DNA of 64,000 nt, taken from NCBI GenBank assembly GCA_016191815.1, contig JACPVI010000035.1, forward strand, positions 1 to 64,000, given 5' to 3'. This document shows, one piece after another, positions 1 through 64,000 of this stretch (position 1 is the stretch's first letter; the number at the start of each line of letters is the position of its first letter). A program made the translations under genes and the position numbers. A model generated the notes under the pieces. It searched no databases, was not told the DNA's origin, and saw nothing but the letters and a program-made list of their open reading frames with translations. The DNA is from Myxococcales bacterium (GTDB lineage: Bacteria > Myxococcota > Myxococcia > Myxococcales > Myxococcaceae).

Positions 1-562
1 AGTCCTTCACCGTCTCCCAGTCGCCCGGGCCTTCATTCGAGAGTGCCGCCTCGCGCTCGGCGTCATCGAAGTAGGTGAGCGCGCGGAGCAGCAAAGGCTC
101 GTTGATGGGCTGTGCGTAGACGGTGCGCATCGCCGCCAGGCACTCGGCGATGCCCAGGCTCTCGTGCTGCAACATCACGTAGAGGTCGAAGAAGTCTCGC
201 CGCGTGCCGCGGTCCAGGATGGCGTGAAGCTTGGTCGCCAGAATCCCGGTGACGGTCAGCCGCCGGTCCTCGGTGTGGGGCTTGAGGGAGGCGAGCACGA
301 AGATGGAGACGTTGATGCCGTTCCACCTGAGATGAACCGTGTCGGCGCTTCGCTCGCTGAGCTCGACGGTGCCGCCCCGTTCGAGCTGGGCGAGCAGCGC
401 CTCGAGATCCGCGGGCGCGCCCACTCCGAAGTCGACGTCGCGACTGGGCCGGTAGGGGCAGAAGCACCGCACCGCGTGGCCGCCGATGACGAACCAGCAG
501 GGAAGCGGCGCCACCACCGCCGCCAGCGCCTGGGGGATGACACTCTCTGGCCGATGGGACAC
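1..562 (-). CDS. AbiEii-like nucleotidyltransferase (3' end off the window)
   Basis: The protein begins V-S-H-R-P-E and soon shows a nucleotidyltransferase signature: Gly-Gly-His-Ala followed about a dozen residues later by Asp-Val-Asp (GGHA...RDVDFGV). Further on is an ATKLHAI...R..RDFFDLY segment typical of the AbiEii/AbiGii toxin family. The GTG start is preceded by GAGGA and lies 6 bp after the stop of the upstream gene, so the two are almost certainly co-transcribed and translationally coupled. The family transfers nucleotides, in several cases to tRNA, and acts as the toxin of type IV-like toxin-antitoxin pairs. Toxin activity here is inferred. The C-terminus is missing because the gene leaves the window on the left. 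Confidence 0.8.
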   Translation of the reverse strand, partial: MSHRPESVIPQALAAVVAPLPCWFVIGGHAVRCFCPYRPSRDVDFGVGAPADLEALLAQLERGGTVELSERSADTVHLRWNGINVSIFVLASLKPHTEDRRLTVTGILATKLHAILDRGTRRDFFDLYVMLQHESLGIAECLAAMRTVYAQPINEPLLLRALTYFDDAEREAALSNEGPGDWETVKD

Positions 563-568
563 GGTTCC

Positions 569-1081
569 TCAGATGCCACGCGCCCTAAGCACCGCCTCCA
601 GGAGGCCGCGGCTCCTCGGACGGAACCCTCGCATCCGGGCGGCCTGGAAAAGCGCGAGCCAGGGCAGTCCCGCGGCGAAGCTGACCGCCGAGACATCCCC
701 GTAGTTGAAGCAGTAGAAGGCGAGCTGGTGGCCGGGGACGGATGCCTTCGGATCCACGTTGTAGAGCGCCTCGCGCACTGCCTTGGGCAAGCGGGCCTGC
801 TCGTACCGCCGCGTGGGAGCTTTCGCCATGAAGCTGTAGAGAGTCCCGCGCGCCGGAGCCCTCTGCCCGCTCTCCCGGCAGAAGACACGCAGCTCCTCCT
901 CGAGCGCGCGCATTGCCGGCCGCTCCTGACCCGAGAGGAGTTGCTCCAGCTTGGCCGCGACGGGAGCCGCCAGCCGAGAACGCCCTCGGTCGGCCCGCGG
1001 GCGGCGCGGTGAGCCTCTGGGCACAGGCCCCAGGCGCTTGGCCGCCCGCTCCTGGGCTTCCTGCATATTCATGAACGACAT
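569..1081 (-). CDS. 170-residue partner of the nucleotidyltransferase, candidate antitoxin
   Basis: A basic N-terminal segment (roughly residues 10-45) is followed by a helical region and a conserved-looking C-terminal half with an LPKAVREALYNVDP stretch and an FNYGDVSAVSFAAGLPW stretch. I do not recognise a named domain with certainty. It precedes the AbiEii-like gene by 6 bp in the same direction, the usual antitoxin position. The start ATG is preceded by a very good promoter placed so close that the mRNA may have almost no leader. An antitoxin or DNA-binding repressor role is inferred from position, size and basic charge only. Confidence 0.7.
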   Translation of the reverse strand: MSFMNMQEAQERAAKRLGPVPRGSPRRPRADRGRSRLAAPVAAKLEQLLSGQERPAMRALEEELRVFCRESGQRAPARGTLYSFMAKAPTRRYEQARLPKAVREALYNVDPKASVPGHQLAFYCFNYGDVSAVSFAAGLPWLALFQAARMRGFRPRSRGLLEAVLRARGI

Positions 1082-1089
1082 CGGTAGTA

Positions 1090-1118
1090 ATTTTGAACAG
1101 ACTGCTCGCTAGTGTCAA
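1090..1118 (-). promoter_or_regulatory. Sigma-70-type promoter with near-leaderless start
   Basis: Read on the minus strand, TTGACA (1118-1113) and CAAAAT (1095-1090) are separated by exactly 17 bp. The -35 is a perfect consensus match and the -10 matches four of six. Only 8 bp separate the -10 box from the ATG at 1081, so initiation would fall at or within one or two bases of the start codon. That predicts a leaderless or nearly leaderless transcript for the candidate toxin-antitoxin pair. Confidence 0.6.
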
Positions 1119-1214
1119 ACTCTTGCCATACAGGTGCGGCGTTCGTGGCGGCTTGACCTCCGCGAGCGGGCTCGCGAGGCTTGGGCCCGAGGTTGGCCGG
1201 CAGGGAGGGAGCCG

Positions 1215-1658
1215 ATGTCCCGGGGCACGAGCACTCGCCGTTCCTTCTTCGTGAGCGCGATGTCCAAGGCGGCAGGCGCCTGGGCCTTTCTCACCAGCGG
1301 CGCCATTTCGGCGCTCTTCTTCGGCGCCTCGGGCTGCCGGCCCACCACCAAGTACGGCGGGCCTCGCATCGCGGAGAAGTACGGAGGCCCAGAGGTGGTG
1401 ACCAAGTACGGCGGGCCTCCTCCCTTCGGCCTCCACGAGGGGCCGCCCCTCGAGGACGCGGGAGTGGATGCCGGCGAGCCGGCGGCGGTGCCCAAGTATG
1501 GGGGACCGCCGGCGCTGGAGGAGCCGCCTCCGGAGCCGACCACCAAGTACGGCGGCCCTCCGCCGACGGAGGGCGCGCGGAAGTACGGGGGCCCAAGGCC
1601 CAAGTACGGCGGACCCCGCCCGGTCACCAAGTACGGCGGCCCGATGCGCCGCGACTAG
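1215..1658 (+). CDS. Tat-exported lipoprotein-like peptide with eight KYGGP motifs (candidate modified-peptide precursor)
   Basis: This 147-residue protein has three visible parts. Residues 7-13 read T-R-R-S-F-F-V, a good twin-arginine (Tat) motif, followed by a hydrophobic stretch. Ala-Ser-Gly-Cys at 38-41 resembles a lipobox, with Arg at +2. Residues 42-147 are Pro/Gly-rich and contain eight copies of Lys-Tyr-Gly-Gly-Pro, starting at residues 46, 55, 64, 94, 111, 123, 130 and 139, with linkers of 2 to 25 residues. AGGGAG lies about 5 bp before this ATG; an upstream in-frame ATG at 1134 would add 27 residues and has no better site. The next gene, a radical SAM/SPASM enzyme, starts 5 bp after the stop. 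I infer that this is its substrate, modified at the KYGGP motifs. No function is known to me. Confidence 0.75.
   Translation: MSRGTSTRRSFFVSAMSKAAGAWAFLTSGAISALFFGASGCRPTTKYGGPRIAEKYGGPEVVTKYGGPPPFGLHEGPPLEDAGVDAGEPAAVPKYGGPPALEEPPPEPTTKYGGPPPTEGARKYGGPRPKYGGPRPVTKYGGPMRRD
1350..1643 (+). repeat. Eight KYGGP-coding repeats
   Basis: Eight units encode Lys-Tyr-Gly-Gly-Pro, most preceded by Thr or Pro. The DNA copies are not identical: Tyr is TAC or TAT, the second Gly is GGC, GGG or GGA, and Pro uses CCT, CCA, CCG and CCC. Synonymous drift with an unchanged peptide motif indicates selection on the protein, not recent duplication by slippage. Spacing is irregular, with one long acidic linker between copies 3 and 4. 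Confidence 0.9.
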
Positions 1659-1663
1659 AGCCA

Positions 1664-2872
1664 ATGTCGAGCCGACTGACTGATTCCGTTCCGGACGGCT
1701 ATTCTGTTTCGGCCGAGCTTGCCGAGGCCCGCTCGCCGGCCCCACCCCGCTTGGCGCGCGCGACAGCGGAGAACGACGCTGGCTGCCTCGGGCTGCGCGA
1801 CTTCCCCAGGTTGGTGGCGGTCCGCCGCGACTCCGCCCGGAGGGCACGCCTTCTCACCAGCCCCGACCTCACCTACCTCTTTTGGGAATCCACCCTCCGC
1901 TGCAACCTGCGCTGCTTGCACTGCGGCTCCTCCTGCGAGGCGCGCTCTCCGGTGAAGGAGTTGGACACCTCCCAGGTGCTCGCCATCCTCGACACCATCG
2001 CCGAGGACTTCGACGCCTCGCGCATCTTCGTCTCCATCACCGGCGGGGAGCCTCTGCTCCGGCGCGACCTCTTCGAGGTGGTGGCGCACATGACCCGGCT
2101 GGGGATGCAAAGCTGCATCGTCACCAACGGAACCTTGCTCGGCCGTGGCGAGGCGGCTCGCCTGTCCGAAGCGGGGATGCGCACCGCCTCGGTGAGCATC
2201 GACGGGCTCTCCGAAGCGCACGAGGCCATCCGCGGGAAGGGCACCTATCGGCCGGCGCTCGCGGCGCTGGGCCACGCCCTCGAGGCGGGCTTCCACGCCG
2301 CCGAGGCCATCACCTGCGTCCGCCCCGCCAACCTGGACAGCCTCGCGGAAATCGAGGAGACGGTGCGCAGCGCCGGGGCCACCCAGTGGCGCCTCATCAC
2401 CATCGACCGGATGGGGAGGCTGGCCGGCTCCACCGACGAGGGCATGTGGCTCGGCCCGGCCCAGGTGAGAAAGCTCCTCGACTTCGTGGAGGAGCGGCGG
2501 CGGACGCTCTGCAAGTCGGGCGACTCCTTCGACGTGCGCTTCTCCTGCGGCGGCTTTCTCGGGGTGCGCCGGGAGCTTTCGGTGCGGCCGGGCGATGGGC
2601 AGTGCTTCGCCGGCCTGTGCGTGGCCTCCATCCTCTGCGACGGGAAGGTGAGCGCCTGCCCGTCGCTGCCGCGCTCCTGGGCGCAGGGCTCGGCACTGGA
2701 GCAGCGCTTCTCCCGCATCTGGAGCGAGCAGTTCCGCCCCCACCGCGAAGTCGCCTGGAGGAGGTCCGGCGCGTGCGAGAGCTGCTCCTACTTCTCCCTG
2801 TGCCTGGGCGGGGGGCTGCACGAGCGGCTGGCGCAGCCGGAAGACTTCTGCTGGCTGGACCGCCAAGGCTGA
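1664..2872 (+). CDS. Radical SAM/SPASM enzyme, candidate peptide maturase
   Basis: This 402-residue protein has the CxxxCxxC radical SAM cluster at Cys80, Cys84 and Cys87 (CNLRCLHC) and the GGEP SAM-binding motif at 127-130. The C-terminal SPASM-type region carries Cys314-x12-Gly327-x4-Cys332, then Cys371-x2-Cys374-x5-Cys380 and Cys396, which would bind auxiliary iron-sulfur clusters. The expected CX3C cysteine after Cys380 is Gly384, and Cys319 and Cys325 are extra. SPASM enzymes typically modify ribosomally made peptides. The gene starts 5 bp after the KYGGP-repeat gene, so that peptide is the obvious candidate substrate. About 70 residues precede the radical SAM core and could include a peptide-binding region, though I recognise no domain there. 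The reaction (crosslink, epimerisation or other) cannot be read from sequence. Confidence 0.9.
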   Translation: MSSRLTDSVPDGYSVSAELAEARSPAPPRLARATAENDAGCLGLRDFPRLVAVRRDSARRARLLTSPDLTYLFWESTLRCNLRCLHCGSSCEARSPVKELDTSQVLAILDTIAEDFDASRIFVSITGGEPLLRRDLFEVVAHMTRLGMQSCIVTNGTLLGRGEAARLSEAGMRTASVSIDGLSEAHEAIRGKGTYRPALAALGHALEAGFHAAEAITCVRPANLDSLAEIEETVRSAGATQWRLITIDRMGRLAGSTDEGMWLGPAQVRKLLDFVEERRRTLCKSGDSFDVRFSCGGFLGVRRELSVRPGDGQCFAGLCVASILCDGKVSACPSLPRSWAQGSALEQRFSRIWSEQFRPHREVAWRRSGACESCSYFSLCLGGGLHERLAQPEDFCWLDRQG

Positions 2873-2934
2873 GGGCCCGGCCCTCACGACGCGGTCTGGC
2901 CCAATCCACCGGCCGCCGGGTGGGGCCGAGTGTT

Positions 2935-4116
2935 TCAGCCGCCCGCGGCCTGCGCCAGCTCGCGGGCCTGCTTCTTCAGCGCGCCCGCGGCGGCGGGGTG
3001 GCCCTGCACCTTCGCGCACAGCTTCTTGGCCTCGCCGGAATGGCCGAGCCGCGCGTGGGCCAGCGCCAGATTGAAGATCGCCTCCGGAGCCTGCTCGCCG
3101 GACAAGGCCACCGCTTTCTCCAAAAGCGGCAGCGCCGCCGCCGGCTCCTTGCGCCGCTCCAGGTGGATGAGGCCCAGGTCGTTGTACGGCTTCCAGAAGC
3201 CCGGCTCGGCGGCGATGGCGCGCTCGAAGAGCGCCAGCGCCTCGTCCAGCGCCCCGGCGGACTCGAGCAGCGTGCCCAACAGGTGCAGCGCGCGCGCGTT
3301 CTTCTCGTCGGTGGCGATGGCCCGGCGCAGGGCGCCCTCGGCGTCGGAGAAGCGCTGGGCCGCCAGGTAACAGGCGGCAAGGTTGGTGAGCACGTCGGCG
3401 GAGGGCACCTCGGCCGCCAGCGACTCGGCGGTGGCGATGGCTTCGGGCAAATCCCCCGCGGCCAGAGACGCGTTCACCAGCGCGTCCCTGAGTCCGGGAT
3501 GGCCGGGGTTGTGCTGCAGCGCCGATTCCAGGTTCTTCGCGGCCGCGGCGTGGCGCCCACCTCGCCCCTGCAGGTTGGCGAGCACCAGCCAGGCCTCCAC
3601 CAGGCGCGGGTTGGCCTTGACCGTCTTGCCCAGCCACTCGATCGAGTCGTCCGGCCGGCCCAGATCCGCCATCACGCGCGCCTTGGCGAAGAGGTAGAGC
3701 GCGTTGTTCGGATCGGCCTCCACCGCCCGCGAGATGAGACGGTCCGCCTCGTCGAACCGCCCGGCCCGGGCCACGCAACGGCAGAGCTGGAAGTTGGCGG
3801 CGGCGTCCTTGGGCGCCTCCTTCAGCACCGCCTCCAATAGCCGCCGCGCGCCGGCATCGTCACCCTTCTCCAAAAGGAGCGCCGCCTTGAAGGTGCGCGC
3901 CGAGCGGTGCCCGCCGTCGGCCCGAAGCGCCTCCTCCAGCGCGGCCAGGCCAGCGTCTACCTCGCCCTGGGCCGCCAGGAGCCGCCCCCGGAAGACGAGC
4001 CCGTCGGCGTCCCGGGGATTCTTCTCCAGCAGCGTGCTGACGTCGCGGAGCGCCGCGTCCAGCTTCCCGGCCCGGAGCAGCGCCTCCAGCGCGTCAACGA
4101 TCGCAGCCGTCGCCAT
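2935..4116 (-). CDS. Tetratricopeptide repeat protein
   Basis: The 393-residue protein consists almost entirely of 34-residue TPR-like units, recognisable by recurring A..LL..G..D.A...L...L...P spacing from the N-terminus to about residue 385. No signal peptide or membrane segment is visible, so it is probably cytoplasmic. TPR arrays act as protein-protein scaffolds; no catalytic domain is present and the partner is unknown. It converges with the radical SAM gene across 62 bp. The start ATG is preceded by an AAAGGG sequence at reasonable distance. Confidence 0.9.
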   Translation of the reverse strand: MATAAIVDALEALLRAGKLDAALRDVSTLLEKNPRDADGLVFRGRLLAAQGEVDAGLAALEEALRADGGHRSARTFKAALLLEKGDDAGARRLLEAVLKEAPKDAAANFQLCRCVARAGRFDEADRLISRAVEADPNNALYLFAKARVMADLGRPDDSIEWLGKTVKANPRLVEAWLVLANLQGRGGRHAAAAKNLESALQHNPGHPGLRDALVNASLAAGDLPEAIATAESLAAEVPSADVLTNLAACYLAAQRFSDAEGALRRAIATDEKNARALHLLGTLLESAGALDEALALFERAIAAEPGFWKPYNDLGLIHLERRKEPAAALPLLEKAVALSGEQAPEAIFNLALAHARLGHSGEAKKLCAKVQGHPAAAGALKKQARELAQAAGG

Positions 4117-4176
4117 GTCGTGTCCCTTTCCGGCGCGTTCGCCCGGCGAACGAGGGTACTCGACAGCGGCGTCGGG

Positions 4177-5505
4177 CTACCAGAAGAAGCTCGTCACCTT
4201 CTTGAAGGCGGCGGTGGCGCCCTCGGCAACGGCGCTCCTCGCGGTGGACACCCCGCTGGCGATGTTCTGCCCCGCCGTGGCAGCGGCGCCGGCCACCTGC
4301 ATCGCCGCCCCGCCGACCAGCTTGCCGGTCTCGAAGACGTCGACGTCGAAGTTGAGGCGCACGCCGGCCCCCACGCCCACCGCGGCTCCAAGGTTGATGT
4401 CCACGTTCGCGCGGCCGCCCTGGAAGCCCACATTGGCCTGAGCCTTGACACCGAGCCCCGCGTACACCTCGCCCCGGGCGCCGACGCTGGCGACGTCGTG
4501 GCCCCCGAGGCCCAAAGTCTGCTTCACCTCGGCGCTGGCCTTGGCGCCCACGAAGGCATCCACGCCTGCGCCCACCCGCACCCCGTCTCGGCCGAGGCTG
4601 ACGGTGGCGTTACCGGTCGCCTCGGCGCCCACGAAGGCGCGCCCCGACACCTGGGTTTGCCCGTGGATGACCTGGTTGCCATAGACAGTGGACTTCAGCG
4701 TGCCCTCGGCATCGGCCAGGTGGGCCTCGGCCCGACCCGAGAGGTCGCCCTTGAGCGTCAGCTTCTTGAGGTCGACGCCCACCGCCGCGCTGCCCGAGGC
4801 GCCGGCGTACAGCACCCGCGCCTGCCCGGAGGCGGTGCCCAGATTGCCGAGCTGGGTGGTGCCAGAGGCCGACGCGACGCTCGCCGAAACGGCGGCGCTC
4901 CTGGCCAGCAGGGTGGCGTGCGCGGAGATGCCCAGGTCGACTCGCGGTTTCTTGCCGGCCTCGTCGGCGACATCCTTCTTGTCGTCCAGCCAGCCTTCGG
5001 CCTTGGTCCAATGACGCTGGCTGGACCCCAGATCGTGCCGGGCGTCGATGTCGGCGAGCTTGACGCCGCCTCCGGAGCTCAACTTGGTGTTCGACTCGAT
5101 GAGCTGGGCCACCGTGATCTGCTTCTTCACTTCCTGCTGGAGCGCCGGCTGCGCCACCGGCACCTCGGCTTCGCCCTGGGCTTGCTTGGAGTCGCCCAAA
5201 AGCTTGCGCTTGCCCTGGTCCACCACCCGCCGCGCGTCGACGCCGTCACCGGGACGGGGAGGGAGGTAAAGCGTCGTCCCCGCCTTGAGCTGCCCCCGCG
5301 GTCCCACCTTTCCCTTGTTGGCGGCGGCGATGAGCTTGGCCTGCGCCGCACCCCCGTAGGCCTTCTTGGCGATCTGGGCGAGGGTGTCACCTGTGCGCAC
5401 CTTGTAGGATTGGCCGGGTGTTGGTCGAGCCGCGGAGGGCGGTGCTTTCGCGGGCGTGGGCCGCTTGGGTGCCAGAGGCTGAACGTCGGAAGACCGGGTG
5501 ATCAT
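4177..5505 (-). CDS. LysM-domain protein with long Gly/Ala/Val-rich C-terminal region
   Basis: Residues 34-82 form a LysM domain (starts YKVRTGDTLAQIAKKAYG, ends at LYLP), a fold that binds peptidoglycan or chitin-like glycans. The N-terminus is Pro/Ala-rich without a signal peptide. From about residue 190 the protein alternates hydrophobic and small residues (VGAGVDAFVGAKASAEV and similar), suggesting extended beta structure, and it ends Phe-Phe-Trp. A strong GGGGAGGA ribosome-binding site lies 5 bp before the ATG. Its upstream neighbour in the same direction also has a beta-rich C-terminus, so the two may share an envelope role. The specific function is unknown. Confidence 0.85.
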   Translation of the reverse strand: MITRSSDVQPLAPKRPTPAKAPPSAARPTPGQSYKVRTGDTLAQIAKKAYGGAAQAKLIAAANKGKVGPRGQLKAGTTLYLPPRPGDGVDARRVVDQGKRKLLGDSKQAQGEAEVPVAQPALQQEVKKQITVAQLIESNTKLSSGGGVKLADIDARHDLGSSQRHWTKAEGWLDDKKDVADEAGKKPRVDLGISAHATLLARSAAVSASVASASGTTQLGNLGTASGQARVLYAGASGSAAVGVDLKKLTLKGDLSGRAEAHLADAEGTLKSTVYGNQVIHGQTQVSGRAFVGAEATGNATVSLGRDGVRVGAGVDAFVGAKASAEVKQTLGLGGHDVASVGARGEVYAGLGVKAQANVGFQGGRANVDINLGAAVGVGAGVRLNFDVDVFETGKLVGGAAMQVAGAAATAGQNIASGVSTARSAVAEGATAAFKKVTSFFW

Positions 5506-5592
5506 TGCAGTCCTCCCCTCGTCGCGGGGCTAGTCACAAGGGTACGGGAAACGGGGCGGTGGGCACAATCGCGCCTTCTCATTTTCTTGTTC

Positions 5593-5606
5593 ACTCGAGC
5601 TCGAGT
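5593..5606. repeat. 14-bp palindrome ACTCGAGCTCGAGT
   Basis: A perfect palindrome in the 120-bp gap between two left-reading genes. A second palindrome with the same CTCGAG core follows 8 bp later. Together they could be an operator upstream of the LysM gene or a termination hairpin after the beta-rich gene. Confidence 0.6.
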
Positions 5607-5613
5607 TGCGTCT

Positions 5614-5625
5614 GGGCTCGAGCCC
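5614..5625. repeat. 12-bp palindrome GGGCTCGAGCCC
   Basis: A perfect palindrome abutting the stop codon of the left-reading gene that ends at 5626. It shares the CTCGAG core with the neighbouring 14-bp palindrome. No T-run follows on the minus strand, so it is not a classical intrinsic terminator. Confidence 0.6.
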
Positions 5626-6711
5626 TCAGAAGCGGATGCGCAATCCCACTCCCACTCGGCTCTCTCCTGCAGAGTCGTGAGAGGCAGAGAGGGCAAAGTC
5701 CACGTCCCGATTCACCTTCCACGAAGCCTCCGCGGTGGCGGTGGTCCGGTCGGTCTGGAAGTTGTGGTTGAGCCCGGCGCTCAAGTGGAAGTCTTCCCTC
5801 GGGCGCCAAAGGGCCTGGGCGTCAACCGACTCGAATCCCGAGCGGTTGAAATTGGTGCCGGCGGAGAGACTGAAGTCGGGCCGGTCTAGGCCGTAGGAAA
5901 TCCGTCCCCGGGAGAGGCCATCTCGGGTGTCGGCGGAGAGCGTCCCGGAAAGACGCCCCGCGCTTCCCAGCGACACCGACGAGGAGACGTTCGCGGTGGC
6001 GCGCAGGTTCTCGAAGCGGGGCCCGAAGTCTGCGCCCAGCTTCACCTTGAGCTGGCCGTCGAAGAAGCTCTGGCCCACCTCCGGCTTGATGCCCAGGCTC
6101 TTCAACCGCTGGGAGCCTCCGGACCAGGCGGCGTAGCCGGCCGCCCCCGCAAGCCCCGCGGCCAATGAGTAGTAGGCGGTGGGAGAGCTCTCCTCGAGCC
6201 GGCCGGCGAGCTGTTTGACCAGCTCCTCTCCTGCCTTTCCGAAGTCCGCCAGCCGGGCGGCCTCCCCGTTGCGCACCGTCACTCCTCGCTCGGCGAGCGA
6301 GGCGCGCAGCCAGCCGCTCACCTCCGGGGAGAAGGCCGCCAGGGGCAGCTCGCGCAGAAAATCGGTGGTTGCCTTCTTCGCCTGACTTTCCTGCGCCTCG
6401 GTCAACTCCTCGCCCTCGCGCAGCGGGGTGGCGCCCCTGGCGAGGCTGGCGGCGTCGGGGTTGAACATGCTCTCCAGCCGCGCCGTGTAGCGGTCGAGCG
6501 CGGTCCGGATGGAGGCCTCCACCGCCGGGGAGGCTTGCGGCGGCGCGGGAGGAAGCGGAGGCGAGGCGAAGCTGTCCTGAGGGCGAGGGCCGGCGCTGGT
6601 CCAGACCAGGTTCTGCTCCGGAGCCGCCGGCCCGGGCTCCTCCGGGGTCGGAGAGGTGGAAGCGGGGGCTCCTGGCACGGGCGCGGTTCTGCGGGGGCCG
6701 TTGACGGGCAC
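5626..6711 (-). CDS. Hypothetical protein, Pro-rich N-terminus and barrel-like C-terminus
   Basis: About 361 residues if it starts at the GTG used here. The start is uncertain: the frame stays open further upstream but would then overlap the oppositely oriented gene at 6751. Residues up to about 60 are Pro/Ala/Ser-rich, the middle is helical with a short Ala/Gly-rich hydrophobic segment (AYYSLAAGLAGAAGYAAW), and the last ~150 residues alternate polar and hydrophobic residues and end in Phe (RVGVGLRIRF), as in outer-membrane beta-barrels. No clear signal peptide is seen from this start. An outer-membrane location is a guess based on the C-terminus. It lies just upstream of the LysM gene in the same direction. 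Confidence 0.65.
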   Translation of the reverse strand: MPVNGPRRTAPVPGAPASTSPTPEEPGPAAPEQNLVWTSAGPRPQDSFASPPLPPAPPQASPAVEASIRTALDRYTARLESMFNPDAASLARGATPLREGEELTEAQESQAKKATTDFLRELPLAAFSPEVSGWLRASLAERGVTVRNGEAARLADFGKAGEELVKQLAGRLEESSPTAYYSLAAGLAGAAGYAAWSGGSQRLKSLGIKPEVGQSFFDGQLKVKLGADFGPRFENLRATANVSSSVSLGSAGRLSGTLSADTRDGLSRGRISYGLDRPDFSLSAGTNFNRSGFESVDAQALWRPREDFHLSAGLNHNFQTDRTTATAEASWKVNRDVDFALSASHDSAGESRVGVGLRIRF

Positions 6712-6750
6712 GAAGACAAGTCTACCCGGGTGGGGAAGAATGCGCCGCCC

Positions 6751-7083
6751 ATGACCCTGCTCCAGCTCGACCTCGCCTCGCTTCTGGACGCCAGCAAGGT
6801 GGGACGCGACGCGGCGCGAGCCCTGGAGAACGAGTGGAGCATCACCGAGGGCATGCCCGAAGACCGCCGGGGCGAGGTGCTCGCGAATCTCAGGGAAAAG
6901 CGCGACGCCTTGCGCTCGGCGCTGCTCGCGCGCGCGGGGCCGATCGTGGCGGAGCTCGCGAAGAAGAGGGGAGCCAGCGCGGTGCTGGAGCGCGGCTCTC
7001 TGGTGTGGGCCGCCGAGAAGGTCGAGGACATCACCGCGGCGGTGATCAAGGAAGTCGACGCGCAAGGCCCACTCAAGCTCTGA
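6751..7083 (+). CDS. Small helical protein, unknown function
   Basis: This 110-residue protein is rich in Ala, Leu, Glu and Arg, with a predicted coiled-coil stretch in the middle (E-W-S-I-T-E-G-M-P-E-D-R-R-G-E and onward). It has no signal peptide, Cys motif or recognised domain. The ATG follows a GGGGAAG sequence at a somewhat long spacing. It is divergent from the beta-rich gene to its left and reads toward the endonuclease/exonuclease/phosphatase gene about 90 bp downstream. Length and codon pattern suggest a real gene. Confidence 0.6.
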   Translation: MTLLQLDLASLLDASKVGRDAARALENEWSITEGMPEDRRGEVLANLREKRDALRSALLARAGPIVAELAKKRGASAVLERGSLVWAAEKVEDITAAVIKEVDAQGPLKL

Positions 7084-7175
7084 GAGGGTCGCTCAGAGCG
7101 CGGTTCGACCGGGCCGCCACCCGCTGTCCACTGCCGCACGGGTGGACGGCGGGACTGCTGGTGGGCCCAAGCCGA

Positions 7176-8003
7176 ATGCCCATCCTCGTCGGCATGGAGC
7201 TCTTCCGGGTAGTCACCCTGAACCTGATGGGAACCGGCGAGCCGCTCGCGCGGCGGATGGAGCTGGTCCGGGCCGGCCTGGAGAATCTCTCCCCGGACGC
7301 GATCGCGCTGCAGGAAGTGGTGGAGGCGGACGCCGCCCCCAACCAGGCGCAACGTCTCGCGGAAGCCCTTCGCTACGCCTGCGTGTTCGAACGAGCCCGG
7401 ACCCCGGCGGGCCAGGTGGGCGAAGGCCTGGCGCTCTTGTGCCGCCACCGCATCCTCGACCACCGCGCCTGGCCGCTGCCTTCGAACGAAGGCGGGCGCA
7501 TCTTGCTGATGACCCAGGTGGAGACTCCGCAGGGGACGCTGCGGCTGTTCAACACCCATCTGGACTTCCGGCCGGAGCACGGCGTGGTGCGCGAGCGGCA
7601 AATCCTCGCGATCCACGAGACGGTGGCCACCCGGCCGGGCGAGCTGCCGTCGTTGCTCCTGGGCGACTTCAATGCCACCCCGGAGCACGACGAAATCCGC
7701 TTCCTCCGCGGCCGGCACACGCTGGGCGGGCGGCGCGCCTACCTCCACGACGCCTACGCGCGCATCAATCCTCGGGAGGAGGAGTCGGGCGCCACCTGGA
7801 GCATACGCAACCCGCTCACCCGCCGCTGGCGGTGGCTGGAGAGCGACCGGCGCATCGACTACGTCTTCGTCTCCTCGATCGAGCCCAACGGCCGCGGGGA
7901 GGTGCGGAACTGCCGGGTGGTGCTCGATCAGCCGGACGACGACGGGCAATTCCCCTCGGATCACTTCGGGGTGCTGGCGGACGTCCAGCTCGCGCCTTCC
8001 TGA
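7176..8003 (+). CDS. Endonuclease/exonuclease/phosphatase family hydrolase
   Basis: About 275 residues with the family's landmarks in order: VTLNL near the N-terminus (metal-binding Asn), ALQEV (catalytic Glu), NTHLDF, LLGDFNATPEHDEI (Asp/Asn pair) and a C-terminal SDHFGVLADV (catalytic Asp-His). Members cleave phosphodiester bonds in nucleic acids, phospholipids or inositol phosphates using Mg2+; the substrate here cannot be told. No signal peptide is seen. A second in-frame ATG at 7194 is equally plausible, since neither has a strong ribosome-binding site. It converges with the macroglobulin gene. Confidence 0.9.
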   Translation: MPILVGMELFRVVTLNLMGTGEPLARRMELVRAGLENLSPDAIALQEVVEADAAPNQAQRLAEALRYACVFERARTPAGQVGEGLALLCRHRILDHRAWPLPSNEGGRILLMTQVETPQGTLRLFNTHLDFRPEHGVVRERQILAIHETVATRPGELPSLLLGDFNATPEHDEIRFLRGRHTLGGRRAYLHDAYARINPREEESGATWSIRNPLTRRWRWLESDRRIDYVFVSSIEPNGRGEVRNCRVVLDQPDDDGQFPSDHFGVLADVQLAPS

Positions 8004-8031
8004 TCCACCTCGTGGCGGCGTCCAAGCGCGG

Positions 8032-11000
8032 TCAGAGGCGTGCCTCGATGCCAACCGGTATCCCCTCTGCCCGCCGCTCGGGGCGATAATACTCGTAGAC
8101 GGTCGCCGGCGGGATCTGCGCCTTCACCGGCATGCGCGCGAGCAGCTTCAAAGGGAGCCAGACCTCCTGCCGCGCGGGCAGCTTGGTCAGGTAGAAGACG
8201 ACCTCGCGCGCTCCCCGCTCGTACTTGTCGATGTGCTTGTCGAGCACCAACCGTTCGAGCGCCGCCTCGTCGACGAGGAACCCGGGCGGAATCCCGGCTC
8301 TCACCACCGGCATGGCGATCGCCTCTCCGGCCCGCACCACCACGGTCTGCTCAACCTCGCCGCCGACGCGCGTCATCGACTCGTCCAGCGCGGTGCGCAC
8401 CGAGAGCAGCTCGCCAGGAGCTGGGGCCTCCTCGGGGCGGGGCTCGTGGAAGCTGCTCACGAGCTGGTAGCTCACCTCCCCCTTCCCCTCGAAGCGCAAA
8501 GTGACCTCGTGCTCGCCAGCGGCGCTCAGCTGGGGCAGCTCGAGGGTCTGCACCAGATCGGCCGCGCCACCCTCGCCGCGGACGGCCAGCGTCCCCACCT
8601 GCTTGCCGTCGACCTCGACCAGGAGCGCACCCTTACGCCTGCTTCCTCGGGCCCGCTCGTAGTCGAGCAGCGCCTGGAGGGATCGAATCGTCGCCTGCGT
8701 GGAATGCCAGTTGCCGAGGCTGTCCTTGGAGGAGACGAGGTAGGCGATGGCCTTCTCCACCCGGTCGCCGGTCCCGGGCAGGGGAAGCAGCGCCGTCGCC
8801 GCGCGCGCGGTGGTCTCGACGTCGCCCGACTTTCCGGCTCCGTAGGTGAGCGTCTGGCCGCGCGGCGCGGGGAAGTAGGCGCCGGTCCCGGCCGGCTGCC
8901 GTTGACTCCAGAGCCTCTCGGCGAGCCGCTCCCCGGAGAGGAGCTGCACCGCGAGCGCCAACGTGTAGGCGTCGGCGTCGGGCGCGAGATGCTTGCGGAC
9001 GTACTGGACCGCCCGGTCGATCGTCGCCGGAGAGGATCCCGCCTTGCGCAGGGCGAGGCCGATGTAGGCGGTCGTTCGGACCGCGTGCTCCTGGTAGTGG
9101 TCGGTCGCACCCTCGTTGATCGGCGAGCGCTCGACGCGCCAGCTCCCGTCCTCCTGTTGCCTGCGCTCCAACCATTCCCGGGTGCGGGTGATGAGCCGGC
9201 GGTCGACCGGGAAGAGCTGGGCCATGTCCACGAACTCCTCGAGCCCGTAAGCGGTGAGCACCTGGTTCGCCGGCGGATCTCCGAACCAGGAGAAGCCGCC
9301 GCCGGGCACCTCGTAGGAGAGCAGCTTCTGGTAGCCCGCCGAGAGGTAGCGCCGCGCGCGATCCTCGATCTCCGGCGTCGTCTTCTTGGTGCGCCGCAGG
9401 TAGTCGAGGATCAACGCGTTCGGGTAGGTGGTCGAGGAGGTTTGCTCGAAGCAGCCGGATGGCATGCGCAACATCCCGTCGAGGCCCTCCATGACGTGGG
9501 CGGACATTCCCGGGTAGAGCTTCAGCGCCGCTCGCGGCGTGCCCTCGATCGTGGCGGGTGGAATCACCAGCGCATGTCGCCGGATCGCGCCGGCGCGCAG
9601 CCGGTCCTGGAAGGAGGCGGTCCGCTCGACCCCGTCGGGGAAGACCTCCGCCTCGCGGCGAATCGCGTCCGCGGCGGAGCTGCCCCGGGCCAGCACGGTG
9701 AGCGGGTGGCGGCCCACTCCGCGCGCGCGGATTCGGAAGTGGCGGACCCCGACCTCATGCGGGGAAAGCTCGAGGCCCTGGGCAGCTTCGCCGAGGCGTT
9801 CGAACCAAGGGGCGTCCTCGAGCGCCAGCGTCACCCGCTGCGGGCGCGGGAGATAGTTGTAGACCGCCACCGGCACCGCCACCTCGTCCCCCTGGGTCAG
9901 CGCTGGCGGCAGATCGAGGTCGACGAAGAACTCCTGGAAGACTCGCACCTCGAGGCTGGTCTGCCCGAGCCGGCCGTCCGCGGCGATGGCGTCCGCCGAG
10001 AGCAGCCAGGTAGTGATCGAGTCCGCGACGGTGACGTCGACCGATGCCTCCCCCGACTCGTCGGTGACGACGTCGGGGCGCCAGAGCATCGTCTCCGGGA
10101 AGCTGTCGCGCACCCGCGCGGGTTGGCGGCCGAAGACTTCGTGCCCCAGCCCGGCCGACCCGGGCACTCGCGACATCCCTCTTCCGCCGAGCGAGATGGA
10201 GCCGTAGCCGGCCCCGCCCCCTCCGGCGCCGGTGCCGCGGCTTCCCAGGCCACCGAATCCGATGGCGCTCCCGGTGACGCCCATCACCGCGAGCAGGCCT
10301 TGCCCGCTCGCGTCGGCAGGGAAGCGGTCGTCCCTGGTGTCCGGCTCCTGGTCGGGCCCGCTGGAGGCCACCAGGAAGCGCGATCGCACCCCGCTGATCC
10401 ACCGCACGCGCTTCTCCAGCTTGACCCGGAAGGGGCGGTCCCAGGGATCGACGAGCGCGGCCTCGGCGAGCTTGCCCGCCTCGGCGAGTGCGCGGAGATC
10501 CGCCTCGGCGAAGCGCACCACCTTCCGCTTCGCCGAGTCCCCCTCCAGCGGGAGCCTTCCGGCGCGGGCCTCCTGGGCCAGCGCCTGGTAGATGCTGCTC
10601 AGGCGATCGTCCAGCTCGCTCTGGGCCCAGTCATCGAAACTCCCCAGGTGGGCGGTCACCTCGCCGAGGGGAGAGGGGCGGCCCCAGGGGTCCGCCGCAT
10701 CGCGAGCGGGGAGGGCGCCGTCCGCGACCATTTGCTTGAGGAGGCCGCGCCGAAAGCGCCACGCCGCCCGCGAGCTCGACACCCGCTCGCCGAGCTGGTG
10801 CCCGCGCGAGTACCGGTCGACCGCCTCGATGACCCGCTCGCGCCGCGCCGCCGCCTCCTCGAGCAGCTTCTCGAGCCCGTCCTCCTCGAAACCGGTGTCC
10901 CAAGGCGGGGCGGCTCCGGCGAGCAGCACGCGGGCGACGAGGTCCTCCAGGGGGTCTTTTGCGCCCTGCTCGATGAGCGAGGCGAGGTTGCCCGGCTTCA

Positions 11001-12879
11001 CGGCGAGCTTTTCGAGGTGCTTGGTCGCGGACTCCGCGAGCAGGAAGTAGCTGCGCGCGAAGGCCGGCCGCACCGGCCGGAGCGCGAGCAGCGCCTTGTC
11101 CACCATCACCAGCCCGAGGGCGGCGCGGGCCGGCTGTCCGGAGGCGGCATCCACCACCTTGAGCCGAAGCCGGCCGTGCTCACCCGGGGCGAAGGCGCCG
11201 TCGCGGCCGCCCTCGGCGCGCGCCTCGACCTGGAGCGCGCTGGGCCGCTCGACGAAGACGAGGCGCGGGCTCCCGCGTCGCCCGACTCTCCCGCCGCCGG
11301 CCCAGTACGGCTGGAACTGCAGCGTCCCGAAGCGGCGCTGCTGTGGGTCGAGCACGAGCCGGCCCCTGCCGTCGCGCACCTCGACCGCCGCGGTGTCGAC
11401 GGTCTGCCCGTCCTTCACCACGTCGACGAGCACGGTTCCGCTGGCGTGCGGGGCGAGCACCTGTAGCCCAATCGGGGCCCCGAGGGGATAGAGGGCGCGA
11501 TCGGTGCGGAGCAACAGCGGGCCGGGCTCGCATTGCGTTCGCGCCGGTCCCTGAGCCGTGACGGTGGCGCATCTCGCCGGCCGCTGCACGCCTACGCAGC
11601 GGCCGATGACTCGGGTCTCGCCAGCGTGGCGCACGGAGGCCTCGAGCTCCAGGCAATGTCGGGCACCCGGGTTCGACGCTGGGGTGAGCTCCAGCTCGGC
11701 GATGCCGGCGGCGTTGGTGCGGGCTTCGCCGGTGGGCTTCAAGCTCACCTCCGCGCCCGAGATCGGCGAGCCATCGGGCGAGGCGGCGAGCACATACAGC
11801 CGGTTGGGAACCTCGGCGACGAGCTCGGGCGCCTCGGACACCAGCTCGAGCTTCAAGCCCGAGTCGTGGGTGGGCACGCGCCGGGCGCCCTTCTCGGTGT
11901 GTCCGGCGGGGTCGGTGACCTCCGCGTTCACCACCAGCTCCAGCCCGGGCTCCGACCGCTCACCGAGCGGCACCTCGAGCTCGAGGGTCGCCCGGCCCTG
12001 GGAATCGGTGGTGGTCTCCAGTCGCTGCGACGCGGCGAATGTCCGCTCCCGGCCCAGACCGACCTCCGCGCGCACCTTGGCTCCGCTCACCGGCTTGCCG
12101 AAGAAGTACCGGGCATCGAGGTGCACCCGCGCCCTTTCTCCAAGGCGGTACCAGCTCCGATCGGTCTCCAGGGAGACCCTGAACTTCGGCAGCGCGTAGC
12201 GCTCGACATTCAGCTCGAGCTCGGCTGGCGGCGCCGAGCCATCGACGGCCTGTGCGCGAGCCTTGTAGGCGCCGAGAAGAATCTCCCCGCCCAGCTGAAA
12301 GTCCGCCCAGGCCACGCCGAACTCCGAAGTCTTCCGCCGCTCGGTGAACACTCGGTTGTCGCGCGGGTCGAACACCTCGAACTGCACGAGCATGCCGGCG
12401 GCGGGCTTCATGTCCCGCGGGCGTACGGCGATCGCCCGGAGGTGGACGGCTTGTCCGGGCTGATAGAGGGGCTTGTCGGATTGCAGTAACACCTTTCCTT
12501 GCGAAGCGAGACGAACCGCGACCCGGCGCAGGTGTTGTCGCTTCCCCGCCGCGGCGCGCACCACGAGCGAGTACTCGCCCTCCGGCCAGTCGGGAGCGAG
12601 GAAGCTTGCGCCGGCCTCTCCGTCCGCTCCGGCGGCACCTTCGAAGAGCTGGGCGGTTCGGCCCTTGCCCTCCATCCACACGGCGACATTCGCGCCTGGC
12701 CATGGCCCGTGCTCGTCTTCCGAGGTGGAGCGCTGGGCGATGATCCGAACCGCGGCGGGGGTGCCGGCGACCATCTCCCTGGAGCAACGGATGTGGGTGG
12801 TGAGCACTCCTGGGGGCGGTCTCTCGACTGCACCGATCGAGAGCATCGCCATCGGGGCGAGGACGAAAGCGGGGAGCAT
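8032..12879 (-). CDS. Bacterial alpha-2-macroglobulin with thioester motif
   Basis: The 1615-residue protein starts with a signal peptide (M-L-P-A-F-V-L-A-P-M). The first ~550 residues are MG domains, the central alpha-2-macroglobulin region includes ETMLWRPDVVTDESGEA, and the thioester motif G-C-F-E-Q lies at about residues 1142-1146. An alpha-alpha toroid follows (TAYGLEEFVDMAQLF, TTAYIGLALRKAG), then a receptor-binding-like C-terminus. These proteins trap proteases covalently in the periplasm or at the surface. Between about residues 730 and 860 there is an unusual insert with two D-P-W-x-R-P motifs, resembling the C-terminal part of type II secretion pseudopilin GspG, followed by a Gly-rich stretch. 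GGAGGG sits 5 bp before the ATG. Confidence 0.95.
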   Translation of the reverse strand: MLPAFVLAPMAMLSIGAVERPPPGVLTTHIRCSREMVAGTPAAVRIIAQRSTSEDEHGPWPGANVAVWMEGKGRTAQLFEGAAGADGEAGASFLAPDWPEGEYSLVVRAAAGKRQHLRRVAVRLASQGKVLLQSDKPLYQPGQAVHLRAIAVRPRDMKPAAGMLVQFEVFDPRDNRVFTERRKTSEFGVAWADFQLGGEILLGAYKARAQAVDGSAPPAELELNVERYALPKFRVSLETDRSWYRLGERARVHLDARYFFGKPVSGAKVRAEVGLGRERTFAASQRLETTTDSQGRATLELEVPLGERSEPGLELVVNAEVTDPAGHTEKGARRVPTHDSGLKLELVSEAPELVAEVPNRLYVLAASPDGSPISGAEVSLKPTGEARTNAAGIAELELTPASNPGARHCLELEASVRHAGETRVIGRCVGVQRPARCATVTAQGPARTQCEPGPLLLRTDRALYPLGAPIGLQVLAPHASGTVLVDVVKDGQTVDTAAVEVRDGRGRLVLDPQQRRFGTLQFQPYWAGGGRVGRRGSPRLVFVERPSALQVEARAEGGRDGAFAPGEHGRLRLKVVDAASGQPARAALGLVMVDKALLALRPVRPAFARSYFLLAESATKHLEKLAVKPGNLASLIEQGAKDPLEDLVARVLLAGAAPPWDTGFEEDGLEKLLEEAAARRERVIEAVDRYSRGHQLGERVSSSRAAWRFRRGLLKQMVADGALPARDAADPWGRPSPLGEVTAHLGSFDDWAQSELDDRLSSIYQALAQEARAGRLPLEGDSAKRKVVRFAEADLRALAEAGKLAEAALVDPWDRPFRVKLEKRVRWISGVRSRFLVASSGPDQEPDTRDDRFPADASGQGLLAVMGVTGSAIGFGGLGSRGTGAGGGGAGYGSISLGGRGMSRVPGSAGLGHEVFGRQPARVRDSFPETMLWRPDVVTDESGEASVDVTVADSITTWLLSADAIAADGRLGQTSLEVRVFQEFFVDLDLPPALTQGDEVAVPVAVYNYLPRPQRVTLALEDAPWFERLGEAAQGLELSPHEVGVRHFRIRARGVGRHPLTVLARGSSAADAIRREAEVFPDGVERTASFQDRLRAGAIRRHALVIPPATIEGTPRAALKLYPGMSAHVMEGLDGMLRMPSGCFEQTSSTTYPNALILDYLRRTKKTTPEIEDRARRYLSAGYQKLLSYEVPGGGFSWFGDPPANQVLTAYGLEEFVDMAQLFPVDRRLITRTREWLERRQQEDGSWRVERSPINEGATDHYQEHAVRTTAYIGLALRKAGSSPATIDRAVQYVRKHLAPDADAYTLALAVQLLSGERLAERLWSQRQPAGTGAYFPAPRGQTLTYGAGKSGDVETTARAATALLPLPGTGDRVEKAIAYLVSSKDSLGNWHSTQATIRSLQALLDYERARGSRRKGALLVEVDGKQVGTLAVRGEGGAADLVQTLELPQLSAAGEHEVTLRFEGKGEVSYQLVSSFHEPRPEEAPAPGELLSVRTALDESMTRVGGEVEQTVVVRAGEAIAMPVVRAGIPPGFLVDEAALERLVLDKHIDKYERGAREVVFYLTKLPARQEVWLPLKLLARMPVKAQIPPATVYEYYRPERRAEGIPVGIEARL

Positions 12880-13040
12880 GGATCCCTCCACGGGCGGGAG
12901 CGGGAGCGGCAGCCGGCCAGACAACGGCCCGTGCGCAGAGTTCCAAGCCCGGTTTCTCCGGCTTCGCTCGCGCCACTGCGCAAAGCGGGTCCGGGTATTG
13001 CTCGCCCCTGATTGGCGGCTGGAGCGGGCCGAGCCGATGC

Positions 13041-14795
13041 TCAGGCGCCGGCGGCGACCTTGGCCTCGCTTGCGGAGGGAAGCTCCTCGGCTTGGCCGAC
13101 CCAGTCCTTGCCCAGGGCCTGGAGGATGGCCGGATCAGAAAACTCGTGCGGCCCGCGGAGCACGGTGGGGATGGCCTGGTAGTTGTAGTGCGGTGGCGGA
13201 GAAGGGGCGTGGGTCCACTCCAGGGTGCCCACCTGCCAGGGGTTGGCCCCGGCCTTCTTCCCGGCGAAGGCGCTCTTGATGAAGTTGAACATGAAGGGGA
13301 GCTGGAAGGCGCCCAGGGCGAAGGCGGCGAAGCTGGTCCAGCGGTTGAGCGGCGCCAGGTGGCGGAGAAAGCCGTATTGGAAGGGGTCGTACAGCCTGCG
13401 GCTCTGCCCCGCATAGCCGGCGACGTGCATCGCCACGAAGACCGCGGTCAAAAGGACGATGGTGCCCCAGAAGTGTAGCTTGCCCAGGGTGGGGTCCATC
13501 TCCCTTCCGAACATCTTGGGGAACCAGAAGTAGATGGCGGCGAGGCCTCCGAGGAAGGTGGCCGCGGCCATGGTGAGGTGGAAGTGCCCCACCACCCAGA
13601 TGGTGTCGTGCAGGTACACGTCGGTGGAGATGGTGCCCAAGAAGAGCCCGGTCAGCCCGCCGATGCCGAAGACGAACACCGTGCCCAGGGCGAAGAGCAT
13701 CGGCACGGCGAAGCGGTTGGAGCCCTGCCAGACGGTGTGCAGCCAGTTCACGAACAGCACCACGGCGGGGAAGCTGATCGCCAGGGTGAGGATTTCGAAG
13801 CCCAGTCCGAGCATCGGGCTGATGCCGGCCACGTACATGTGATGGCCGTAGACGAGGCCGGAGACGATGGTGACCGCGGCCATCGCTCCCACGGTGCCGC
13901 GGTACCAGTAGGCGGGCTTTCGCGCGAAGAAGGAGAGCAGATCGCCGATCACTCCCCAGGCAGGGAGGATGAGGATGTAGACCTCTGGGTGGCCGAAAAT
14001 CCAGAACAGGTGCTGGAAGAGGAGCGGGTCTCCGGCGGCGCGGCCGACCATCGCGCCGGCGATGAAGAATTTGGTCCCGGCCAGCCGGTCGAGGAGCAGG
14101 AGCAGGCCGGCCGACCCGAGGATGGGGACGAAGAGCACGTTCAGAATCGAGGTGAGCCAGAGGCCCCAGACGGTGAGGGGCATGCGCATGTAGGTCATCC
14201 CGGGGGCGCGGAAGCGGATGACGGTGACGATGTAGTTGATGCCTCCCATGATGGTGGAGGCGCCGACGATGAAGAGGGCCGCCACCATCAGGGTCTGGCC
14301 GGCGCTGGGGGCGCCCACCATGGTGGAGAGGGGAGGGTAGGTGGTCCACCCGGCGGTGGCGGGACCCAGTTCGGCGAAGAAGGCGGCGACCACCAGGGCG
14401 GCGGAGAGGGCGAAGGTCCAGAACGAGTACATATTGAGCCTGGGGAAGGCCATGTCCCGGGCGCCGATGAGGAGCGGGATGCAGAAGTTGCCGATCGCTC
14501 CGATGAGCAGGGGGGTGATGGCCCAGAACACCATGATGAGGCCGTGCATGGTGAAGAGGCCGGTATAGGAGCTGGGGGTGATGGCGCCGTCGCCGCCGAG
14601 GATGAGCCCGAGGAGCGGAACCCGTTGGCCGGGGTAGGCCCACTGCCAGCGGATCATCATCGCGAGGAGGCCGCCGAGGAGGAGGAAGGAGAGCCCGCTC
14701 CAGAGGAACTGGCGGGCGATGACCTTGTGGTCGGTGGAGAAGAAATACCGGAACCAGAAGGAGGTGGGGCCCGGGTGAAGGTAGGGCTCGCTCAT
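13041..14795 (-). CDS. ctaD: Cytochrome c oxidase subunit I
   Basis: A 584-residue polytopic heme-copper oxidase subunit with about twelve membrane segments. Visible hallmarks are DHKVIARQF near the N-terminus, GARDMAFPRLNMYSFW, the HPEVYILILPAWG segment with the CuB His/crosslinked Tyr region and the type A1 Glu, and GHFHLTM with heme-ligand histidines late in the protein. It reduces O2 to water and pumps protons. Its ATG overlaps the stop of the subunit II gene (ATGA at 14792-14795). No subunit III or IV gene follows in this operon, and the length does not suggest a fused subunit III. A second, distinct oxidase is encoded at the right end of the window. Confidence 0.97.
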   Translation of the reverse strand: MSEPYLHPGPTSFWFRYFFSTDHKVIARQFLWSGLSFLLLGGLLAMMIRWQWAYPGQRVPLLGLILGGDGAITPSSYTGLFTMHGLIMVFWAITPLLIGAIGNFCIPLLIGARDMAFPRLNMYSFWTFALSAALVVAAFFAELGPATAGWTTYPPLSTMVGAPSAGQTLMVAALFIVGASTIMGGINYIVTVIRFRAPGMTYMRMPLTVWGLWLTSILNVLFVPILGSAGLLLLLDRLAGTKFFIAGAMVGRAAGDPLLFQHLFWIFGHPEVYILILPAWGVIGDLLSFFARKPAYWYRGTVGAMAAVTIVSGLVYGHHMYVAGISPMLGLGFEILTLAISFPAVVLFVNWLHTVWQGSNRFAVPMLFALGTVFVFGIGGLTGLFLGTISTDVYLHDTIWVVGHFHLTMAAATFLGGLAAIYFWFPKMFGREMDPTLGKLHFWGTIVLLTAVFVAMHVAGYAGQSRRLYDPFQYGFLRHLAPLNRWTSFAAFALGAFQLPFMFNFIKSAFAGKKAGANPWQVGTLEWTHAPSPPPHYNYQAIPTVLRGPHEFSDPAILQALGKDWVGQAEELPSASEAKVAAGA

Positions 14796-15628
14796 GGTCG
14801 GTGGTCCTTCCAGCTCCAGCCCCAGCGGGCGGATTCATCGAGCTCGTCGAAGGCGCGCAGGGAATGGGCTTGTGCCTCGGCGAGCCAGCTTTGGAATTCG
14901 GCCTCGGGAAGCACGGTGACCAGCCCGCGCATCTTGTAGTGGTGGGTGCCGCAGTGCTGGGCGCAAGCCAGCTCGAACTGGCCGTTGCGGGTTGCCTGGA
15001 ACCAGGCGCGGCTGATCGAGCCGGGGAGGGCGTCCACCTTGACTCGGAGGTTGGGGAGGTTGAACGAGTGGATGACGTCGGTGGAGCCGATCTGCAGGAC
15101 CACCGGCCTGCCCGCGGGGACCTTGAGCTCATTCAAGGTGATGACGTCGTCGGGCGAATCGAAGCGGCCGTCGGGGCCGGGGTAGCGGAAGTCCCAGGCC
15201 CACTGGCGGGCGTTGACTTCGATGCGCAGGGCATCGGGTCGCGACTCGACTGCGCTGAAGTTCCAGAAGACGTGGTCGATATCCCGTGAGGACTTGACGA
15301 AGAGGTTTCCGTCGACCACGAGGAACACGAAGGCGGCCATTCCGAGGGGAAGTGCCTTCCCGGCTGCTCCTTCGCCTCGCTCGAAGCGGGCGGAGTGGCC
15401 TTGGCGGTGGCGGAAGAGGGCGTAGGCCATCCAGGCGAGCATTCCGAGGAAGAGGAGGCCCACCAGGACGAGGGTCTGGTGGAGCAGGGCGTCAATCCGG
15501 TGGCCCTCGGTGGAGACGTCCAAAGGGAGTCCGACCTTGGCCTCGCCGGGGCCATCGGCGCCCGAGGCGCGGGGAAGGAGCATCACTGCGCCGGCGGCCA
15601 GGGTGGCGGTCCGCATGAGTCTTTGCAT
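14792..15628 (-). CDS. ctaC: Cytochrome c oxidase subunit II
   Basis: About 278 residues: signal peptide, two membrane segments (ALLHQTLVLVGLLFLGMLAW and a second near residue 95), then a periplasmic cupredoxin domain. The CuA site is complete: DVIHSF provides His, and CAQHCGTHHYKM provides both Cys, the second His and Met. Unlike the second CoxB in this window, it has no fused cytochrome c. The ATG at 15628 was chosen over the in-frame GTG at 15637 because AAGGAG lies 8 bp before the ATG but runs into the GTG. It takes electrons from a soluble cytochrome c and passes them to CtaD. Confidence 0.95.
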   Translation of the reverse strand: MQRLMRTATLAAGAVMLLPRASGADGPGEAKVGLPLDVSTEGHRIDALLHQTLVLVGLLFLGMLAWMAYALFRHRQGHSARFERGEGAAGKALPLGMAAFVFLVVDGNLFVKSSRDIDHVFWNFSAVESRPDALRIEVNARQWAWDFRYPGPDGRFDSPDDVITLNELKVPAGRPVVLQIGSTDVIHSFNLPNLRVKVDALPGSISRAWFQATRNGQFELACAQHCGTHHYKMRGLVTVLPEAEFQSWLAEAQAHSLRAFDELDESARWGWSWKDHRP

Positions 15629-15873
15629 CGCCGTCACTCCTTCGAGGAGGAGCGGCCTTTAACGGAGTGCCCCGGCGGTGGCCACGAAGCACGAGACGAA
15701 CGGTGACTACCGAGCAATCGGCAGCGAGCCGAAGGACGATTGGCCCTGCAACTGACCGCCAACCATCACTCCCACCCGACCAAAGGACGCCGTACAGTCG
15801 ACGGCCGACGCAGGGGCGCTGGACCGCCGCTCGACGGCTCGCTCGACGCTCGACCCTCGACTCTGGACTGCCT

Positions 15874-17109
15874 CTAGAATTCTGGCCTCTTCAGCTCCGC
15901 GGTCGGGGGCTCGACGCCGGTCTCGAGGAAGCTGAAGTCGGTGGGCCGGGGTTCGGGCTCCTCGGAGAGTTTGGGAGAAGGCTTGGCGGCCTTTCTGGGC
16001 GCCTTCGGCCGCGCCACCGTTGCCGCCGAGTGACGGGCAGGACGCTTGGGGGCTGCAGGGAGCGGCGCGATGAGGTCCGCCTCGGCCGACGCTTCGACGC
16101 TGGCGGCTGCCTTTGGCGCCGGAACGGACAGGGCAGGCGCAGCGGGGCGCGCCGGCTCCAACGGCGGCCGGGAGGAGGGCGCCCGGGTGGCGAGGAACAG
16201 GGCGGTGGAGCCGACCAGGAGAATCGCCGAACCGACCGCGAGCATCACCGGCGCCAGACGCCGGGCGGGCGCGGGCTCGGCCGCGGGCGGCTCCAAGGCC
16301 GGCATCTCCGGGATGGTGGGCATCTGCTGAGGTGGGCGGCTCAAGAGCTCCGCCACCTCTCGGGCCGAGGGCCGGGCGAGCGGATCGGGATGCACCATCT
16401 GGCGCATGAGCCCCCGCATCACCGGCGGCTGGGACTGGGGGACCTCCGGGGTCCACTTCCCGGTGGCGAGCTGATGGATGGTGGCCAGGGTGGTGGCGGC
16501 GGCCGGCGCCCGGCCTCCGGCGGCGAGGCAGAGCACTGCGCCGAGGGCGTAGACGTCGGCGGCGGCCGAGGGCGGCATCCCCTGGGCCCGCTCCGGCGAG
16601 AGGAAGGCCGCCATCCGCACCATCAGCGCCATCAGCCGCTCCTCGCCGCGCCGGTCGGTGAGGCGGTTGGCGATCACCAGCGGCATGTCCCAGAGCACTG
16701 CCTTCTTGTCCTGCCGCAAGAGCAGCGAGTCGGCGCTCAATTCGCCGTGGAAGACTCCCTGCGAGTGGATGGTGGCCAGCACGTCGGCGATGTCCGCTCC
16801 GATTCGGCCGAGGTGCAAGGCGCTGAACGGCTCCCCGAGCATGGTGGAGAGGAGCACCCCGTCGGGGAAGTCCATCGCCACGAAAGCCGCCGAACCCATC
16901 CTCCCGGTCTGGTGGATGCGCGGCAGGGTGGGGTGCGACGGCAACTGGCTCATCGCGCGCGCGGCGGCGTCGCCGTTGGCGTCCAAGGGCAGCCAGCGGA
17001 CCGCAATCCTCTCCCCGGACTCCTCGTGCTCGGCGCAGTCGAGACGGCCGATCCCCTCGCAGCGCAAGGGCGCGCGGATCTTGATCTTCGGATCCAGCTC
17101 AGCGTTCAT
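15874..17109 (-). CDS. Membrane-anchored pseudokinase of the Ser/Thr kinase fold
   Basis: This 411-residue protein keeps the outline of a bacterial Ser/Thr kinase domain (residues ~15-260: GVFHGELSADSLLL, a DVYALGAVL helix, a C-lobe HPDPLARPSAREV). Several catalytic positions have changed: the ATP-binding Lys is Arg38, HRD is His121-Gly-Glu, DFG is Asp141-Met-Pro, and no glycine-rich loop is visible. It is therefore probably inactive as a kinase. One membrane segment (~279-300, VMLAVGSAILLVGSTALFLA) and a Pro/Ala-rich tail follow. It is the last gene of an operon with a Cys-rich lipoprotein and a TPR protein, so a sensing or scaffold role at the inner membrane is likely. Confidence 0.85.
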   Translation of the reverse strand: MNAELDPKIKIRAPLRCEGIGRLDCAEHEESGERIAVRWLPLDANGDAAARAMSQLPSHPTLPRIHQTGRMGSAAFVAMDFPDGVLLSTMLGEPFSALHLGRIGADIADVLATIHSQGVFHGELSADSLLLRQDKKAVLWDMPLVIANRLTDRRGEERLMALMVRMAAFLSPERAQGMPPSAAADVYALGAVLCLAAGGRAPAAATTLATIHQLATGKWTPEVPQSQPPVMRGLMRQMVHPDPLARPSAREVAELLSRPPQQMPTIPEMPALEPPAAEPAPARRLAPVMLAVGSAILLVGSTALFLATRAPSSRPPLEPARPAAPALSVPAPKAAASVEASAEADLIAPLPAAPKRPARHSAATVARPKAPRKAAKPSPKLSEEPEPRPTDFSFLETGVEPPTAELKRPEF

Positions 17110-17132
17110 CGTCTTCTCCCCTTTCAAGTCGC

Positions 17133-19592
17133 TCACTGCCCCTCCACCACCACGCCGTTGTCTCCCACGAAGATCGCCCTGCCCGTGGCGGAGGTGCCTC
17201 CCCAAAGCGGCCAGGGGGCGGTGAGCCGGCTGGTCCAGCCGCTCCCGTCGAAGCGCACCACCTCGGTGCCATTGGAGATGGCGTAGGCCTCGGCCGGCCC
17301 GAAGACCTGTAGCGCCTCGAGGGAAGCGCGTGCCGGGAGCTGGGTCCAGCTTCCGCCCTCCAGCCTGGCGAAGACGTTGTCCCCCGCCACGTAGATGGTG
17401 CCGCTGGAGGTGAGCCAGCAGCTCGAGAGCGAGGCCGCCGGGTTGGGATAGGGGGGCGAAACCGGTGCCCAGTTTCCGCCGGAGAGCCGCAGCACCGTGC
17501 CGCCGCTCCCGCAGGCCACCGCGCTTTGCGGGCCGGCGCAATGGACCGAGCGGAGGCTGGCGCCGGTAGGGGAGGTCATCGGGCTGACGGTGGAGCCGTT
17601 GCACGAGCGGATGACTCCCGAGTCGCCCACGATGTAGAGCTCGGTGTCGCTCACCCGGCAGAGCGCGTTGAGGTTCGAGGTGGTGTTGGAGGTGAGCAGC
17701 GCGTAGCCGCCGGCGGTGACTCGGTAGACGTCTCCGCCCGAGCCCACCACCAGGGAGTAGGTCAGCCCCGCGGCGAGGCCGTACATCCCGGTGGTGGGGC
17801 TCCTCCGGAAGGAGAAGGCGCTCTGGCCTGCCATGCGCACCGCGAGGTCGCCGTCCTGATTCATCAGGTACAGCGAGCCCCCGGGCGAGAAGGCGGCGGC
17901 CTGCCAGTGCTCTCCCAGATCGAGCACCTCGTTGGTGAGGACGCCGCGGCGGAAGATGCTGGCGCTGTTCGGCCCGCTGTCGGCCACGATGACTCCCCCG
18001 GACTCGTTCCGGGAGAGGCACTGCCCACCGCCGCCGGCGCCTCCACCCAGGTAGAGGTCCAAGAGCGGCCCGTTGGGGTCGAACCCGTTGGAGGTGAAGC
18101 GGTAGAGGCGGCCGACTCCGGCGCCGCCGCGGCCGGTGAGGACGTACGCCGCCTTGCCGCTCATGTAGGGGGCCTCGGTGATGCCGGCGATGTGCCCGCC
18201 GCTCATTCCCGCCGGCACCTGGGTGGCATCGAAGCTGCCCGCGGAGAGGTGGCGCCTCACCGCCGGCGCGGTGGAGCGGCCGGTGAAGGCCGCGCCGGAG
18301 CCGGTGCTCACCGAGGGGCCCACCGCGCGGAAGGCGTCGGAGGTGGAGCTGTCCTGGTCGGTGTACCAGGTGCCGGTGAGGGAGCTGGCGTAGGCGACGC
18401 AGCCCCTCGGAGTCGCCGAGACGCAAAGGCCGGCGATGCGCTCGTTGTCGATGTCGTTCACGAAGACCGCGGCGCCCCTGAAAGAGACGCTGCTGCTCAC
18501 GCTGCCGTAGGACCAACTGCTTCCGTTCCATCGCCAGTAGCCGCCGGCGTCATCGGCCAAAAGGACGTGGCTGTCGGTTCGGCCGTGGACGGACACCAGG
18601 CTTGCGCCGCCGGGCCCCGGCCCTGGGGGGGCCGAGGTGAGGGTGCTGCCGTTGTAGCGGAGCAGCGTCTTGCCTTGGCCGACAATCCAGCCGGAGCCGG
18701 AAGAGCTGAGCCAGACGCCGTTCAAGTTGGAGTTGGTGGGCGAGCCGAGCTCGGTCCAGTTGGTGCCGTTCCACTTGCTCACCTTCCCCAAAGGGCCCAC
18801 CGCGAGGACATGGCCGCCGCTGGAGAGCGGGGCCTGGTCCACCGCGTTCACCGCGTGGCGCACCTTCGGACCGGTCTGGGTGAAGGTGAGGCCGGCGGGC
18901 ACGCAGAGGTTTCCCTGGCAGGTGCCGTTGCAGCTGGTCTCGGTGAAGGTGTAGCTGCACTGTCCGGTGCTGGGCTGGCAGGTGCCCGGAGAGTTGTAAG
19001 TGCGGACCCTTCCCGCCAGGCAGGTGGAAGGCGGCGGGGTGTTGCAGACCACTCCCTGGCAGAGGTTCTGGTTGACGCACTGGTTGCTCTGGCAGCCGTT
19101 GGCGCAGCCGGTGTCGTTGAAGGAATAGCTACAAATACTGCCCTGGCAGGTCCCGCTCGGGGCGTAGGTGCGCAGTGTGGTGGCGTTGACGCAGAAGGGC
19201 GCAGGGGGAGTGGTGCAGCTCACTCCGGTGCAAGGCTCCCCCGAGCAAGCGTTGTTGGCGCAGCCCTTGGCGCAGGTGACGTCCGAAGAGGAGTAGCTGC
19301 AGCTGCCGTCGGCCGAGTTGCAGGTGCCGCCCGAGGCGAAGGTGCGCAGGGTGGAGGAGTTGACGCAGAAGGCGGCCGGCGGAGTGGAGCAGCTGACTCC
19401 CTGGCACCGATCCCCGCCGTCGGTGGCGCAGGCGTTGTTGGCGCAGGTGACCTGATTGCGGCACACCCCGCCCACGCAGATGAAGCCCGCCGGACAGGGG
19501 TTGGACAAGTCGCACTTCAGCCCCTCGGGGTCGACCTGGATGGCGGTGTCGCATGCCGAGAGAGCCAAGAGGGCCAGGGCCCAGCGCTTCAT
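17133..19592 (-). CDS. Large lipoprotein with four Cys-rich repeats and a repeat-rich domain
   Basis: The 819-residue protein begins with a lipoprotein signal peptide ending Leu-Ser-Ala-Cys14, followed by Asp at +2. Residues ~25-245 hold four copies of a Cys-rich unit with the pattern CxGVxCxTPP...FCVN..TLRTY....GTC....CSYS....C..GC..N.C. The remaining ~560 residues contain recurring Gly/Ser/Trp-rich blades (W-x-x-L-x-x-P, VxAVG.GG) suggestive of a beta-propeller. It is probably surface-exposed and binding in function; no enzyme motif was seen. Its ATG overlaps the upstream stop by 4 bp (ATGA at 19589-19592). Confidence 0.88.
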   Translation of the reverse strand: MKRWALALLALSACDTAIQVDPEGLKCDLSNPCPAGFICVGGVCRNQVTCANNACATDGGDRCQGVSCSTPPAAFCVNSSTLRTFASGGTCNSADGSCSYSSSDVTCAKGCANNACSGEPCTGVSCTTPPAPFCVNATTLRTYAPSGTCQGSICSYSFNDTGCANGCQSNQCVNQNLCQGVVCNTPPPSTCLAGRVRTYNSPGTCQPSTGQCSYTFTETSCNGTCQGNLCVPAGLTFTQTGPKVRHAVNAVDQAPLSSGGHVLAVGPLGKVSKWNGTNWTELGSPTNSNLNGVWLSSSGSGWIVGQGKTLLRYNGSTLTSAPPGPGPGGASLVSVHGRTDSHVLLADDAGGYWRWNGSSWSYGSVSSSVSFRGAAVFVNDIDNERIAGLCVSATPRGCVAYASSLTGTWYTDQDSSTSDAFRAVGPSVSTGSGAAFTGRSTAPAVRRHLSAGSFDATQVPAGMSGGHIAGITEAPYMSGKAAYVLTGRGGAGVGRLYRFTSNGFDPNGPLLDLYLGGGAGGGGQCLSRNESGGVIVADSGPNSASIFRRGVLTNEVLDLGEHWQAAAFSPGGSLYLMNQDGDLAVRMAGQSAFSFRRSPTTGMYGLAAGLTYSLVVGSGGDVYRVTAGGYALLTSNTTSNLNALCRVSDTELYIVGDSGVIRSCNGSTVSPMTSPTGASLRSVHCAGPQSAVACGSGGTVLRLSGGNWAPVSPPYPNPAASLSSCWLTSSGTIYVAGDNVFARLEGGSWTQLPARASLEALQVFGPAEAYAISNGTEVVRFDGSGWTSRLTAPWPLWGGTSATGRAIFVGDNGVVVEGQ

Positions 19593-20482
19593 CGGTCGCC
19601 TCCGCGCTTCGCCCCCGGCTCCGGCAGGGTGAAAACGAACATCGCTCCGCCGCCCAGAGCGCCCACCCCGCCGGCAATCCACAGGGCGTTGGCCCACCCG
19701 CCCTTGCCGTTAGCCGCGGCGGCGAGGACTTTGGCATCGCCGTAGGTGAGGCTGGCCCGGTCGTTGTCGAGGCGCGACTTGTCCGAGGCGGCCATCGCTC
19801 CCATCGCGGTGCCGGCGGCGAGGGCGACCACCGAGGCGCCGAGGACGGCGTAGGAGGCGGTGCGCACCACCCCGCGCGCGTTCACGGGCTTGGAGCCGTC
19901 AGCGGCGGCCCACTGCGGGGTGGCGCTCGCCGCGTCGAGAAGCGGCGGGGGAAGCGGCTCCACCGGGACGGTGTGGGTCTTGCCGGTGCGGATCTGCACC
20001 AGCCGCTTGTGCGGGCCGCCGGGAAACTGGGCCAAAAGCTCGTAGTCGCCCGGAGGGAGAAAGACCGCCAGGGGGAGCTCGGGAAACGCCTTCCCCGCCA
20101 CCGACGCCGAGTGCAAGCCGCCGCCCTCGGCCTCGAGCAACCCGCGGCCCTCACCCTCCGCCAACGCGAGCGCCGCGCCGACTTTCTCCGCGACGTCCAG
20201 AGCATCCTTGGCGGTGGGAGAGCGCCGCAGGTAGAGCCGGTAGTAGTAGGTGGAAAAGGCCAAATCCCCGAGCTTCTCGTGGCACTTGGCCAGGTCGAAG
20301 GCCACCTCCGGGGTGACGCGGATCAAATCCGCCTGCCTAAAGTGCCAGATGGCAGCGCCATATTCACCCTGCTCGAAGAACTGTTCTCCCTGGGTGAAGT
20401 GGGCCTTGAAACGCTCCAAGTCCTGCGCCGGCGGGTCGACGGGCGCATTCGCCAGGACTAGGGCGAGGAGCGAGAGGAACAT
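19589..20482 (-). CDS. Exported TPR-type protein
   Basis: This 297-residue protein opens with a hydrophobic signal sequence (MFLSLLALVLANAP). Residues ~25-110 carry TPR-like repeats (FEQGEYGAAIWHFRQADLI, FDLAKCHEKLGDLAFSTYYYRLYL). A short beta-rich PEGA-like stretch follows (LAVFLPPGDYELLAQ) and two C-terminal hydrophobic segments (VLGASVVALAAGTAMGAMAA; ALWIAGGVGALGGGAMFVFT). This layout is common in myxobacterial membrane proteins. It is the first gene of the operon with the Cys-rich lipoprotein and pseudokinase. GGAG lies 8 bp upstream of the ATG and a plausible promoter lies just beyond. Confidence 0.85.
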   Translation of the reverse strand: MFLSLLALVLANAPVDPPAQDLERFKAHFTQGEQFFEQGEYGAAIWHFRQADLIRVTPEVAFDLAKCHEKLGDLAFSTYYYRLYLRRSPTAKDALDVAEKVGAALALAEGEGRGLLEAEGGGLHSASVAGKAFPELPLAVFLPPGDYELLAQFPGGPHKRLVQIRTGKTHTVPVEPLPPPLLDAASATPQWAAADGSKPVNARGVVRTASYAVLGASVVALAAGTAMGAMAASDKSRLDNDRASLTYGDAKVLAAAANGKGGWANALWIAGGVGALGGGAMFVFTLPEPGAKRGGDR

Positions 20483-20508
20483 CGAGTGGCTCCGGCAGTG
20501 GACTCACC

Positions 20509-20538
20509 CGTATACGACAGTTGGGCGGGTACCTTCAA
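20509..20538 (-). promoter_or_regulatory. Candidate sigma-70-type promoter of the TPR-lipoprotein-pseudokinase operon
   Basis: Minus-strand TTGAAG (20538-20533) and TATACG (20514-20509) are spaced 18 bp apart. Initiation would be about 20 bases before the ATG at 20482, leaving room for the GGAG ribosome-binding site. Both hexamers are partial matches. Confidence 0.4.
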
Positions 20539-20617
20539 CCACCTGGGGGTACATTGTCGGAGTTGGTGGGTGCGAAGTTGAGTGCCCAGGCCCGGGGGCC
20601 TACTGTGGCGGTCCCCG

Positions 20618-22441
20618 ATGCGTCCGGCCCCAGAGAGGAGTGAAGCGCGGGAGCTGGGCCTCTTGGGGCTCTGCCAGTTGGGGCTGGCGGCGGTATTCGG
20701 GGCGGTGAGCTGGCCCTTCTTTCCCACCGAGCGGGGGATGGCGGGGCACGACTACGGGTATTTCCTGCCCCAGCTCTTGGACGGCTTCCTCTGGTACCGG
20801 GCGAACGGGCCTTGGGAGGTGCCATGGTTCAGCCCTTCGTTTTGCGGTGGGGTGCCGGCGCTCGCCAATCCGCAGAACCTCTTCTACTCGGTGCCGCAAG
20901 CGCTCTCGCTTGGGGTGGCGCCGATCCGGGCGGCGTGGCTGACCGGGGTGTTGTTCGCCTGGCTGGGTTTTCTGGGCAGCTACCTGTTGCTTCGCCGGGC
21001 CTTCGGCGCGGGGAGGGCGCCCTCGGCCCTGGGCGGAGGGCTGTTCATGCTGAACGGCTTCTTCCTCCACCGGATGCTGATCGGCCATCTCTCCTTCCAC
21101 GCCTTCATGCTCTCGCCGCTCTTGGGTTTCTTCCTGCTGCGGCCGTGGGAGGGGAAGCGACTTCGCTTCGCGTTGGATGCGGTGGCGGCGGGACTGTTGC
21201 TGGCCTACTGGCTCTACTCGGGGATGGTCCACCTCGCCCTGCCGGCGGTGGCGGGGGTGTTGGCGGTGGGGCTTTCCCGCTCGATGCGGGGGCCGGGCCT
21301 TGGGCCGATGCTCTCCAAGCTCTTCCTGGCGGGCGCTTGGGCGGCGGTGGTTTCCTCGGCGAAGCTCCTTCCGGCGCTCGCCTTCGTGGAGCTTTTCCCG
21401 CGGGGAGACTATCCGCTTCCCGGAGTGCGGAGCCTGCTCGAGCAGCTTCTCTTTCTGGGGCGGGCGCTCTTCGCCGGAGGAGTGGCCGGGCTGGCCGAGC
21501 GGGTGGTGGTGGGCGCCCAGTTCCGGGTGGAGCCGCAGGAGCTGGAGTACGGCGTCTCGGCGGTTCCGCTGCTGTTGCTCTCGGCGGCGGCGGTGCTCGG
21601 GCTGAGGAGGCGGCTTGGGTTGGCTGCGCCTTCCGGCGCTCCTCGCCGGAGGCCGCTCCGGGGAGCTCACCTCGCCGCGCTGGTCGCCTTGCTTTGCCTC
21701 CCCCTGCTGCTCAACCACCATTCGCCGGGATGGAACGCCTTCCTCAAGTCGGTGCCGTTCTTGGGAGCCTCGGCCAACTTCCTCCGCTGGTACTGCCTCT
21801 ACCTCCTGCCGCTCTCGGTGGGCGCGGCGCTGTCTTTGGAGAGGGTTCCGGAGCTCAAGCGCTTCGCCCTGCCCCTTTGCGCGCTCGGGCTCGCCGCCGC
21901 CGCGGTGCAGACCGTCCTCTACGACCGGAGCTACTACCGCGAGCAACCGTATGAAACCAAACGGCTCACCGAGGCCCACTCCCGCTTTCGCCAGGGGATG
22001 GTGCCCGGCATCGACTACGTGGTGGCCCGCGTGGGGCCGGACGGAGTGGCGATGAGCGTGGCCAACCGGAACGAGGCCCTCATCGCCTCCGGCTCCCAGC
22101 TCAACTGCTACGAGCCGATGTTCGGCTACCGGCTGGAGAAGCTTCCTCTGCGGACGCTCGAGCCCGGGCAGGTCCGAGAGCTTTCTTCGGGCGCCTTCAA
22201 CCTGAAAAACCCTGCCTGCTACGTGTACCCGAAGGAGAACGGCTGCTCGCCGGGAGACCATTTCACCTCTGCGCAGCGGGACGAGCTGGAGCGCTTCGTC
22301 CAGAGAAAGCCCTTCGCCTTCCGCGTGCCGGTGCGGCAGCGGGTGGCCAACTGGGCCTCGCTCCTGGGGCTGGTTTTCAGCCTGGGCTTCCTCGGCTATT
22401 GCGGGGCGAGTGAGGCCCGAAGGCGCCTGGGGGGCCGCTGA
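20618..22441 (+). CDS. Polytopic membrane protein, YfhO/GT-C glycosyltransferase-like
   Basis: About 607 residues with ten or more membrane helices. After the first helix is an acidic loop (GHDYGYFLPQLLDGFLW) like the DxD/ExD loop of GT-C lipid-sugar-dependent glycosyltransferases, and the C-terminal ~150 residues form a soluble domain before a last helix (ASLLGLVFSLGFLGYCG). YfhO-type proteins add sugars to wall or lipid acceptors using polyprenyl-phosphate sugars. The stop TGA is directly followed by the GTG of the next gene, which is also GT-C-like, so the two are coupled. The first in-frame ATG at 20582 is possible; 20618 fits a family start after the divergent intergenic region. Confidence 0.75.
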   Translation: MRPAPERSEARELGLLGLCQLGLAAVFGAVSWPFFPTERGMAGHDYGYFLPQLLDGFLWYRANGPWEVPWFSPSFCGGVPALANPQNLFYSVPQALSLGVAPIRAAWLTGVLFAWLGFLGSYLLLRRAFGAGRAPSALGGGLFMLNGFFLHRMLIGHLSFHAFMLSPLLGFFLLRPWEGKRLRFALDAVAAGLLLAYWLYSGMVHLALPAVAGVLAVGLSRSMRGPGLGPMLSKLFLAGAWAAVVSSAKLLPALAFVELFPRGDYPLPGVRSLLEQLLFLGRALFAGGVAGLAERVVVGAQFRVEPQELEYGVSAVPLLLLSAAAVLGLRRRLGLAAPSGAPRRRPLRGAHLAALVALLCLPLLLNHHSPGWNAFLKSVPFLGASANFLRWYCLYLLPLSVGAALSLERVPELKRFALPLCALGLAAAAVQTVLYDRSYYREQPYETKRLTEAHSRFRQGMVPGIDYVVARVGPDGVAMSVANRNEALIASGSQLNCYEPMFGYRLEKLPLRTLEPGQVRELSSGAFNLKNPACYVYPKENGCSPGDHFTSAQRDELERFVQRKPFAFRVPVRQRVANWASLLGLVFSLGFLGYCGASEARRRLGGR

Positions 22442-24193
22442 GTGCGCGCCTGGGCCAAGGCCGCCGGCGTCCTCCTCCTCGCGGTGGCGGCCTACTTCCC
22501 GGCACTCGGGGCGGGCTTCGTCTTCGACGATGCGCTGCTGCTCACGGACAACCGGCTGATCCGCGAGAGCGGCGGGCTCTTCGACATCTGGTTCAGCACC
22601 CAGCCCAAGGACTACCTCCCGCTCACCCACACCTCCTTCTGGCTGGAGTGGAGGCTGTGGGGCGAGTGGGCCGCCGGCTACCACCTGTCGAACGTGCTCC
22701 TCCACGGACTCTCGGCGGTGCTCTTGGGCCTTTTGCTGGAAAGGCTCTCGGTGCGCGGGGCCTTCTTCGCCGCGGCGCTGTTCGCGGTGCACCCGGTGGC
22801 GGCCTCCTCGGTGGCGTGGGTGAGCGAGCGGAAGAACGCGCTCTCCGGGCTGCTTTTCCTCGTCGCGCTCTGGGCGTTCTTGCGCTTCGAGCGGAGCGGG
22901 AAACGGGCGGCCTACCTGGGCTCGCTGGGGCTTTTCCTCCTCTCGCTGCTTTGCAAGGCCTCGGCGGTGATGATGCCGCCCCTTTTGCTCCTCCTCGCCT
23001 TCTGGCAGCGCGGAAAGGTTTCCTGGCGGGACCTCCTCCGGAGCGCGCCCTTCTTCGCGCTCTCCGCCGGCGCGGGAGCGGTGACCATCTGGTTCCAGCT
23101 CCACCGGGCCATCTCCTACGACTCGGGGCCTCCCGAGGGAGCGCTGGAGCGGCTCGCCGCCGCCGGCTGGTCCATCTGGTTCTATCTCGGGAAGGCCTTC
23201 GTCCCTTTGGGGCTGAGCCTCATCTACCCGCGCTGGGAGGTGGAGGGCCGCTCGCTTCTCCACCACCTTCCCTGGATGGCCTACCTCGCAGGGCTGGCCT
23301 TCCTGTGGGCCAAGCGGAAATCATTCGGGCGGCCGCTGCTCGTGGGCCTTGGGCACCACGGACTCTTCCTTCTGCCGGTGCTGGGCTTTCTGGAGATGTA
23401 CTGGAGGCGCTTCTCCTTCGTGGCGGACCACCTCCAGTACCTCTCGCTGATGGGACCGGTGGCGCTCGCAGGAGGGGCCGGGGCCTTCGCCTTCGAACGG
23501 GCGGGAAAGCTCGGCCGCGGGGCGCTCCTGGCATTTGGAGCGCTGTGCTTGGGCGTGCTGTCGGCGCTCACCTTCAGCGAGGCGCAGTCCTTCCGCGACG
23601 AGGAGACGCTCTGGCGGACCACGGTGGAGAGAAACCCCAAGGCCTGGGTGGCGCACTACAACCTGGGCGCCTCGCTGGTGGCGAAGGGACGGAAGGCGGA
23701 GGCGGAGGCGTGCTTCCGCCAGACGCTCAGGCTCCACCCCGGCTATTCCGAGGCGCACAACAACCTGGGCTCCATCCTCTCGGAGATGGGCGAGCTGCCA
23801 GGCGCTCTCGAGCACTTCGCTCGCGCGGTGAAGAGCCAGCCGCGGAACCTGGCGGCGAGGAGGAACCTGGCGGTCCACCTCGCCCGGAGCGGGCGCACCG
23901 AGGAGTCTCTTGGCGAGTTCGGCTCACTCCTCCGCGACGCTCCCGACGACGCCGTGGCGCTTCACGACTTCGGAGCGACTCTGGCCGGAATGGGACGGCT
24001 GGAGGAGGCCATCGACCGGCTCTCCCGGGCGGTGGAGCTACAGCCGGAGGCGTCCTGGCGCGAGGGCCTGGGCACCCTTCTCGAGGCACGCGGCCGCCGC
24101 TCCGAGGCGGCGCGGGAGTACCGCGAGGCGCTGAGGGTGGACCCCAGCCTCACCCGGGCCCGCGAGGGGCTCTCGCGCCTGGAAGGCCAGTGA
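22442..24193 (+). CDS. TMTC-like membrane O-mannosyltransferase with C-terminal TPRs
   Basis: The 583-residue protein has an N-terminal GT-C membrane domain (about eleven helices) with a conserved-type loop FVFDDALLLTDNRLI carrying the paired Asp, and a WVSERKNALSGLLFL segment seen in eukaryotic TMTC proteins. Residues ~395-580 are TPR repeats (AWVAHYNLGASLVAKGRKAEAE and following units). TMTC proteins transfer mannose from a polyprenyl-phosphate donor to protein, and the TPRs would position the acceptor. Its GTG start directly follows the stop of the previous gene. A DPM-synthase-like gene at 31677 could supply the donor, but it is not in this operon. The acceptor protein is unknown. Confidence 0.8.
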   Translation: MRAWAKAAGVLLLAVAAYFPALGAGFVFDDALLLTDNRLIRESGGLFDIWFSTQPKDYLPLTHTSFWLEWRLWGEWAAGYHLSNVLLHGLSAVLLGLLLERLSVRGAFFAAALFAVHPVAASSVAWVSERKNALSGLLFLVALWAFLRFERSGKRAAYLGSLGLFLLSLLCKASAVMMPPLLLLLAFWQRGKVSWRDLLRSAPFFALSAGAGAVTIWFQLHRAISYDSGPPEGALERLAAAGWSIWFYLGKAFVPLGLSLIYPRWEVEGRSLLHHLPWMAYLAGLAFLWAKRKSFGRPLLVGLGHHGLFLLPVLGFLEMYWRRFSFVADHLQYLSLMGPVALAGGAGAFAFERAGKLGRGALLAFGALCLGVLSALTFSEAQSFRDEETLWRTTVERNPKAWVAHYNLGASLVAKGRKAEAEACFRQTLRLHPGYSEAHNNLGSILSEMGELPGALEHFARAVKSQPRNLAARRNLAVHLARSGRTEESLGEFGSLLRDAPDDAVALHDFGATLAGMGRLEEAIDRLSRAVELQPEASWREGLGTLLEARGRRSEAAREYREALRVDPSLTRAREGLSRLEGQ

Positions 24194-24196
24194 GCG

Positions 24197-25696
24197 TCAG
24201 TAGATTTTCGAGGTGCGGGCCGCGCCGGTGTAGTCGAAGAACACCGTCTTGAGCTGGGTGAAGAACTCGGCGCCTTCCTCGGCCATCTCCCGTTCCCCGA
24301 TGCCGGTGGACTTCCAGCCGCCGAAGGGGAGCTGCGCCTCGCCGCCCACGGTGGGGTTGTTGACGTGCACCATCCCCACCTCCACTCGCTCCACGAAGCG
24401 CATCGCCAGGTTGGAGTCGCGGGTGTAGATGGAGGAGGAGAGGCCGAACTCCACCGCGTTCGCCACCATCAGCGCCTCGTCGAAGTCGCCCACCTCCACC
24501 ACCGCGATCACCGGGCCGAACACCTCCTCCTGGTGGATGCGCATCCCCGGCCGCACCCCCACGAACAAGGTGGGCTGCACGTAGTAGCCGTTGTCGAAGG
24601 CCCCGCCGGTGAGGCGCTGGCCGCCGGTGAGCAGCTTGGCGCCCTCCTCCTTGGCCAGCTCGATGTAGCGGAGGTCGGTCTTGAGCTGCGACTCGTCCAC
24701 CGCCGGCCCCATCTCGATGCCCGGCTCGAGCCCGTTGCCCACCTGGAGCTTTTGCGCGCCGGCCACCAGCGCCTCCACCAGGCGGGGAGCGATTCCCCGC
24801 TGGGCCACCACCCGGGAGGTGGCGGTGCAGCGCTGGCCGGTGGAGCCGTAGGCGCCCTGGAGGATTCCCGCCACCGCCAGGTCCAGGTCGGCGTCGTCCA
24901 GCACCACCGCGGCGTTCTTCCCGCCCATCTCCGCGGTCACCTTGATGCCCCGCTTGGCGCAGCGCTCGTTGAGCGCCATCCCGATGGAGTTGGAGCCGGT
25001 GAAGGACACCGCCTTCACCTCCGGGTGGTCCACCAGGGTGTTGCCCACCGCCCCACCGGGGCCGGTGACCAGGTTGAACACCCCCTTGGGGATGCCTGCC
25101 TCCTCGTACACCTGGGCGAGCAGCGTGGCGGTGGCCGGGGTGTTGGAGGCCGGCTTGAGCACCACGGTGTTTCCGGTCACCAGCGCGGGGGCGCTCTTCC
25201 AGGCCGGGATGGCGAAGGGGAAGTTCCACGGGGTGATGAGCGCCACCACTCCGAGCGGCTGCCGCACGGTACAGGTGAAGGTCTGCCGCACCTCCGAGGG
25301 CAAGGTCTTGCCGTGGATGCGGAAGCCTTCGCCCGCGTAGAACTCGAGCAAGTTGATGCCCTTCATCACCTCGCCCCTGGCCTCGGCGAGGGTCTTCCCC
25401 TCCTCGCGGCAGAGGGTGCGGGCCAGCTCGTCCAGGCGGGATTTGAACAGCTCTACCGCCTTCCAGAGGATGCGCCCGCGCGCCGGCGCCGGAGTGGCCG
25501 CCCAGGCGGGAAACGCCGCCTTGGCCGCCTGCACCGCGGCTTCGGCGTCCTTGCGCCCGGAGGCGGGGAAGTGGCCCAGCACCTCGTCGAGGTTGGCCGG
25601 GCTGCGGTTGGGCGCGTACTCGGCGGTGGAAGGCGGCACCCACTCTCCGCCGATGAAGTTGCAGGAACGGCCCTGAGCGTCGCTCTTGAGTGGCAT
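24197..25696 (-). CDS. Aldehyde dehydrogenase
   Basis: The 499-residue protein is full length for the NAD(P)+-dependent aldehyde dehydrogenase superfamily. It shows TPWNFPFAIPAWK (Rossmann fold entrance, catalytic Asn), VVLKPASNTP (cofactor Lys), TAEMGGKN (catalytic Glu) and GSTGQRCTATSR with the nucleophile at about Cys290. Sequence around these motifs resembles the semialdehyde dehydrogenase branch (such as 2,5-dioxovalerate dehydrogenase), but the substrate cannot be fixed. It is a single gene, convergent with the TMTC-like gene (stops 3 bp apart) and upstream of nothing obviously metabolic. Confidence 0.93.
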   Translation of the reverse strand: MPLKSDAQGRSCNFIGGEWVPPSTAEYAPNRSPANLDEVLGHFPASGRKDAEAAVQAAKAAFPAWAATPAPARGRILWKAVELFKSRLDELARTLCREEGKTLAEARGEVMKGINLLEFYAGEGFRIHGKTLPSEVRQTFTCTVRQPLGVVALITPWNFPFAIPAWKSAPALVTGNTVVLKPASNTPATATLLAQVYEEAGIPKGVFNLVTGPGGAVGNTLVDHPEVKAVSFTGSNSIGMALNERCAKRGIKVTAEMGGKNAAVVLDDADLDLAVAGILQGAYGSTGQRCTATSRVVAQRGIAPRLVEALVAGAQKLQVGNGLEPGIEMGPAVDESQLKTDLRYIELAKEEGAKLLTGGQRLTGGAFDNGYYVQPTLFVGVRPGMRIHQEEVFGPVIAVVEVGDFDEALMVANAVEFGLSSSIYTRDSNLAMRFVERVEVGMVHVNNPTVGGEAQLPFGGWKSTGIGEREMAEEGAEFFTQLKTVFFDYTGAARTSKIY

Positions 25697-25842
25697 GGCT
25701 CTCCTTGCTCCCCGCCGACTTCCGGGGGCGGGAGGCGATCTACGACGCGCCGGGCGGACGCGCAAACGATGGCTGGCTGGGCCCGTCCCGCCGCTGTTCG
25801 AAGCCCCCTGCGAGCAGGCCGATTCCGCGCCGCCCCGCACGC

Positions 25843-27144
25843 CTATGCCGGGACACGCGCCGCGAGCGCAGCCACCTCGCGCCCATACGCCGCCGCGAGG
25901 CGGCGCAGCTCGCCGGCGATCTCGGCGCACGCCTCCACACGGCGCCAGTACTCGATGGCCCACTTCGCGGCGTCCGCCCAGACGTCCAGAGTGGCGGCCG
26001 TGGGTGGCGTCGGAGTGAATGGCCTGTCGATCAGCTCCGTGCCAGCGGGCGCCCACAGCATCGGGAGCATGTCGTAGGCGGGTGCCAGGTGTAGCGCCCG
26101 GGCGTTGCTCGCGAAGAAGGTGATGTTCCCGAGGTGCCGGTCGGTGTTGGCGATCAGCGCGCCCAGGGTGTCGAGCCAGCGGACCCGACGGGCGTCTTCG
26201 CCCGAGATGCTCCAAGAGCCGCGCAGCGCCTCCACGGTCCGTGCCCAGCCGTGCCCGAACCCGACATACTCGTTGTCCAGCGCGAACAGCGTCACCGTGC
26301 CGCGCCGCCCCCGCGAGCCAACACGATCGAAGCGCAGCGATTCCAAAAAGCGCATCCCGCCTTCCTCGAACGTCTCCGTCTCCGCGGCCGGGACACCGGC
26401 CTCCCGGAGGAGCGCCAAGGCGAGCCACTCGCACACCAGGAGATCGCGCCAGCGGCGCGCCACCGCTTCGACTCCCGCCGGCGCGAGCTTCACCAACACC
26501 CACCCGCGACGCCCGAGGCCAGCGAACTTCGGCCACTCCCCGGCCGCCGAAGAGCCCGCTTCTCGCAGCGCTTCGCGCCGGGCGATCTCCGGGTAGCGGC
26601 CGCGGTCGAGGACCGCCGGAGTCGACCTCAGGAAGCGGTCGAGCGATTCCTCCCCGACGATCAGATTTCCGGGGGTGTCTTCTCCCCGGCGGGCGAGCGC
26701 GATCAATCGATGATCGTCCGACCAGTCCTGGATTCGAGACGGAAGGTCGAGGTCTGGCCAACGATCCGAGAAACCACGGCCAAGAAAGCCCTGAGGCGCC
26801 ATGTCTACCGCGAACGGGGGCAAGCCGTCGAAGCGCTCCCACTTGCCCTCCCTCCAGTCGATCGCCTGGCGACCGCCCCACAACAGGTGCATCTCGGCGA
26901 TTTCCACCGGCTTGCCATCCTCCCCGACCCGATACACCGGGAGCTGCGATGCAATGCCGCGGACTCGCCTTCGGCGGGCATAGCTCGTGGCGGGACCTCG
27001 CCCGATCTTCACCACCTCGCCCGAAAGGCCCCGGAGCAGCCTGGACAGCGTGGGCTGGCTCACGCCTGCTGCCCGTGCAAGCTCCGAGGCCTTCGCTTCT
27101 GGGACGGTGGCCAGTAGCGTGAGAATGGGGTGGCCGGCTTCCAT
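25843..27144 (-). CDS. yjjJ: HipA-family protein of the YjjJ type with N-terminal HTH
   Basis: The 433-residue protein combines an N-terminal winged/helix-turn-helix region (~17-40: ASELARAAGVSQPTLSRLLRGL) with a HipA-like kinase fold. The kinase part shows WPKFAGLG, VLVKLAPAG (ATP Lys), FDR.....R.GTVTLFALD, and the catalytic N-T-D-R-H-L-G-N motif followed by AYDMLPM. HipA kinases phosphorylate glutamyl-tRNA synthetase, causing dormancy. YjjJ forms carry their own DNA-binding part and lack a separate HipB, as here. Two direct repeats in the AT-rich upstream region could be autorepression sites. The downstream aldehyde dehydrogenase gene is separated by 146 bp. Confidence 0.85.
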   Translation of the reverse strand: MEAGHPILTLLATVPEAKASELARAAGVSQPTLSRLLRGLSGEVVKIGRGPATSYARRRRVRGIASQLPVYRVGEDGKPVEIAEMHLLWGGRQAIDWREGKWERFDGLPPFAVDMAPQGFLGRGFSDRWPDLDLPSRIQDWSDDHRLIALARRGEDTPGNLIVGEESLDRFLRSTPAVLDRGRYPEIARREALREAGSSAAGEWPKFAGLGRRGWVLVKLAPAGVEAVARRWRDLLVCEWLALALLREAGVPAAETETFEEGGMRFLESLRFDRVGSRGRRGTVTLFALDNEYVGFGHGWARTVEALRGSWSISGEDARRVRWLDTLGALIANTDRHLGNITFFASNARALHLAPAYDMLPMLWAPAGTELIDRPFTPTPPTAATLDVWADAAKWAIEYWRRVEACAEIAGELRRLAAAYGREVAALAARVPA

Positions 27145-27153
27145 GCTTCACTC

Positions 27154-27165
27154 ATGAATAGATTT
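27154..27165. promoter_or_regulatory. Direct repeat copy 1 (ATGAATAGATTT), candidate operator
   Basis: A 12-bp sequence whose near edge is 9 bp upstream of the yjjJ start codon. An identical copy lies 78 bp further upstream, at 27232. The region is markedly AT-rich for this genome. Binding by the protein's own HTH domain is inferred. Confidence 0.45.
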
Positions 27166-27231
27166 GTGATTGGAAGATATGTGCTTATCAGCTCGATTTC
27201 AGGTGATGTTATCTACTATTGATGCGTTTTG

Positions 27232-27243
27232 ATGAATAGATTT
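27232..27243. promoter_or_regulatory. Direct repeat copy 2 (ATGAATAGATTT), candidate operator
   Basis: Identical to the copy beside the yjjJ start and in the same orientation. It falls between yjjJ and the stop of the upstream DUF2079 gene, so the pair brackets the likely promoter. Confidence 0.45.
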
Positions 27244-27275
27244 TGAAAAGACATTGAGGCCACGCGGGCCTGGAG

Positions 27276-29291
27276 TCACGGCGATAGCCGGGTGAGGAGC
27301 GCGCCGTTCTTTCCGGCGTCCGCCCCGCGCCTGAGCAGGACGAAGTCTCCGCGCTCCTCGACGACTCCGAACGTGGGATCCACGAGCGCCGATCGAATGA
27401 CCGCGCGCTCGTCGGAGCGAAGCATGGGCACGTCGAAGAGCACGTATTCGGCGTCGAAGAGGCCGAGGCGGAGCGCGTAGGCATCGGGGCGCGAGGAAAC
27501 GTGTGGGTTGAGAAACTCGGAGGCCGCGACTTTCGCGGTGGGCGGAGTTTTGGCGATGAGCACGTAGGCGTCGGCGTGGCGCTGCCGGTCTTCCGCGGTG
27601 AGCCCGAAGCGGTACTTCCCGAAGGCGCTGCGGGCGGTGTTCTGCTGGACGACCGAACCGAAGACGACGGTGTTGCAGCCGATGGAGAGGGCGAGGGCGG
27701 CTACGAGGGGCCAGCGCTTCCTGGTTTCGAGCGCGCGAAACGCGTGCGCGCATGCGGGAAACAAGAGCAGCGTCCAATAGGCGGTGTACTGGAACGAGGT
27801 CTGCACCAGCGCCGGGTACTTGGTCTCCAGCAGGGTGAAGAAGAACCCCGGCGCGCAGAAGAGAAACGCCATTCGGTTGCGCAAGGGCAAGAAGGCCAGC
27901 GGGGAAAACAGCTGGAGCAGATAGACGACCTTCTCCCGTTCGAGCAGCGTGGTGAGGGTGAAGCCAGGGTTTCCGAACACTGTCTTCAGCACCCCGCCGA
28001 AGCCCTTGTCTCCTTCGGGGAGCAGGTCCCGGTACTGGTGGATGTACGCCGAGACGCCGTCGAGAAAGCGCGGCATCAGCACGAACTTGAGGAGGACGAA
28101 GGCGACCGTCCCGCCGCCGGCGAGCAGCGCTCCGAACTTGGGGTGCTCTCCGGAGAGGATGAGATACGCGCCGGCCACCAAGAGCAGCGCGCCCATGTCC
28201 TCGCGCAAGGAGAGCGTGATCAGCGCGAATACCGCGGCGGCGATCCAACGGCGGCGATCGGCGAAGCACAGCGTCGTCCAGAGGAAGAACGGGGCGAGCG
28301 GCTGATAGTGAAAGTCGTATAGGTTGGCGCCGTGGACCGGCGGGTAGAGCAGGTACGCCAGCGCCAGGAGGCACGCCACCCACGGCCCGACGCGCCGCTG
28401 GGCCCAGACGAAGAGCGGCACTGCGGCCGCCCCGACGCAGAGCGCTTGCAACGCGAGTAGGAGCTCGGGCTTCGGCCATAGCCGGTAGGGAAGCGCCAAA
28501 AGGTATGAAAAATACGTCTGGTGGAAGCCGGCATGGCTCGCGGTCGGACCTCCCAGAGGCGAGGTCTTGAAGAACGAGCCGAGCTGCGAGGCGTTCCACA
28601 CCAGGTTGTTCTCGATGCCGAGGTCGAACGCCGAGGTGGCGAACCGCCAGTGCCCTTGAATGGTGTGGAACGCGAAGTAGGCCGCGTAGCCGGACGCCGC
28701 CATGCCCACCAGCGCTGCGGCGAGCCCGGGCCGTTCGGACAGCGTGCGGACCGCGGCGCGGATGAGACGGCGGCTCGCCTCGGCCGCGGGAAAGGGAAGC
28801 AGCGACGGTCCCGCTGCGAGCGACGCCGTTACCGCCCGTTCGAGCAGAAGGCAGCAGCTCCCCGCAAGGACCAGGTACGTGAGCTCGAGGCCTTCCCAGG
28901 GCGCCCAGTCGAAGAGCAGCGGCAGCGCCCCGGCGATGGCCAAAGGCGAGAGGCGCAGCGCGGCGCGCCACAGCCGATCGAGGCTTCCGCCGCGGCGCCA
29001 CCAGAACAGCGCGCTGCCTGCGACGAGCCATGCCAGCGCCGCCGCCGCCATGAGAAGCAGCAGCTCCTTGCGGTCGCCCGGCGAGAGGGAGTTCTGCCGC
29101 AAGTACGCGGTCAGCTGGCGGGAGTGAAGAACGGTCCAGGTAAACAGGCCAATCGACGCGCCCTCCCCGAAGAGCAGCGCGGCGGCGGACGCGAAGCGCG
29201 TCAGCTTGGGCGCCGGCAGCGGCGCCAGTGACTCGAGCTGGGCCGGGGTGCGTTCGGGCTGCGCCGGTGAGGCTGGCTCGATCGAGCTCAC
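27276..29291 (-). CDS. DUF2079 family polytopic membrane protein
   Basis: About 671 residues, most of them in ten or more membrane helices. The central segment with HWRFATSAFDLGIENNLVWN and THE later YDFHYQPLAPFFLW and LREDMGALLL stretches are characteristic of DUF2079 proteins, which belong to the GT-C-like group and have no established reaction. A soluble C-terminal domain (last ~110 residues) follows the helices. The GTG start is uncertain: an in-frame ATG at 29372 would overlap the end of the kinase gene by 23 bp. It is the second gene of a likely two-gene transcript with that kinase. Confidence 0.82.
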   Translation of the reverse strand: MSSIEPASPAQPERTPAQLESLAPLPAPKLTRFASAAALLFGEGASIGLFTWTVLHSRQLTAYLRQNSLSPGDRKELLLLMAAAALAWLVAGSALFWWRRGGSLDRLWRAALRLSPLAIAGALPLLFDWAPWEGLELTYLVLAGSCCLLLERAVTASLAAGPSLLPFPAAEASRRLIRAAVRTLSERPGLAAALVGMAASGYAAYFAFHTIQGHWRFATSAFDLGIENNLVWNASQLGSFFKTSPLGGPTASHAGFHQTYFSYLLALPYRLWPKPELLLALQALCVGAAAVPLFVWAQRRVGPWVACLLALAYLLYPPVHGANLYDFHYQPLAPFFLWTTLCFADRRRWIAAAVFALITLSLREDMGALLLVAGAYLILSGEHPKFGALLAGGGTVAFVLLKFVLMPRFLDGVSAYIHQYRDLLPEGDKGFGGVLKTVFGNPGFTLTTLLEREKVVYLLQLFSPLAFLPLRNRMAFLFCAPGFFFTLLETKYPALVQTSFQYTAYWTLLLFPACAHAFRALETRKRWPLVAALALSIGCNTVVFGSVVQQNTARSAFGKYRFGLTAEDRQRHADAYVLIAKTPPTAKVAASEFLNPHVSSRPDAYALRLGLFDAEYVLFDVPMLRSDERAVIRSALVDPTFGVVEERGDFVLLRRGADAGKNGALLTRLSP

Positions 29292-29349
29292 GCTCCGGGG
29301 TGTATCGCCGAGCGTCCCGCCACAGGCAAGCCGGAGCTGGCCGCCAGCT

Positions 29350-31539
<2,190 letters not shown>

Positions 31540-31676
31540 CGCCGGAGGGTCCACTCGGACTGCGGACGGTAGCCCAGCGCGGAGAATCGGAAAACCCGAC
31601 CGGCGGGCGGCAGGCTCTCGCCAACCGCCGGAGGACGTTCTTTACGGACCGCCAGCCGGCTGCTATTCGCGGCGCG

Positions 31677-32399
31677 ATGCTGCTCAGCGTGGTGATTCCC
31701 GTCTACAACGAGGTCCGCACCGTCTCGGAGGTGCTCCGGCGAGTCTCGGCCGTCGAGTTGCCGAAGGAGTTGGTGGTGGTCGACGACGGCTCCACCGACG
31801 GCAGCCGAGAGCTGTTGCGCTCGCTCTCGGAGAAGGGCCTCCAAGGCCTGGAGGGCGCCAGGTCCGCGGGGGAGAGCCGGCTCAAGGTGCTCTTCCAGGA
31901 GCGAAACCGCGGCAAGGGCGCGGCGCTCAGGGCGGGCTTCGCGGAGGCGGCGGGAGACATCGTCATCGTCCAGGACGCCGATTTGGAATACGACCCGCGC
32001 GACATCCCGCGCGTCATCCAGCCCATCCTGGATGGAGTGGCGGACGTGGTGTTCGGCACGCGCTTCAGCGGCGAGACCAGGAGGGTGCTTTACTTCTCGC
32101 ACGCGGTGGTCAACCGCGCCCTCACCACGCTCTCCAACCTCACCAGCGGGCTCAACCTCAGCGACATGGAGACCTGCTACAAGGCCTTCCGTGCCGAGGT
32201 GCTGAGGAGCCTCACCCTGGAGGAGAATCGCTTCGGCATCGAGCCCGAGCTGACCGCCAAGGTGGGCAAGGCCGGCTGGCGAGTCTACGAGGTGCCTATC
32301 CGCTACCACGGCCGCACCTACGAGGAAGGAAAGAAGATCGGCTGGAAGGACGGAGTCCGCGCCCTCTACGCCATCGCGAAGTACGGGCTGTTCCGCTGA
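31677..32399 (+). CDS. Family 2 glycosyltransferase, dolichol-phosphate-mannose-synthase-like
   Basis: The 240-residue protein is a cytoplasmic GT2 enzyme: SVVIPVYNE, VVDDGSTDGS, NRGKGAALRAGF and the DxD-type QDADLEYDP motif, then DMETCYKAFR and a C-terminal RYHGRTYEEGKKI. These match polyprenyl-phosphate mannose/glucose synthases, which charge a lipid carrier with sugar from a nucleotide sugar. No membrane helices are present, as in the soluble DPM type. The product would be the donor for GT-C enzymes such as those encoded at 20618-24193. Confidence 0.92.
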   Translation: MLLSVVIPVYNEVRTVSEVLRRVSAVELPKELVVVDDGSTDGSRELLRSLSEKGLQGLEGARSAGESRLKVLFQERNRGKGAALRAGFAEAAGDIVIVQDADLEYDPRDIPRVIQPILDGVADVVFGTRFSGETRRVLYFSHAVVNRALTTLSNLTSGLNLSDMETCYKAFRAEVLRSLTLEENRFGIEPELTAKVGKAGWRVYEVPIRYHGRTYEEGKKIGWKDGVRALYAIAKYGLFR

Positions 32400-32537
32400 C
32401 GCGCTGCGCACCAAGCCGCGGGAGAGGTGCGCTCCAAGCGCAGCTCCGGCGCCCAGCCGCCACCCAACTGGCGGGAATCAGGCCGGCAGAGAGGTGGCCC
32501 AAAGATTGATGCTCGAGGAGGCCGGAGGTGTCTTCGG

Positions 32538-32837
32538 ATGATCCGGTCGATCGCAGTCCTTGCCTTCTGCGCCGCGTTGCTGCTCTCCCTGGCGGCGCTG
32601 GCGGATCCGCTCAAGCTGGCGCTCCCGGTGGGCCACACCCGGATGGTGTCATTGCCGGAGCGGGTCGCGGCGATCAAGGTGGAGGATCCGAGCGTGGTGC
32701 AGATCCGCCGGATGTCCGGCGGGGTGTCCATCTACGGGCGGGCGCAGGGCAACACCACCGCGGTCATCCGCACCGAGGGCGGGGAGAGGGAGCTGCGCAT
32801 CTACGTGGCGGCCGACTCCTACGCGCTGCCGCGGTAG
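32538..32837 (+). CDS. Small secreted protein, isolated secretin/pilus N-terminal domain
   Basis: The 99-residue protein has a signal peptide (to about Ala22). The mature part (L-K-L-A-L-P-V-G-H-T-R-M onward: VSLPERVAAIKVEDPSVVQIRRMSGGVSIYGRAQGNTTAVI) matches the short N-terminal domain found at the start of CpaC/RcpA pilus secretins. Here it stands alone, without the secretin. A GGAGGTG ribosome-binding site lies 8 bp before the ATG. No pilus genes adjoin it. It may be a periplasmic adaptor; the exact role is unknown. Confidence 0.8.
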   Translation: MIRSIAVLAFCAALLLSLAALADPLKLALPVGHTRMVSLPERVAAIKVEDPSVVQIRRMSGGVSIYGRAQGNTTAVIRTEGGERELRIYVAADSYALPR

Positions 32838-32963
32838 CCGGGCTCACTTCGGCGGGAACTTCTCGCTCAGTGCTCCGCGCCTTCCAACTGGCCGCCCCGC
32901 AACCTGCGGTTTCCTGGCAGCGGGGAGCGCGCGGCACGGCGCGGTGAGCAAGCGGGCCCCATC

Positions 32964-33647
32964 TCAGCCCTGCGCGAGGAGGCGGCGCAGCTCCTCCACC
33001 CGCTGCTCGGGCGGGCCGAACCGGGCGCGGTAGTCGGAGAGGCTCCGGCGGACCATTTCGTGCGACTCGGCCCGGCCGTAGCGCTCGGCGATCCGCACCC
33101 GCCTGGGCTCGGCGCCCGGGAGCTGCTTGTAGGTGAGGAAGTAGTGTTCCAGCCGGTCGACGACTCCCTCCGGCAGCTCGGACAGCTCCCGGTAGCCGCC
33201 ATAGGTTTGGTCTCCCTCCAGCACGGCCACTACCTTGTCGTCGGCCTGGTTGGCGTCCACCATCCGCAGCCCGCCGATGGGCCGGGCGCTGGTGAGGAAG
33301 CTGCCCTTGGGAATCCACTTCTCCGCGAGGATGCAGACGTCCATCGGGTCGCCGTCGCCCTCCACGCCGGACTGGCCGGTGCGCTCGGAGCAGCGGGCGG
33401 CCACTTCCTCGCCGCAGTAAGTCTGGGGGATGAACCCGTAGAGCGTCGGGCAGAGGTTGGAGTAGCGCTGCGGTCGGTCCATGCGCAAGAGCCCGCTCGG
33501 CTTGTCCAGCTCGTACTTGAGCGCGTCGGTGGGGACTATCTCCACGAAGGCCACCACCGCCTCCGGGAGCGCGCTGCCCGGCGAGACTCCGTGCCAGGGG
33601 TGCGCCTGGAACATCACCGACAGCAGCTCCGTGAGGCTTCGCGCCAC
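32964..33647 (-). CDS. Family I inorganic pyrophosphatase
   Basis: The 227-residue protein shows the family I signature: YELDKPSGLLRMDR (substrate-binding Lys/Arg), YGFIPQTYC, and the metal-binding GDGDPMDVCIL, with a further acidic Asp-Asp-Lys (ADDKVVAV). It hydrolyses pyrophosphate to phosphate, pulling biosynthetic reactions forward. It is longer than the E. coli enzyme (~175 residues), with extra N- and C-terminal segments. It is a single gene, divergent from the small secreted protein at 33756. Confidence 0.92.
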   Translation of the reverse strand: MARSLTELLSVMFQAHPWHGVSPGSALPEAVVAFVEIVPTDALKYELDKPSGLLRMDRPQRYSNLCPTLYGFIPQTYCGEEVAARCSERTGQSGVEGDGDPMDVCILAEKWIPKGSFLTSARPIGGLRMVDANQADDKVVAVLEGDQTYGGYRELSELPEGVVDRLEHYFLTYKQLPGAEPRRVRIAERYGRAESHEMVRRSLSDYRARFGPPEQRVEELRRLLAQG

Positions 33648-33755
33648 GGCTCCTCCTTGCAGGCCCCTCGCCCTACTTGCGTGGAGGCGGGCGCCCAGTC
33701 GGCCCGTGGTTGTATCTCAAGCCCGTGCGGCCAGCTTTCCCGCGGGGAGGCAGGC

Positions 33756-34118
33756 ATGCGGAAGGCAATCCGGGCGGTCTGGGCGGCGCTGGCGCTCTCG
33801 GGCGCGGCGTACGCCCAAGGGGACGAGGGGCTGGCCTCGGGAGTGGCCAGGGTGGAGTTCATCGGCAAGGTGCAGGCGGTGCTGCCGAAGGAGGTCCACG
33901 TACTCGACGACGAGGGGAACGTCTACGAGCTGAAGGTCGACCGGCGCACGCGGGCCTTCAAGGGCAAGGAGCAGTTGAAGGTGGAAGAGCTTCCTGAGGG
34001 CGCCACCGTGCGCGCCACCTTCGACCTGGTCCGGGGAGTGAGCCGCGCCCGGGAGCTCGAGGTGCTCGAGGACGAGCCGGAAAAGCAGAAGCCCGACGGA
34101 CCTCCCAGCGAGTCGTGA
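33756..34118 (+). CDS. Small exported protein, unknown function
   Basis: The 120-residue protein has a signal peptide (MRKAIRAVWAALALSGAAYA, cleavage after Ala20). The mature domain of about 75 residues is predicted beta-rich (VEFIGKVQAVLPKEVHVLDD, VYELKVDRRTRAFKG, GATVRATFDLV), like a small OB or BON-like barrel, followed by a charged, disordered tail. GGGGAGG lies 6 bp before the ATG. It reads toward mreB 117 bp downstream. No family assigned. Confidence 0.8.
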   Translation: MRKAIRAVWAALALSGAAYAQGDEGLASGVARVEFIGKVQAVLPKEVHVLDDEGNVYELKVDRRTRAFKGKEQLKVEELPEGATVRATFDLVRGVSRARELEVLEDEPEKQKPDGPPSES

Positions 34119-34160
34119 GTGCGCGCCGGCGCTCGAACGCCTCCTAACTTGGCCTGATGA

Positions 34161-35270
<1,110 letters not shown>

Positions 35271-35934
35271 GAAGCTCGGCGGTCGTCAATTGCCGCGGGC
35301 TCCGTGGGGTGGCGCCTCTGGGCGGGAATCGGGCTCGGGGTAGTTGCGGCCGGGCGGCCTCGGAGGCGAGAGGCCAGGCTCGGTCGATATCGACAAGTGC
35401 CAGCGACGGTTCGTCCCCACGAGCGAGTCTGCTTGCTCGCATGGACCGGACGATGACCTCCTCCAGGGGGTTGTTGCCTCGGCACGCGGTGAATGGGATG
35501 CCGCCCCTGATGCTCGCCGTCTTCGAATTGTACGGGCCCAGGTCCCACAGCGAGAATCCTCGGCGGCGGCCCATTCACCCGCCCTTTCCACACCACGGCT
35601 TCGTGCGCCCTGTCGCGCAGGCAAGGCGACACATCGCCACGGGCCTGCGGCGGCCCTCGCCCATTCGCGTTGACCTCTCCTGGTCTCCCGGGAGGTCGAG
35701 CCTCAACCCACACCTCCCAGGACGAAACACCACTCATCATCGGAGCACTGCCTCGTTGGACCTCGATGTCATTGCCGGTCCACGCGCTCCTTCGTGACCG
35801 GCGACGCTCTTCACGATCTCGTCCAATGTGGAACCTGCAGCGGAAGGGCACTCGCTCGTGATTCCAAACATCAACACAAAGGAGGCCTCGACGGCGTTTG
35901 GGTTGCCCGGTCCCGGCTACCGCCGCGACCCTAA
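35271..35934. other. 664-bp gap without an intact gene
   Basis: No frame holds a convincing gene. On the minus strand two frames contain coding-like stretches that do not join (one near 35560-35720, another around 35400-35570 that includes a GGIPFTACRGNNPLEEVIV stretch), as if one gene had been broken by a frameshift. I do not recognise a family. No terminal inverted repeats or transposase motifs were seen. Confidence 0.5.
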
Positions 35935-37814
35935 GGGGAAAAAGCTTCCCGGGGGGGCGCGGACTTCACCTTCGTCGCAGACCTGAAGTTCACGAACCGC
36001 AACCCGTACCCGGTCAACGTCACGGTTTCCGAGCTCACGACTACCTGCTCGGACGACTCGCAGGTCGTCGTCGGGTTCGGAGCGCGGACCATCACGGTTC
36101 CGGCGAACGGCGAGCAGATCATCGACCAGTCGCTCACCACTCCCTGTAGGCCGTATACGACGATCCAGAAGGTGAAAATCCGCTGGACGGTCTCGCGATC
36201 GGACGACGCCGCCGTTGCGACCCCCTCCCCCGCCGCGAAGCCAGCCATGCCGACGCCGGCGCCGCGGTCGGCAGCGCTGCAGGAGATGGAGCAGGACCGG
36301 CAGCAGCTCGAACAGCAGGCTTCGGGGCAGGAGCGCCAGCGCGAACTCGAGGTCCAGCAGCAGAAGCGCGAACAGCAGCGGGCCCAGCAGACCGCGCAGC
36401 TCGAGCAGCAGCGGAGCGCCCAGGCCGACCGCGAGCGCGCGCGCCTCGCCGAGGCCCGGCAAGAGGCGTCGCAGCTCAACGCCCACCATGTCCAGCAGCA
36501 GCAGAACCTGGTCAAGTTCGAGAACCAGATGAAGGAGGGAGTCGATGAGCTGCGCGCGCACTTTCAGGCGCAGCTCGGCGAACGCGCTTCCGTCGACCAG
36601 CAGATTGCTCGGAACCGGGAGGAACTCGCGGCCTCGGAGGCCGAAGCCGAGCGGCGCTTTCAGGAGGACCTGAAGGAGATTGATCGGCGGCTCGAAGACA
36701 TCCGGCGTCAGGACGCCGCGCGTGACGCGCAGTTCGAAGAGACGCGGCACAGCGATCCGTCCAGATTCAGCGCGAGCTCGCTTCGAAGAGAGAGCAATTC
36801 CGCGCAGTCGATGCGGAGGTTCGCGCCGCCCTGGACAGGCGGATGCGAGAGGCGGCCGCCCGGTTCAAGCGCGTCGTCGGCGCGGACGTACCGCGCGAAG
36901 TCGTCCATTGGGCAGAACGCGGCCACGCCGCACTTGCGCAAGGCAATCTCGACGAGGCGGAGGACTTGCTCGCAAAGGTGGTCCAATCCGCGCCGGGCTC
37001 CAGCTCGCTGCTCCACGACCTGGCGCTCGTGTATGAGGTTCGTGCTGCGTGGTGGCGCTACGCGCTCAGAGCAGGTGCTCCGGACGACCGGCCCGTCACC
37101 TATGTGCGGCTCGCCGCGATGTCGTGGCAGCGCTATCGCGAAATTGCCAGCACGGACAAGTCGTCAATCGACGACGCACAGCTCGCGGCGCTGATCGCCG
37201 AGGCCGAAGTCGACGACAAGGTGGTAGCGGCTGCACACACTCGCCGCGCAGAAACCGTCAAGCTGGAAACGGCCGAGCTGCTCAAGAAGCGGCGGGCACA
37301 CCACACGTATCCCGGCAGGCAGCATTTCACGGATATCCCGCAGCGAGACACGCCACCGCCAGCGGCGCGACCGTGGTCGCGCAGCCCCGCTCCGATCACC
37401 GGTCCATCGCTCGAGGACACCATGTCGTGGCTGACCAACACGCTCAATGGCGTTGGCCCGCAGATCCGCCGGACCAGGCACGCGACGGAGGAGATGAGGT
37501 GGAAGGTGTCGCGAGTCGGAGAATGCGTTTTGGTGATGGACGTCGAAGGTTACGAGCGTCATGTCGCTCCGCGAGTTCGCGCTGCCCGCCAAGGTGGCGA
37601 CGTTTTCGGTGGGACAGGAAGCACCGCTCTTCACCGTGGAGAGCGCCAACGGAATGAGCTTGATTTTCTTTCTGGAGAATCAAGTGCTCGCAGAACGGTT
37701 GAGGAACGGCTTCGAGCAGGCGGCGCGCCTGTGCGCGCGGCCCTCACCGACAGCAAGCGCATCGACCTCCGCGGAACCTTTTCAGTTTCCAGCCTCGAGC
37801 GGAAGCTCGGCTAG
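35935..37814 (+). pseudogene. Frameshifted coiled-coil protein gene
   Basis: Coding-like sequence passes between two forward frames. Frame A (from 35935) encodes a short beta-rich domain (NPYPVNVTVSELTTTCSDDS) and a ~150-residue Gln/Glu/Arg-rich coiled coil until about 36750. Frame B then carries on with coiled coil (QIQRELASKREQFRAVDAEV), a TPR-like pair and further sequence to about 37560. Frame A resumes (MSLREFALPAKVATFSVG) to about 37735, and frame B appears to end the protein at 37814. At its left end the A frame meets a TAA at 35932 with no start or signal peptide. At least two shifts and a missing N-terminus indicate a decayed gene; sequencing errors are the alternative. Function unknown. 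Confidence 0.6.
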
Positions 37815-38094
37815 CAGCCCCGCTCCCGCTTCCACATCCGCACCGTCCGCGGCGTGGGTACCGCATGGAGCTCGACGAATAGAACCTCAGCGCCCGCCGG
37901 GCGCGAGCCGCCAGCACCAAGCGGAGCACTGCCGCGGCCAACAGCACTGCCCAGGCCACCACCGCCAGCACCCAGGCGGAATCGAGCCAGGCAGCGATGC
38001 CTCCCGCCTCGAGCGTCAGCGCCGCGCCAAAGGCCAAGAAGGGCGCCGAGCGCGCCGCGACCACGAGGAGGCAACCGGCTGCGCGCGATGTCAT
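37744..38094 (-). CDS. Possible small membrane protein
   Basis: A 116-residue reading frame with two hydrophobic segments (FLAFGAALTLEAGGIAAWL and WVLAVVAWAVLLAAAVLRLVL) followed by a basic, Cys-, Gly- and Ser-rich tail. The hydrophobic N-terminal two-thirds looks genuine, but the tail may be read-through of non-coding sequence, and it overlaps the end of the frameshifted gene on the other strand. No family recognised. Confidence 0.35.
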   Translation of the reverse strand: MTSRAAGCLLVVAARSAPFLAFGAALTLEAGGIAAWLDSAWVLAVVAWAVLLAAAVLRLVLAARARRALRFYSSSSMRYPRRGRCGCGSGSGAASRASARGWKLKRFRGGRCACCR

Positions 38095-38230
38095 TGCGGC
38101 CTCGGCTGACTTGTCCCTCCGGCCGAGGGGCCTGGCCCGCAGTTGGGTTTCGAGCCGACCGCCTTCGCGCCCGCTGGGCCGAGCGGAGTCCAGACCCGAC
38201 CAGCCTGCCTCGACCAGGGCCGACCATTCT

Positions 38231-38273
38231 GGGCGTAGTTTGCCTCGGATTCCGAGGCAAACTACGCCCAGTT
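38231..38273. repeat. Perfect 20-bp inverted repeat with 3-base loop
   Basis: Arms 38231-38250 and 38254-38273 are exact reverse complements, with loop ATT. The stem begins CTGGGCGTAG and its tip is GG-ATT-CC. No T-run follows on either strand, so it is not a standard intrinsic terminator, though it could act as a bidirectional terminator, RNA-stabilising hairpin or short palindromic repeat element. Confidence 0.9.
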
Positions 38274-38324
38274 TGGGCGCGCCCCCGCCCCGGGGGTGTC
38301 AGGCCGGTGTGTTTTAGGGAGCGC

Positions 38325-39302
38325 GTGGGAAGCGGAGGCCCGAGAAGCGCGCGCGACGTAGCGGCAATGGAGTTGGCGGCTCGCCAGCAGGGGCTGCTCT
38401 CGCGTGCGCAGGCGCGCCGGCTAGGTTTCTCGAGGGGGGCAGTGGATCGCCTGCTCCTTTCGGGCCGTTGGGAGCTGGCGCACAGGGGGGTGTACCGGCT
38501 CGCCGGCTCGCCGAGAACCTGGGCGCAGGAAGTGATGTCGGGGTGCCTGGCGGCGGGAGCTGGCGCAGTGGCGTCGTTCCAGACTGCCGGGCGGCTGTGG
38601 GGGCTGGACGGGATGCCGCGACGCCCCGCCGAGGAGATTCACATCTCGGTTCCTCGCCCGATGTGCCCTGCCCCGTGGGGGAACACCAAGATCCATCGCC
38701 CGAGGAACCTTGGTCCGAAGGACGTCGCCAGCCGCCTGGGCATCCCAGTGACGAACTTGCCGCGGACCTTGATCGACCTTGGGAGCGTGTTGGAGCCCAG
38801 GGATTTGGAGAGCGCGCTCGAGTCGGCCCTGCGGAAGCGAGACTCGCTGCTCGGCTGGTTGTCCGACCGGTTGCGCAGACTCGGCAAGCGTGGTCGGGAG
38901 GGGGCAGGCGGGCTGAACGCACTAGTGAGGCGGCACCTCCATGGGGCGTCGGTGCTGGACAGCGCGCTGGAGGTGAGGGTGCGCCAGTTGCTGACTTCGC
39001 TGGGCGTTGGCACGCCGCGCACGCACCACGACATCGTGGATGGCAAGCATCACGTGGCCAATGTCGACTTCGCTTTTCCGAAACCGAAAGTCGCCATCCA
39101 GGCCATGGGCGAGCGGGTCCACCGCCAACGGGGGAGGTGGCTTCGCGACCTGCAGCAGATTTCCCACCTGACCAGCCTCGGCTGGTCGGTCATCTGCGTG
39201 AGCTGGGAAGACCTGGAGCTCCGGAGGGAGGCCGTGGGCGCTCGAGTCCTCCAGGCGCTGGAGCGTGGACGAGGAGGAACCCCGCCCCCAAAGCGTCCAT
39301 GA
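38325..39302 (+). CDS. AbiEi-antitoxin-domain/DUF559-like protein
   Basis: About 325 residues. The N-terminal ~60 are an AbiEi-type winged-helix (LAARQQGLLSRAQARRLGFSRGAVDRLL) followed by GVYRLAGSP. The C-terminal ~110 follow the DUF559/Vsr nuclease pattern (VDFAFPKPKVAIQAMGERVH...LGWSVICVSWEDL). In most relatives the core reads EVDG with a later DR; here the acidic positions are Gln and Met, so nuclease activity is doubtful. The GTG at 38325 has AGGGAG 4 bp upstream; ATG 38367 is the alternative. No toxin gene adjoins it. Such proteins are common as solo genes in actinobacteria and myxobacteria with unknown roles. Confidence 0.78.
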   Translation: MGSGGPRSARDVAAMELAARQQGLLSRAQARRLGFSRGAVDRLLLSGRWELAHRGVYRLAGSPRTWAQEVMSGCLAAGAGAVASFQTAGRLWGLDGMPRRPAEEIHISVPRPMCPAPWGNTKIHRPRNLGPKDVASRLGIPVTNLPRTLIDLGSVLEPRDLESALESALRKRDSLLGWLSDRLRRLGKRGREGAGGLNALVRRHLHGASVLDSALEVRVRQLLTSLGVGTPRTHHDIVDGKHHVANVDFAFPKPKVAIQAMGERVHRQRGRWLRDLQQISHLTSLGWSVICVSWEDLELRREAVGARVLQALERGRGGTPPPKRP

Positions 39303-39417
39303 CCTTGCCGATCTCATGGGCGGCCGCTGTGCCACCGGCCTGCCGGGCCAGCTGGCGAATGGGCCCGCTTGTCGCGGAAGCGTCCGGTGTGGAGCCTTCC
39401 GCCCGGGAGGTGGCGAA

Positions 39418-40587
39418 ATGGTCCGCCGCGGCGACGGAAGGAAGTCGGCAGGAGAGCGGGCGCACCGGCGAGCGCACTTTGGCGCACGGCCGGAGCGGAG
39501 GCGGCTTGGCTACGCGGTGGTGGGCTTGGGCCACATCGCCCAAGCGGCGGTGCTGCCGGCCTTCTCAAACGCCTCCCGGAATTCGAAGCTGGTGGCGCTG
39601 GTGTCGGGGGCCGAGGAGAAGCGCCGGCGGCTGGGGCGGCTCTACCGGGTGCCCAGCTACGACTACGAGCGCTTCGAAGACTGCCTCGCCCAGCCGGAGG
39701 TGGACGCGGTCTACATCTCGCTCCCCAACACCCGGCACCGGGACTTCGCCCTCCGCGCCGCCCGGGCCGGAGTGCACGTGCTCTGCGAGAAGCCGATGGC
39801 GACCTCCTCGCAGGAGTGCCGGGAGATGATCCGCGCCTGCGAGGAGAGCGAGGTGAAGCTGATGGTGGCCTACCGGCTCCACTTCGACGAGCCCAACCTC
39901 CGGGCCGCCGAGCTGGCCCGAAAGGGAAGACTCGGCGAGCTGGGCCACTTGATCTCCTATTTCAGCTACCAGGTGAGGCCGCCCAATATCCGCCTGCGCC
40001 GGGAGCTGGGCGGCGGGCCGCTGTGGGACATCGGCATCTACTGCCTCAACGCCGCCCGCCAGCTCTTCTCTGCCGAGCCCATCGAGGTCCAGGCCTTCGC
40101 CGCCAAGGGGAGAGAGCCGCGCTTCGCGGAGGTGGAGGAGGCGCTCTCCGCCATCCTCCGCTTCCCCGGTGAGAGGCTGGCGAGCTTTGTTTGCAGTTTC
40201 GGCACCGAAGCCTCCGCCTGGTATCAGCTCAGCGGAGCCGACGGCTGGCTCTTCCTCGATCGCGCCTACAACTACCAGGGCGAGCGCACCCTGGAGCTGA
40301 TGAGCCGCGGCCGCACCCGCCGGCTGACCTTCCCCGGGCGGGACCAGTTCGCCCCCGAGCTGTCCTACTTCTCGGACTGCGTCCTCCGGGACCGCGAGCC
40401 GGAGCCGGATGGCTACGAAGGCCTGGCCGACGTCCGCGTCATCGAGGCGCTCTACGACTCGGCCCGCATCGGCCGCCCGGTGAAGCTGGAGCCAATGGAG
40501 CGGAAGAGGGGGCCGAGCCGGGCCCAGGCATACCGCGTCCCTCCGGTGCGTGAGCCGGAGCTGATCCACGTCTCCCCACCCAGCTAG
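39418..40587 (+). CDS. Gfo/Idh/MocA family oxidoreductase
   Basis: The 389-residue protein has an N-terminal Rossmann fold (YAVVGLGHIAQAAVLPAF) and the family's EKPMA motif (HVLCEKPMATS), where Lys contacts cofactor and substrate. The C-terminal domain shows GGGPLWDIGIYCLNAAR with the usual catalytic-type Asp/His-region residues, as in glucose-fructose oxidoreductases. It would oxidise or reduce a sugar or polyol with NAD(P). A very good GGAGGT lies 7 bp before the ATG. The N-terminal ~30 residues are basic and may be an extension or a poor start choice. Its end overlaps the convergent PrsW gene by 4 bp. Confidence 0.9.
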   Translation: MVRRGDGRKSAGERAHRRAHFGARPERRRLGYAVVGLGHIAQAAVLPAFSNASRNSKLVALVSGAEEKRRRLGRLYRVPSYDYERFEDCLAQPEVDAVYISLPNTRHRDFALRAARAGVHVLCEKPMATSSQECREMIRACEESEVKLMVAYRLHFDEPNLRAAELARKGRLGELGHLISYFSYQVRPPNIRLRRELGGGPLWDIGIYCLNAARQLFSAEPIEVQAFAAKGREPRFAEVEEALSAILRFPGERLASFVCSFGTEASAWYQLSGADGWLFLDRAYNYQGERTLELMSRGRTRRLTFPGRDQFAPELSYFSDCVLRDREPEPDGYEGLADVRVIEALYDSARIGRPVKLEPMERKRGPSRAQAYRVPPVREPELIHVSPPS

Positions 40588-41348
40588 CGCAAGGTGAAGC
40601 CGGCCATCACCGGCAATGCCTGGATGACTCCCTGGTGGCCCACTCCGGCAGCGTCATCGGCGGCGATGGCCCGCCGGGCCATCCCCCTAAGAGCGAAGAA
40701 GCCGACCACCACGATGAGAAGCGGCACACAGAGCATCGGGAGCGCCAGCACCGCCAGCTCCTTCGGCACCAACGGGAGGAGGAAGAGCGCCGCGTCGTAG
40801 GTGCCGTGGAGCGCGATGGCCAGGACCAGGCCGCCGAAAAGCCCGGGCCCCTTCCCGTCGAAGCGCCGCCGGGCGGCGAAGTAGCCCATCATCCCCGCGT
40901 AGATGGCGTGGCCGGGCACCGCCAACACCGCCCGGGCGATGAACACTCCTGCGAAGCCCGCCATGCTCTCGGTGCCCAAGAGGTAGCCGACGTTCTCCAC
41001 CAGGGCGAAGCCCAGCCCCGCCCGGGTGGCGTAGACGATGCCATCGAAGCGCTCGTCGAACTCCGGCCGGTGCCACACGAAGAGGAACAGGCAGGCCGCC
41101 TTGGCCAGCTCCTCCACCGCGCCCGCCATCACGAAGGAAGTGAACAGCGCCCCCTCCACTCCCTGCAAGGGGAAGAGCTTCGTCAGCACGAGCTGCGCGG
41201 CGATGCAGGGGATGGTGGAGAGCCCGCCGGCCACCGCCACCTTCCGCAAGGTGGCGCGCGGCTCGGGCCGCCTGGAGTCGGCCTTGTCCACGTACCACAT
41301 CGCGGCGAGGGCGGGCAGCGTCCCCGCCATGGCGGTCTGGAGGTCCAT
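40584..41348 (-). CDS. PrsW-family membrane protease
   Basis: The 254-residue polytopic protein has about seven membrane helices. The PrsW/CPBP-related signature is present: an EE pair (AGAVEELAKAACLFLF), E-N (FALVENVGYLLG), His in VPGHAIYAGMMGYF and His in ALHGTYDAALF. PrsW proteins cut anti-sigma factors or act in stress sensing, but many family members are uncharacterised. It lies 12 bp downstream of the M49 peptidase gene in the same direction, so the two are probably co-transcribed. Confidence 0.88.
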   Translation of the reverse strand: MDLQTAMAGTLPALAAMWYVDKADSRRPEPRATLRKVAVAGGLSTIPCIAAQLVLTKLFPLQGVEGALFTSFVMAGAVEELAKAACLFLFVWHRPEFDERFDGIVYATRAGLGFALVENVGYLLGTESMAGFAGVFIARAVLAVPGHAIYAGMMGYFAARRRFDGKGPGLFGGLVLAIALHGTYDAALFLLPLVPKELAVLALPMLCVPLLIVVVGFFALRGMARRAIAADDAAGVGHQGVIQALPVMAGFTLR

Positions 41349-41360
41349 CGCGTCGCGACT

Positions 41361-43439
41361 CTACTCGCGCCGGGCCGAACTCGGCGCGGCCGCCCGCTTC
41401 CTCAGCGCCTCGTGGAGGGCTTCCGGCGAGGCGGCGATCTGTGCCGCCAGCTTGGTGGCCTCCGCCGGGGCAAGGCTGCCCAAGAGCGCCCGCTCCAGGT
41501 GCTGATCGACGAAGGACTGCTCGTAGCGCACCTTCAAGTCGACCAGGTTTCCCCGCTTGTCCAAGGCCGGGACGAGCTGGGGCGAGGCCATCAACGTCAC
41601 CGTCGGCACGTTGGCCGCCTTCACCCGCGCCACCACCTCGTCCCGCAGGCGAGGGTCGAACTTGATGCCGTACCTCTGCACCAGCCCCTTGATGCCCTCG
41701 TAGTCCCCGGTGGCCTTGATGGCCATCAGCTTCGTCAACAGCTCTCCCACCGCTTCGCGCATCTTCGGGAAGTCCACCACGTCCCAGTAGGTATGGGGCG
41801 GCTTTCCCTCGGAGACCTGCCGCACCGCGCCCTTCTCGATGAGGAAGCTCACCGTCATGTGGTGGCCGCGGTGGTGGTCCTCCTCCAGCTCGTCGCCCCT
41901 CTCCACCCGGTGCAGGTTGGTCAACCCCTCCACGAGGAAGCTCCGGTACATCTGCCGGGCCACTTCCTCGTGCTCCAAAGACAGCTCCTCGAGCGCCGGG
42001 TCGAAGGCGTGCCAGAGCGCCACCAAGTCGGCGCGCGCCTCCTCCAGGGTGTTGTCGTACTCGGCGAGCTTCTTCGAAGTGTCCCCCGCCTGCTTGTCCA
42101 CCTGTCCCGAGGCGTGGCCGGCCACCTCGTGGAACGCCACCAGCCACTTGCGGGCGGTCACCGCGTGCTTTCTCGCGGACTCCCGCTCCTCCTCGGTGCG
42201 GCTGAACTCGATCGCCAGGGGCAGCCGCTTCACCGCCGCGGCCGCCTCCATGGTGTTCGCCACCAGGACGCTCTTCGAGCCGTACTTCTCCCGGATGTGC
42301 TGCTCGTTGGGGAGGTTGATTCCCGCAGGCGGCTGGGGATAGGCGGCGAGGAAGTTGATGGCCTTGGCCACCGGCGGAGAAACCTTCTTCCGCTTGTACT
42401 GCTCGGGCCAGGGGAGCCGGTCCTCGAAGTACTGGGCCCGCTTCGCCAACAACTCCATCACCTGGTTCTCCTTGGCGTCGCGGTAGTTGACCAGCGCCTC
42501 CCACTGCCCTTTCTGCCCGCGCGCGTCGACGTAGGTCTCGATGAAGCCGAGGTTGGCGTCCACCTTCGGGTCGGCTTTCAGCCAGGCGATGTTGTAGGCG
42601 TCCCAGTCCTTGAGGTCGCCGGTCTGGAAGTAGCGCACCAGCTTTCCGAGCGCGTCCCTCTGATCCGCCCGGGCGTGCTTCATCGCTTCGCGGAGGTGGG
42701 CGACGACCCGCGACAATTCCTCCGCGTAGAGCCCGGGCGGCACCTTCTTGTCCGGCGTCCCGGCGCGGAACACCCGCTCGACGAGCTCTCCCTCCACCTT
42801 CACCACCCGCGAGTTGAGCGGGTTCTTCTCCGCGAAGCCCTCCAGGTCCGACAAGGCGACGTCGCGCCCGTAGGCGGTGTTGGCCGAGGCGGTGAGGATG
42901 TCCTTCCCCGGCGGCGGGGCCTTGGAGGTGAGCAGCGGCTCGAAAGTCGGGTCGAACAGCGCCGGCGATAGCTCCAAGAGGTGCGCCTCCAGCGCCGAAT
43001 CGTCCTTCACTCCCAAGGGCGCGCCTGCCGCGAGCGCCCGCTTCGCCGCTTGCGACAGCTCCTCGGGGGTGAATTCGGGGAGGAACTTCTGACCGGTGAC
43101 GTCGTCGTGGTTGCCGCCGTGGCCGTAGAGCTTCTTTAGATACTCGGAGAGCCGGGCGTCGAAGCCGCGCGGATCAGCCCCGTCGCCTTTCAGGCCGAAG
43201 AGGACCACCGACTCGAGCAGCGCCTTGATGGCCAGGTTGCTCCAGCCGAGCTGGTCATAGGCGATGGGCTCCCCGGCGTAGGCCGCCAGAGAAAGGTGCC
43301 AGGCGACCTTCTTCTCCGAGAGGGAGAGCTCGGCCACCCCGGGGGCGCGCAGCTGCGCCACCGCGTGGTTGCCGAACCGCTCCTTGACGAAGCCGTCGCC
43401 GGGAGCGGCGGCCAAGAGGGCGAGTAGCAGCGCATTCAT
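41361..43439 (-). CDS. Exported M49-like (dipeptidyl-peptidase III family) metallopeptidase
   Basis: The 692-residue protein starts with a short signal sequence (MNALLLALLAAAPGDG). The M49 zinc site is visible as H-E-V-A-G-H at about residues 437-442 and E-E-A-R-A-D at about 466-471, which matches the HExxGH plus EExRAD/E arrangement of DPP III. The long helical N-terminal region is consistent with this family, which removes dipeptides from short peptides. Most DPP III enzymes are cytosolic; this one appears secreted or periplasmic. It is the first gene of a pair with the PrsW protease. Confidence 0.85.
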   Translation of the reverse strand: MNALLLALLAAAPGDGFVKERFGNHAVAQLRAPGVAELSLSEKKVAWHLSLAAYAGEPIAYDQLGWSNLAIKALLESVVLFGLKGDGADPRGFDARLSEYLKKLYGHGGNHDDVTGQKFLPEFTPEELSQAAKRALAAGAPLGVKDDSALEAHLLELSPALFDPTFEPLLTSKAPPPGKDILTASANTAYGRDVALSDLEGFAEKNPLNSRVVKVEGELVERVFRAGTPDKKVPPGLYAEELSRVVAHLREAMKHARADQRDALGKLVRYFQTGDLKDWDAYNIAWLKADPKVDANLGFIETYVDARGQKGQWEALVNYRDAKENQVMELLAKRAQYFEDRLPWPEQYKRKKVSPPVAKAINFLAAYPQPPAGINLPNEQHIREKYGSKSVLVANTMEAAAAVKRLPLAIEFSRTEEERESARKHAVTARKWLVAFHEVAGHASGQVDKQAGDTSKKLAEYDNTLEEARADLVALWHAFDPALEELSLEHEEVARQMYRSFLVEGLTNLHRVERGDELEEDHHRGHHMTVSFLIEKGAVRQVSEGKPPHTYWDVVDFPKMREAVGELLTKLMAIKATGDYEGIKGLVQRYGIKFDPRLRDEVVARVKAANVPTVTLMASPQLVPALDKRGNLVDLKVRYEQSFVDQHLERALLGSLAPAEATKLAAQIAASPEALHEALRKRAAAPSSARRE

Positions 43440-43507
43440 CGGGCTTCCTCCGAGCTGGGCGCAGTTAGCAGAGAAAGGCGATAAGGTCGCGCCCCAAAGG
43501 TGCGCCG

Positions 43508-44089
43508 ATGCGCGAGTGGATCGTGGGCTTGCAGAAGGGGGCCCAGCAAGCAGGACCAGGAATTCGTCCCGAGGAGTGGGCGGGCATCGAGGCTGCCTCC
43601 GGAGTCCCGGTGCCTTTGGAGCTCCGGGAGCTGTACCAGGCGTTCGACGGCGCCTTCCTCGCGCCCGACGTCCGCCTCTTCCGCTTCCGGGCGGAAGGGA
43701 AGGAAGCGGGCGTCCTCGAGCGGAGCCGCGCTCCCGGGAAACGGGGCTGGAGCTTCGGCCTCAAAGGAGAAAGCGAGCCGCTCTTCGCCGCGCGGAAGAT
43801 GGACCTCCTGGCCCAGGGGATGAAGGTGCCGGAGTGGCTCCAGCCGCTCCCCGACAATGAGTGGTGCTACGGCTTCGTGCGCGCCGATGGAGAGGTGCGC
43901 CAGTACCGCACCCTGGAGCAGCTCCTGGCCCGGCTGGTGCCGCCTTTTCAGACCGAGGAGTTCGGCGACATCACCTATACCGCTGCCCTGAGCGCGGTGG
44001 CCGGCACGGTGGAGGCGATCGCCGAGACGCCCCGGAGGAAGAGGACCCCCAAGCCGAAGCCCAAACGGGCGAAGAGGGCCCGCAGGTGA
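43508..44089 (+). CDS. SMI1/KNR4-like protein
   Basis: The 193-residue protein has the SMI1/KNR4 (SUKH) pattern: an N-terminal helix (W-I-V-G-L-Q-K), the PVPLELRELYQAFDGAF segment with a conserved aromatic-Gly region, and a beta-rich core ending with GFVRADGEV. A basic, Lys/Arg-rich tail follows (RRKRTPKPKPKRAKRARR). SUKH proteins often neutralise toxins in contact-dependent systems, but others are housekeeping; no toxin is encoded nearby. The stop overlaps a possible GTG start of the next gene, and the two are co-transcribed. Confidence 0.75.
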   Translation: MREWIVGLQKGAQQAGPGIRPEEWAGIEAASGVPVPLELRELYQAFDGAFLAPDVRLFRFRAEGKEAGVLERSRAPGKRGWSFGLKGESEPLFAARKMDLLAQGMKVPEWLQPLPDNEWCYGFVRADGEVRQYRTLEQLLARLVPPFQTEEFGDITYTAALSAVAGTVEAIAETPRRKRTPKPKPKRAKRARR

Positions 44090-44094
44090 AAGCC

Positions 44095-44574
44095 ATGCAT
44101 CCCAAGAGAGCCAAGCTGGAGCGCTACGTCGACGAGAAGCACGGGTTTGCCCTCTTCAAGCCCCCCAGCCCCTTCAAGTTCGCCCCGGCCAAGGGCGCCT
44201 TGCGGCCGGACACCCCCGCGCTGAGGGTGGCCTCCTCCAAGCAGAAAGTGGAGCTGGCGGTCATTCTGGGACCCGAGCTCGCGCCGGAGGCGCAGGAGGC
44301 GATGACCTCCAAGATGGCGGCCCAGCTCGCCTCGAGCGTGGGCGGAAAGAGCGGCACGCTGAGAAGGATGCCGCGGCCAGACAAGCGCCTCTGCTTCCGG
44401 ATGCCCTACGTGAGCAAGAAGGCGAACGGAGTGGTGGTCTCGGTGGCCGGAGAGGGGCGCACCTACGTGGTGGTGAGCAGCTTCCCCGCCAAGTCCCGCT
44501 CGGCCGCGGTGCAGGATGCGCTCTTCATGCAGCTCGCCCTGATGGTGCTCGGCAAGAAGCGTTCATGGGCTTAG
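44095..44574 (+). CDS. Hypothetical cytoplasmic protein
   Basis: The 159-residue protein has alternating beta and helix, with VVVSVAGEGRTYVVVSSFPAK in the last third. It has no signal peptide, membrane segment or recognised motif. AGGTGA lies about 5 bp before the ATG at 44095; a GTG at 44086 overlapping the stop of the SMI1-like gene is the alternative start. Co-expression with that gene suggests a functional link, perhaps a binding partner, but none is established. Its 3' end overlaps the convergent membrane protein gene by 12 bp. Confidence 0.65.
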   Translation: MHPKRAKLERYVDEKHGFALFKPPSPFKFAPAKGALRPDTPALRVASSKQKVELAVILGPELAPEAQEAMTSKMAAQLASSVGGKSGTLRRMPRPDKRLCFRMPYVSKKANGVVVSVAGEGRTYVVVSSFPAKSRSAAVQDALFMQLALMVLGKKRSWA

Positions 44575-46056
44575 CTCGAAGAGCACCCAGAGGTCGCTCA
44601 CCAGCTCCGCCTTGGCGTCCGGGTCGTGCGCCATCGCGGCGATGAAGGGCCGGTAGGCGGGGAGCTGAGACTCGCAGAGGACGAAGCGGGCGCCGAACTG
44701 TTCCCGCACCACCGTGGAGGGCCGCGGCGGCGGGCTCCGGACGAGCTCGAACCACCGCCGGTAGAGGGCGGGGTCCTTCTTCCAGAAGAGCACCGGATCC
44801 AGCGCCACCACGAAGCGGCGGTCCGGGAGCGCCAGCATCATCTCCCCCGTCGTCAGCCAGTTGCAGGTGAAGACCTGCTCTCCGCCGGGAATCAGCGCCT
44901 GAAGCCTTTGGGCCACCTGGGGCGGGAAGTCCTCGGCGCGGCGGCTCATGTCGCTCAGAGGCCTAAGGCCGAAGAGCGCAGTGAAGGCGAGGGCCGACCC
45001 GGCGAGGGCGGGAGGAAGCCACCTGGGCGCGCGGGTGCCCAGCCCAACCGCCAGGCCTATGACGCAGAAGGGTGAGAGGTACTCCACGAACCTCGCCGAG
45101 CCGAGAGTCATCACCCCGTAGGCGAGCGCCGAAAGGCCGAAGGCAAGCGGGGCCGGCGACTGCTTGCGGCGATTCCATCCCACCACCAAGGAGGCCAGGG
45201 CGAGGGCCAAGGGAAGCGCGCCGTAGGCCAACAGGCCGGGCGGATCCGACACCAGGGAGGAGAACTCGGTGCCCAGCTCGAAGCCCTCCTTCTTGCTCCA
45301 GGCGGTGAGGAAGAGGATTTCGACGTTCTCGATCCAGGCGAAGCGGACGATGTTCGGGAAGTTCGGGTGGAGGAGCACTCCCAGGCTCGAGCCTGCCGAC
45401 ACCGCCGCCAGCGGGCGCCAGCTCGGCCTTCTCCCACAGAGGAGCTGGGCCAGCTCGGCGAGCACCGCCAGGATGAGGGCCTGGTGCCAGGCCACGTAGA
45501 AGAAGGGGTAGAGCGCCCCGGCCGCGCCCAACGGCCAGAGTCGTCTCCTCGCCGCCGCCCAGGCCACCACCATCGCCAGCGTCACCGAGGCCAAGTGGGG
45601 GCGCACCAGGCCGAGGCGCATCAGGAAATAGCCCGAGGAGGCGAGGGCGAGCAGTGCCCAGGCCCCCGGAAGCCGAGCGCCCATCGAGCGGAGCACCAGG
45701 TACAGAGTCCACAGCAGCATCGCGCCCAGCACCGTCCCCACCAATTGCGCCGCCGCCTTCCACTCCAGCGAGGTGAGCGGGACGAAGAGGAGATGGAAGG
45801 CCAATTCCTTGTCCGCGTAGTGGTCGGAGAGCCAGCTATAGGGAGTCCAAGGAAAGGCCTGGAGGATGCCGTGCTCGCGGATGAGCCGAGCCACCGCCAC
45901 GTGGTAGGCGGTGTCGGCGTCCCAGGGCACCCTGGCGTGGAGCTGCAGCGCCAGCGCCGCCAGCGAGAAGACCCCGAGCCAAACGGCGGGCCAGAGCCAG
46001 CGCGCCCTCTCCAGCGTCTTGGGCGAATCGCCGAGCGGCGGGGAGGCGGGCTGCAA
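44563..46056 (-). CDS. Polytopic membrane protein, GT-C glycosyltransferase-like
   Basis: The 497-residue protein has ten or more membrane helices and, after the first, a luminal-type acidic loop (RVPWDADTAYHVAVARLI) of the GT-C kind. The last ~110 residues are soluble and begin with a pattern seen in oligosaccharyltransferase-like proteins (IPGGEQVFTCNWLTTGEMML, RFVVALDPVLFW). It probably transfers a lipid-linked sugar or is a related sugar-lipid processing protein. It is the fourth GT-C-like or DUF2079-type membrane protein in the window. No operon partner is evident. Confidence 0.75.
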   Translation of the reverse strand: MQPASPPLGDSPKTLERARWLWPAVWLGVFSLAALALQLHARVPWDADTAYHVAVARLIREHGILQAFPWTPYSWLSDHYADKELAFHLLFVPLTSLEWKAAAQLVGTVLGAMLLWTLYLVLRSMGARLPGAWALLALASSGYFLMRLGLVRPHLASVTLAMVVAWAAARRRLWPLGAAGALYPFFYVAWHQALILAVLAELAQLLCGRRPSWRPLAAVSAGSSLGVLLHPNFPNIVRFAWIENVEILFLTAWSKKEGFELGTEFSSLVSDPPGLLAYGALPLALALASLVVGWNRRKQSPAPLAFGLSALAYGVMTLGSARFVEYLSPFCVIGLAVGLGTRAPRWLPPALAGSALAFTALFGLRPLSDMSRRAEDFPPQVAQRLQALIPGGEQVFTCNWLTTGEMMLALPDRRFVVALDPVLFWKKDPALYRRWFELVRSPPPRPSTVVREQFGARFVLCESQLPAYRPFIAAMAHDPDAKAELVSDLWVLFELSP

Positions 46057-46099
46057 GCGCGGGGCTCAAATAGGCGGCGCCGGCGGCGGAAGTCAACAG

Positions 46100-46453
46100 C
46101 TAGGCCTTCTCCGCCTCCGGGCTGGTCATCTGGGGCCGCTCCTCCGCTTCCTCCTCCAGCTCCCGCTCCAGCTCATCGCGGCTCGGCGGCTGGGTGGGAC
46201 GGGCGGTCAGGTGCTCCTCGTCGGAGAGCGGCGAGCCGGCCAGACGCTCGATGTGGTCGGGCAGGATGTCCAGCGCGTTGGGCTCTTCCTCCGCCTCCCG
46301 GAAACCCCCGGTGAGGTCGGCGCCGAACATCGAGGCCCCATCTCCCGCGGAGCCGAAGGCCGCCTCGGACGGATCCGCGTCGAAGCCGGTCAGCTCCTTC
46401 GTCTTCTCCTCGGCACCAGCGGGCAGGCGCTCGCCGACTCGGCTGCGTGGCAT
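46100..46453 (-). CDS. Small acidic protein, unknown function
   Basis: The 117-residue protein is rich in Glu, Asp, Ala and Pro, probably largely disordered, with a Glu-rich helix near the C-terminus (ELERELEEEAEERPQM). GGAG lies 7 bp before the ATG. No signal peptide or motif is seen. It follows the SanA/DUF218 gene by 96 bp and may share its transcript. Confidence 0.6.
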   Translation of the reverse strand: MPRSRVGERLPAGAEEKTKELTGFDADPSEAAFGSAGDGASMFGADLTGGFREAEEEPNALDILPDHIERLAGSPLSDEEHLTARPTQPPSRDELERELEEEAEERPQMTSPEAEKA

Positions 46454-46549
46454 CTCGATGCTCCTTCGAGGAAGAAGATGCAGTCGGCGGGGCCGCCTCG
46501 CCACTCGAAGCTCAGGGCGGGGCCAGCCTGGAGAGGCTTCGGCCAAAGC

Positions 46550-47146
46550 TCAAGGGCTCCACAGCACCATCCAGAGCGCGAGAGGCCTGGAGACGAATTC
46601 GCGGAGCTCGTACGAGTGCCCCCCGCTTCTGCCCTGGTCCGCCGAGACGCCGTGCGCGTCGATGCCCACCGAGTTGGCGATGAAGAGCGCCCTGGGCAGG
46701 TGGAAGGATTGAGTCACCAGAATCGCTCGCTCCACCCCGAACACCGCCCGGGCCCGGTAGCAGCTCTCGTAGGTGGAGAGGCCGGCCAGGTCCTCCACCA
46801 CCGCCGAGCCGTCCACTCCTCGCCCCAGCGCGTAGCGGCGCATCGCTCCCGTCTCGTCGTGGTAGCGGTCCGAGTTGTCCCCCGAGAGCAGTAGCTTCTC
46901 CACCTTCCCCGCCCGGTAGAGCGAGATCGCCGCGTCCATCCGCTCCGCCAAGACCGGGGAGAGCGCCCCGTTCGGGCCCAGCCCGGCGCCGAACACCAAG
47001 GCCACCGGGGCCGAGGGAGCCTCCTCCGCGGTAGCGATGCGCTCCTGGTAGCGCCGCCCGACGAAGGTGGAAGTCCCCAAGAAGGCGAGCGGCGCCGCAA
47101 GCAGCCCCCCGAGTGCCCAGGCCGTCCATCGCTTCCAGCGCCGCAT
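46550..47146 (-). CDS. SanA/DUF218-family membrane-anchored protein
   Basis: The 198-residue protein has one N-terminal membrane helix (WALGGLLAAPLAFLGTS) and a DUF218 domain: ALVFGAGLGPNGALSPVLAERMDAAISLY, KLLLSGDNS, STYESCYRARAVF and VTQSFHLPRALFIA. E. coli SanA maintains the envelope barrier; others in the family relate to periodic peptidoglycan or polysaccharide steps, with an unknown chemical reaction. GGAGAGG lies immediately before the ATG. It is divergent from atpG. Confidence 0.88.
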   Translation of the reverse strand: MRRWKRWTAWALGGLLAAPLAFLGTSTFVGRRYQERIATAEEAPSAPVALVFGAGLGPNGALSPVLAERMDAAISLYRAGKVEKLLLSGDNSDRYHDETGAMRRYALGRGVDGSAVVEDLAGLSTYESCYRARAVFGVERAILVTQSFHLPRALFIANSVGIDAHGVSADQGRSGGHSYELREFVSRPLALWMVLWSP

Positions 47147-47240
47147 CCTCTCCGATTGTGGTTCGAACCGGGCGGCGGCGAAAGGGGCAGCGCCAGGCGA
47201 TTGACCCCCACATGACCGGTGGCTAGGGTGCGCGCCCGCC

Positions 47241-48122
47241 ATGGCCTCCCTCCGGGACATCCGAAAGCGCATCCGCTCGGTGAAGAGCACCCAGCAAATC
47301 ACCAAGGCGATGAAGATGGTCGCCGCCGCCAAGCTCCGGAAGGCTCAGGACGCCATCCTGGCGGCGCGCCCCTACGCCCAGATGCTGGACTTGATGATCT
47401 CCGAGCTGGTGGCCCGCTCCGAGGCAGTGGCCCACCCGCTTTTGGTCTCCCGCCCGCCCAAGGTGGCCGAGCTGGTGGTGCTCACCTCGGATCGCGGCCT
47501 CGCCGGCGGCTTCAACTCCAACGTCATCCGCCGCGCCAGCCGCTTCCTCTTCGAGAACGCCAAGACCTACGAGAAGGTGTTCCTCTCCACCATCGGGCGG
47601 AAGGGCCACGACTACTTCAAGAAGCGGCCGGTGCAGCTGCGCAAGGACTTCGCCGGATTGTTCGCCAAGGTGAGCTACCGCACCGCCGCCGACCTCGCCC
47701 AGGAGCTCTCCGCCCGCTACGTGGCTGGCGAGCTGGACGCGGTGTTCCTGGTCTACAACGAGTTCGTCTCCGCCATCACCCAGACGGTGAGCCTGGTGCA
47801 ACTGCTTCCCTTCCAAGGCCCTCTGGGCGCTCCCGCAAAGGCCGGCAAGGCCGAGCCCTCGCCGGTGGACTTCAAGTACGAGCCCGCCCGCCCGGAGGTG
47901 CTCGACCGGCTGCTCCCCCAGGCGCTGGCGGTGAAGCTCTACCGGGCGCTGTTGGAGTCGGTGGCCTCCGAGCAGGGCGCCCGCATGAGCGCGATGGAGA
48001 ACGCCACCAGCAACGCGGCGGAGATGATCTCCAACCTCACCCTCTTCTACAACCGCACCCGCCAGGCGGTCATCACCAAGGAGCTGATGGAGATTGTCTC
48101 CGGCGCCGAGGCTTTGAAGTAG
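47241..48122 (+). CDS. atpG: ATP synthase F1 gamma subunit
   Basis: The 293-residue protein begins [20 protein letters not shown], the standard gamma-subunit start, and ends with the matching C-terminal coiled helix ([29 protein letters not shown]). The gamma subunit is the rotating shaft of F1. The atpH and atpA genes that normally precede it are absent; instead an oppositely oriented DUF218 gene lies upstream. A short insert at ~195-210 ([18 protein letters not shown]) is specific-looking. A response regulator gene separates it from atpD. Confidence 0.97.
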
Positions 48123-48288
48123 TCCTCCGGCAGGCGCTCCAAAGGCGCCGCCTCGCTCGGCACTCCGAAGCGCTCCGCCCCGCGCACCACCCGGGTCGAA
48201 AAAGGTTGCTGCGGACGGTACAATGGCGCCCGTATTCGGATGGTTGCGGGGGGCTCAGTGCCCGGCGCGCGCTCGGGCTGGAGGAGAA

Positions 48289-48714
48289 ATGGCGGAGGCG
48301 GCCCCGCTCATCCTCATCTCCGACGACGACCCGGTGTTGCGGGCGATCCTGGGCGACCAGTTCCAGGCGGCTGGCTTTCGAGTCTTGGAGGACGGCCAGG
48401 CGGAGGTGGTGAAGGTGGCCTCCGAGGCTCGGCCGGACCTCATCCTGCTCGACGTGGTGCAGAAGGTGGAGGGCCTAAAGCTGCTCACCTCTCTCAAGGA
48501 GCATCCGGCCACCCGCCAGGTGCCGGTGGTGATGATCACCGCCTGGCCGGACGAAGGGCAGATGCGCTTCTGCCTTAAGGCAGGCGCCACCAGCTACACC
48601 CGAAAGCCGCTCTCCGAAGGGGACGTGATGCGCTTTGCCCGGATGGCGGTGGAGTCTCACCGCCGGAGGGCCTGCCGGGAGGGGACCAGGCTCGAGCGGC
48701 TCTCCTGCGCCTAG
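48289..48714 (+). CDS. Single-domain response regulator
   Basis: The 141-residue protein is one receiver domain with all active-site residues: the acidic pair near Asp12-Asp14, phospho-acceptor Asp55 (ILLDVV), Thr84 and Lys106 (TRKP). No output domain is present, so it would act by protein contact or in a phosphorelay. GAGGAG lies 5 bp before the ATG. It lies between atpG and atpD on the same strand, 166 bp from atpG and 76 bp from atpD; whether this is a coincidence or links signalling to ATP synthase is unknown. Confidence 0.92.
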   Translation: MAEAAPLILISDDDPVLRAILGDQFQAAGFRVLEDGQAEVVKVASEARPDLILLDVVQKVEGLKLLTSLKEHPATRQVPVVMITAWPDEGQMRFCLKAGATSYTRKPLSEGDVMRFARMAVESHRRRACREGTRLERLSCA

Positions 48715-48751
48715 CCTGCTCCCGCTTGACCCCCCCACCCTCGGTGGCTAG

Positions 48752-50233
<1,482 letters not shown>

Positions 50234-50246
50234 GCCGGAGGGCGCC

Positions 50247-50804
50247 TTGCGCGGGACGAGCTTCGCCTTCCTCATCTGCTCCTCGCTGGTTGCGGCGAGC
50301 GCCTCTGCCGAGCCCAAGCAGGGCAAGGAGCAGGCCTCCGCCGACGGCAGCTACTCCATCCGGCTCACCCAGCTTTCGGAGGGCGCCTGCACCCTGGAGG
50401 TGAGGAAGGGCTCCCAGGTGGTCTGGAGCCTGGAGCGGTGCCTGGGCACGGTGGACGACCTCTTCTTCGTCTCCAATTCCGGGGAGCGGTTCTGGCTCCT
50501 TCGCACCATCCCCCAGAAGCCTCCGGAGAAGCGCTCCAAGTCGAAGAAGCCCCGGCCGCCGGCGTGGACCCTCACCGAGGTGGCCGTGCTCTACGACCGC
50601 GAGGGGAACGCGCTGGAGCGAAAGCAACTGGGCGAGCTTCTGCCGGCGCGGCTGCGCGAGGAGGTGCGGCACCTCGAGCGCCACTTCAAGTGGATGGAGG
50701 GGGTCCTGGGGGTGCCCGGGAAGATGCCCAGGGTGAACGACCTGAACCAGGTGGAGCTGGAGACGGTGGGCACCAAGTCGGTGAAGTTGCCCTTCAGGGA
50801 CTGA
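50247..50804 (+). CDS. Exported protein of unknown function between atpD and atpC
   Basis: The 185-residue protein has a signal peptide (MRGTSFAFLICSSLVAASASA). The mature part is beta-rich in the first half (YSIRLTQLSEGACTLEV, VVWSLERCLGTVDDLFFVSN), with a basic linker and helical C-terminal half. Two Cys (in ACTLEV and ERCLG) could form a disulfide. It starts with TTG, preceded by GGAGGG, 13 bp after atpD, and ends 20 bp before atpC, so it is co-transcribed with them. No family assigned; a link to ATP synthase is positional only. Confidence 0.8.
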   Translation: MRGTSFAFLICSSLVAASASAEPKQGKEQASADGSYSIRLTQLSEGACTLEVRKGSQVVWSLERCLGTVDDLFFVSNSGERFWLLRTIPQKPPEKRSKSKKPRPPAWTLTEVAVLYDREGNALERKQLGELLPARLREEVRHLERHFKWMEGVLGVPGKMPRVNDLNQVELETVGTKSVKLPFRD

Positions 50805-50824
50805 CAGACGATTCGAGGAGCGCC

Positions 50825-51229
50825 ATGGCCAAGCTGTCGGTGGAAATCGTCACCCCGGAGCGAAGGGTGCTCTCGGTCCAGGCCGAGGAGGCGGTTGTCC
50901 CGGGCTACCACGGCCTGTTCGGCGTGCGGCCGGGGCACACTCCTTTCCTCTCCCTGATGGAGCCGGGCACCCTCACCTTGCGCGACGGCGGGAGCAGCCA
51001 GTCGTTCTTCGTCTCCGGCGGCTTCGCCGAGGTGAGCCGGGACAAGGTGTTGGTGTTGGCAGAGTCGGCCGAGCCTATCTCCGCCATCGACGTGGCCGCC
51101 GCCAAGTCCCGGCTGGAGGAGGCGCAAAAGAAGCTCAAGGGCCTCGCCGCGGAGGACGCCCGCTTCGAGGTGGAGACCGCCGCCGTCAAGCGCGAGGCGG
51201 CGCGCATCGCCGCGGCGGGGCGAAGGTAG
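50825..51229 (+). CDS. atpC: ATP synthase F1 epsilon subunit
   Basis: The 134-residue protein begins MAKLSVEIVTPERRVLSVQA and contains the beta-sandwich signature GYHGLFGVRPGHTPFLSLM and VSGGFAEVSRDKVLVLAE, followed by the regulatory helical hairpin (EAQKKLKGLAAEDARFEVETAA). Epsilon inhibits ATP hydrolysis. GAGGAG lies 4 bp before the ATG. It ends the ATP synthase part of the window; the next gene follows by 1 bp. Confidence 0.96.
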   Translation: MAKLSVEIVTPERRVLSVQAEEAVVPGYHGLFGVRPGHTPFLSLMEPGTLTLRDGGSSQSFFVSGGFAEVSRDKVLVLAESAEPISAIDVAAAKSRLEEAQKKLKGLAAEDARFEVETAAVKREAARIAAAGRR

Positions 51230-51230
51230 G

Positions 51231-51476
51231 GTGAAGCCCTCTTTCGAGCTGTTCCACCTCATCGCCGATTCGGGGAGCGCCCGGGTGCGGCGGCGGGTGG
51301 TGGAGCTGGGGCTGGAATCGCGCCTGCGCTTCCGCAACGTCGGCTTCGAAGAGGCGCAGCAAGCGCTCGAGGACAGAGGCGGAAAGGGCGTGCCCGCTCT
51401 GTGGGACGGGGAGCGGCTCTTGGAAGGGCCCGATGCGGTCATCGAACGGCTGGAGTCTTTGGCGCGCCGGAGCTGA
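51231..51476 (+). CDS. Small thioredoxin-fold-like protein
   Basis: The 81-residue protein resembles the N-terminal thioredoxin-fold half of glutaredoxins or glutathione transferases (FELFHLIADSGSARVRRRVVE, then GVPALWDGERLLEGPDAVIERL), but has no CxxC or active-site Cys. It starts with GTG directly after the stop of atpC. A redox role is unlikely without Cys; a binding or regulatory role is possible. It is co-transcribed with atpC by position. Confidence 0.65.
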   Translation: MKPSFELFHLIADSGSARVRRRVVELGLESRLRFRNVGFEEAQQALEDRGGKGVPALWDGERLLEGPDAVIERLESLARRS

Positions 51477-51550
51477 GCCGCGCGCGGGAGTCAGCTCCAG
51501 CGGAAGCACCTTTCGGTCTTTCGTGCGAACGCGTAATTTGCGCGCCCCCG

Positions 51551-52582
51551 ATGCCGCTCACGCCCTCTGAAATCCAGGATCGCTTCCGAGCGAGCATCCT
51601 CGGGTTCGCGGTGGGAGACGCGCTGGGGTTTCCGCTGCGGGGCGTGCCCGCCTCCAGCCTCTCCCGGTTGCCTGCTTTGGCGGAGGACTTCGCCCCCAGG
51701 CCGCGCGGCCGCTTCGCCAAGGGGCAATTCACCGACGACACCCAGCTCTTGCTCGCCGCGGCGGAGAGCGTGGCCCAGGAGCGCCGCATCGAGGGGCGCT
51801 CGGTGGCCGCCCACTTCGCCTGGCTCTGGCAGGAGGGAGTGGTCCTCCACCCGCCCCCGAGGCTGTCGGAGACCGCCGAGCGGCTCTTGCGCGGCGCTCC
51901 GTGGATGAGCGCGGGAGCGCCGATGGGCGCGAAGGACCCCGCCGTCCTCTCCCGCTCGGTGGTGGCCGGCCTTTGGCATCACGCCCGCCCGGCCCGGCTG
52001 CCCCACGATGCGGCAGTGCTGGCGGTCATCACCCACAAGGACCCCACCTGCGCCGCCGCCTCGGCGGCGATGGCCAAGGCGGTGTCGTTGGGGCTCTCGG
52101 GCGAGCAGCTGGCGCCGGCCGACTTTTGCCAGCGGCTTTCGGCAGCCGCCTCGGAGAGCGACCTCGGGCTGGCCGAGGAGCTGCGCTACCTCCCGCGGGT
52201 GCTGGGGTGGGAAGTGGAGCGGGCGCTGGCGCAGCTCCGCAAGGTGGGAGTCCCCGCTTCGGAGCTGCACGAGACCGACGGGCTGCCGGCGCACGTGGTG
52301 CCGGTGCTGCTCACCGGACTGTACGCCGCGCTCAAGGTGCCGCACGATTTCCGCGAAGCGCTCACCTTGGTGCTCCGCTGCGGAGGGGAGGCCGACGTGG
52401 CCGCCGCCTGCAGCGGTGCGGTGCTCGGCTCGCAGCTCGGCTCCGACGCCATCCCGGCGAGGCTAAGGCGCAATGTGCTCTATGCGGACCATCTGGTGCG
52501 GACGTCCGACCGGCTCTTCCATGCCCTCAACGGGGCGCCCGCCGAGGTGGCTGCCCAGGTGGGCGTGCGGCGGCGAGGGTAG
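51551..52582 (+). CDS. ADP-ribosylglycohydrolase family protein
   Basis: The 343-residue protein has the DraG/ARH metal-binding motifs GFAVGDALGFPL, FTDDTQLLLA and GGEADVAAACSGAVLGS, which bind two divalent metals and contact ADP-ribose. Such enzymes remove ADP-ribose from proteins or nucleic acids, or break down O-acetyl-ADP-ribose. No ADP-ribosyltransferase partner is encoded nearby. It is the only gene between the thioredoxin-fold gene and a Ser/Thr kinase gene in the same direction; separate transcription is likely. Confidence 0.92.
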   Translation: MPLTPSEIQDRFRASILGFAVGDALGFPLRGVPASSLSRLPALAEDFAPRPRGRFAKGQFTDDTQLLLAAAESVAQERRIEGRSVAAHFAWLWQEGVVLHPPPRLSETAERLLRGAPWMSAGAPMGAKDPAVLSRSVVAGLWHHARPARLPHDAAVLAVITHKDPTCAAASAAMAKAVSLGLSGEQLAPADFCQRLSAAASESDLGLAEELRYLPRVLGWEVERALAQLRKVGVPASELHETDGLPAHVVPVLLTGLYAALKVPHDFREALTLVLRCGGEADVAAACSGAVLGSQLGSDAIPARLRRNVLYADHLVRTSDRLFHALNGAPAEVAAQVGVRRRG

Positions 52583-52587
52583 CCCTC

Positions 52588-53766
52588 ATGACTCATACGA
52601 CTCGATTGACGGTCGGTGCACCCGGCCTGCATCATCGGCCGGTGTCCAGTAAGCCGACGGGGCCGGTGAGCCCTTGCGAGGATTGTGGGGCGACACACGG
52701 GCAGGTCGAGTCACCAGCCGGGCCGCTGCCGGAGTCTTGGCCGGCGGAGGTGTGGGCGGTGAAGCCATCCGCCGCGCAGGAAGAGAAGCCGCCGGCGGCG
52801 CAGGCGCAGCCATCCGCCGCGCAGGAGGCGCAGCCCCCGAACCAGGAGGCGAAGCCGCCCGCCTCGTCCCCGCTGTGGGATACCTTCGAGCCGACGCTGG
52901 TGCCGGTCAGCCGCCCGGACCACGCGTTGGATCCACACCTCGGCCAGACCTACGGCGGCTATCAACTCCTCAGGCTGATCGGCACCGGGAGCTTTTCCCG
53001 GGTTTACCTCGCGGAGCACGTGGTTCAGGGCACCCGGGCGGCGGTGAAGCTCGCCGAGCAGACGGTGATGAGCGCTCCCGCCTTGCTCCAGCGCTTCCTC
53101 GGCGAGGCCCGCACCGCCAAGGCAGTGCAGCACCCGAACATCGTCCGCATCTTCGAGATCAGCCTCCACGAGGGATGCCAGCCCTACTTCGTGATGGAGT
53201 ACCTGGACGGCGAGACCCTGGAGGCCGCCTGCGCCCGCGGGCCGATGAAGACCGAACAGATTTCACGCATCGGCCTCCAGCTCTGCTCGGGCCTCGCCGC
53301 GGCACACCTGGCGGGCATCGTTCACCGTGACCTCAAGCCAGAGAACATCTTCCTCATCCATGACGGCGAACGGCTGGTGGTGAAGATCGTCGACTTCGGA
53401 ATCGCCCGCCGCGAGCAGCTCGACGAGGACGAGGTGCGCACGGTCGCCGGCACCGTCCTGGGCACCCCGCTCTACATGTCGCCCGAGCAGGCGTCCGGGC
53501 TCTCCGTCGATGGCCGCAGCGACATCTACTCGGTGGGCGTCATCCTCTTCCAGATGGCGACCGGCCGGCTGCCCTTCCAGCATGACTCCTTGGGCGAGAT
53601 GTTCCACGCGCACGCGAACACTCCACCCCCGCCGCCCCGCTCGGTGAACCCCACGGTGCATGGAGAGCTGGAGGCGATCATCCTCAAGTGCCTGGAGAAG
53701 AAACCCGACGACCGCTACCGCACCATGGCGGACCTCGGCCGGGCTCTCGCGGCGCTGCTCGAATGA
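52588..53766 (+). CDS. Soluble Ser/Thr protein kinase
   Basis: The 392-residue protein has a Pro/Ala/Gln-rich N-terminal region (~1-105) with a Cys pair (CEDC) and a complete kinase domain (~120-392): GTGSFSRVYLA loop, AAVKLAE Lys, HRDLKPENIF, DFGIARR, GTPLYMSPEQ. No membrane helix follows and the protein ends with the domain, so it is cytoplasmic. N-terminal repeats of PSAAQE/PPAAQ type form a flexible region. It starts 5 bp after the ADP-ribosylglycohydrolase, so the two may be co-transcribed. Confidence 0.9.
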   Translation: MTHTTRLTVGAPGLHHRPVSSKPTGPVSPCEDCGATHGQVESPAGPLPESWPAEVWAVKPSAAQEEKPPAAQAQPSAAQEAQPPNQEAKPPASSPLWDTFEPTLVPVSRPDHALDPHLGQTYGGYQLLRLIGTGSFSRVYLAEHVVQGTRAAVKLAEQTVMSAPALLQRFLGEARTAKAVQHPNIVRIFEISLHEGCQPYFVMEYLDGETLEAACARGPMKTEQISRIGLQLCSGLAAAHLAGIVHRDLKPENIFLIHDGERLVVKIVDFGIARREQLDEDEVRTVAGTVLGTPLYMSPEQASGLSVDGRSDIYSVGVILFQMATGRLPFQHDSLGEMFHAHANTPPPPPRSVNPTVHGELEAIILKCLEKKPDDRYRTMADLGRALAALLE

Positions 53767-53903
53767 GGCCTTCCGGGCCCTGAGGCCGTCGGGGAGCGGA
53801 CGGAACTGCCTCGCCAAGCGAACGGCGCTGAACGGTTCCCCTCCTCGGAGCGTACCGCCGGGGCGGGCGGCGATTAGCTTGCCCGCGGTCTCGGCGGTGC
53901 CCC

Positions 53904-54554
53904 ATGGGAGCCCTCTTCCCTCGCTGGACGAATAGCTTTTCGCGGGCCGCCGGCGCGGTGGTGCTGGCGACTCCGGCCGCGGCCATCGCCGGCTTGATGC
54001 TCTACGTGCGCAGCCCGCTCAACACCGGCGAGCGAAACCCGGTGGGCCAGCCGGTGCAGTTCGACCACCGGCACCACACCGCCGACGAGGGCATCGACTG
54101 CCGCTACTGCCACTCCACTGCCGAGACCTCTCCCCACGCCGGCCTTCCCAGCACCGCCACCTGCATGGGCTGCCACGCCCAGCTCTGGAACAAGAGCCCC
54201 AAGCTGGAGCCGGTGCGGGCGGCCTACTTCAGCGGGCAGGCGATCCGCTGGAACCGGGTCCACGACCTGCCTGACCACGTGTACTTCAACCACTCCATCC
54301 ACCTCGCCAAGGGAGTGGGCTGCGCGGTCTGCCACGGAAGGGTGGATCAGATGGCCCAGGTCCAGCAGGCGGTGTCCAACCAGATGGCCTTCTGCCTGGA
54401 GTGCCACCGCAATCCTGCGCCCTACCTCCGGCCCCCGGAGAAAGTGGCGGAGATGGACTGGCAACCGAACCGCGACCCGGAGGAGCTGGGCCGGGAGCTG
54501 ATGCAGAAGCTCGACGTGCGCGCGCGGACGAGCTGCACCGCTTGCCACCGGTGA
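53904..54554 (+). CDS. actA: Alternative complex III subunit ActA, pentaheme cytochrome c
   Basis: The 216-residue protein has one N-terminal membrane helix (~17-34) and five CxxCH heme c sites: 66-70, 87-91, 140-144, 164-168 and 211-215. Several spaced His residues (FDHRHHT, FNHSIH) can serve as distal ligands. ActA takes electrons out of the Act iron-sulfur/quinol module and passes them on. It heads the act-cox operon, which continues without gaps; the next gene begins 5 bp after its stop. Confidence 0.96.
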   Translation: MGALFPRWTNSFSRAAGAVVLATPAAAIAGLMLYVRSPLNTGERNPVGQPVQFDHRHHTADEGIDCRYCHSTAETSPHAGLPSTATCMGCHAQLWNKSPKLEPVRAAYFSGQAIRWNRVHDLPDHVYFNHSIHLAKGVGCAVCHGRVDQMAQVQQAVSNQMAFCLECHRNPAPYLRPPEKVAEMDWQPNRDPEELGRELMQKLDVRARTSCTACHR

Positions 54555-54559
54555 CACCG

Positions 54560-57500
54560 ATGACGCCCCCGCCGGAAAGTCTTTCTGCCCGAACCATCGT
54601 GCCCCCCTCTCGCTCCTCGACCGGACACGGGGAAGCGTCGCCCTACGGTCGCGAGTACTGGCGGAGCCTCGCCGAGCGCGAGGGGCTTTTGGGAGCCGGC
54701 CCGGAGTTTCCCGAAGGGGCGGAGGAGCTCACCTCGGTCGACCGCCGCGACTTCTTCCGGCTGTTGGGGGCCTCGCTCGCGCTCGCCGGCGCGGGAGGGC
54801 TCTCCTCCTGCACTCGACCTCCCGCCACCAAGGTGGTCCCCTACCACCGGGTGCCGCCGGAGCTGACTCCGGGAAACGCGCTCCACTTCGCCACCGCGAT
54901 GCCGCTGGGAGGAGTCGCCACCGGGCTTCTGGTGACGAGCCGCGAGGGGAGGCCGGTGAAGGTGGAGGGCAACCCCGAGCACCCCGACTCGCTGGGCGCC
55001 GCGGGCATCCTCGAGCAGGCCCACTTGCTCGGGCTGTACGACCCGCATCGGGCGAGGCAGCTCAAGCAGCGCGGCTCACCGGTGGGGAAGGAGCACCTGC
55101 TCGAGGCGCTCACCATGCGGGCCGCAAGGCTACAGGAGCGCCGAGGCGAAGGGCTCTACCTGCTCCTCGAGCCCACCAGCTCGCCCTTGCTCCAGTCGCT
55201 GAGGGAGCGGCTGCTCCGCCGCTTTCCCAAGGCGAGAGTCTTCGCCACCTCGCCGCTCTCCGAAGCCAATCGGGCGGAGGGCGCCCGCATCGCCTTCGGC
55301 CGGCCGTTGCAGCCCCGCCAGGACTTCCGCGGGGCGAAGGTGGTGCTCTCTTTGGACGAGGACTTCCTCGAGCCGCGCGGCCAGAAGCTCTCCTACGCCC
55401 GACACTTCTTCGAGACGCGCGAGCCCGGAGCGGGGATGAGCCGGCTGTACGTGGTGGAGCCCTCCCTCACCATCACCGGGATGTCTGCCGACCACCGCCT
55501 CCCCGCCCGCGGCTCGGACGTGCAGCGGCTGGCCTACGCGCTGGTGAGAAGGCTCACCGGCCTCGGGGTGGCGCCCGCCCTCGAGCCGCTCTCCCAGGCG
55601 GCGAAAAGCTTCGCCGCCACCCCGGGGAAGGCGCACCGATTCATCGACGCGGCTGGGGCGGACCTGGCCCGCGCCAAGGAAGGGGCGATGCTGCTCGCCG
55701 GCCCCAGGCAGCCTCCCGCGGTGCACGCTTTGGCCGCCGCGGTCAACTACGCGCTCGGCTCCGCCCGGGGCTCATCGCCGCTCGTGCGCTACCTCTCGCC
55801 TCCCGCCGAGGTGGAAACGGGACCCTCGGCCTTGAGGGAGCTGGCCGCCGACTTGCGCGCAGGGAGGGCGGACACTCTGCTCGTCACCGCGGCCAACCCG
55901 GCCTACGCCGGCTTCGCCGACCTGGAGCTGGGAAGGCTCTTCCGCGAGGTGCCGGAGTCTTTCTACCTCTCCCTCTACGAGGACGAGACCGCCCCAAGCT
56001 GCAGCTTCTTCGTCCCCGCCCTGCACCCCTTGGAGAGCTGGGGCGATGGCCGCGCCTCCGACGGCACGGTCAGCCTCATCCAGCCTTTGGTGGAGCCGTT
56101 GGCCCCCGGCTTCTCCGAAGCCGAGCTGCTCTCCGCGCTCATCGGCGCCCCCGCGCCCACCTACCAGCTCCTGCGCGAGCACTGGAGGGCGGCGCGCGAG
56201 GACTTCGAGCGCTCCTGGGAGGAGTGGCTGCGCGAGGGCTTCATCCAGGGCACCGCGGCGGAGGCCTCCGCGCCCGAGCCAAAGTTGGAGCGGGTGGCCG
56301 AGGCGATGCGCGAGGCCGCCATCCGCCCCGAGGAGGGCGGCCTGGAGGTGGCCTTCGCCGGCGACTACAAGGTTCACGACGGCCGCTTCGCCAACAACCC
56401 CTGGCTCCAGGAGCTGCCGGATCCAATCACCAAGCTCTCCTGGGACAACGCCGCGCTCCTCTCCCCGCGCACCGCGGAGGAGCTGGGCCTCGAAACCGGG
56501 GAGCTGGTCCGGCTTTCCTACCGGGGCCGCTCGGTGGAGGCGGCGGTTTGCCTCGCCATCGGCCACGCCGAAGGGACGGTGACCTTGCCCCTGGGCTACG
56601 GGCGAAGCGGCGCCGAGCGGACCGCAAAGGGCGCCGGCTTCGACGCCTACCTCCTCCGGCCCTCCGACGCGCCCTGGTTCGGCTACGGGCTTTCGGTGGA
56701 GAGGCTGGGGCGAAGGCGCGAGCTGGCCATCACCCAGGAGCACTGGGGCATGGAGCAGCGGCCGCTGGCGCTGGAGCTAGCGCTCGGCGAGTTGGGGAAG
56801 GCGGAGGAGCGGCTTTCGAAGCTCCGCGGCGCCGAGGCCACCCTCCACCAGCCCGTCGATTACTCGGGAGAGCCCTACCGCTGGGCGATGGCGGTGGATT
56901 TGAACCGCTGCACCGGCTGCAGCGCCTGCGTGGTGGCCTGCCAGGCGGAGAACAACATCCCGGTGGTGGGGAGGGACAACGTCAGGAAGAGCCGGGAGAT
57001 GCACTGGCTCCGGGTGGACCGCTACTTCGAGGGCGAGCCGGACTCCCCCCGCGCCATCGCCCAGCCCTTGGCCTGCGTCCACTGCGAGGCCGCTCCCTGC
57101 GAGTACGTCTGCCCGGTGAACGCCACCGTGCACAGCGACGAAGGGCTGAACGAGATGGTCTACAACCGCTGCATCGGCACGCGGTACTGCTCGAACAACT
57201 GCCCCTACAAGGTCCGGCGGTTCAACTACCTCCACTACAACCGGGAGAAGAGCCCCACCGAGCGGCTGGCGATGAACCCCGACGTGACGGTGCGGGCCCG
57301 GGGAGTGATGGAGAAGTGCACCTACTGCGTGCAGCGCATCGAGCGAAAGCGCATCGAGGCGCGGGTGGAGGGCCGGAGCATCCGCGACGGGGAGCTCCGC
57401 ACCGCCTGCCAGCAGGCCTGCCCCAGCCAGGCCATCGTCTTCGGCTCGCTCAACGACCCCACCTCGCGCGTCTCCGAGCTGCACCGCGACGGGCGGAGGT

Positions 57501-57583
57501 TCGACCTGCTCCATGAGCTGGGGACGCGCCCCCGCACCGCCTACCTGGTGAGAGTGCGAAACCCCAACCCGGAGCTGGGCTGA
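54560..57583 (+). CDS. actB: Alternative complex III subunit ActB, molybdopterin-like/iron-sulfur fusion
   Basis: The 1007-residue protein fuses a molybdopterin oxidoreductase-like part (first ~760 residues, catalytically degenerate in known ActB) with a C-terminal ferredoxin-like part (from about residue 775) holding four Cys motifs: [35 protein letters not shown] and CTYC...CQQAC. The N-terminus has a Tat-type motif and hydrophobic segment ([20 protein letters not shown]), followed by Ser-Cys. It exposes iron-sulfur clusters at the periplasmic side. It overlaps actC by one base. Confidence 0.95.
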
Positions 57584-58959
57584 TGGCGGCGCCGTCCGAG
57601 AGCGCCCTGGAGGGCTTCCCGCTCATCCTGGGCAAGCAGGACGACCGGACTCTCACCCAGAGCCTCTTCGCCCACGTCGAGCGAAAGGCCACCTTGGGCT
57701 GGTGGGCGCTCTTCTCCGCGGCGCTCGCGGGGACGCTCCTGCTCGTCTTCGCCATCGCCACCACCCTCTACGCCGGCGTGGGCACCTGGGGAAACAACGT
57801 CCCGGTGGCCTGGGGCTTCGGAATCATCAACCTGGTCTGGTGGATCGGCATCGGGCACGCCGGGACGCTCATCTCCGCCATCCTCCTCCTCTTCCAGCAA
57901 AGGTGGCGCACCTCCATCAACCGGATGGCGGAGGCGATGACCCTCTTCGCGGTGATGTGCGCCGCGCTCTTTCCTGCCTTGCACCTGGGCCGGCCCTGGT
58001 TCGCCTATTGGTTGGTCCCCTACCCGAGCACCATGGGCGTCTGGCCGCAGTTCAAGAGTCCCCTGGTGTGGGACGTCTTCGCCATCGGCACCTACTTCAC
58101 CGTCTCCTTCCTCTTCTGGTACGTGGGGCTCATCCCCGACCTGGCCACCTTGCGGGACCACGCCAGGACTCGCCTCCGCCGCATCGTCTACGGAATCTTC
58201 TCCTTGGGCTGGCGCGGCTCCGGGCGCCACTGGACGCACTGGAGGGCCGGCTACCTGCTCTTGGCCGGGCTGGCCACTCCGCTGGTCCTCTCGGTGCACA
58301 CGGTGATCAGCTTCGACTTCGCGGTTTCCCAGCTTCCCGGCTGGCACTCCACCATCTTCCCGCCCTACTTCGTGGCCGGGGCGGTCTTCTCCGGCTTCGC
58401 GATGGTGATGACCCTGATGGTGCCGGCGCGGAAGGCGCTCTGCCTGGAGCACGTGGTGACGCTGCGGCACCTGGAGAACATGAACAAGGTCATCCTGCTC
58501 ACCGGGCTCATCGTCTCCTACGGGTACCTCACCGAGCACTTCGTCGCCTGGTACGGCGCCAGCCCCTACGAGCGCTTCGCCTTCGCCAACCGCGCCGGCG
58601 GGCCGTACGCCTTCATCTTCTGGACGATGCTCTTCTGCAACGTCCTCGTCCCGCAGCTCTTCTGGCTCCGCTGGGCGCGCCGAAACCTCTGGGTGATGTG
58701 GGTGGCCTCGGTGCTGATCAACGTGGGGATGTGGTCGGAGCGCTTCGTCATCGTGGTGACTTCGCTCCACCGCGATTTTCTGCCCTCGAGCTGGGCGATG
58801 TTCTACCCCACCTGGGTCGACCTCTCGCTGTTGTTCGGGACCATCTCCTTCTTCGGGCTCTTGTTCCTGCTCTTCCTCCGCTTCGTCCCGGCGGTGGCGG
58901 CGGCGGAGATGAAGGAGCTGAACCACGAGCTGGCCGCGCACCCCGCGGAGGCGGCCTGA
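57583..58959 (+). CDS. actC: Alternative complex III subunit ActC (NrfD-like)
   Basis: The 458-residue protein is a polytopic membrane protein with about ten helices, of the NrfD/PsrC quinol-interacting family. Segments [33 protein letters not shown] and [28 protein letters not shown] show the family's pattern. It oxidises menaquinol and is thought to translocate protons. ATG overlaps the actB stop (TGATG). Confidence 0.95.
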
Positions 58960-59495
58960 TGGAAAAGGCGCGCTCCTTCGCCCTCGCCGAATTCGTAAGC
59001 CCCGACCGGCTGCTCGACGCCGCCAGCCGGCTGAGGCTGGAGGGGCACCCGGACATCGACACCCATACCCCCTATCCATTGCGCGGCACCCGGGCCGCCC
59101 TGCTCTTGGCGCCCTCCAAGGTGCCGGTCCTCGCGCTCGTGGGGGGAGCGGCCGGAGCGGCCACCGCCTACCTCTTCCAATGGTGGACCTCGGCGGTGGA
59201 CTACCCCTTGAACGTCGGAAACCGCCCGCCGCACGCCTATCCCTCGTTCGTTCCCATCACCTTCGAGCTGATGGTGCTGTTCGCCGCCTTCGCCATCTTC
59301 TTCGGGATGCTGGCGCTCTGGCGGCTGCCGAGGCCCCACCATCCGGCGTTCGAGTTGGAGCAGTTCCGCAGCGCCTCCTCGGACGGCTTCTGGGTGAGCG
59401 TGGCGGAGGAGAGGCGGGAGCTGGCGGAGAAGGCCGCCCATCGGCTGCGCGAGCTGGGGGCGAGTCACATCTCGGTCCTGGAGGAGGAGCCTTGA
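58959..59495 (+). CDS. actD: Alternative complex III subunit ActD (DUF3341)
   Basis: The 178-residue protein has the DUF3341 layout: short soluble N-terminus beginning with an F-V-S-P-D-R-L-L-DAA pattern, two membrane helices (VPVLALVGGAAGAATAYLF and FELMVLFAAFAIFFGMLAL) and a cytoplasmic helix at the end. ActD has no cofactors and holds the complex together. Its ATG overlaps the actC stop, as usual in the cluster. Confidence 0.93.
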   Translation: MEKARSFALAEFVSPDRLLDAASRLRLEGHPDIDTHTPYPLRGTRAALLLAPSKVPVLALVGGAAGAATAYLFQWWTSAVDYPLNVGNRPPHAYPSFVPITFELMVLFAAFAIFFGMLALWRLPRPHHPAFELEQFRSASSDGFWVSVAEERRELAEKAAHRLRELGASHISVLEEEP

Positions 59496-60061
59496 GCCCC
59501 CGCCTCCTCGCGCCTTGGCTGTGGTTGGCCGGCTGCGGCGGCGAGCCGCTGCAGCGGATGATCGAGCAGCCCAAGCTCGAGGCCTACGAGGAGAGCCCGG
59601 TGCTGGCTCGAAGGGCGCCCCCGGAAGGCACCGTGCCCAGGGAGCGGCGGTTTTTCGCTCCCGAGGTGAGGACCGGGCTCCAGGGCGGCCGGCCCGACGC
59701 GGGCTACGTGGAGAGAAACCCGCTGCCGATTTCCCGCGAGCTCTTGGAGAAGGGGAGGAGGCGCTTCGAGGTGGTGTGCGCCACCTGCCACGGATTGGTG
59801 GGCGACGGCCAGAGCATCCCGGCGCGGAACATGGCGCTTCGGCCGCCGCCCTCCTTGCATCAGCTTTCCCAACGCCCCGATGGCTACTTCTTCTCGGTCA
59901 TCACCCAGGGCTTCGGGCTGATGCCCTCCTACGCGGCGGACATCCCCCCAGAGGAGCGCTGGGCGGTGGTGGCCTACCTGAGGGCGCTGCAGCTCTCCCA
60001 GCGGGCGGCCCTTGCGGACGCACCTTTCGAGGCGCGGCGGAAGCTCGAGCAGGGGCGATGA
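59492..60061 (+). CDS. actE: Alternative complex III subunit ActE, monoheme cytochrome c lipoprotein
   Basis: About 189 residues. A short signal peptide ends with a lipobox (LWLAGC), so the protein is lipid-anchored. A single heme site CATCHG lies about residue 95, with a later Met ligand region (GFGLMPSYAADI). The start is TTG overlapping the actD stop (TTGA), with GGAGGAG immediately upstream. It carries electrons between Act and a terminal oxidase. Confidence 0.93.
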   Translation: MSPRLLAPWLWLAGCGGEPLQRMIEQPKLEAYEESPVLARRAPPEGTVPRERRFFAPEVRTGLQGGRPDAGYVERNPLPISRELLEKGRRRFEVVCATCHGLVGDGQSIPARNMALRPPPSLHQLSQRPDGYFFSVITQGFGLMPSYAADIPPEERWAVVAYLRALQLSQRAALADAPFEARRKLEQGR

Positions 60062-61239
60062 AGCTGGAGCGCTTCCAGGGAGGAAGGAGGCTGATGGCCG
60101 GCTTCGCCATCGCTGGCGGGGCGGGGCTTCTCTCCACCGGAGCCGGCTTCCTCTTCACTCCCGAGGGCGCGCTTCGCTCGTACCTTCTGGCCTTCTGCTA
60201 CTGGGCGGGGCTTTCGGTTTCGGCGCTCATCCTGCTCGCGGCCTTCCACGCCGCGCACGCCAAGTGGATGGTGGTGCTCAGGCGCGCGCTGGAGGCGATG
60301 GCCTCGGCCTGCTGGCTGTTGCCGCTGCTGTTCCTCCCCATCGCCTTCGGGATGAAGCAGCTCTTCCCCTGGATGGAGCCCCAGGCGCTGCCCGAGCACG
60401 TCCAGGAGTTGGTCCGCCACAAGGCGCCCTACCTCAACGCGCCGTTCTTCCTCCTCCGGGCGGCCTTCTACTTCGGGGCGTGGATTGCGGTGGCGGCGCT
60501 GCTCCGCCGCTGGTCTCTCCAGCAGGACGAGGCTCCCGGCGACGAGCGGCTCACCACCCGCCAGCGAAGGCTCTCCGCCGGCACGCTGCCCCTTTTGGGC
60601 GTCACCATCACCTTCGCCGCCTTCGACTGGCTGATGTCGCTCGAGCCCGCCTACGCCTCCACCGTCTTCGGGGTGTACTTCTTTTCCGGTTCCTTCCTCG
60701 CCGCGCTCGCGGTGCTCACCCTTTGCACGGTGCTCTCCCTGAGCCCGGCGCTCCCGGGCGGGCTGGTGCGGGGAGACCACCTCCAGAACCTCGGGAGGCT
60801 CCTCTTCGCCTTCGTCTGCTTCTGGGCCTACATCGCCTACTCGCAGTTCATGTTGACCTGGATTGCCGACCTCCCCGAGGAGGTGCCCTGGTACCTCTCG
60901 CGCCTCTCCCCGGGCTGGCGCCCGATGGCGCTGTTCCTCTTCGCCGGCCACTTCGCCCTGCCCTTCGTGGCGCTCCTGTCGGGGAGGCTCAAGCGGAACG
61001 CCGCCTGGCTCACCCTGGTGTGCCTGTGGTTGTTGGTGGCCCACTTCGCGGACCTCTACTGGGTGGCGATGCCGGCCATCGGCAGGGCGATGCCGCAGAT
61101 GCGGTGGACCGACTTCACCGCCTTCTTCGGGGTGGGAGGCACCGCCGCCGCCTTCGCCCTCTCTCGGCTGCGCGGCAGGTACGCGGTGCCGGTGGGAGAC
61201 CCCTACCTCCTCGAGTCGCTGAGGTACACCCAGCCATGA
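60058..61239 (+). CDS. actF: Alternative complex III subunit ActF (NrfD-like)
   Basis: The 393-residue protein is a polytopic membrane protein with about ten helices. The FAAFDWLMSLEPAYASTVFG segment and FAFVCFWAYIAYSQFMLTWI are diagnostic of the ActF/NrfD-like family. It is a structural and probable proton-pathway subunit paired with ActC. The ATG overlaps the actE stop (ATGA). Confidence 0.94.
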   Translation: MKLERFQGGRRLMAGFAIAGGAGLLSTGAGFLFTPEGALRSYLLAFCYWAGLSVSALILLAAFHAAHAKWMVVLRRALEAMASACWLLPLLFLPIAFGMKQLFPWMEPQALPEHVQELVRHKAPYLNAPFFLLRAAFYFGAWIAVAALLRRWSLQQDEAPGDERLTTRQRRLSAGTLPLLGVTITFAAFDWLMSLEPAYASTVFGVYFFSGSFLAALAVLTLCTVLSLSPALPGGLVRGDHLQNLGRLLFAFVCFWAYIAYSQFMLTWIADLPEEVPWYLSRLSPGWRPMALFLFAGHFALPFVALLSGRLKRNAAWLTLVCLWLLVAHFADLYWVAMPAIGRAMPQMRWTDFTAFFGVGGTAAAFALSRLRGRYAVPVGDPYLLESLRYTQP

Positions 61240-61610
61240 GCGAGAAGGACCAGCTCCACGGGCCGCCCCTGCACGAGCCGGAGCCCGACCGGCTGCCCAC
61301 TGGAAAGCTGGCGCTGATTGCGCTGGCCACGATTGTCTTTCTCGGGCTGGGGAGTCTCGCCTCGGGGTGGATGCTCTACCGCGCGGCGGGCTCGTTGGGG
61401 CAGCCGGAGGGAGCGCCGGCGGCGTCGGTGGGGCGGGCAGAGGTAGGAATCGTCGACCAGCGGCTGTTCGCCCAGGAGAAGCGCGCCCAGGAGCTGAGGC
61501 TCGAGCAGCGGCAGAGGCTGGAGAGCTACGGCTGGGTGGACCGGGACGGCGGGGTCATCCACCTCCCCATCGAGCGGGCGATGCAGTTGGTGGCGGAGGG
61601 ACGACGGTGA
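61236..61610 (+). CDS. Small membrane protein of the act-cox operon
   Basis: The 124-residue protein has one central membrane helix (LALIALATIVFLGLGSLASGW) and about 75 residues beyond it. The C-terminal half (QRLESYGWVDRDGGVIHLPI, ERAMQLV) resembles the tail found in small proteins of act-cox gene clusters and in some cytochrome-related gene products. No heme motif is present. ATG overlaps the actF stop and its stop overlaps the next GTG. Probably an assembly or accessory factor. Confidence 0.82.
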   Translation: MSEKDQLHGPPLHEPEPDRLPTGKLALIALATIVFLGLGSLASGWMLYRAAGSLGQPEGAPAASVGRAEVGIVDQRLFAQEKRAQELRLEQRQRLESYGWVDRDGGVIHLPIERAMQLVAEGRR

Positions 61611-62404
61611 CCCCGTTCCTCCTTCTCTTTTCGGCCGTCTCGGCCCAGCCGGGCTCCGAGCCGAGCGCAGCGGCGAAGGTGCAGGTGGTGGAGAAGCTCG
61701 GCGAGCGGCTGCCCTTGGACCTCACCTTCACCGACTCGAGGGGAGAGGCGGTGGCGCTCTCCTCTCTGCTCACCAGCGAGCGCCCGGCGGTGCTGGCTCT
61801 CGTCTACTACCGCTGCCCCACCCTATGCGGGCTGGTCCTCTCTGGGCTGGTGGGCTCGCTCCGGCAGACCGGCCTCCGGCTCGGCGAGGAGGTGGAGGTC
61901 TTGGTGCTGAGCATCGACCATCGGGAGTCGCCCGCCCAGGCCGAGGAGAAGCGCCAAGAAGCGCTGGTGGCTCTCGGACTTCCTCCCGACGCGAGGGGAG
62001 TGCGCTTCCTGGTCGGAGAGGAGGCCCCGGTGAAGGCGGTGGCCGACTCGGTGGGCTTCGGCTACGCCTACGACGAGGAGCTGGACCAGTACGCCCACGC
62101 CGCGGTGCTCACCGTGCTCGCGCCGGGCGGCAAGGTGTCTCGCTACCTCTACGGAGTCCGCTACCCGCCCAAGGACTTGAAGCTCGCTCTGCTTGAAGCG
62201 GCGGGCGGCAAGGTGGGCACCGCCTTCGACCGCTTCCTGCTCACCTGCTACCGGTACGACCCGGCCAGCCGGAGGTACCAGCTCTACATGTGGGGCTTCC
62301 TCCGCGGAGGCGCGCTCTTGGTGTTCCTGGCGCTCGCCGCGGTGCTGGGAGGCTTCTGGCGGAGGGAGCTTGTGGCCCGCCGCCGAGCGGGGGTGGACCG
62401 ATGA
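61607..62404 (+). CDS. SCO1/SenC-family copper chaperone
   Basis: About 265 residues starting with GTG (GTGA overlap). A signal sequence is followed by a thioredoxin-fold domain with the copper motif C70-P-T-L-C74 and the third ligand His164 (YAHAAVL). A C-terminal membrane helix (GALLVFLALAAVLGGFW) anchors it. SCO proteins deliver copper to the CuA site of CoxB, whose gene begins immediately downstream. Confidence 0.94.
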   Translation: MTPFLLLFSAVSAQPGSEPSAAAKVQVVEKLGERLPLDLTFTDSRGEAVALSSLLTSERPAVLALVYYRCPTLCGLVLSGLVGSLRQTGLRLGEEVEVLVLSIDHRESPAQAEEKRQEALVALGLPPDARGVRFLVGEEAPVKAVADSVGFGYAYDEELDQYAHAAVLTVLAPGGKVSRYLYGVRYPPKDLKLALLEAAGGKVGTAFDRFLLTCYRYDPASRRYQLYMWGFLRGGALLVFLALAAVLGGFWRRELVARRRAGVDR

Positions 62405-63420
62405 GCCTGCTCGACCAACTCCTCTTCCTCCCCGAGCGCGCCTCCACCTTCGCGGAGCAGGTGGACCAACTCCACTACTTCGTGGTGCTCACCACCATCG
62501 TGGCCTCCACCGCGGTGGGCGTCACCGCCCTGTTGCTCTTCGTCCGCTTCCGGCAGCGCACGGTGGGCCAGCAGACCGTCCCGGTCCACCCTCCCATCTG
62601 GCTGGAGGCGCTCTTCGTGGTGGTGCCCCTCGCCTTTTTCCTCGTTTGGTTCGGCATCGGCTACCGCGACTACCTCCTCCTCTCCACTCCGCCCAAGGAC
62701 GCGATGGACGTCTACGTGATGGGCAAGCAGTGGATGTGGCAGTTCGCCTACCCGGACGGCCCAAGCTCGGTGGAGGTGCTCCGCGTCCCCAAGGGGAGGC
62801 CGGTGCGGCTGCTCCTCACCTCCCGGGACGTCATCCACTCCTTCTACGTCTCTCAGTTCCGCATCAAGCAGGACGCCCTGCCGGGCCGCTACACCCAGAC
62901 CTGGTTCACCGCCACCCGGGCGGGGAGCTTCGAGGTGCTCTGCACCGAGTACTGCGGAGTGGACCACTCCATCATGCGCGGGGAGGTGTTGGTCCTCGAG
63001 CCGGAGGAATTCGACCGGTGGTGGCAAGGGCAGCGGCGGGGGCTGTTCGCCCGCGGGGACTACCCCGCCTCGAGGGAAGCCGAGGAGTCCAGCATGGTAG
63101 GCCAGGGGAGGAGGCTCGCCATGGAGCTGGGCTGCCTCCGCTGCCACAGCCTGGACGGCACCCCGCACATCGGGCCGAGCTGGAAGGATCTCTACGGGCG
63201 GGAGGAGAAGCTGGAGTCCGGCGGGCGCGTGAAGGTGGACGAGGCCTACCTCACCCGCTCGATGATGGACCCGCTCGCCGAGGTGGTGGCCGGCTTCAAA
63301 CCGGTGATGCCCAGCTTCCGCGGCCGGGTGGAGCCGGCCCAGGCGGCGGCGCTGGTGGAATTCATCAAGTCGCTCAGGAGCGAGCCGTTCGCGCAGGAGC
63401 TTCCCCGAGGTGAGCGATGA
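62401..63420 (+). CDS. coxB: Cytochrome c oxidase subunit II with fused cytochrome c domain
   Basis: The 339-residue protein has two membrane helices in the first ~95 residues and a cupredoxin domain with a complete CuA site: DVIHSFYV His and [14 protein letters not shown]-terminal cytochrome c domain follows, with CLRCHS near residue 245 and a later Met-type ligand region (FKPVMPSF). The fused heme lets it accept electrons directly, probably from ActE or ActA. The ATG overlaps the SCO stop. Confidence 0.96.
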
Positions 63421-64000
63421 ACGGCGCCGAAGCTTGGGCTCCCGGCCCGCCGGAGCGGACGTACCTCAACGCCCGCCGCGGCGTCGTCTCCTGGCTCACC
63501 ACCAGGGACCACAAGCGCATCGGGCTGATGTTCCTCATGGGCTCGCTCACCGCGCTGCTCATCGGCGGGGCGATGGCGATGGCCATCCGGCTGGAGCTGC
63601 TCTCGCCGGGGCCGAGCGTGATGGACGCGCTCACCTACAACCGCTTCTTCACCCTCCACGGAGTGGTGATGATTTTCCTCTTCATGGTCCCCGCCATCCC
63701 CTCGGTGTTCGGGAACTTTCTGCTCCCCATCATGCTCGGGGCGAAGGACGTGGCTTTCCCGCGGTTGAACCTTGCCTCCTTCTACCTCTACCTGGCCGGG
63801 GCGGCCCTCGCCCTCTGGGGGATGATTCACGGCGGGGCGGACACCGGCTGGACCTTCTACGCGCCCTACAGCACCACCACTCCCACCCAGGTGGCGCCCA
63901 TCCTCCTCGGCGTCTTCACCGTGGGGATGTCCTCCATCTTCACCGGGCTGAACTTCATCGTCACCATCCACACCATGCGCGCCCCCGGTCTTTCCTGGGG
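63417..64000 (+). CDS. coxA: Cytochrome c oxidase subunit I (3' part off the window)
   Basis: The first 194 residues are present. They show [33 protein letters not shown] with the heme-a ligand His, and [28 protein letters not shown], all typical of subunit I. It differs clearly from the CtaD at 13041-14795, so the genome has at least two oxidases of this kind. The ATG overlaps the coxB stop. The gene is cut by the right edge. Confidence 0.95.

Follow-up and report, generated by a model that had tools for sequence, protein, structure and literature searches.

The splicease PlpX of Pleurocapsa, which has been studied experimentally together with the RRE protein PlpY, excises tyramine at the motif XYG and belongs to IPR026482 (PMC11002830). 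The splicease site has been defined as XYG, with the tyramine-excision mass printed as 135.0757 (PMC10533398), and the splicease modification has been noted as a moiety for protease inhibition (PMC11002830). Engineered tags on the core of PlpA2, e.g., GGPIRPLYGLPI (LYGLP), match the consensus xYGxP. We take IPR026482 to be equivalent to NCBIfam TIGR04103. A second pairing is described by the NCBIfam models TIGR04133 (rSAM_w_lipo) and TIGR04134 (lipo_with_rSAM). MftC is a SPASM enzyme acting on Tyr, and anSMEcpe acts on a protein before export. Our literature search yielded no mention of TIGR04133, TIGR04134 or KYGGP; the published splicease survey (Scott 2022, Chem) lay outside that search.

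The window, i.e., the whole analysed stretch of 64,000 nt, lies on contig C25 of a 6.77 Mb Myxococcales genome in 89 contigs. An earlier note on this DNA had reported a 147-residue protein with eight KYGGP motifs, followed after 5 bp by a radical SAM/SPASM gene; the pair was confirmed at the same coordinates. Its features are listed below, with their basis in parentheses.

1203–1211, forward strand: purine-rich ribosome-binding site of the precursor gene, GGGAGGGAG, 5′ of the ATG at 1215 (sequence)
1215–1658, forward strand: precursor, 147 aa, with signal, lipobox and eight KYGGP, other Tyr absent (sequence)
1236–1250, forward strand: twin-arginine core RRSFF, residues 8–12 (sequence; RR in two of five orthologous precursors)
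1326–1337, forward strand: lipobox-like A-S-G-Cys41 (Cys at the equivalent place in all five orthologous precursors)
1350–1364, forward strand: KYGGP motif 1 (sequence)
1377–1391, forward strand: KYGGP motif 2 (sequence)
1404–1418, forward strand: KYGGP motif 3 (sequence)
1494–1508, forward strand: KYGGP motif 4 (sequence)
1545–1559, forward strand: KYGGP motif 5 (sequence)
1581–1595, forward strand: KYGGP motif 6 (sequence)
1602–1616, forward strand: KYGGP motif 7 (sequence)
1629–1643, forward strand: KYGGP motif 8 (sequence)
1664–2872, forward strand: 402-aa radical SAM/SPASM enzyme that shares a clade with TIGR04133 (Pfam, NCBIfam, tree, AlphaFold2 model)
1901–1936, forward strand: CxxxCxxC cluster-binding motif, then Cys91 (CGSSC) (sequence comparison, tree alignment)
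2546–2851, forward strand: SPASM region, Cys295 to Cys396, CX2CX5C without the fourth Cys (CLGGGLH) (tree alignment)

The pair shares with TIGR04133/TIGR04134 the enzyme clade (bootstrap 100), the adjacent lipoprotein, a YGxP near the lipidated Cys and the Cys pattern of the enzyme (Cys91 present, fourth SPASM Cys missing). However, the window enzyme scores 266 bits against a TIGR04133 cut-off of 425, and the window precursor matches no TIGR04134 model, lacks the C-terminal domain of TIGR04134 proteins, contains eight motifs where those proteins have one or two and carries a Tat-like signal. With PlpX/PlpY, it has in common the XYG target motif, a radical SAM/SPASM enzyme and the fit of the PlpA2-derived LYGLP to xYGxP, and the TIGR04103 enzyme of the window genome likewise adjoins a repeat protein (ten motifs of the PLYG type). 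Here the differences are that the window enzyme belongs to another clade, that a PlpY-like gene is missing from its unit, that its precursor bears an export/lipidation signal instead of a Nif11 or nitrile hydratase-like leader and that splicing by the pair is a prediction. Among the nearest solved folds to the window enzyme model is anSMEcpe (Z 26.7), but its target is a Cys or Ser in sulfatases, a substrate unrelated to the KYGGP precursor. MftC (TIGR03962) is the second-best family match at 129 bits, although its cut-off of 265 is not reached, it is separate in the tree and, together with MftB, it acts on a Tyr at the C-terminus of a small peptide. The KYGGP pair is a known radical SAM/lipoprotein pairing in a new form; it is conserved, and known chemistry is strongly hinted at. 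The system had been proposed as undescribed, which is too broad given the clade of the enzyme and the match of the motif to the splicease site.

The Repeat Protein

The precursor gene runs from the ATG at 1215 to a TAG at 1656–1658, and the protein begins MSRGTSTRRSFFVSAMSKAAGAWAFLTSGAISALFFGASGCRPTTKYGGP. It is rich in Gly and Pro. Its KYGGP motifs start at residues 46, 55, 64, 94, 111, 123, 130 and 139 and contain all eight Tyr and eight of the nine Lys of the protein. In 100,000 shuffles, the mean number of KYGGP per shuffled precursor was 0.0023 and the maximum was one. Six-frame translation of the window gave eight KYGGP, all in the precursor gene, and the coding pattern AARTAYGGNGGNCC had eight matches in the whole 6.77 Mb genome, again all within this gene. 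Since the KYGGP codons differ at third positions (TAC/TAT, GGC/GGA/GGG), it is the peptide that has been kept and not just a DNA repeat. No match to the precursor was found in Pfam or NCBIfam.

Close Relatives of the Pair

The enzyme subfamily is known from five loci: the window, L007 and L011 (both in genome G106), and L014 and L015 (Myxococcales metagenome assemblies). The enzymes of L007, L011, L014 and L015 are, respectively, 73%, 68%, 69% and 64% identical to that of the window, and the close relatives score 252–270 bits against TIGR04133. A repeat protein is encoded directly upstream of the enzyme in all five cases, which bears out the idea of a dedicated precursor-enzyme pair. The window precursor has eight KYGGP, that of L007 four KYGGP and one KYGGN, that of L011 five AYGGP, that of L014 two KYGGP and that of L015 five KYGGP. 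The L015 pair is flanked by genes encoding a DnaJ protein and cysteinyl-tRNA synthetase (cysS); as flanks differ among loci, only the two genes travel together.

The five precursors share an N-terminal Arg followed by an aligned Ser, an AAGxW stretch (AALW in L015) and a lipobox-position Cys, which is the single Cys of each protein; in the four relatives, the motifs likewise sit behind this lipobox Cys. These observations agree with the lipobox-like Cys41 of the earlier note (ASGC41 in the sequence) and support its suggestion that the product is probably a surface lipoprotein. The twin-arginine signal fared less well: residues 7–12 of the window precursor are the Tat-like TRRSFF, but twin Arg was present in just two of the five precursors (window and L007), with KR in one and a single Arg in two (QR and PR). 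Tat was accordingly rejected as a defining feature.

A DNA search of 195 genomes from the phylum detected paired KYGGP in two. In the window genome it occurred solely at the precursor gene; in G106 it occurred at two places, one next to a subfamily enzyme and the other next to a different radical SAM enzyme (L156). The KYGGP enzyme gene of G106 is followed by one for a secreted or lipoprotein-type peptidase (Pfam BSP; L099, 1626–2582, reverse strand); this neighbour was not seen at other KYGGP loci.

The Radical SAM/SPASM Enzyme

The ATG of the enzyme gene (1664) follows the precursor stop after a 5-base gap. The enzyme matched Pfam Radical_SAM (PF04055, 7e-22) and SPASM (PF13186, 7e-7), both over the cut-off, as the radical SAM/SPASM identity first given to it implies. 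Its best NCBIfam match was TIGR04133, with 265.7 bits (below the cut-off of 425), whereas it scored 129 bits against MftC, 122 against AhbD and 115 against TIGR04103 (cut-off 725).

A tree was built from 58 enzymes and 339 columns, with L111 (seven stops) and L006 (very distant) left out. The five KYGGP enzymes grouped together (bootstrap 100). A larger clade, also with bootstrap 100, joined them to TIGR04133-like enzymes of Myxococcota, Bacteroidales, Fibrobacter and other groups; TIGR04103-like, MftC and AhbD-like enzymes fell outside it. Membership of the window enzyme in the PlpX clade (TIGR04103) was ruled out by the score of 115 bits and by the separate clades, with bootstrap 100 each.

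Cys91 (1934–1936) was present in 32 of 32 sequences of the TIGR04133 superfamily, and none of the TIGR04103-like, MftC and AhbD-like sequences compared with them has it; His386 was also invariant in the superfamily (32/32). The SPASM motif of the window enzyme, at 2774–2824, departs from the full auxiliary-cluster motif CX2CX5CX3C: the fourth Cys is Gly here and Gly, Asn or Ser in the superfamily sequences inspected, whereas TIGR04103 enzymes keep it. Judged from the alignment, Cys91, His386 and the loss of the fourth Cys set the TIGR04133 superfamily apart.

The AlphaFold2 model of the enzyme (25 sequences) had a pLDDT of 84.3, with residues 1–38 at very low confidence. The nearest solved folds were SuiB (Z 26.9), anSMEcpe and SkfB (Z 26.4), along with CteB, ChlB and PqqE, all SPASM maturases; the model has the fold of SPASM maturases whose substrates are peptides or proteins. 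Searches of the PDB gave neither a structure nor a close sequence relative of PlpX. In the confident part of the model before residue 66 there is one helix (44–65) only and no separate recognition domain.

A Shared Motif in the Wider Family

Distant relatives of the enzyme (32–41% identity) fell within the TIGR04133/TIGR04134 pair and its surroundings. The TIGR04133 superfamily was met in Bacteroidales, Fibrobacter, Spirochaetaceae, Campylobacteraceae and Myxococcota, with TIGR04133/TIGR04134-type pairs coming mostly from gut and rumen Bacteroidales. At one Marinifilaceae locus (L020), the enzyme scored 569 bits against TIGR04133 and the precursor 104.6 bits against TIGR04134, which ties the family directly to the named pair. 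No TIGR04134 match was found for the window or L007 precursors or in the window genome.

The small lipoproteins beside family enzymes carry the motifs CYGTP, CYGIP, EYGTP, LYGVP (repeated), YYGPxP, KYGVP (repeated) and VYGPP. Under one fixed rule (lipobox plus YG(x)P), an ORF was detected within 1 kb of the enzyme at 43 of 59 loci, as against one of 42 control windows placed 2.5–4.5 kb away; the former count is a lower bound, as the rule missed or misplaced neighbours such as that of L018 (YG protein upstream). By this rule, a candidate was absent within 1 kb at L019, L029, L036, L040, L044, L050 and L061. YG was present in 36 of the 38 nearest lipobox ORFs (15 expected after shuffling), a count for which L010 and L056 are among the neighbours missed or misplaced, and 63 of the 199 Tyr in these ORFs were followed by Gly. 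Over 58 sites, which were compiled by hand and chosen for having YG, so that the counts are descriptive, 11 different residues preceded YG (C, E, L, A, M, Y, K, V, I, F and R), and in 42 of the sites the second residue after Gly was Pro. In many relatives, the residue before YG is the lipidated Cys (CYG). At L102 and L108 (G092), several small lipoproteins are encoded in tandem upstream of one enzyme gene, each with one or two YG near the lipidated Cys.

As the residue before YG varies widely, Tyr-Gly and not Lys is the conserved target. Lys, one of the two targets first proposed, was rejected as unlikely: it is replaced by Ala in the 68% identical relative and by many other residues in the wider family. 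Relatives of the enzyme that lack a repeat peptide had been named as a refutation of the proposal. Such relatives do exist, beside distant single-motif lipoproteins, but these have the same YGxP once, and the claim is narrowed by them rather than refuted. Together, the data suggest that the whole TIGR04133 family works on one shared motif, and that its action is possibly the cutting of tyramine out of the protein backbone. The family-wide motif makes TIGR04133/TIGR04134 function directly testable, which we regard as the most useful result. Because this one motif, XYGxP, coincides with the splicease site, it links the family lipoproteins to a distinctive mass-change prediction for a little-studied enzyme family.

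TIGR04103-Type Loci in the Same Bacterial Group

Contig C11 of the window genome (L097) encodes a TIGR04103-type enzyme (1877–3088, 606 bits), presumably of the PlpX class. Its precursor, ending near 1779, is a soluble protein of 249 aa with ten PLYG[IV]/PMYGV units at a period of 18 residues. A 91-aa gene downstream at L097 is kept in four related loci (L128–L131). A small third gene is kept beside four of the TIGR04103 loci, and the window contains no relative of it. Other myxobacterial TIGR04103 loci had the motifs RYGVIRPP, MRYGLRPP, MKYGLIRPD and MYGVFIRD, that is, RYG, KYG and MYG repeats. At L156 (G106 contig C304; 2469–3737 and 3774–4196), a signal-less soluble protein with five KYGGP lies beside an enzyme of the TIGR04103 side (244 bits against TIGR04103). 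Hence, two enzyme clades adjoin XYG proteins in the same bacterial group, and both do so with KYGGP in G106. On these grounds, the chemistry to be considered first for the window enzyme is tyramine excision.

Contig C20 of the window genome (L098) holds a further TIGR04103-related enzyme (4618–5727). Its 225-aa precursor, within 5588–6379, has no Pfam match and contains six XY[IVM]xxP-like motifs (LYVAP, EYIAP, VYIAP, RYIAP, KYMVVPP and MYMVVRP), in which Tyr is kept and Gly is not.

Proposed Modification and Alternatives

The explanation that we favor is modification in the cytoplasm at XYG, most likely by tyramine excision, before export and lipidation; we give it a probability of roughly 0.5 (0.52). 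Its parts differ in strength. That the enzyme modifies the neighboring precursor is highly probable. That modification comes before export is likely, because radical SAM enzymes work in the cytoplasm. For the chemistry itself, the odds of tyramine excision are about even, and the case for it comes from the motif and not from enzyme ancestry.

Under the favored explanation, the enzyme would act on X-Tyr-Gly-X-Pro sites of an unfolded, Pro/Gly-rich precursor, whose conserved N-terminal signal region may be recognized as a leader. Export of the modified precursor would follow, in this case probably through Tat, and the protein would end up lipidated at Cys41 and anchored to the cell surface. Splicing would remove C8H9NO (135.068 Da) per KYGGP, so the first mass change to be predicted per motif is −135.07 Da rather than the −2 Da initially put forward. 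Full conversion would remove 8 × 135.07 = 1080.5 Da and leave a surface array of eight Lys-type alpha-ketoamides. Such an array could reversibly trap serine or cysteine proteases cutting after Lys, with the Lys side chain before the ketone suiting trypsin-like proteases, and the different residues before YG in different systems (Lys, Ala, Arg, Leu, Met) would give different protease specificities. A protease-trap role is a guess, and on balance an unlikely one.

Several observations count against tyramine excision. The tree separates the window enzyme from the TIGR04103 clade, with bootstrap 100 on either side, and its match to TIGR04103 is no stronger than those to MftC and AhbD, so that shared chemistry is argued from the shared motif. 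According to the sequence, a PlpY-like gene is missing from the unit, though a partner may be encoded elsewhere, and the fourth SPASM Cys is missing from the enzyme. Moreover, splicing at CYG would change the lipidated residue in many relatives.

The enzyme may instead alter the Tyr of YG by other radical chemistry that keeps the tyramine, by Tyr C-beta/C-alpha desaturation or a cross-link (MftC, SuiB-type), epimerization at Gly or the residue before YG, or a thioether. We consider this a real possibility at clearly less than even odds. MftC, the second-best family match, also acts on Tyr; SuiB, which makes a Lys-Trp cross-link, and SkfB are among the closest folds; and the precursor on C20 keeps Tyr and not Gly, hinting that Gly-independent Tyr chemistry may exist nearby. 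Yet, in line with the splicease site, the TIGR04133 family almost always keeps the Gly that follows the Tyr. A thioether at each motif is impossible because the precursors have a single Cys, and no constant partner residue for a cross-link was seen.

It is improbable that the enzyme has another substrate and shares the operon by chance with a low-complexity surface protein, the KYGGP lipoprotein, that stays unmodified. A Gly/Pro-rich protein could serve as a spacer, but the pair is kept in five of five close and 43 of 59 wider loci, and all Tyr of the window protein are inside KYGGP. Finally, a viperin-like or heme-pathway enzyme in place of a peptide maturase can practically be discounted: the matches to PADLOC viperin models (1e-15) and the AhbD model (122 bits) were rejected as cross-matches of the common radical SAM core, given the 266 bits against TIGR04133, the SPASM domain, a tree that excludes AhbD-like and MftC sequences, and a motif lipoprotein as neighbor.

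Should tyramine excision hold, bacteria would present backbone-edited proteins bearing reactive ketones on their surface, and short KYGGP tags could be used to label proteins with the KYGGP enzyme, apparently with no need for the gene of a partner protein. More tentatively, and at less than even odds, the TIGR04133 superfamily would be a second tyramine-excising clade that puts alpha-keto-beta-amino acids into exported lipoproteins, with the KYGGP protein as the most repeated form seen here, its eight beta-lysine-type ketoamides trapping proteases.

Neighboring Genes

The genes flanking the pair are unrelated to it in kind. Rfam and tRNA scans of the window found nothing. Downstream, on the other strand, lies a gene for a TPR protein. 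A few kb from the pair, 8032–12,924 (reverse strand) encodes a bacterial alpha-2-macroglobulin-like protein of ~1630 aa, a protease trap; no link between it and the KYGGP pair was seen. Upstream, on the other strand, are a 170-aa gene without a Pfam match (569–1081, reverse strand) and an AbiEii-like nucleotidyltransferase gene that is cut by the window edge (2–562, reverse strand). The AbiEii-like part corresponds to a type IV toxin-antitoxin nucleotidyltransferase, and the 170-aa gene beside it could encode its partner.
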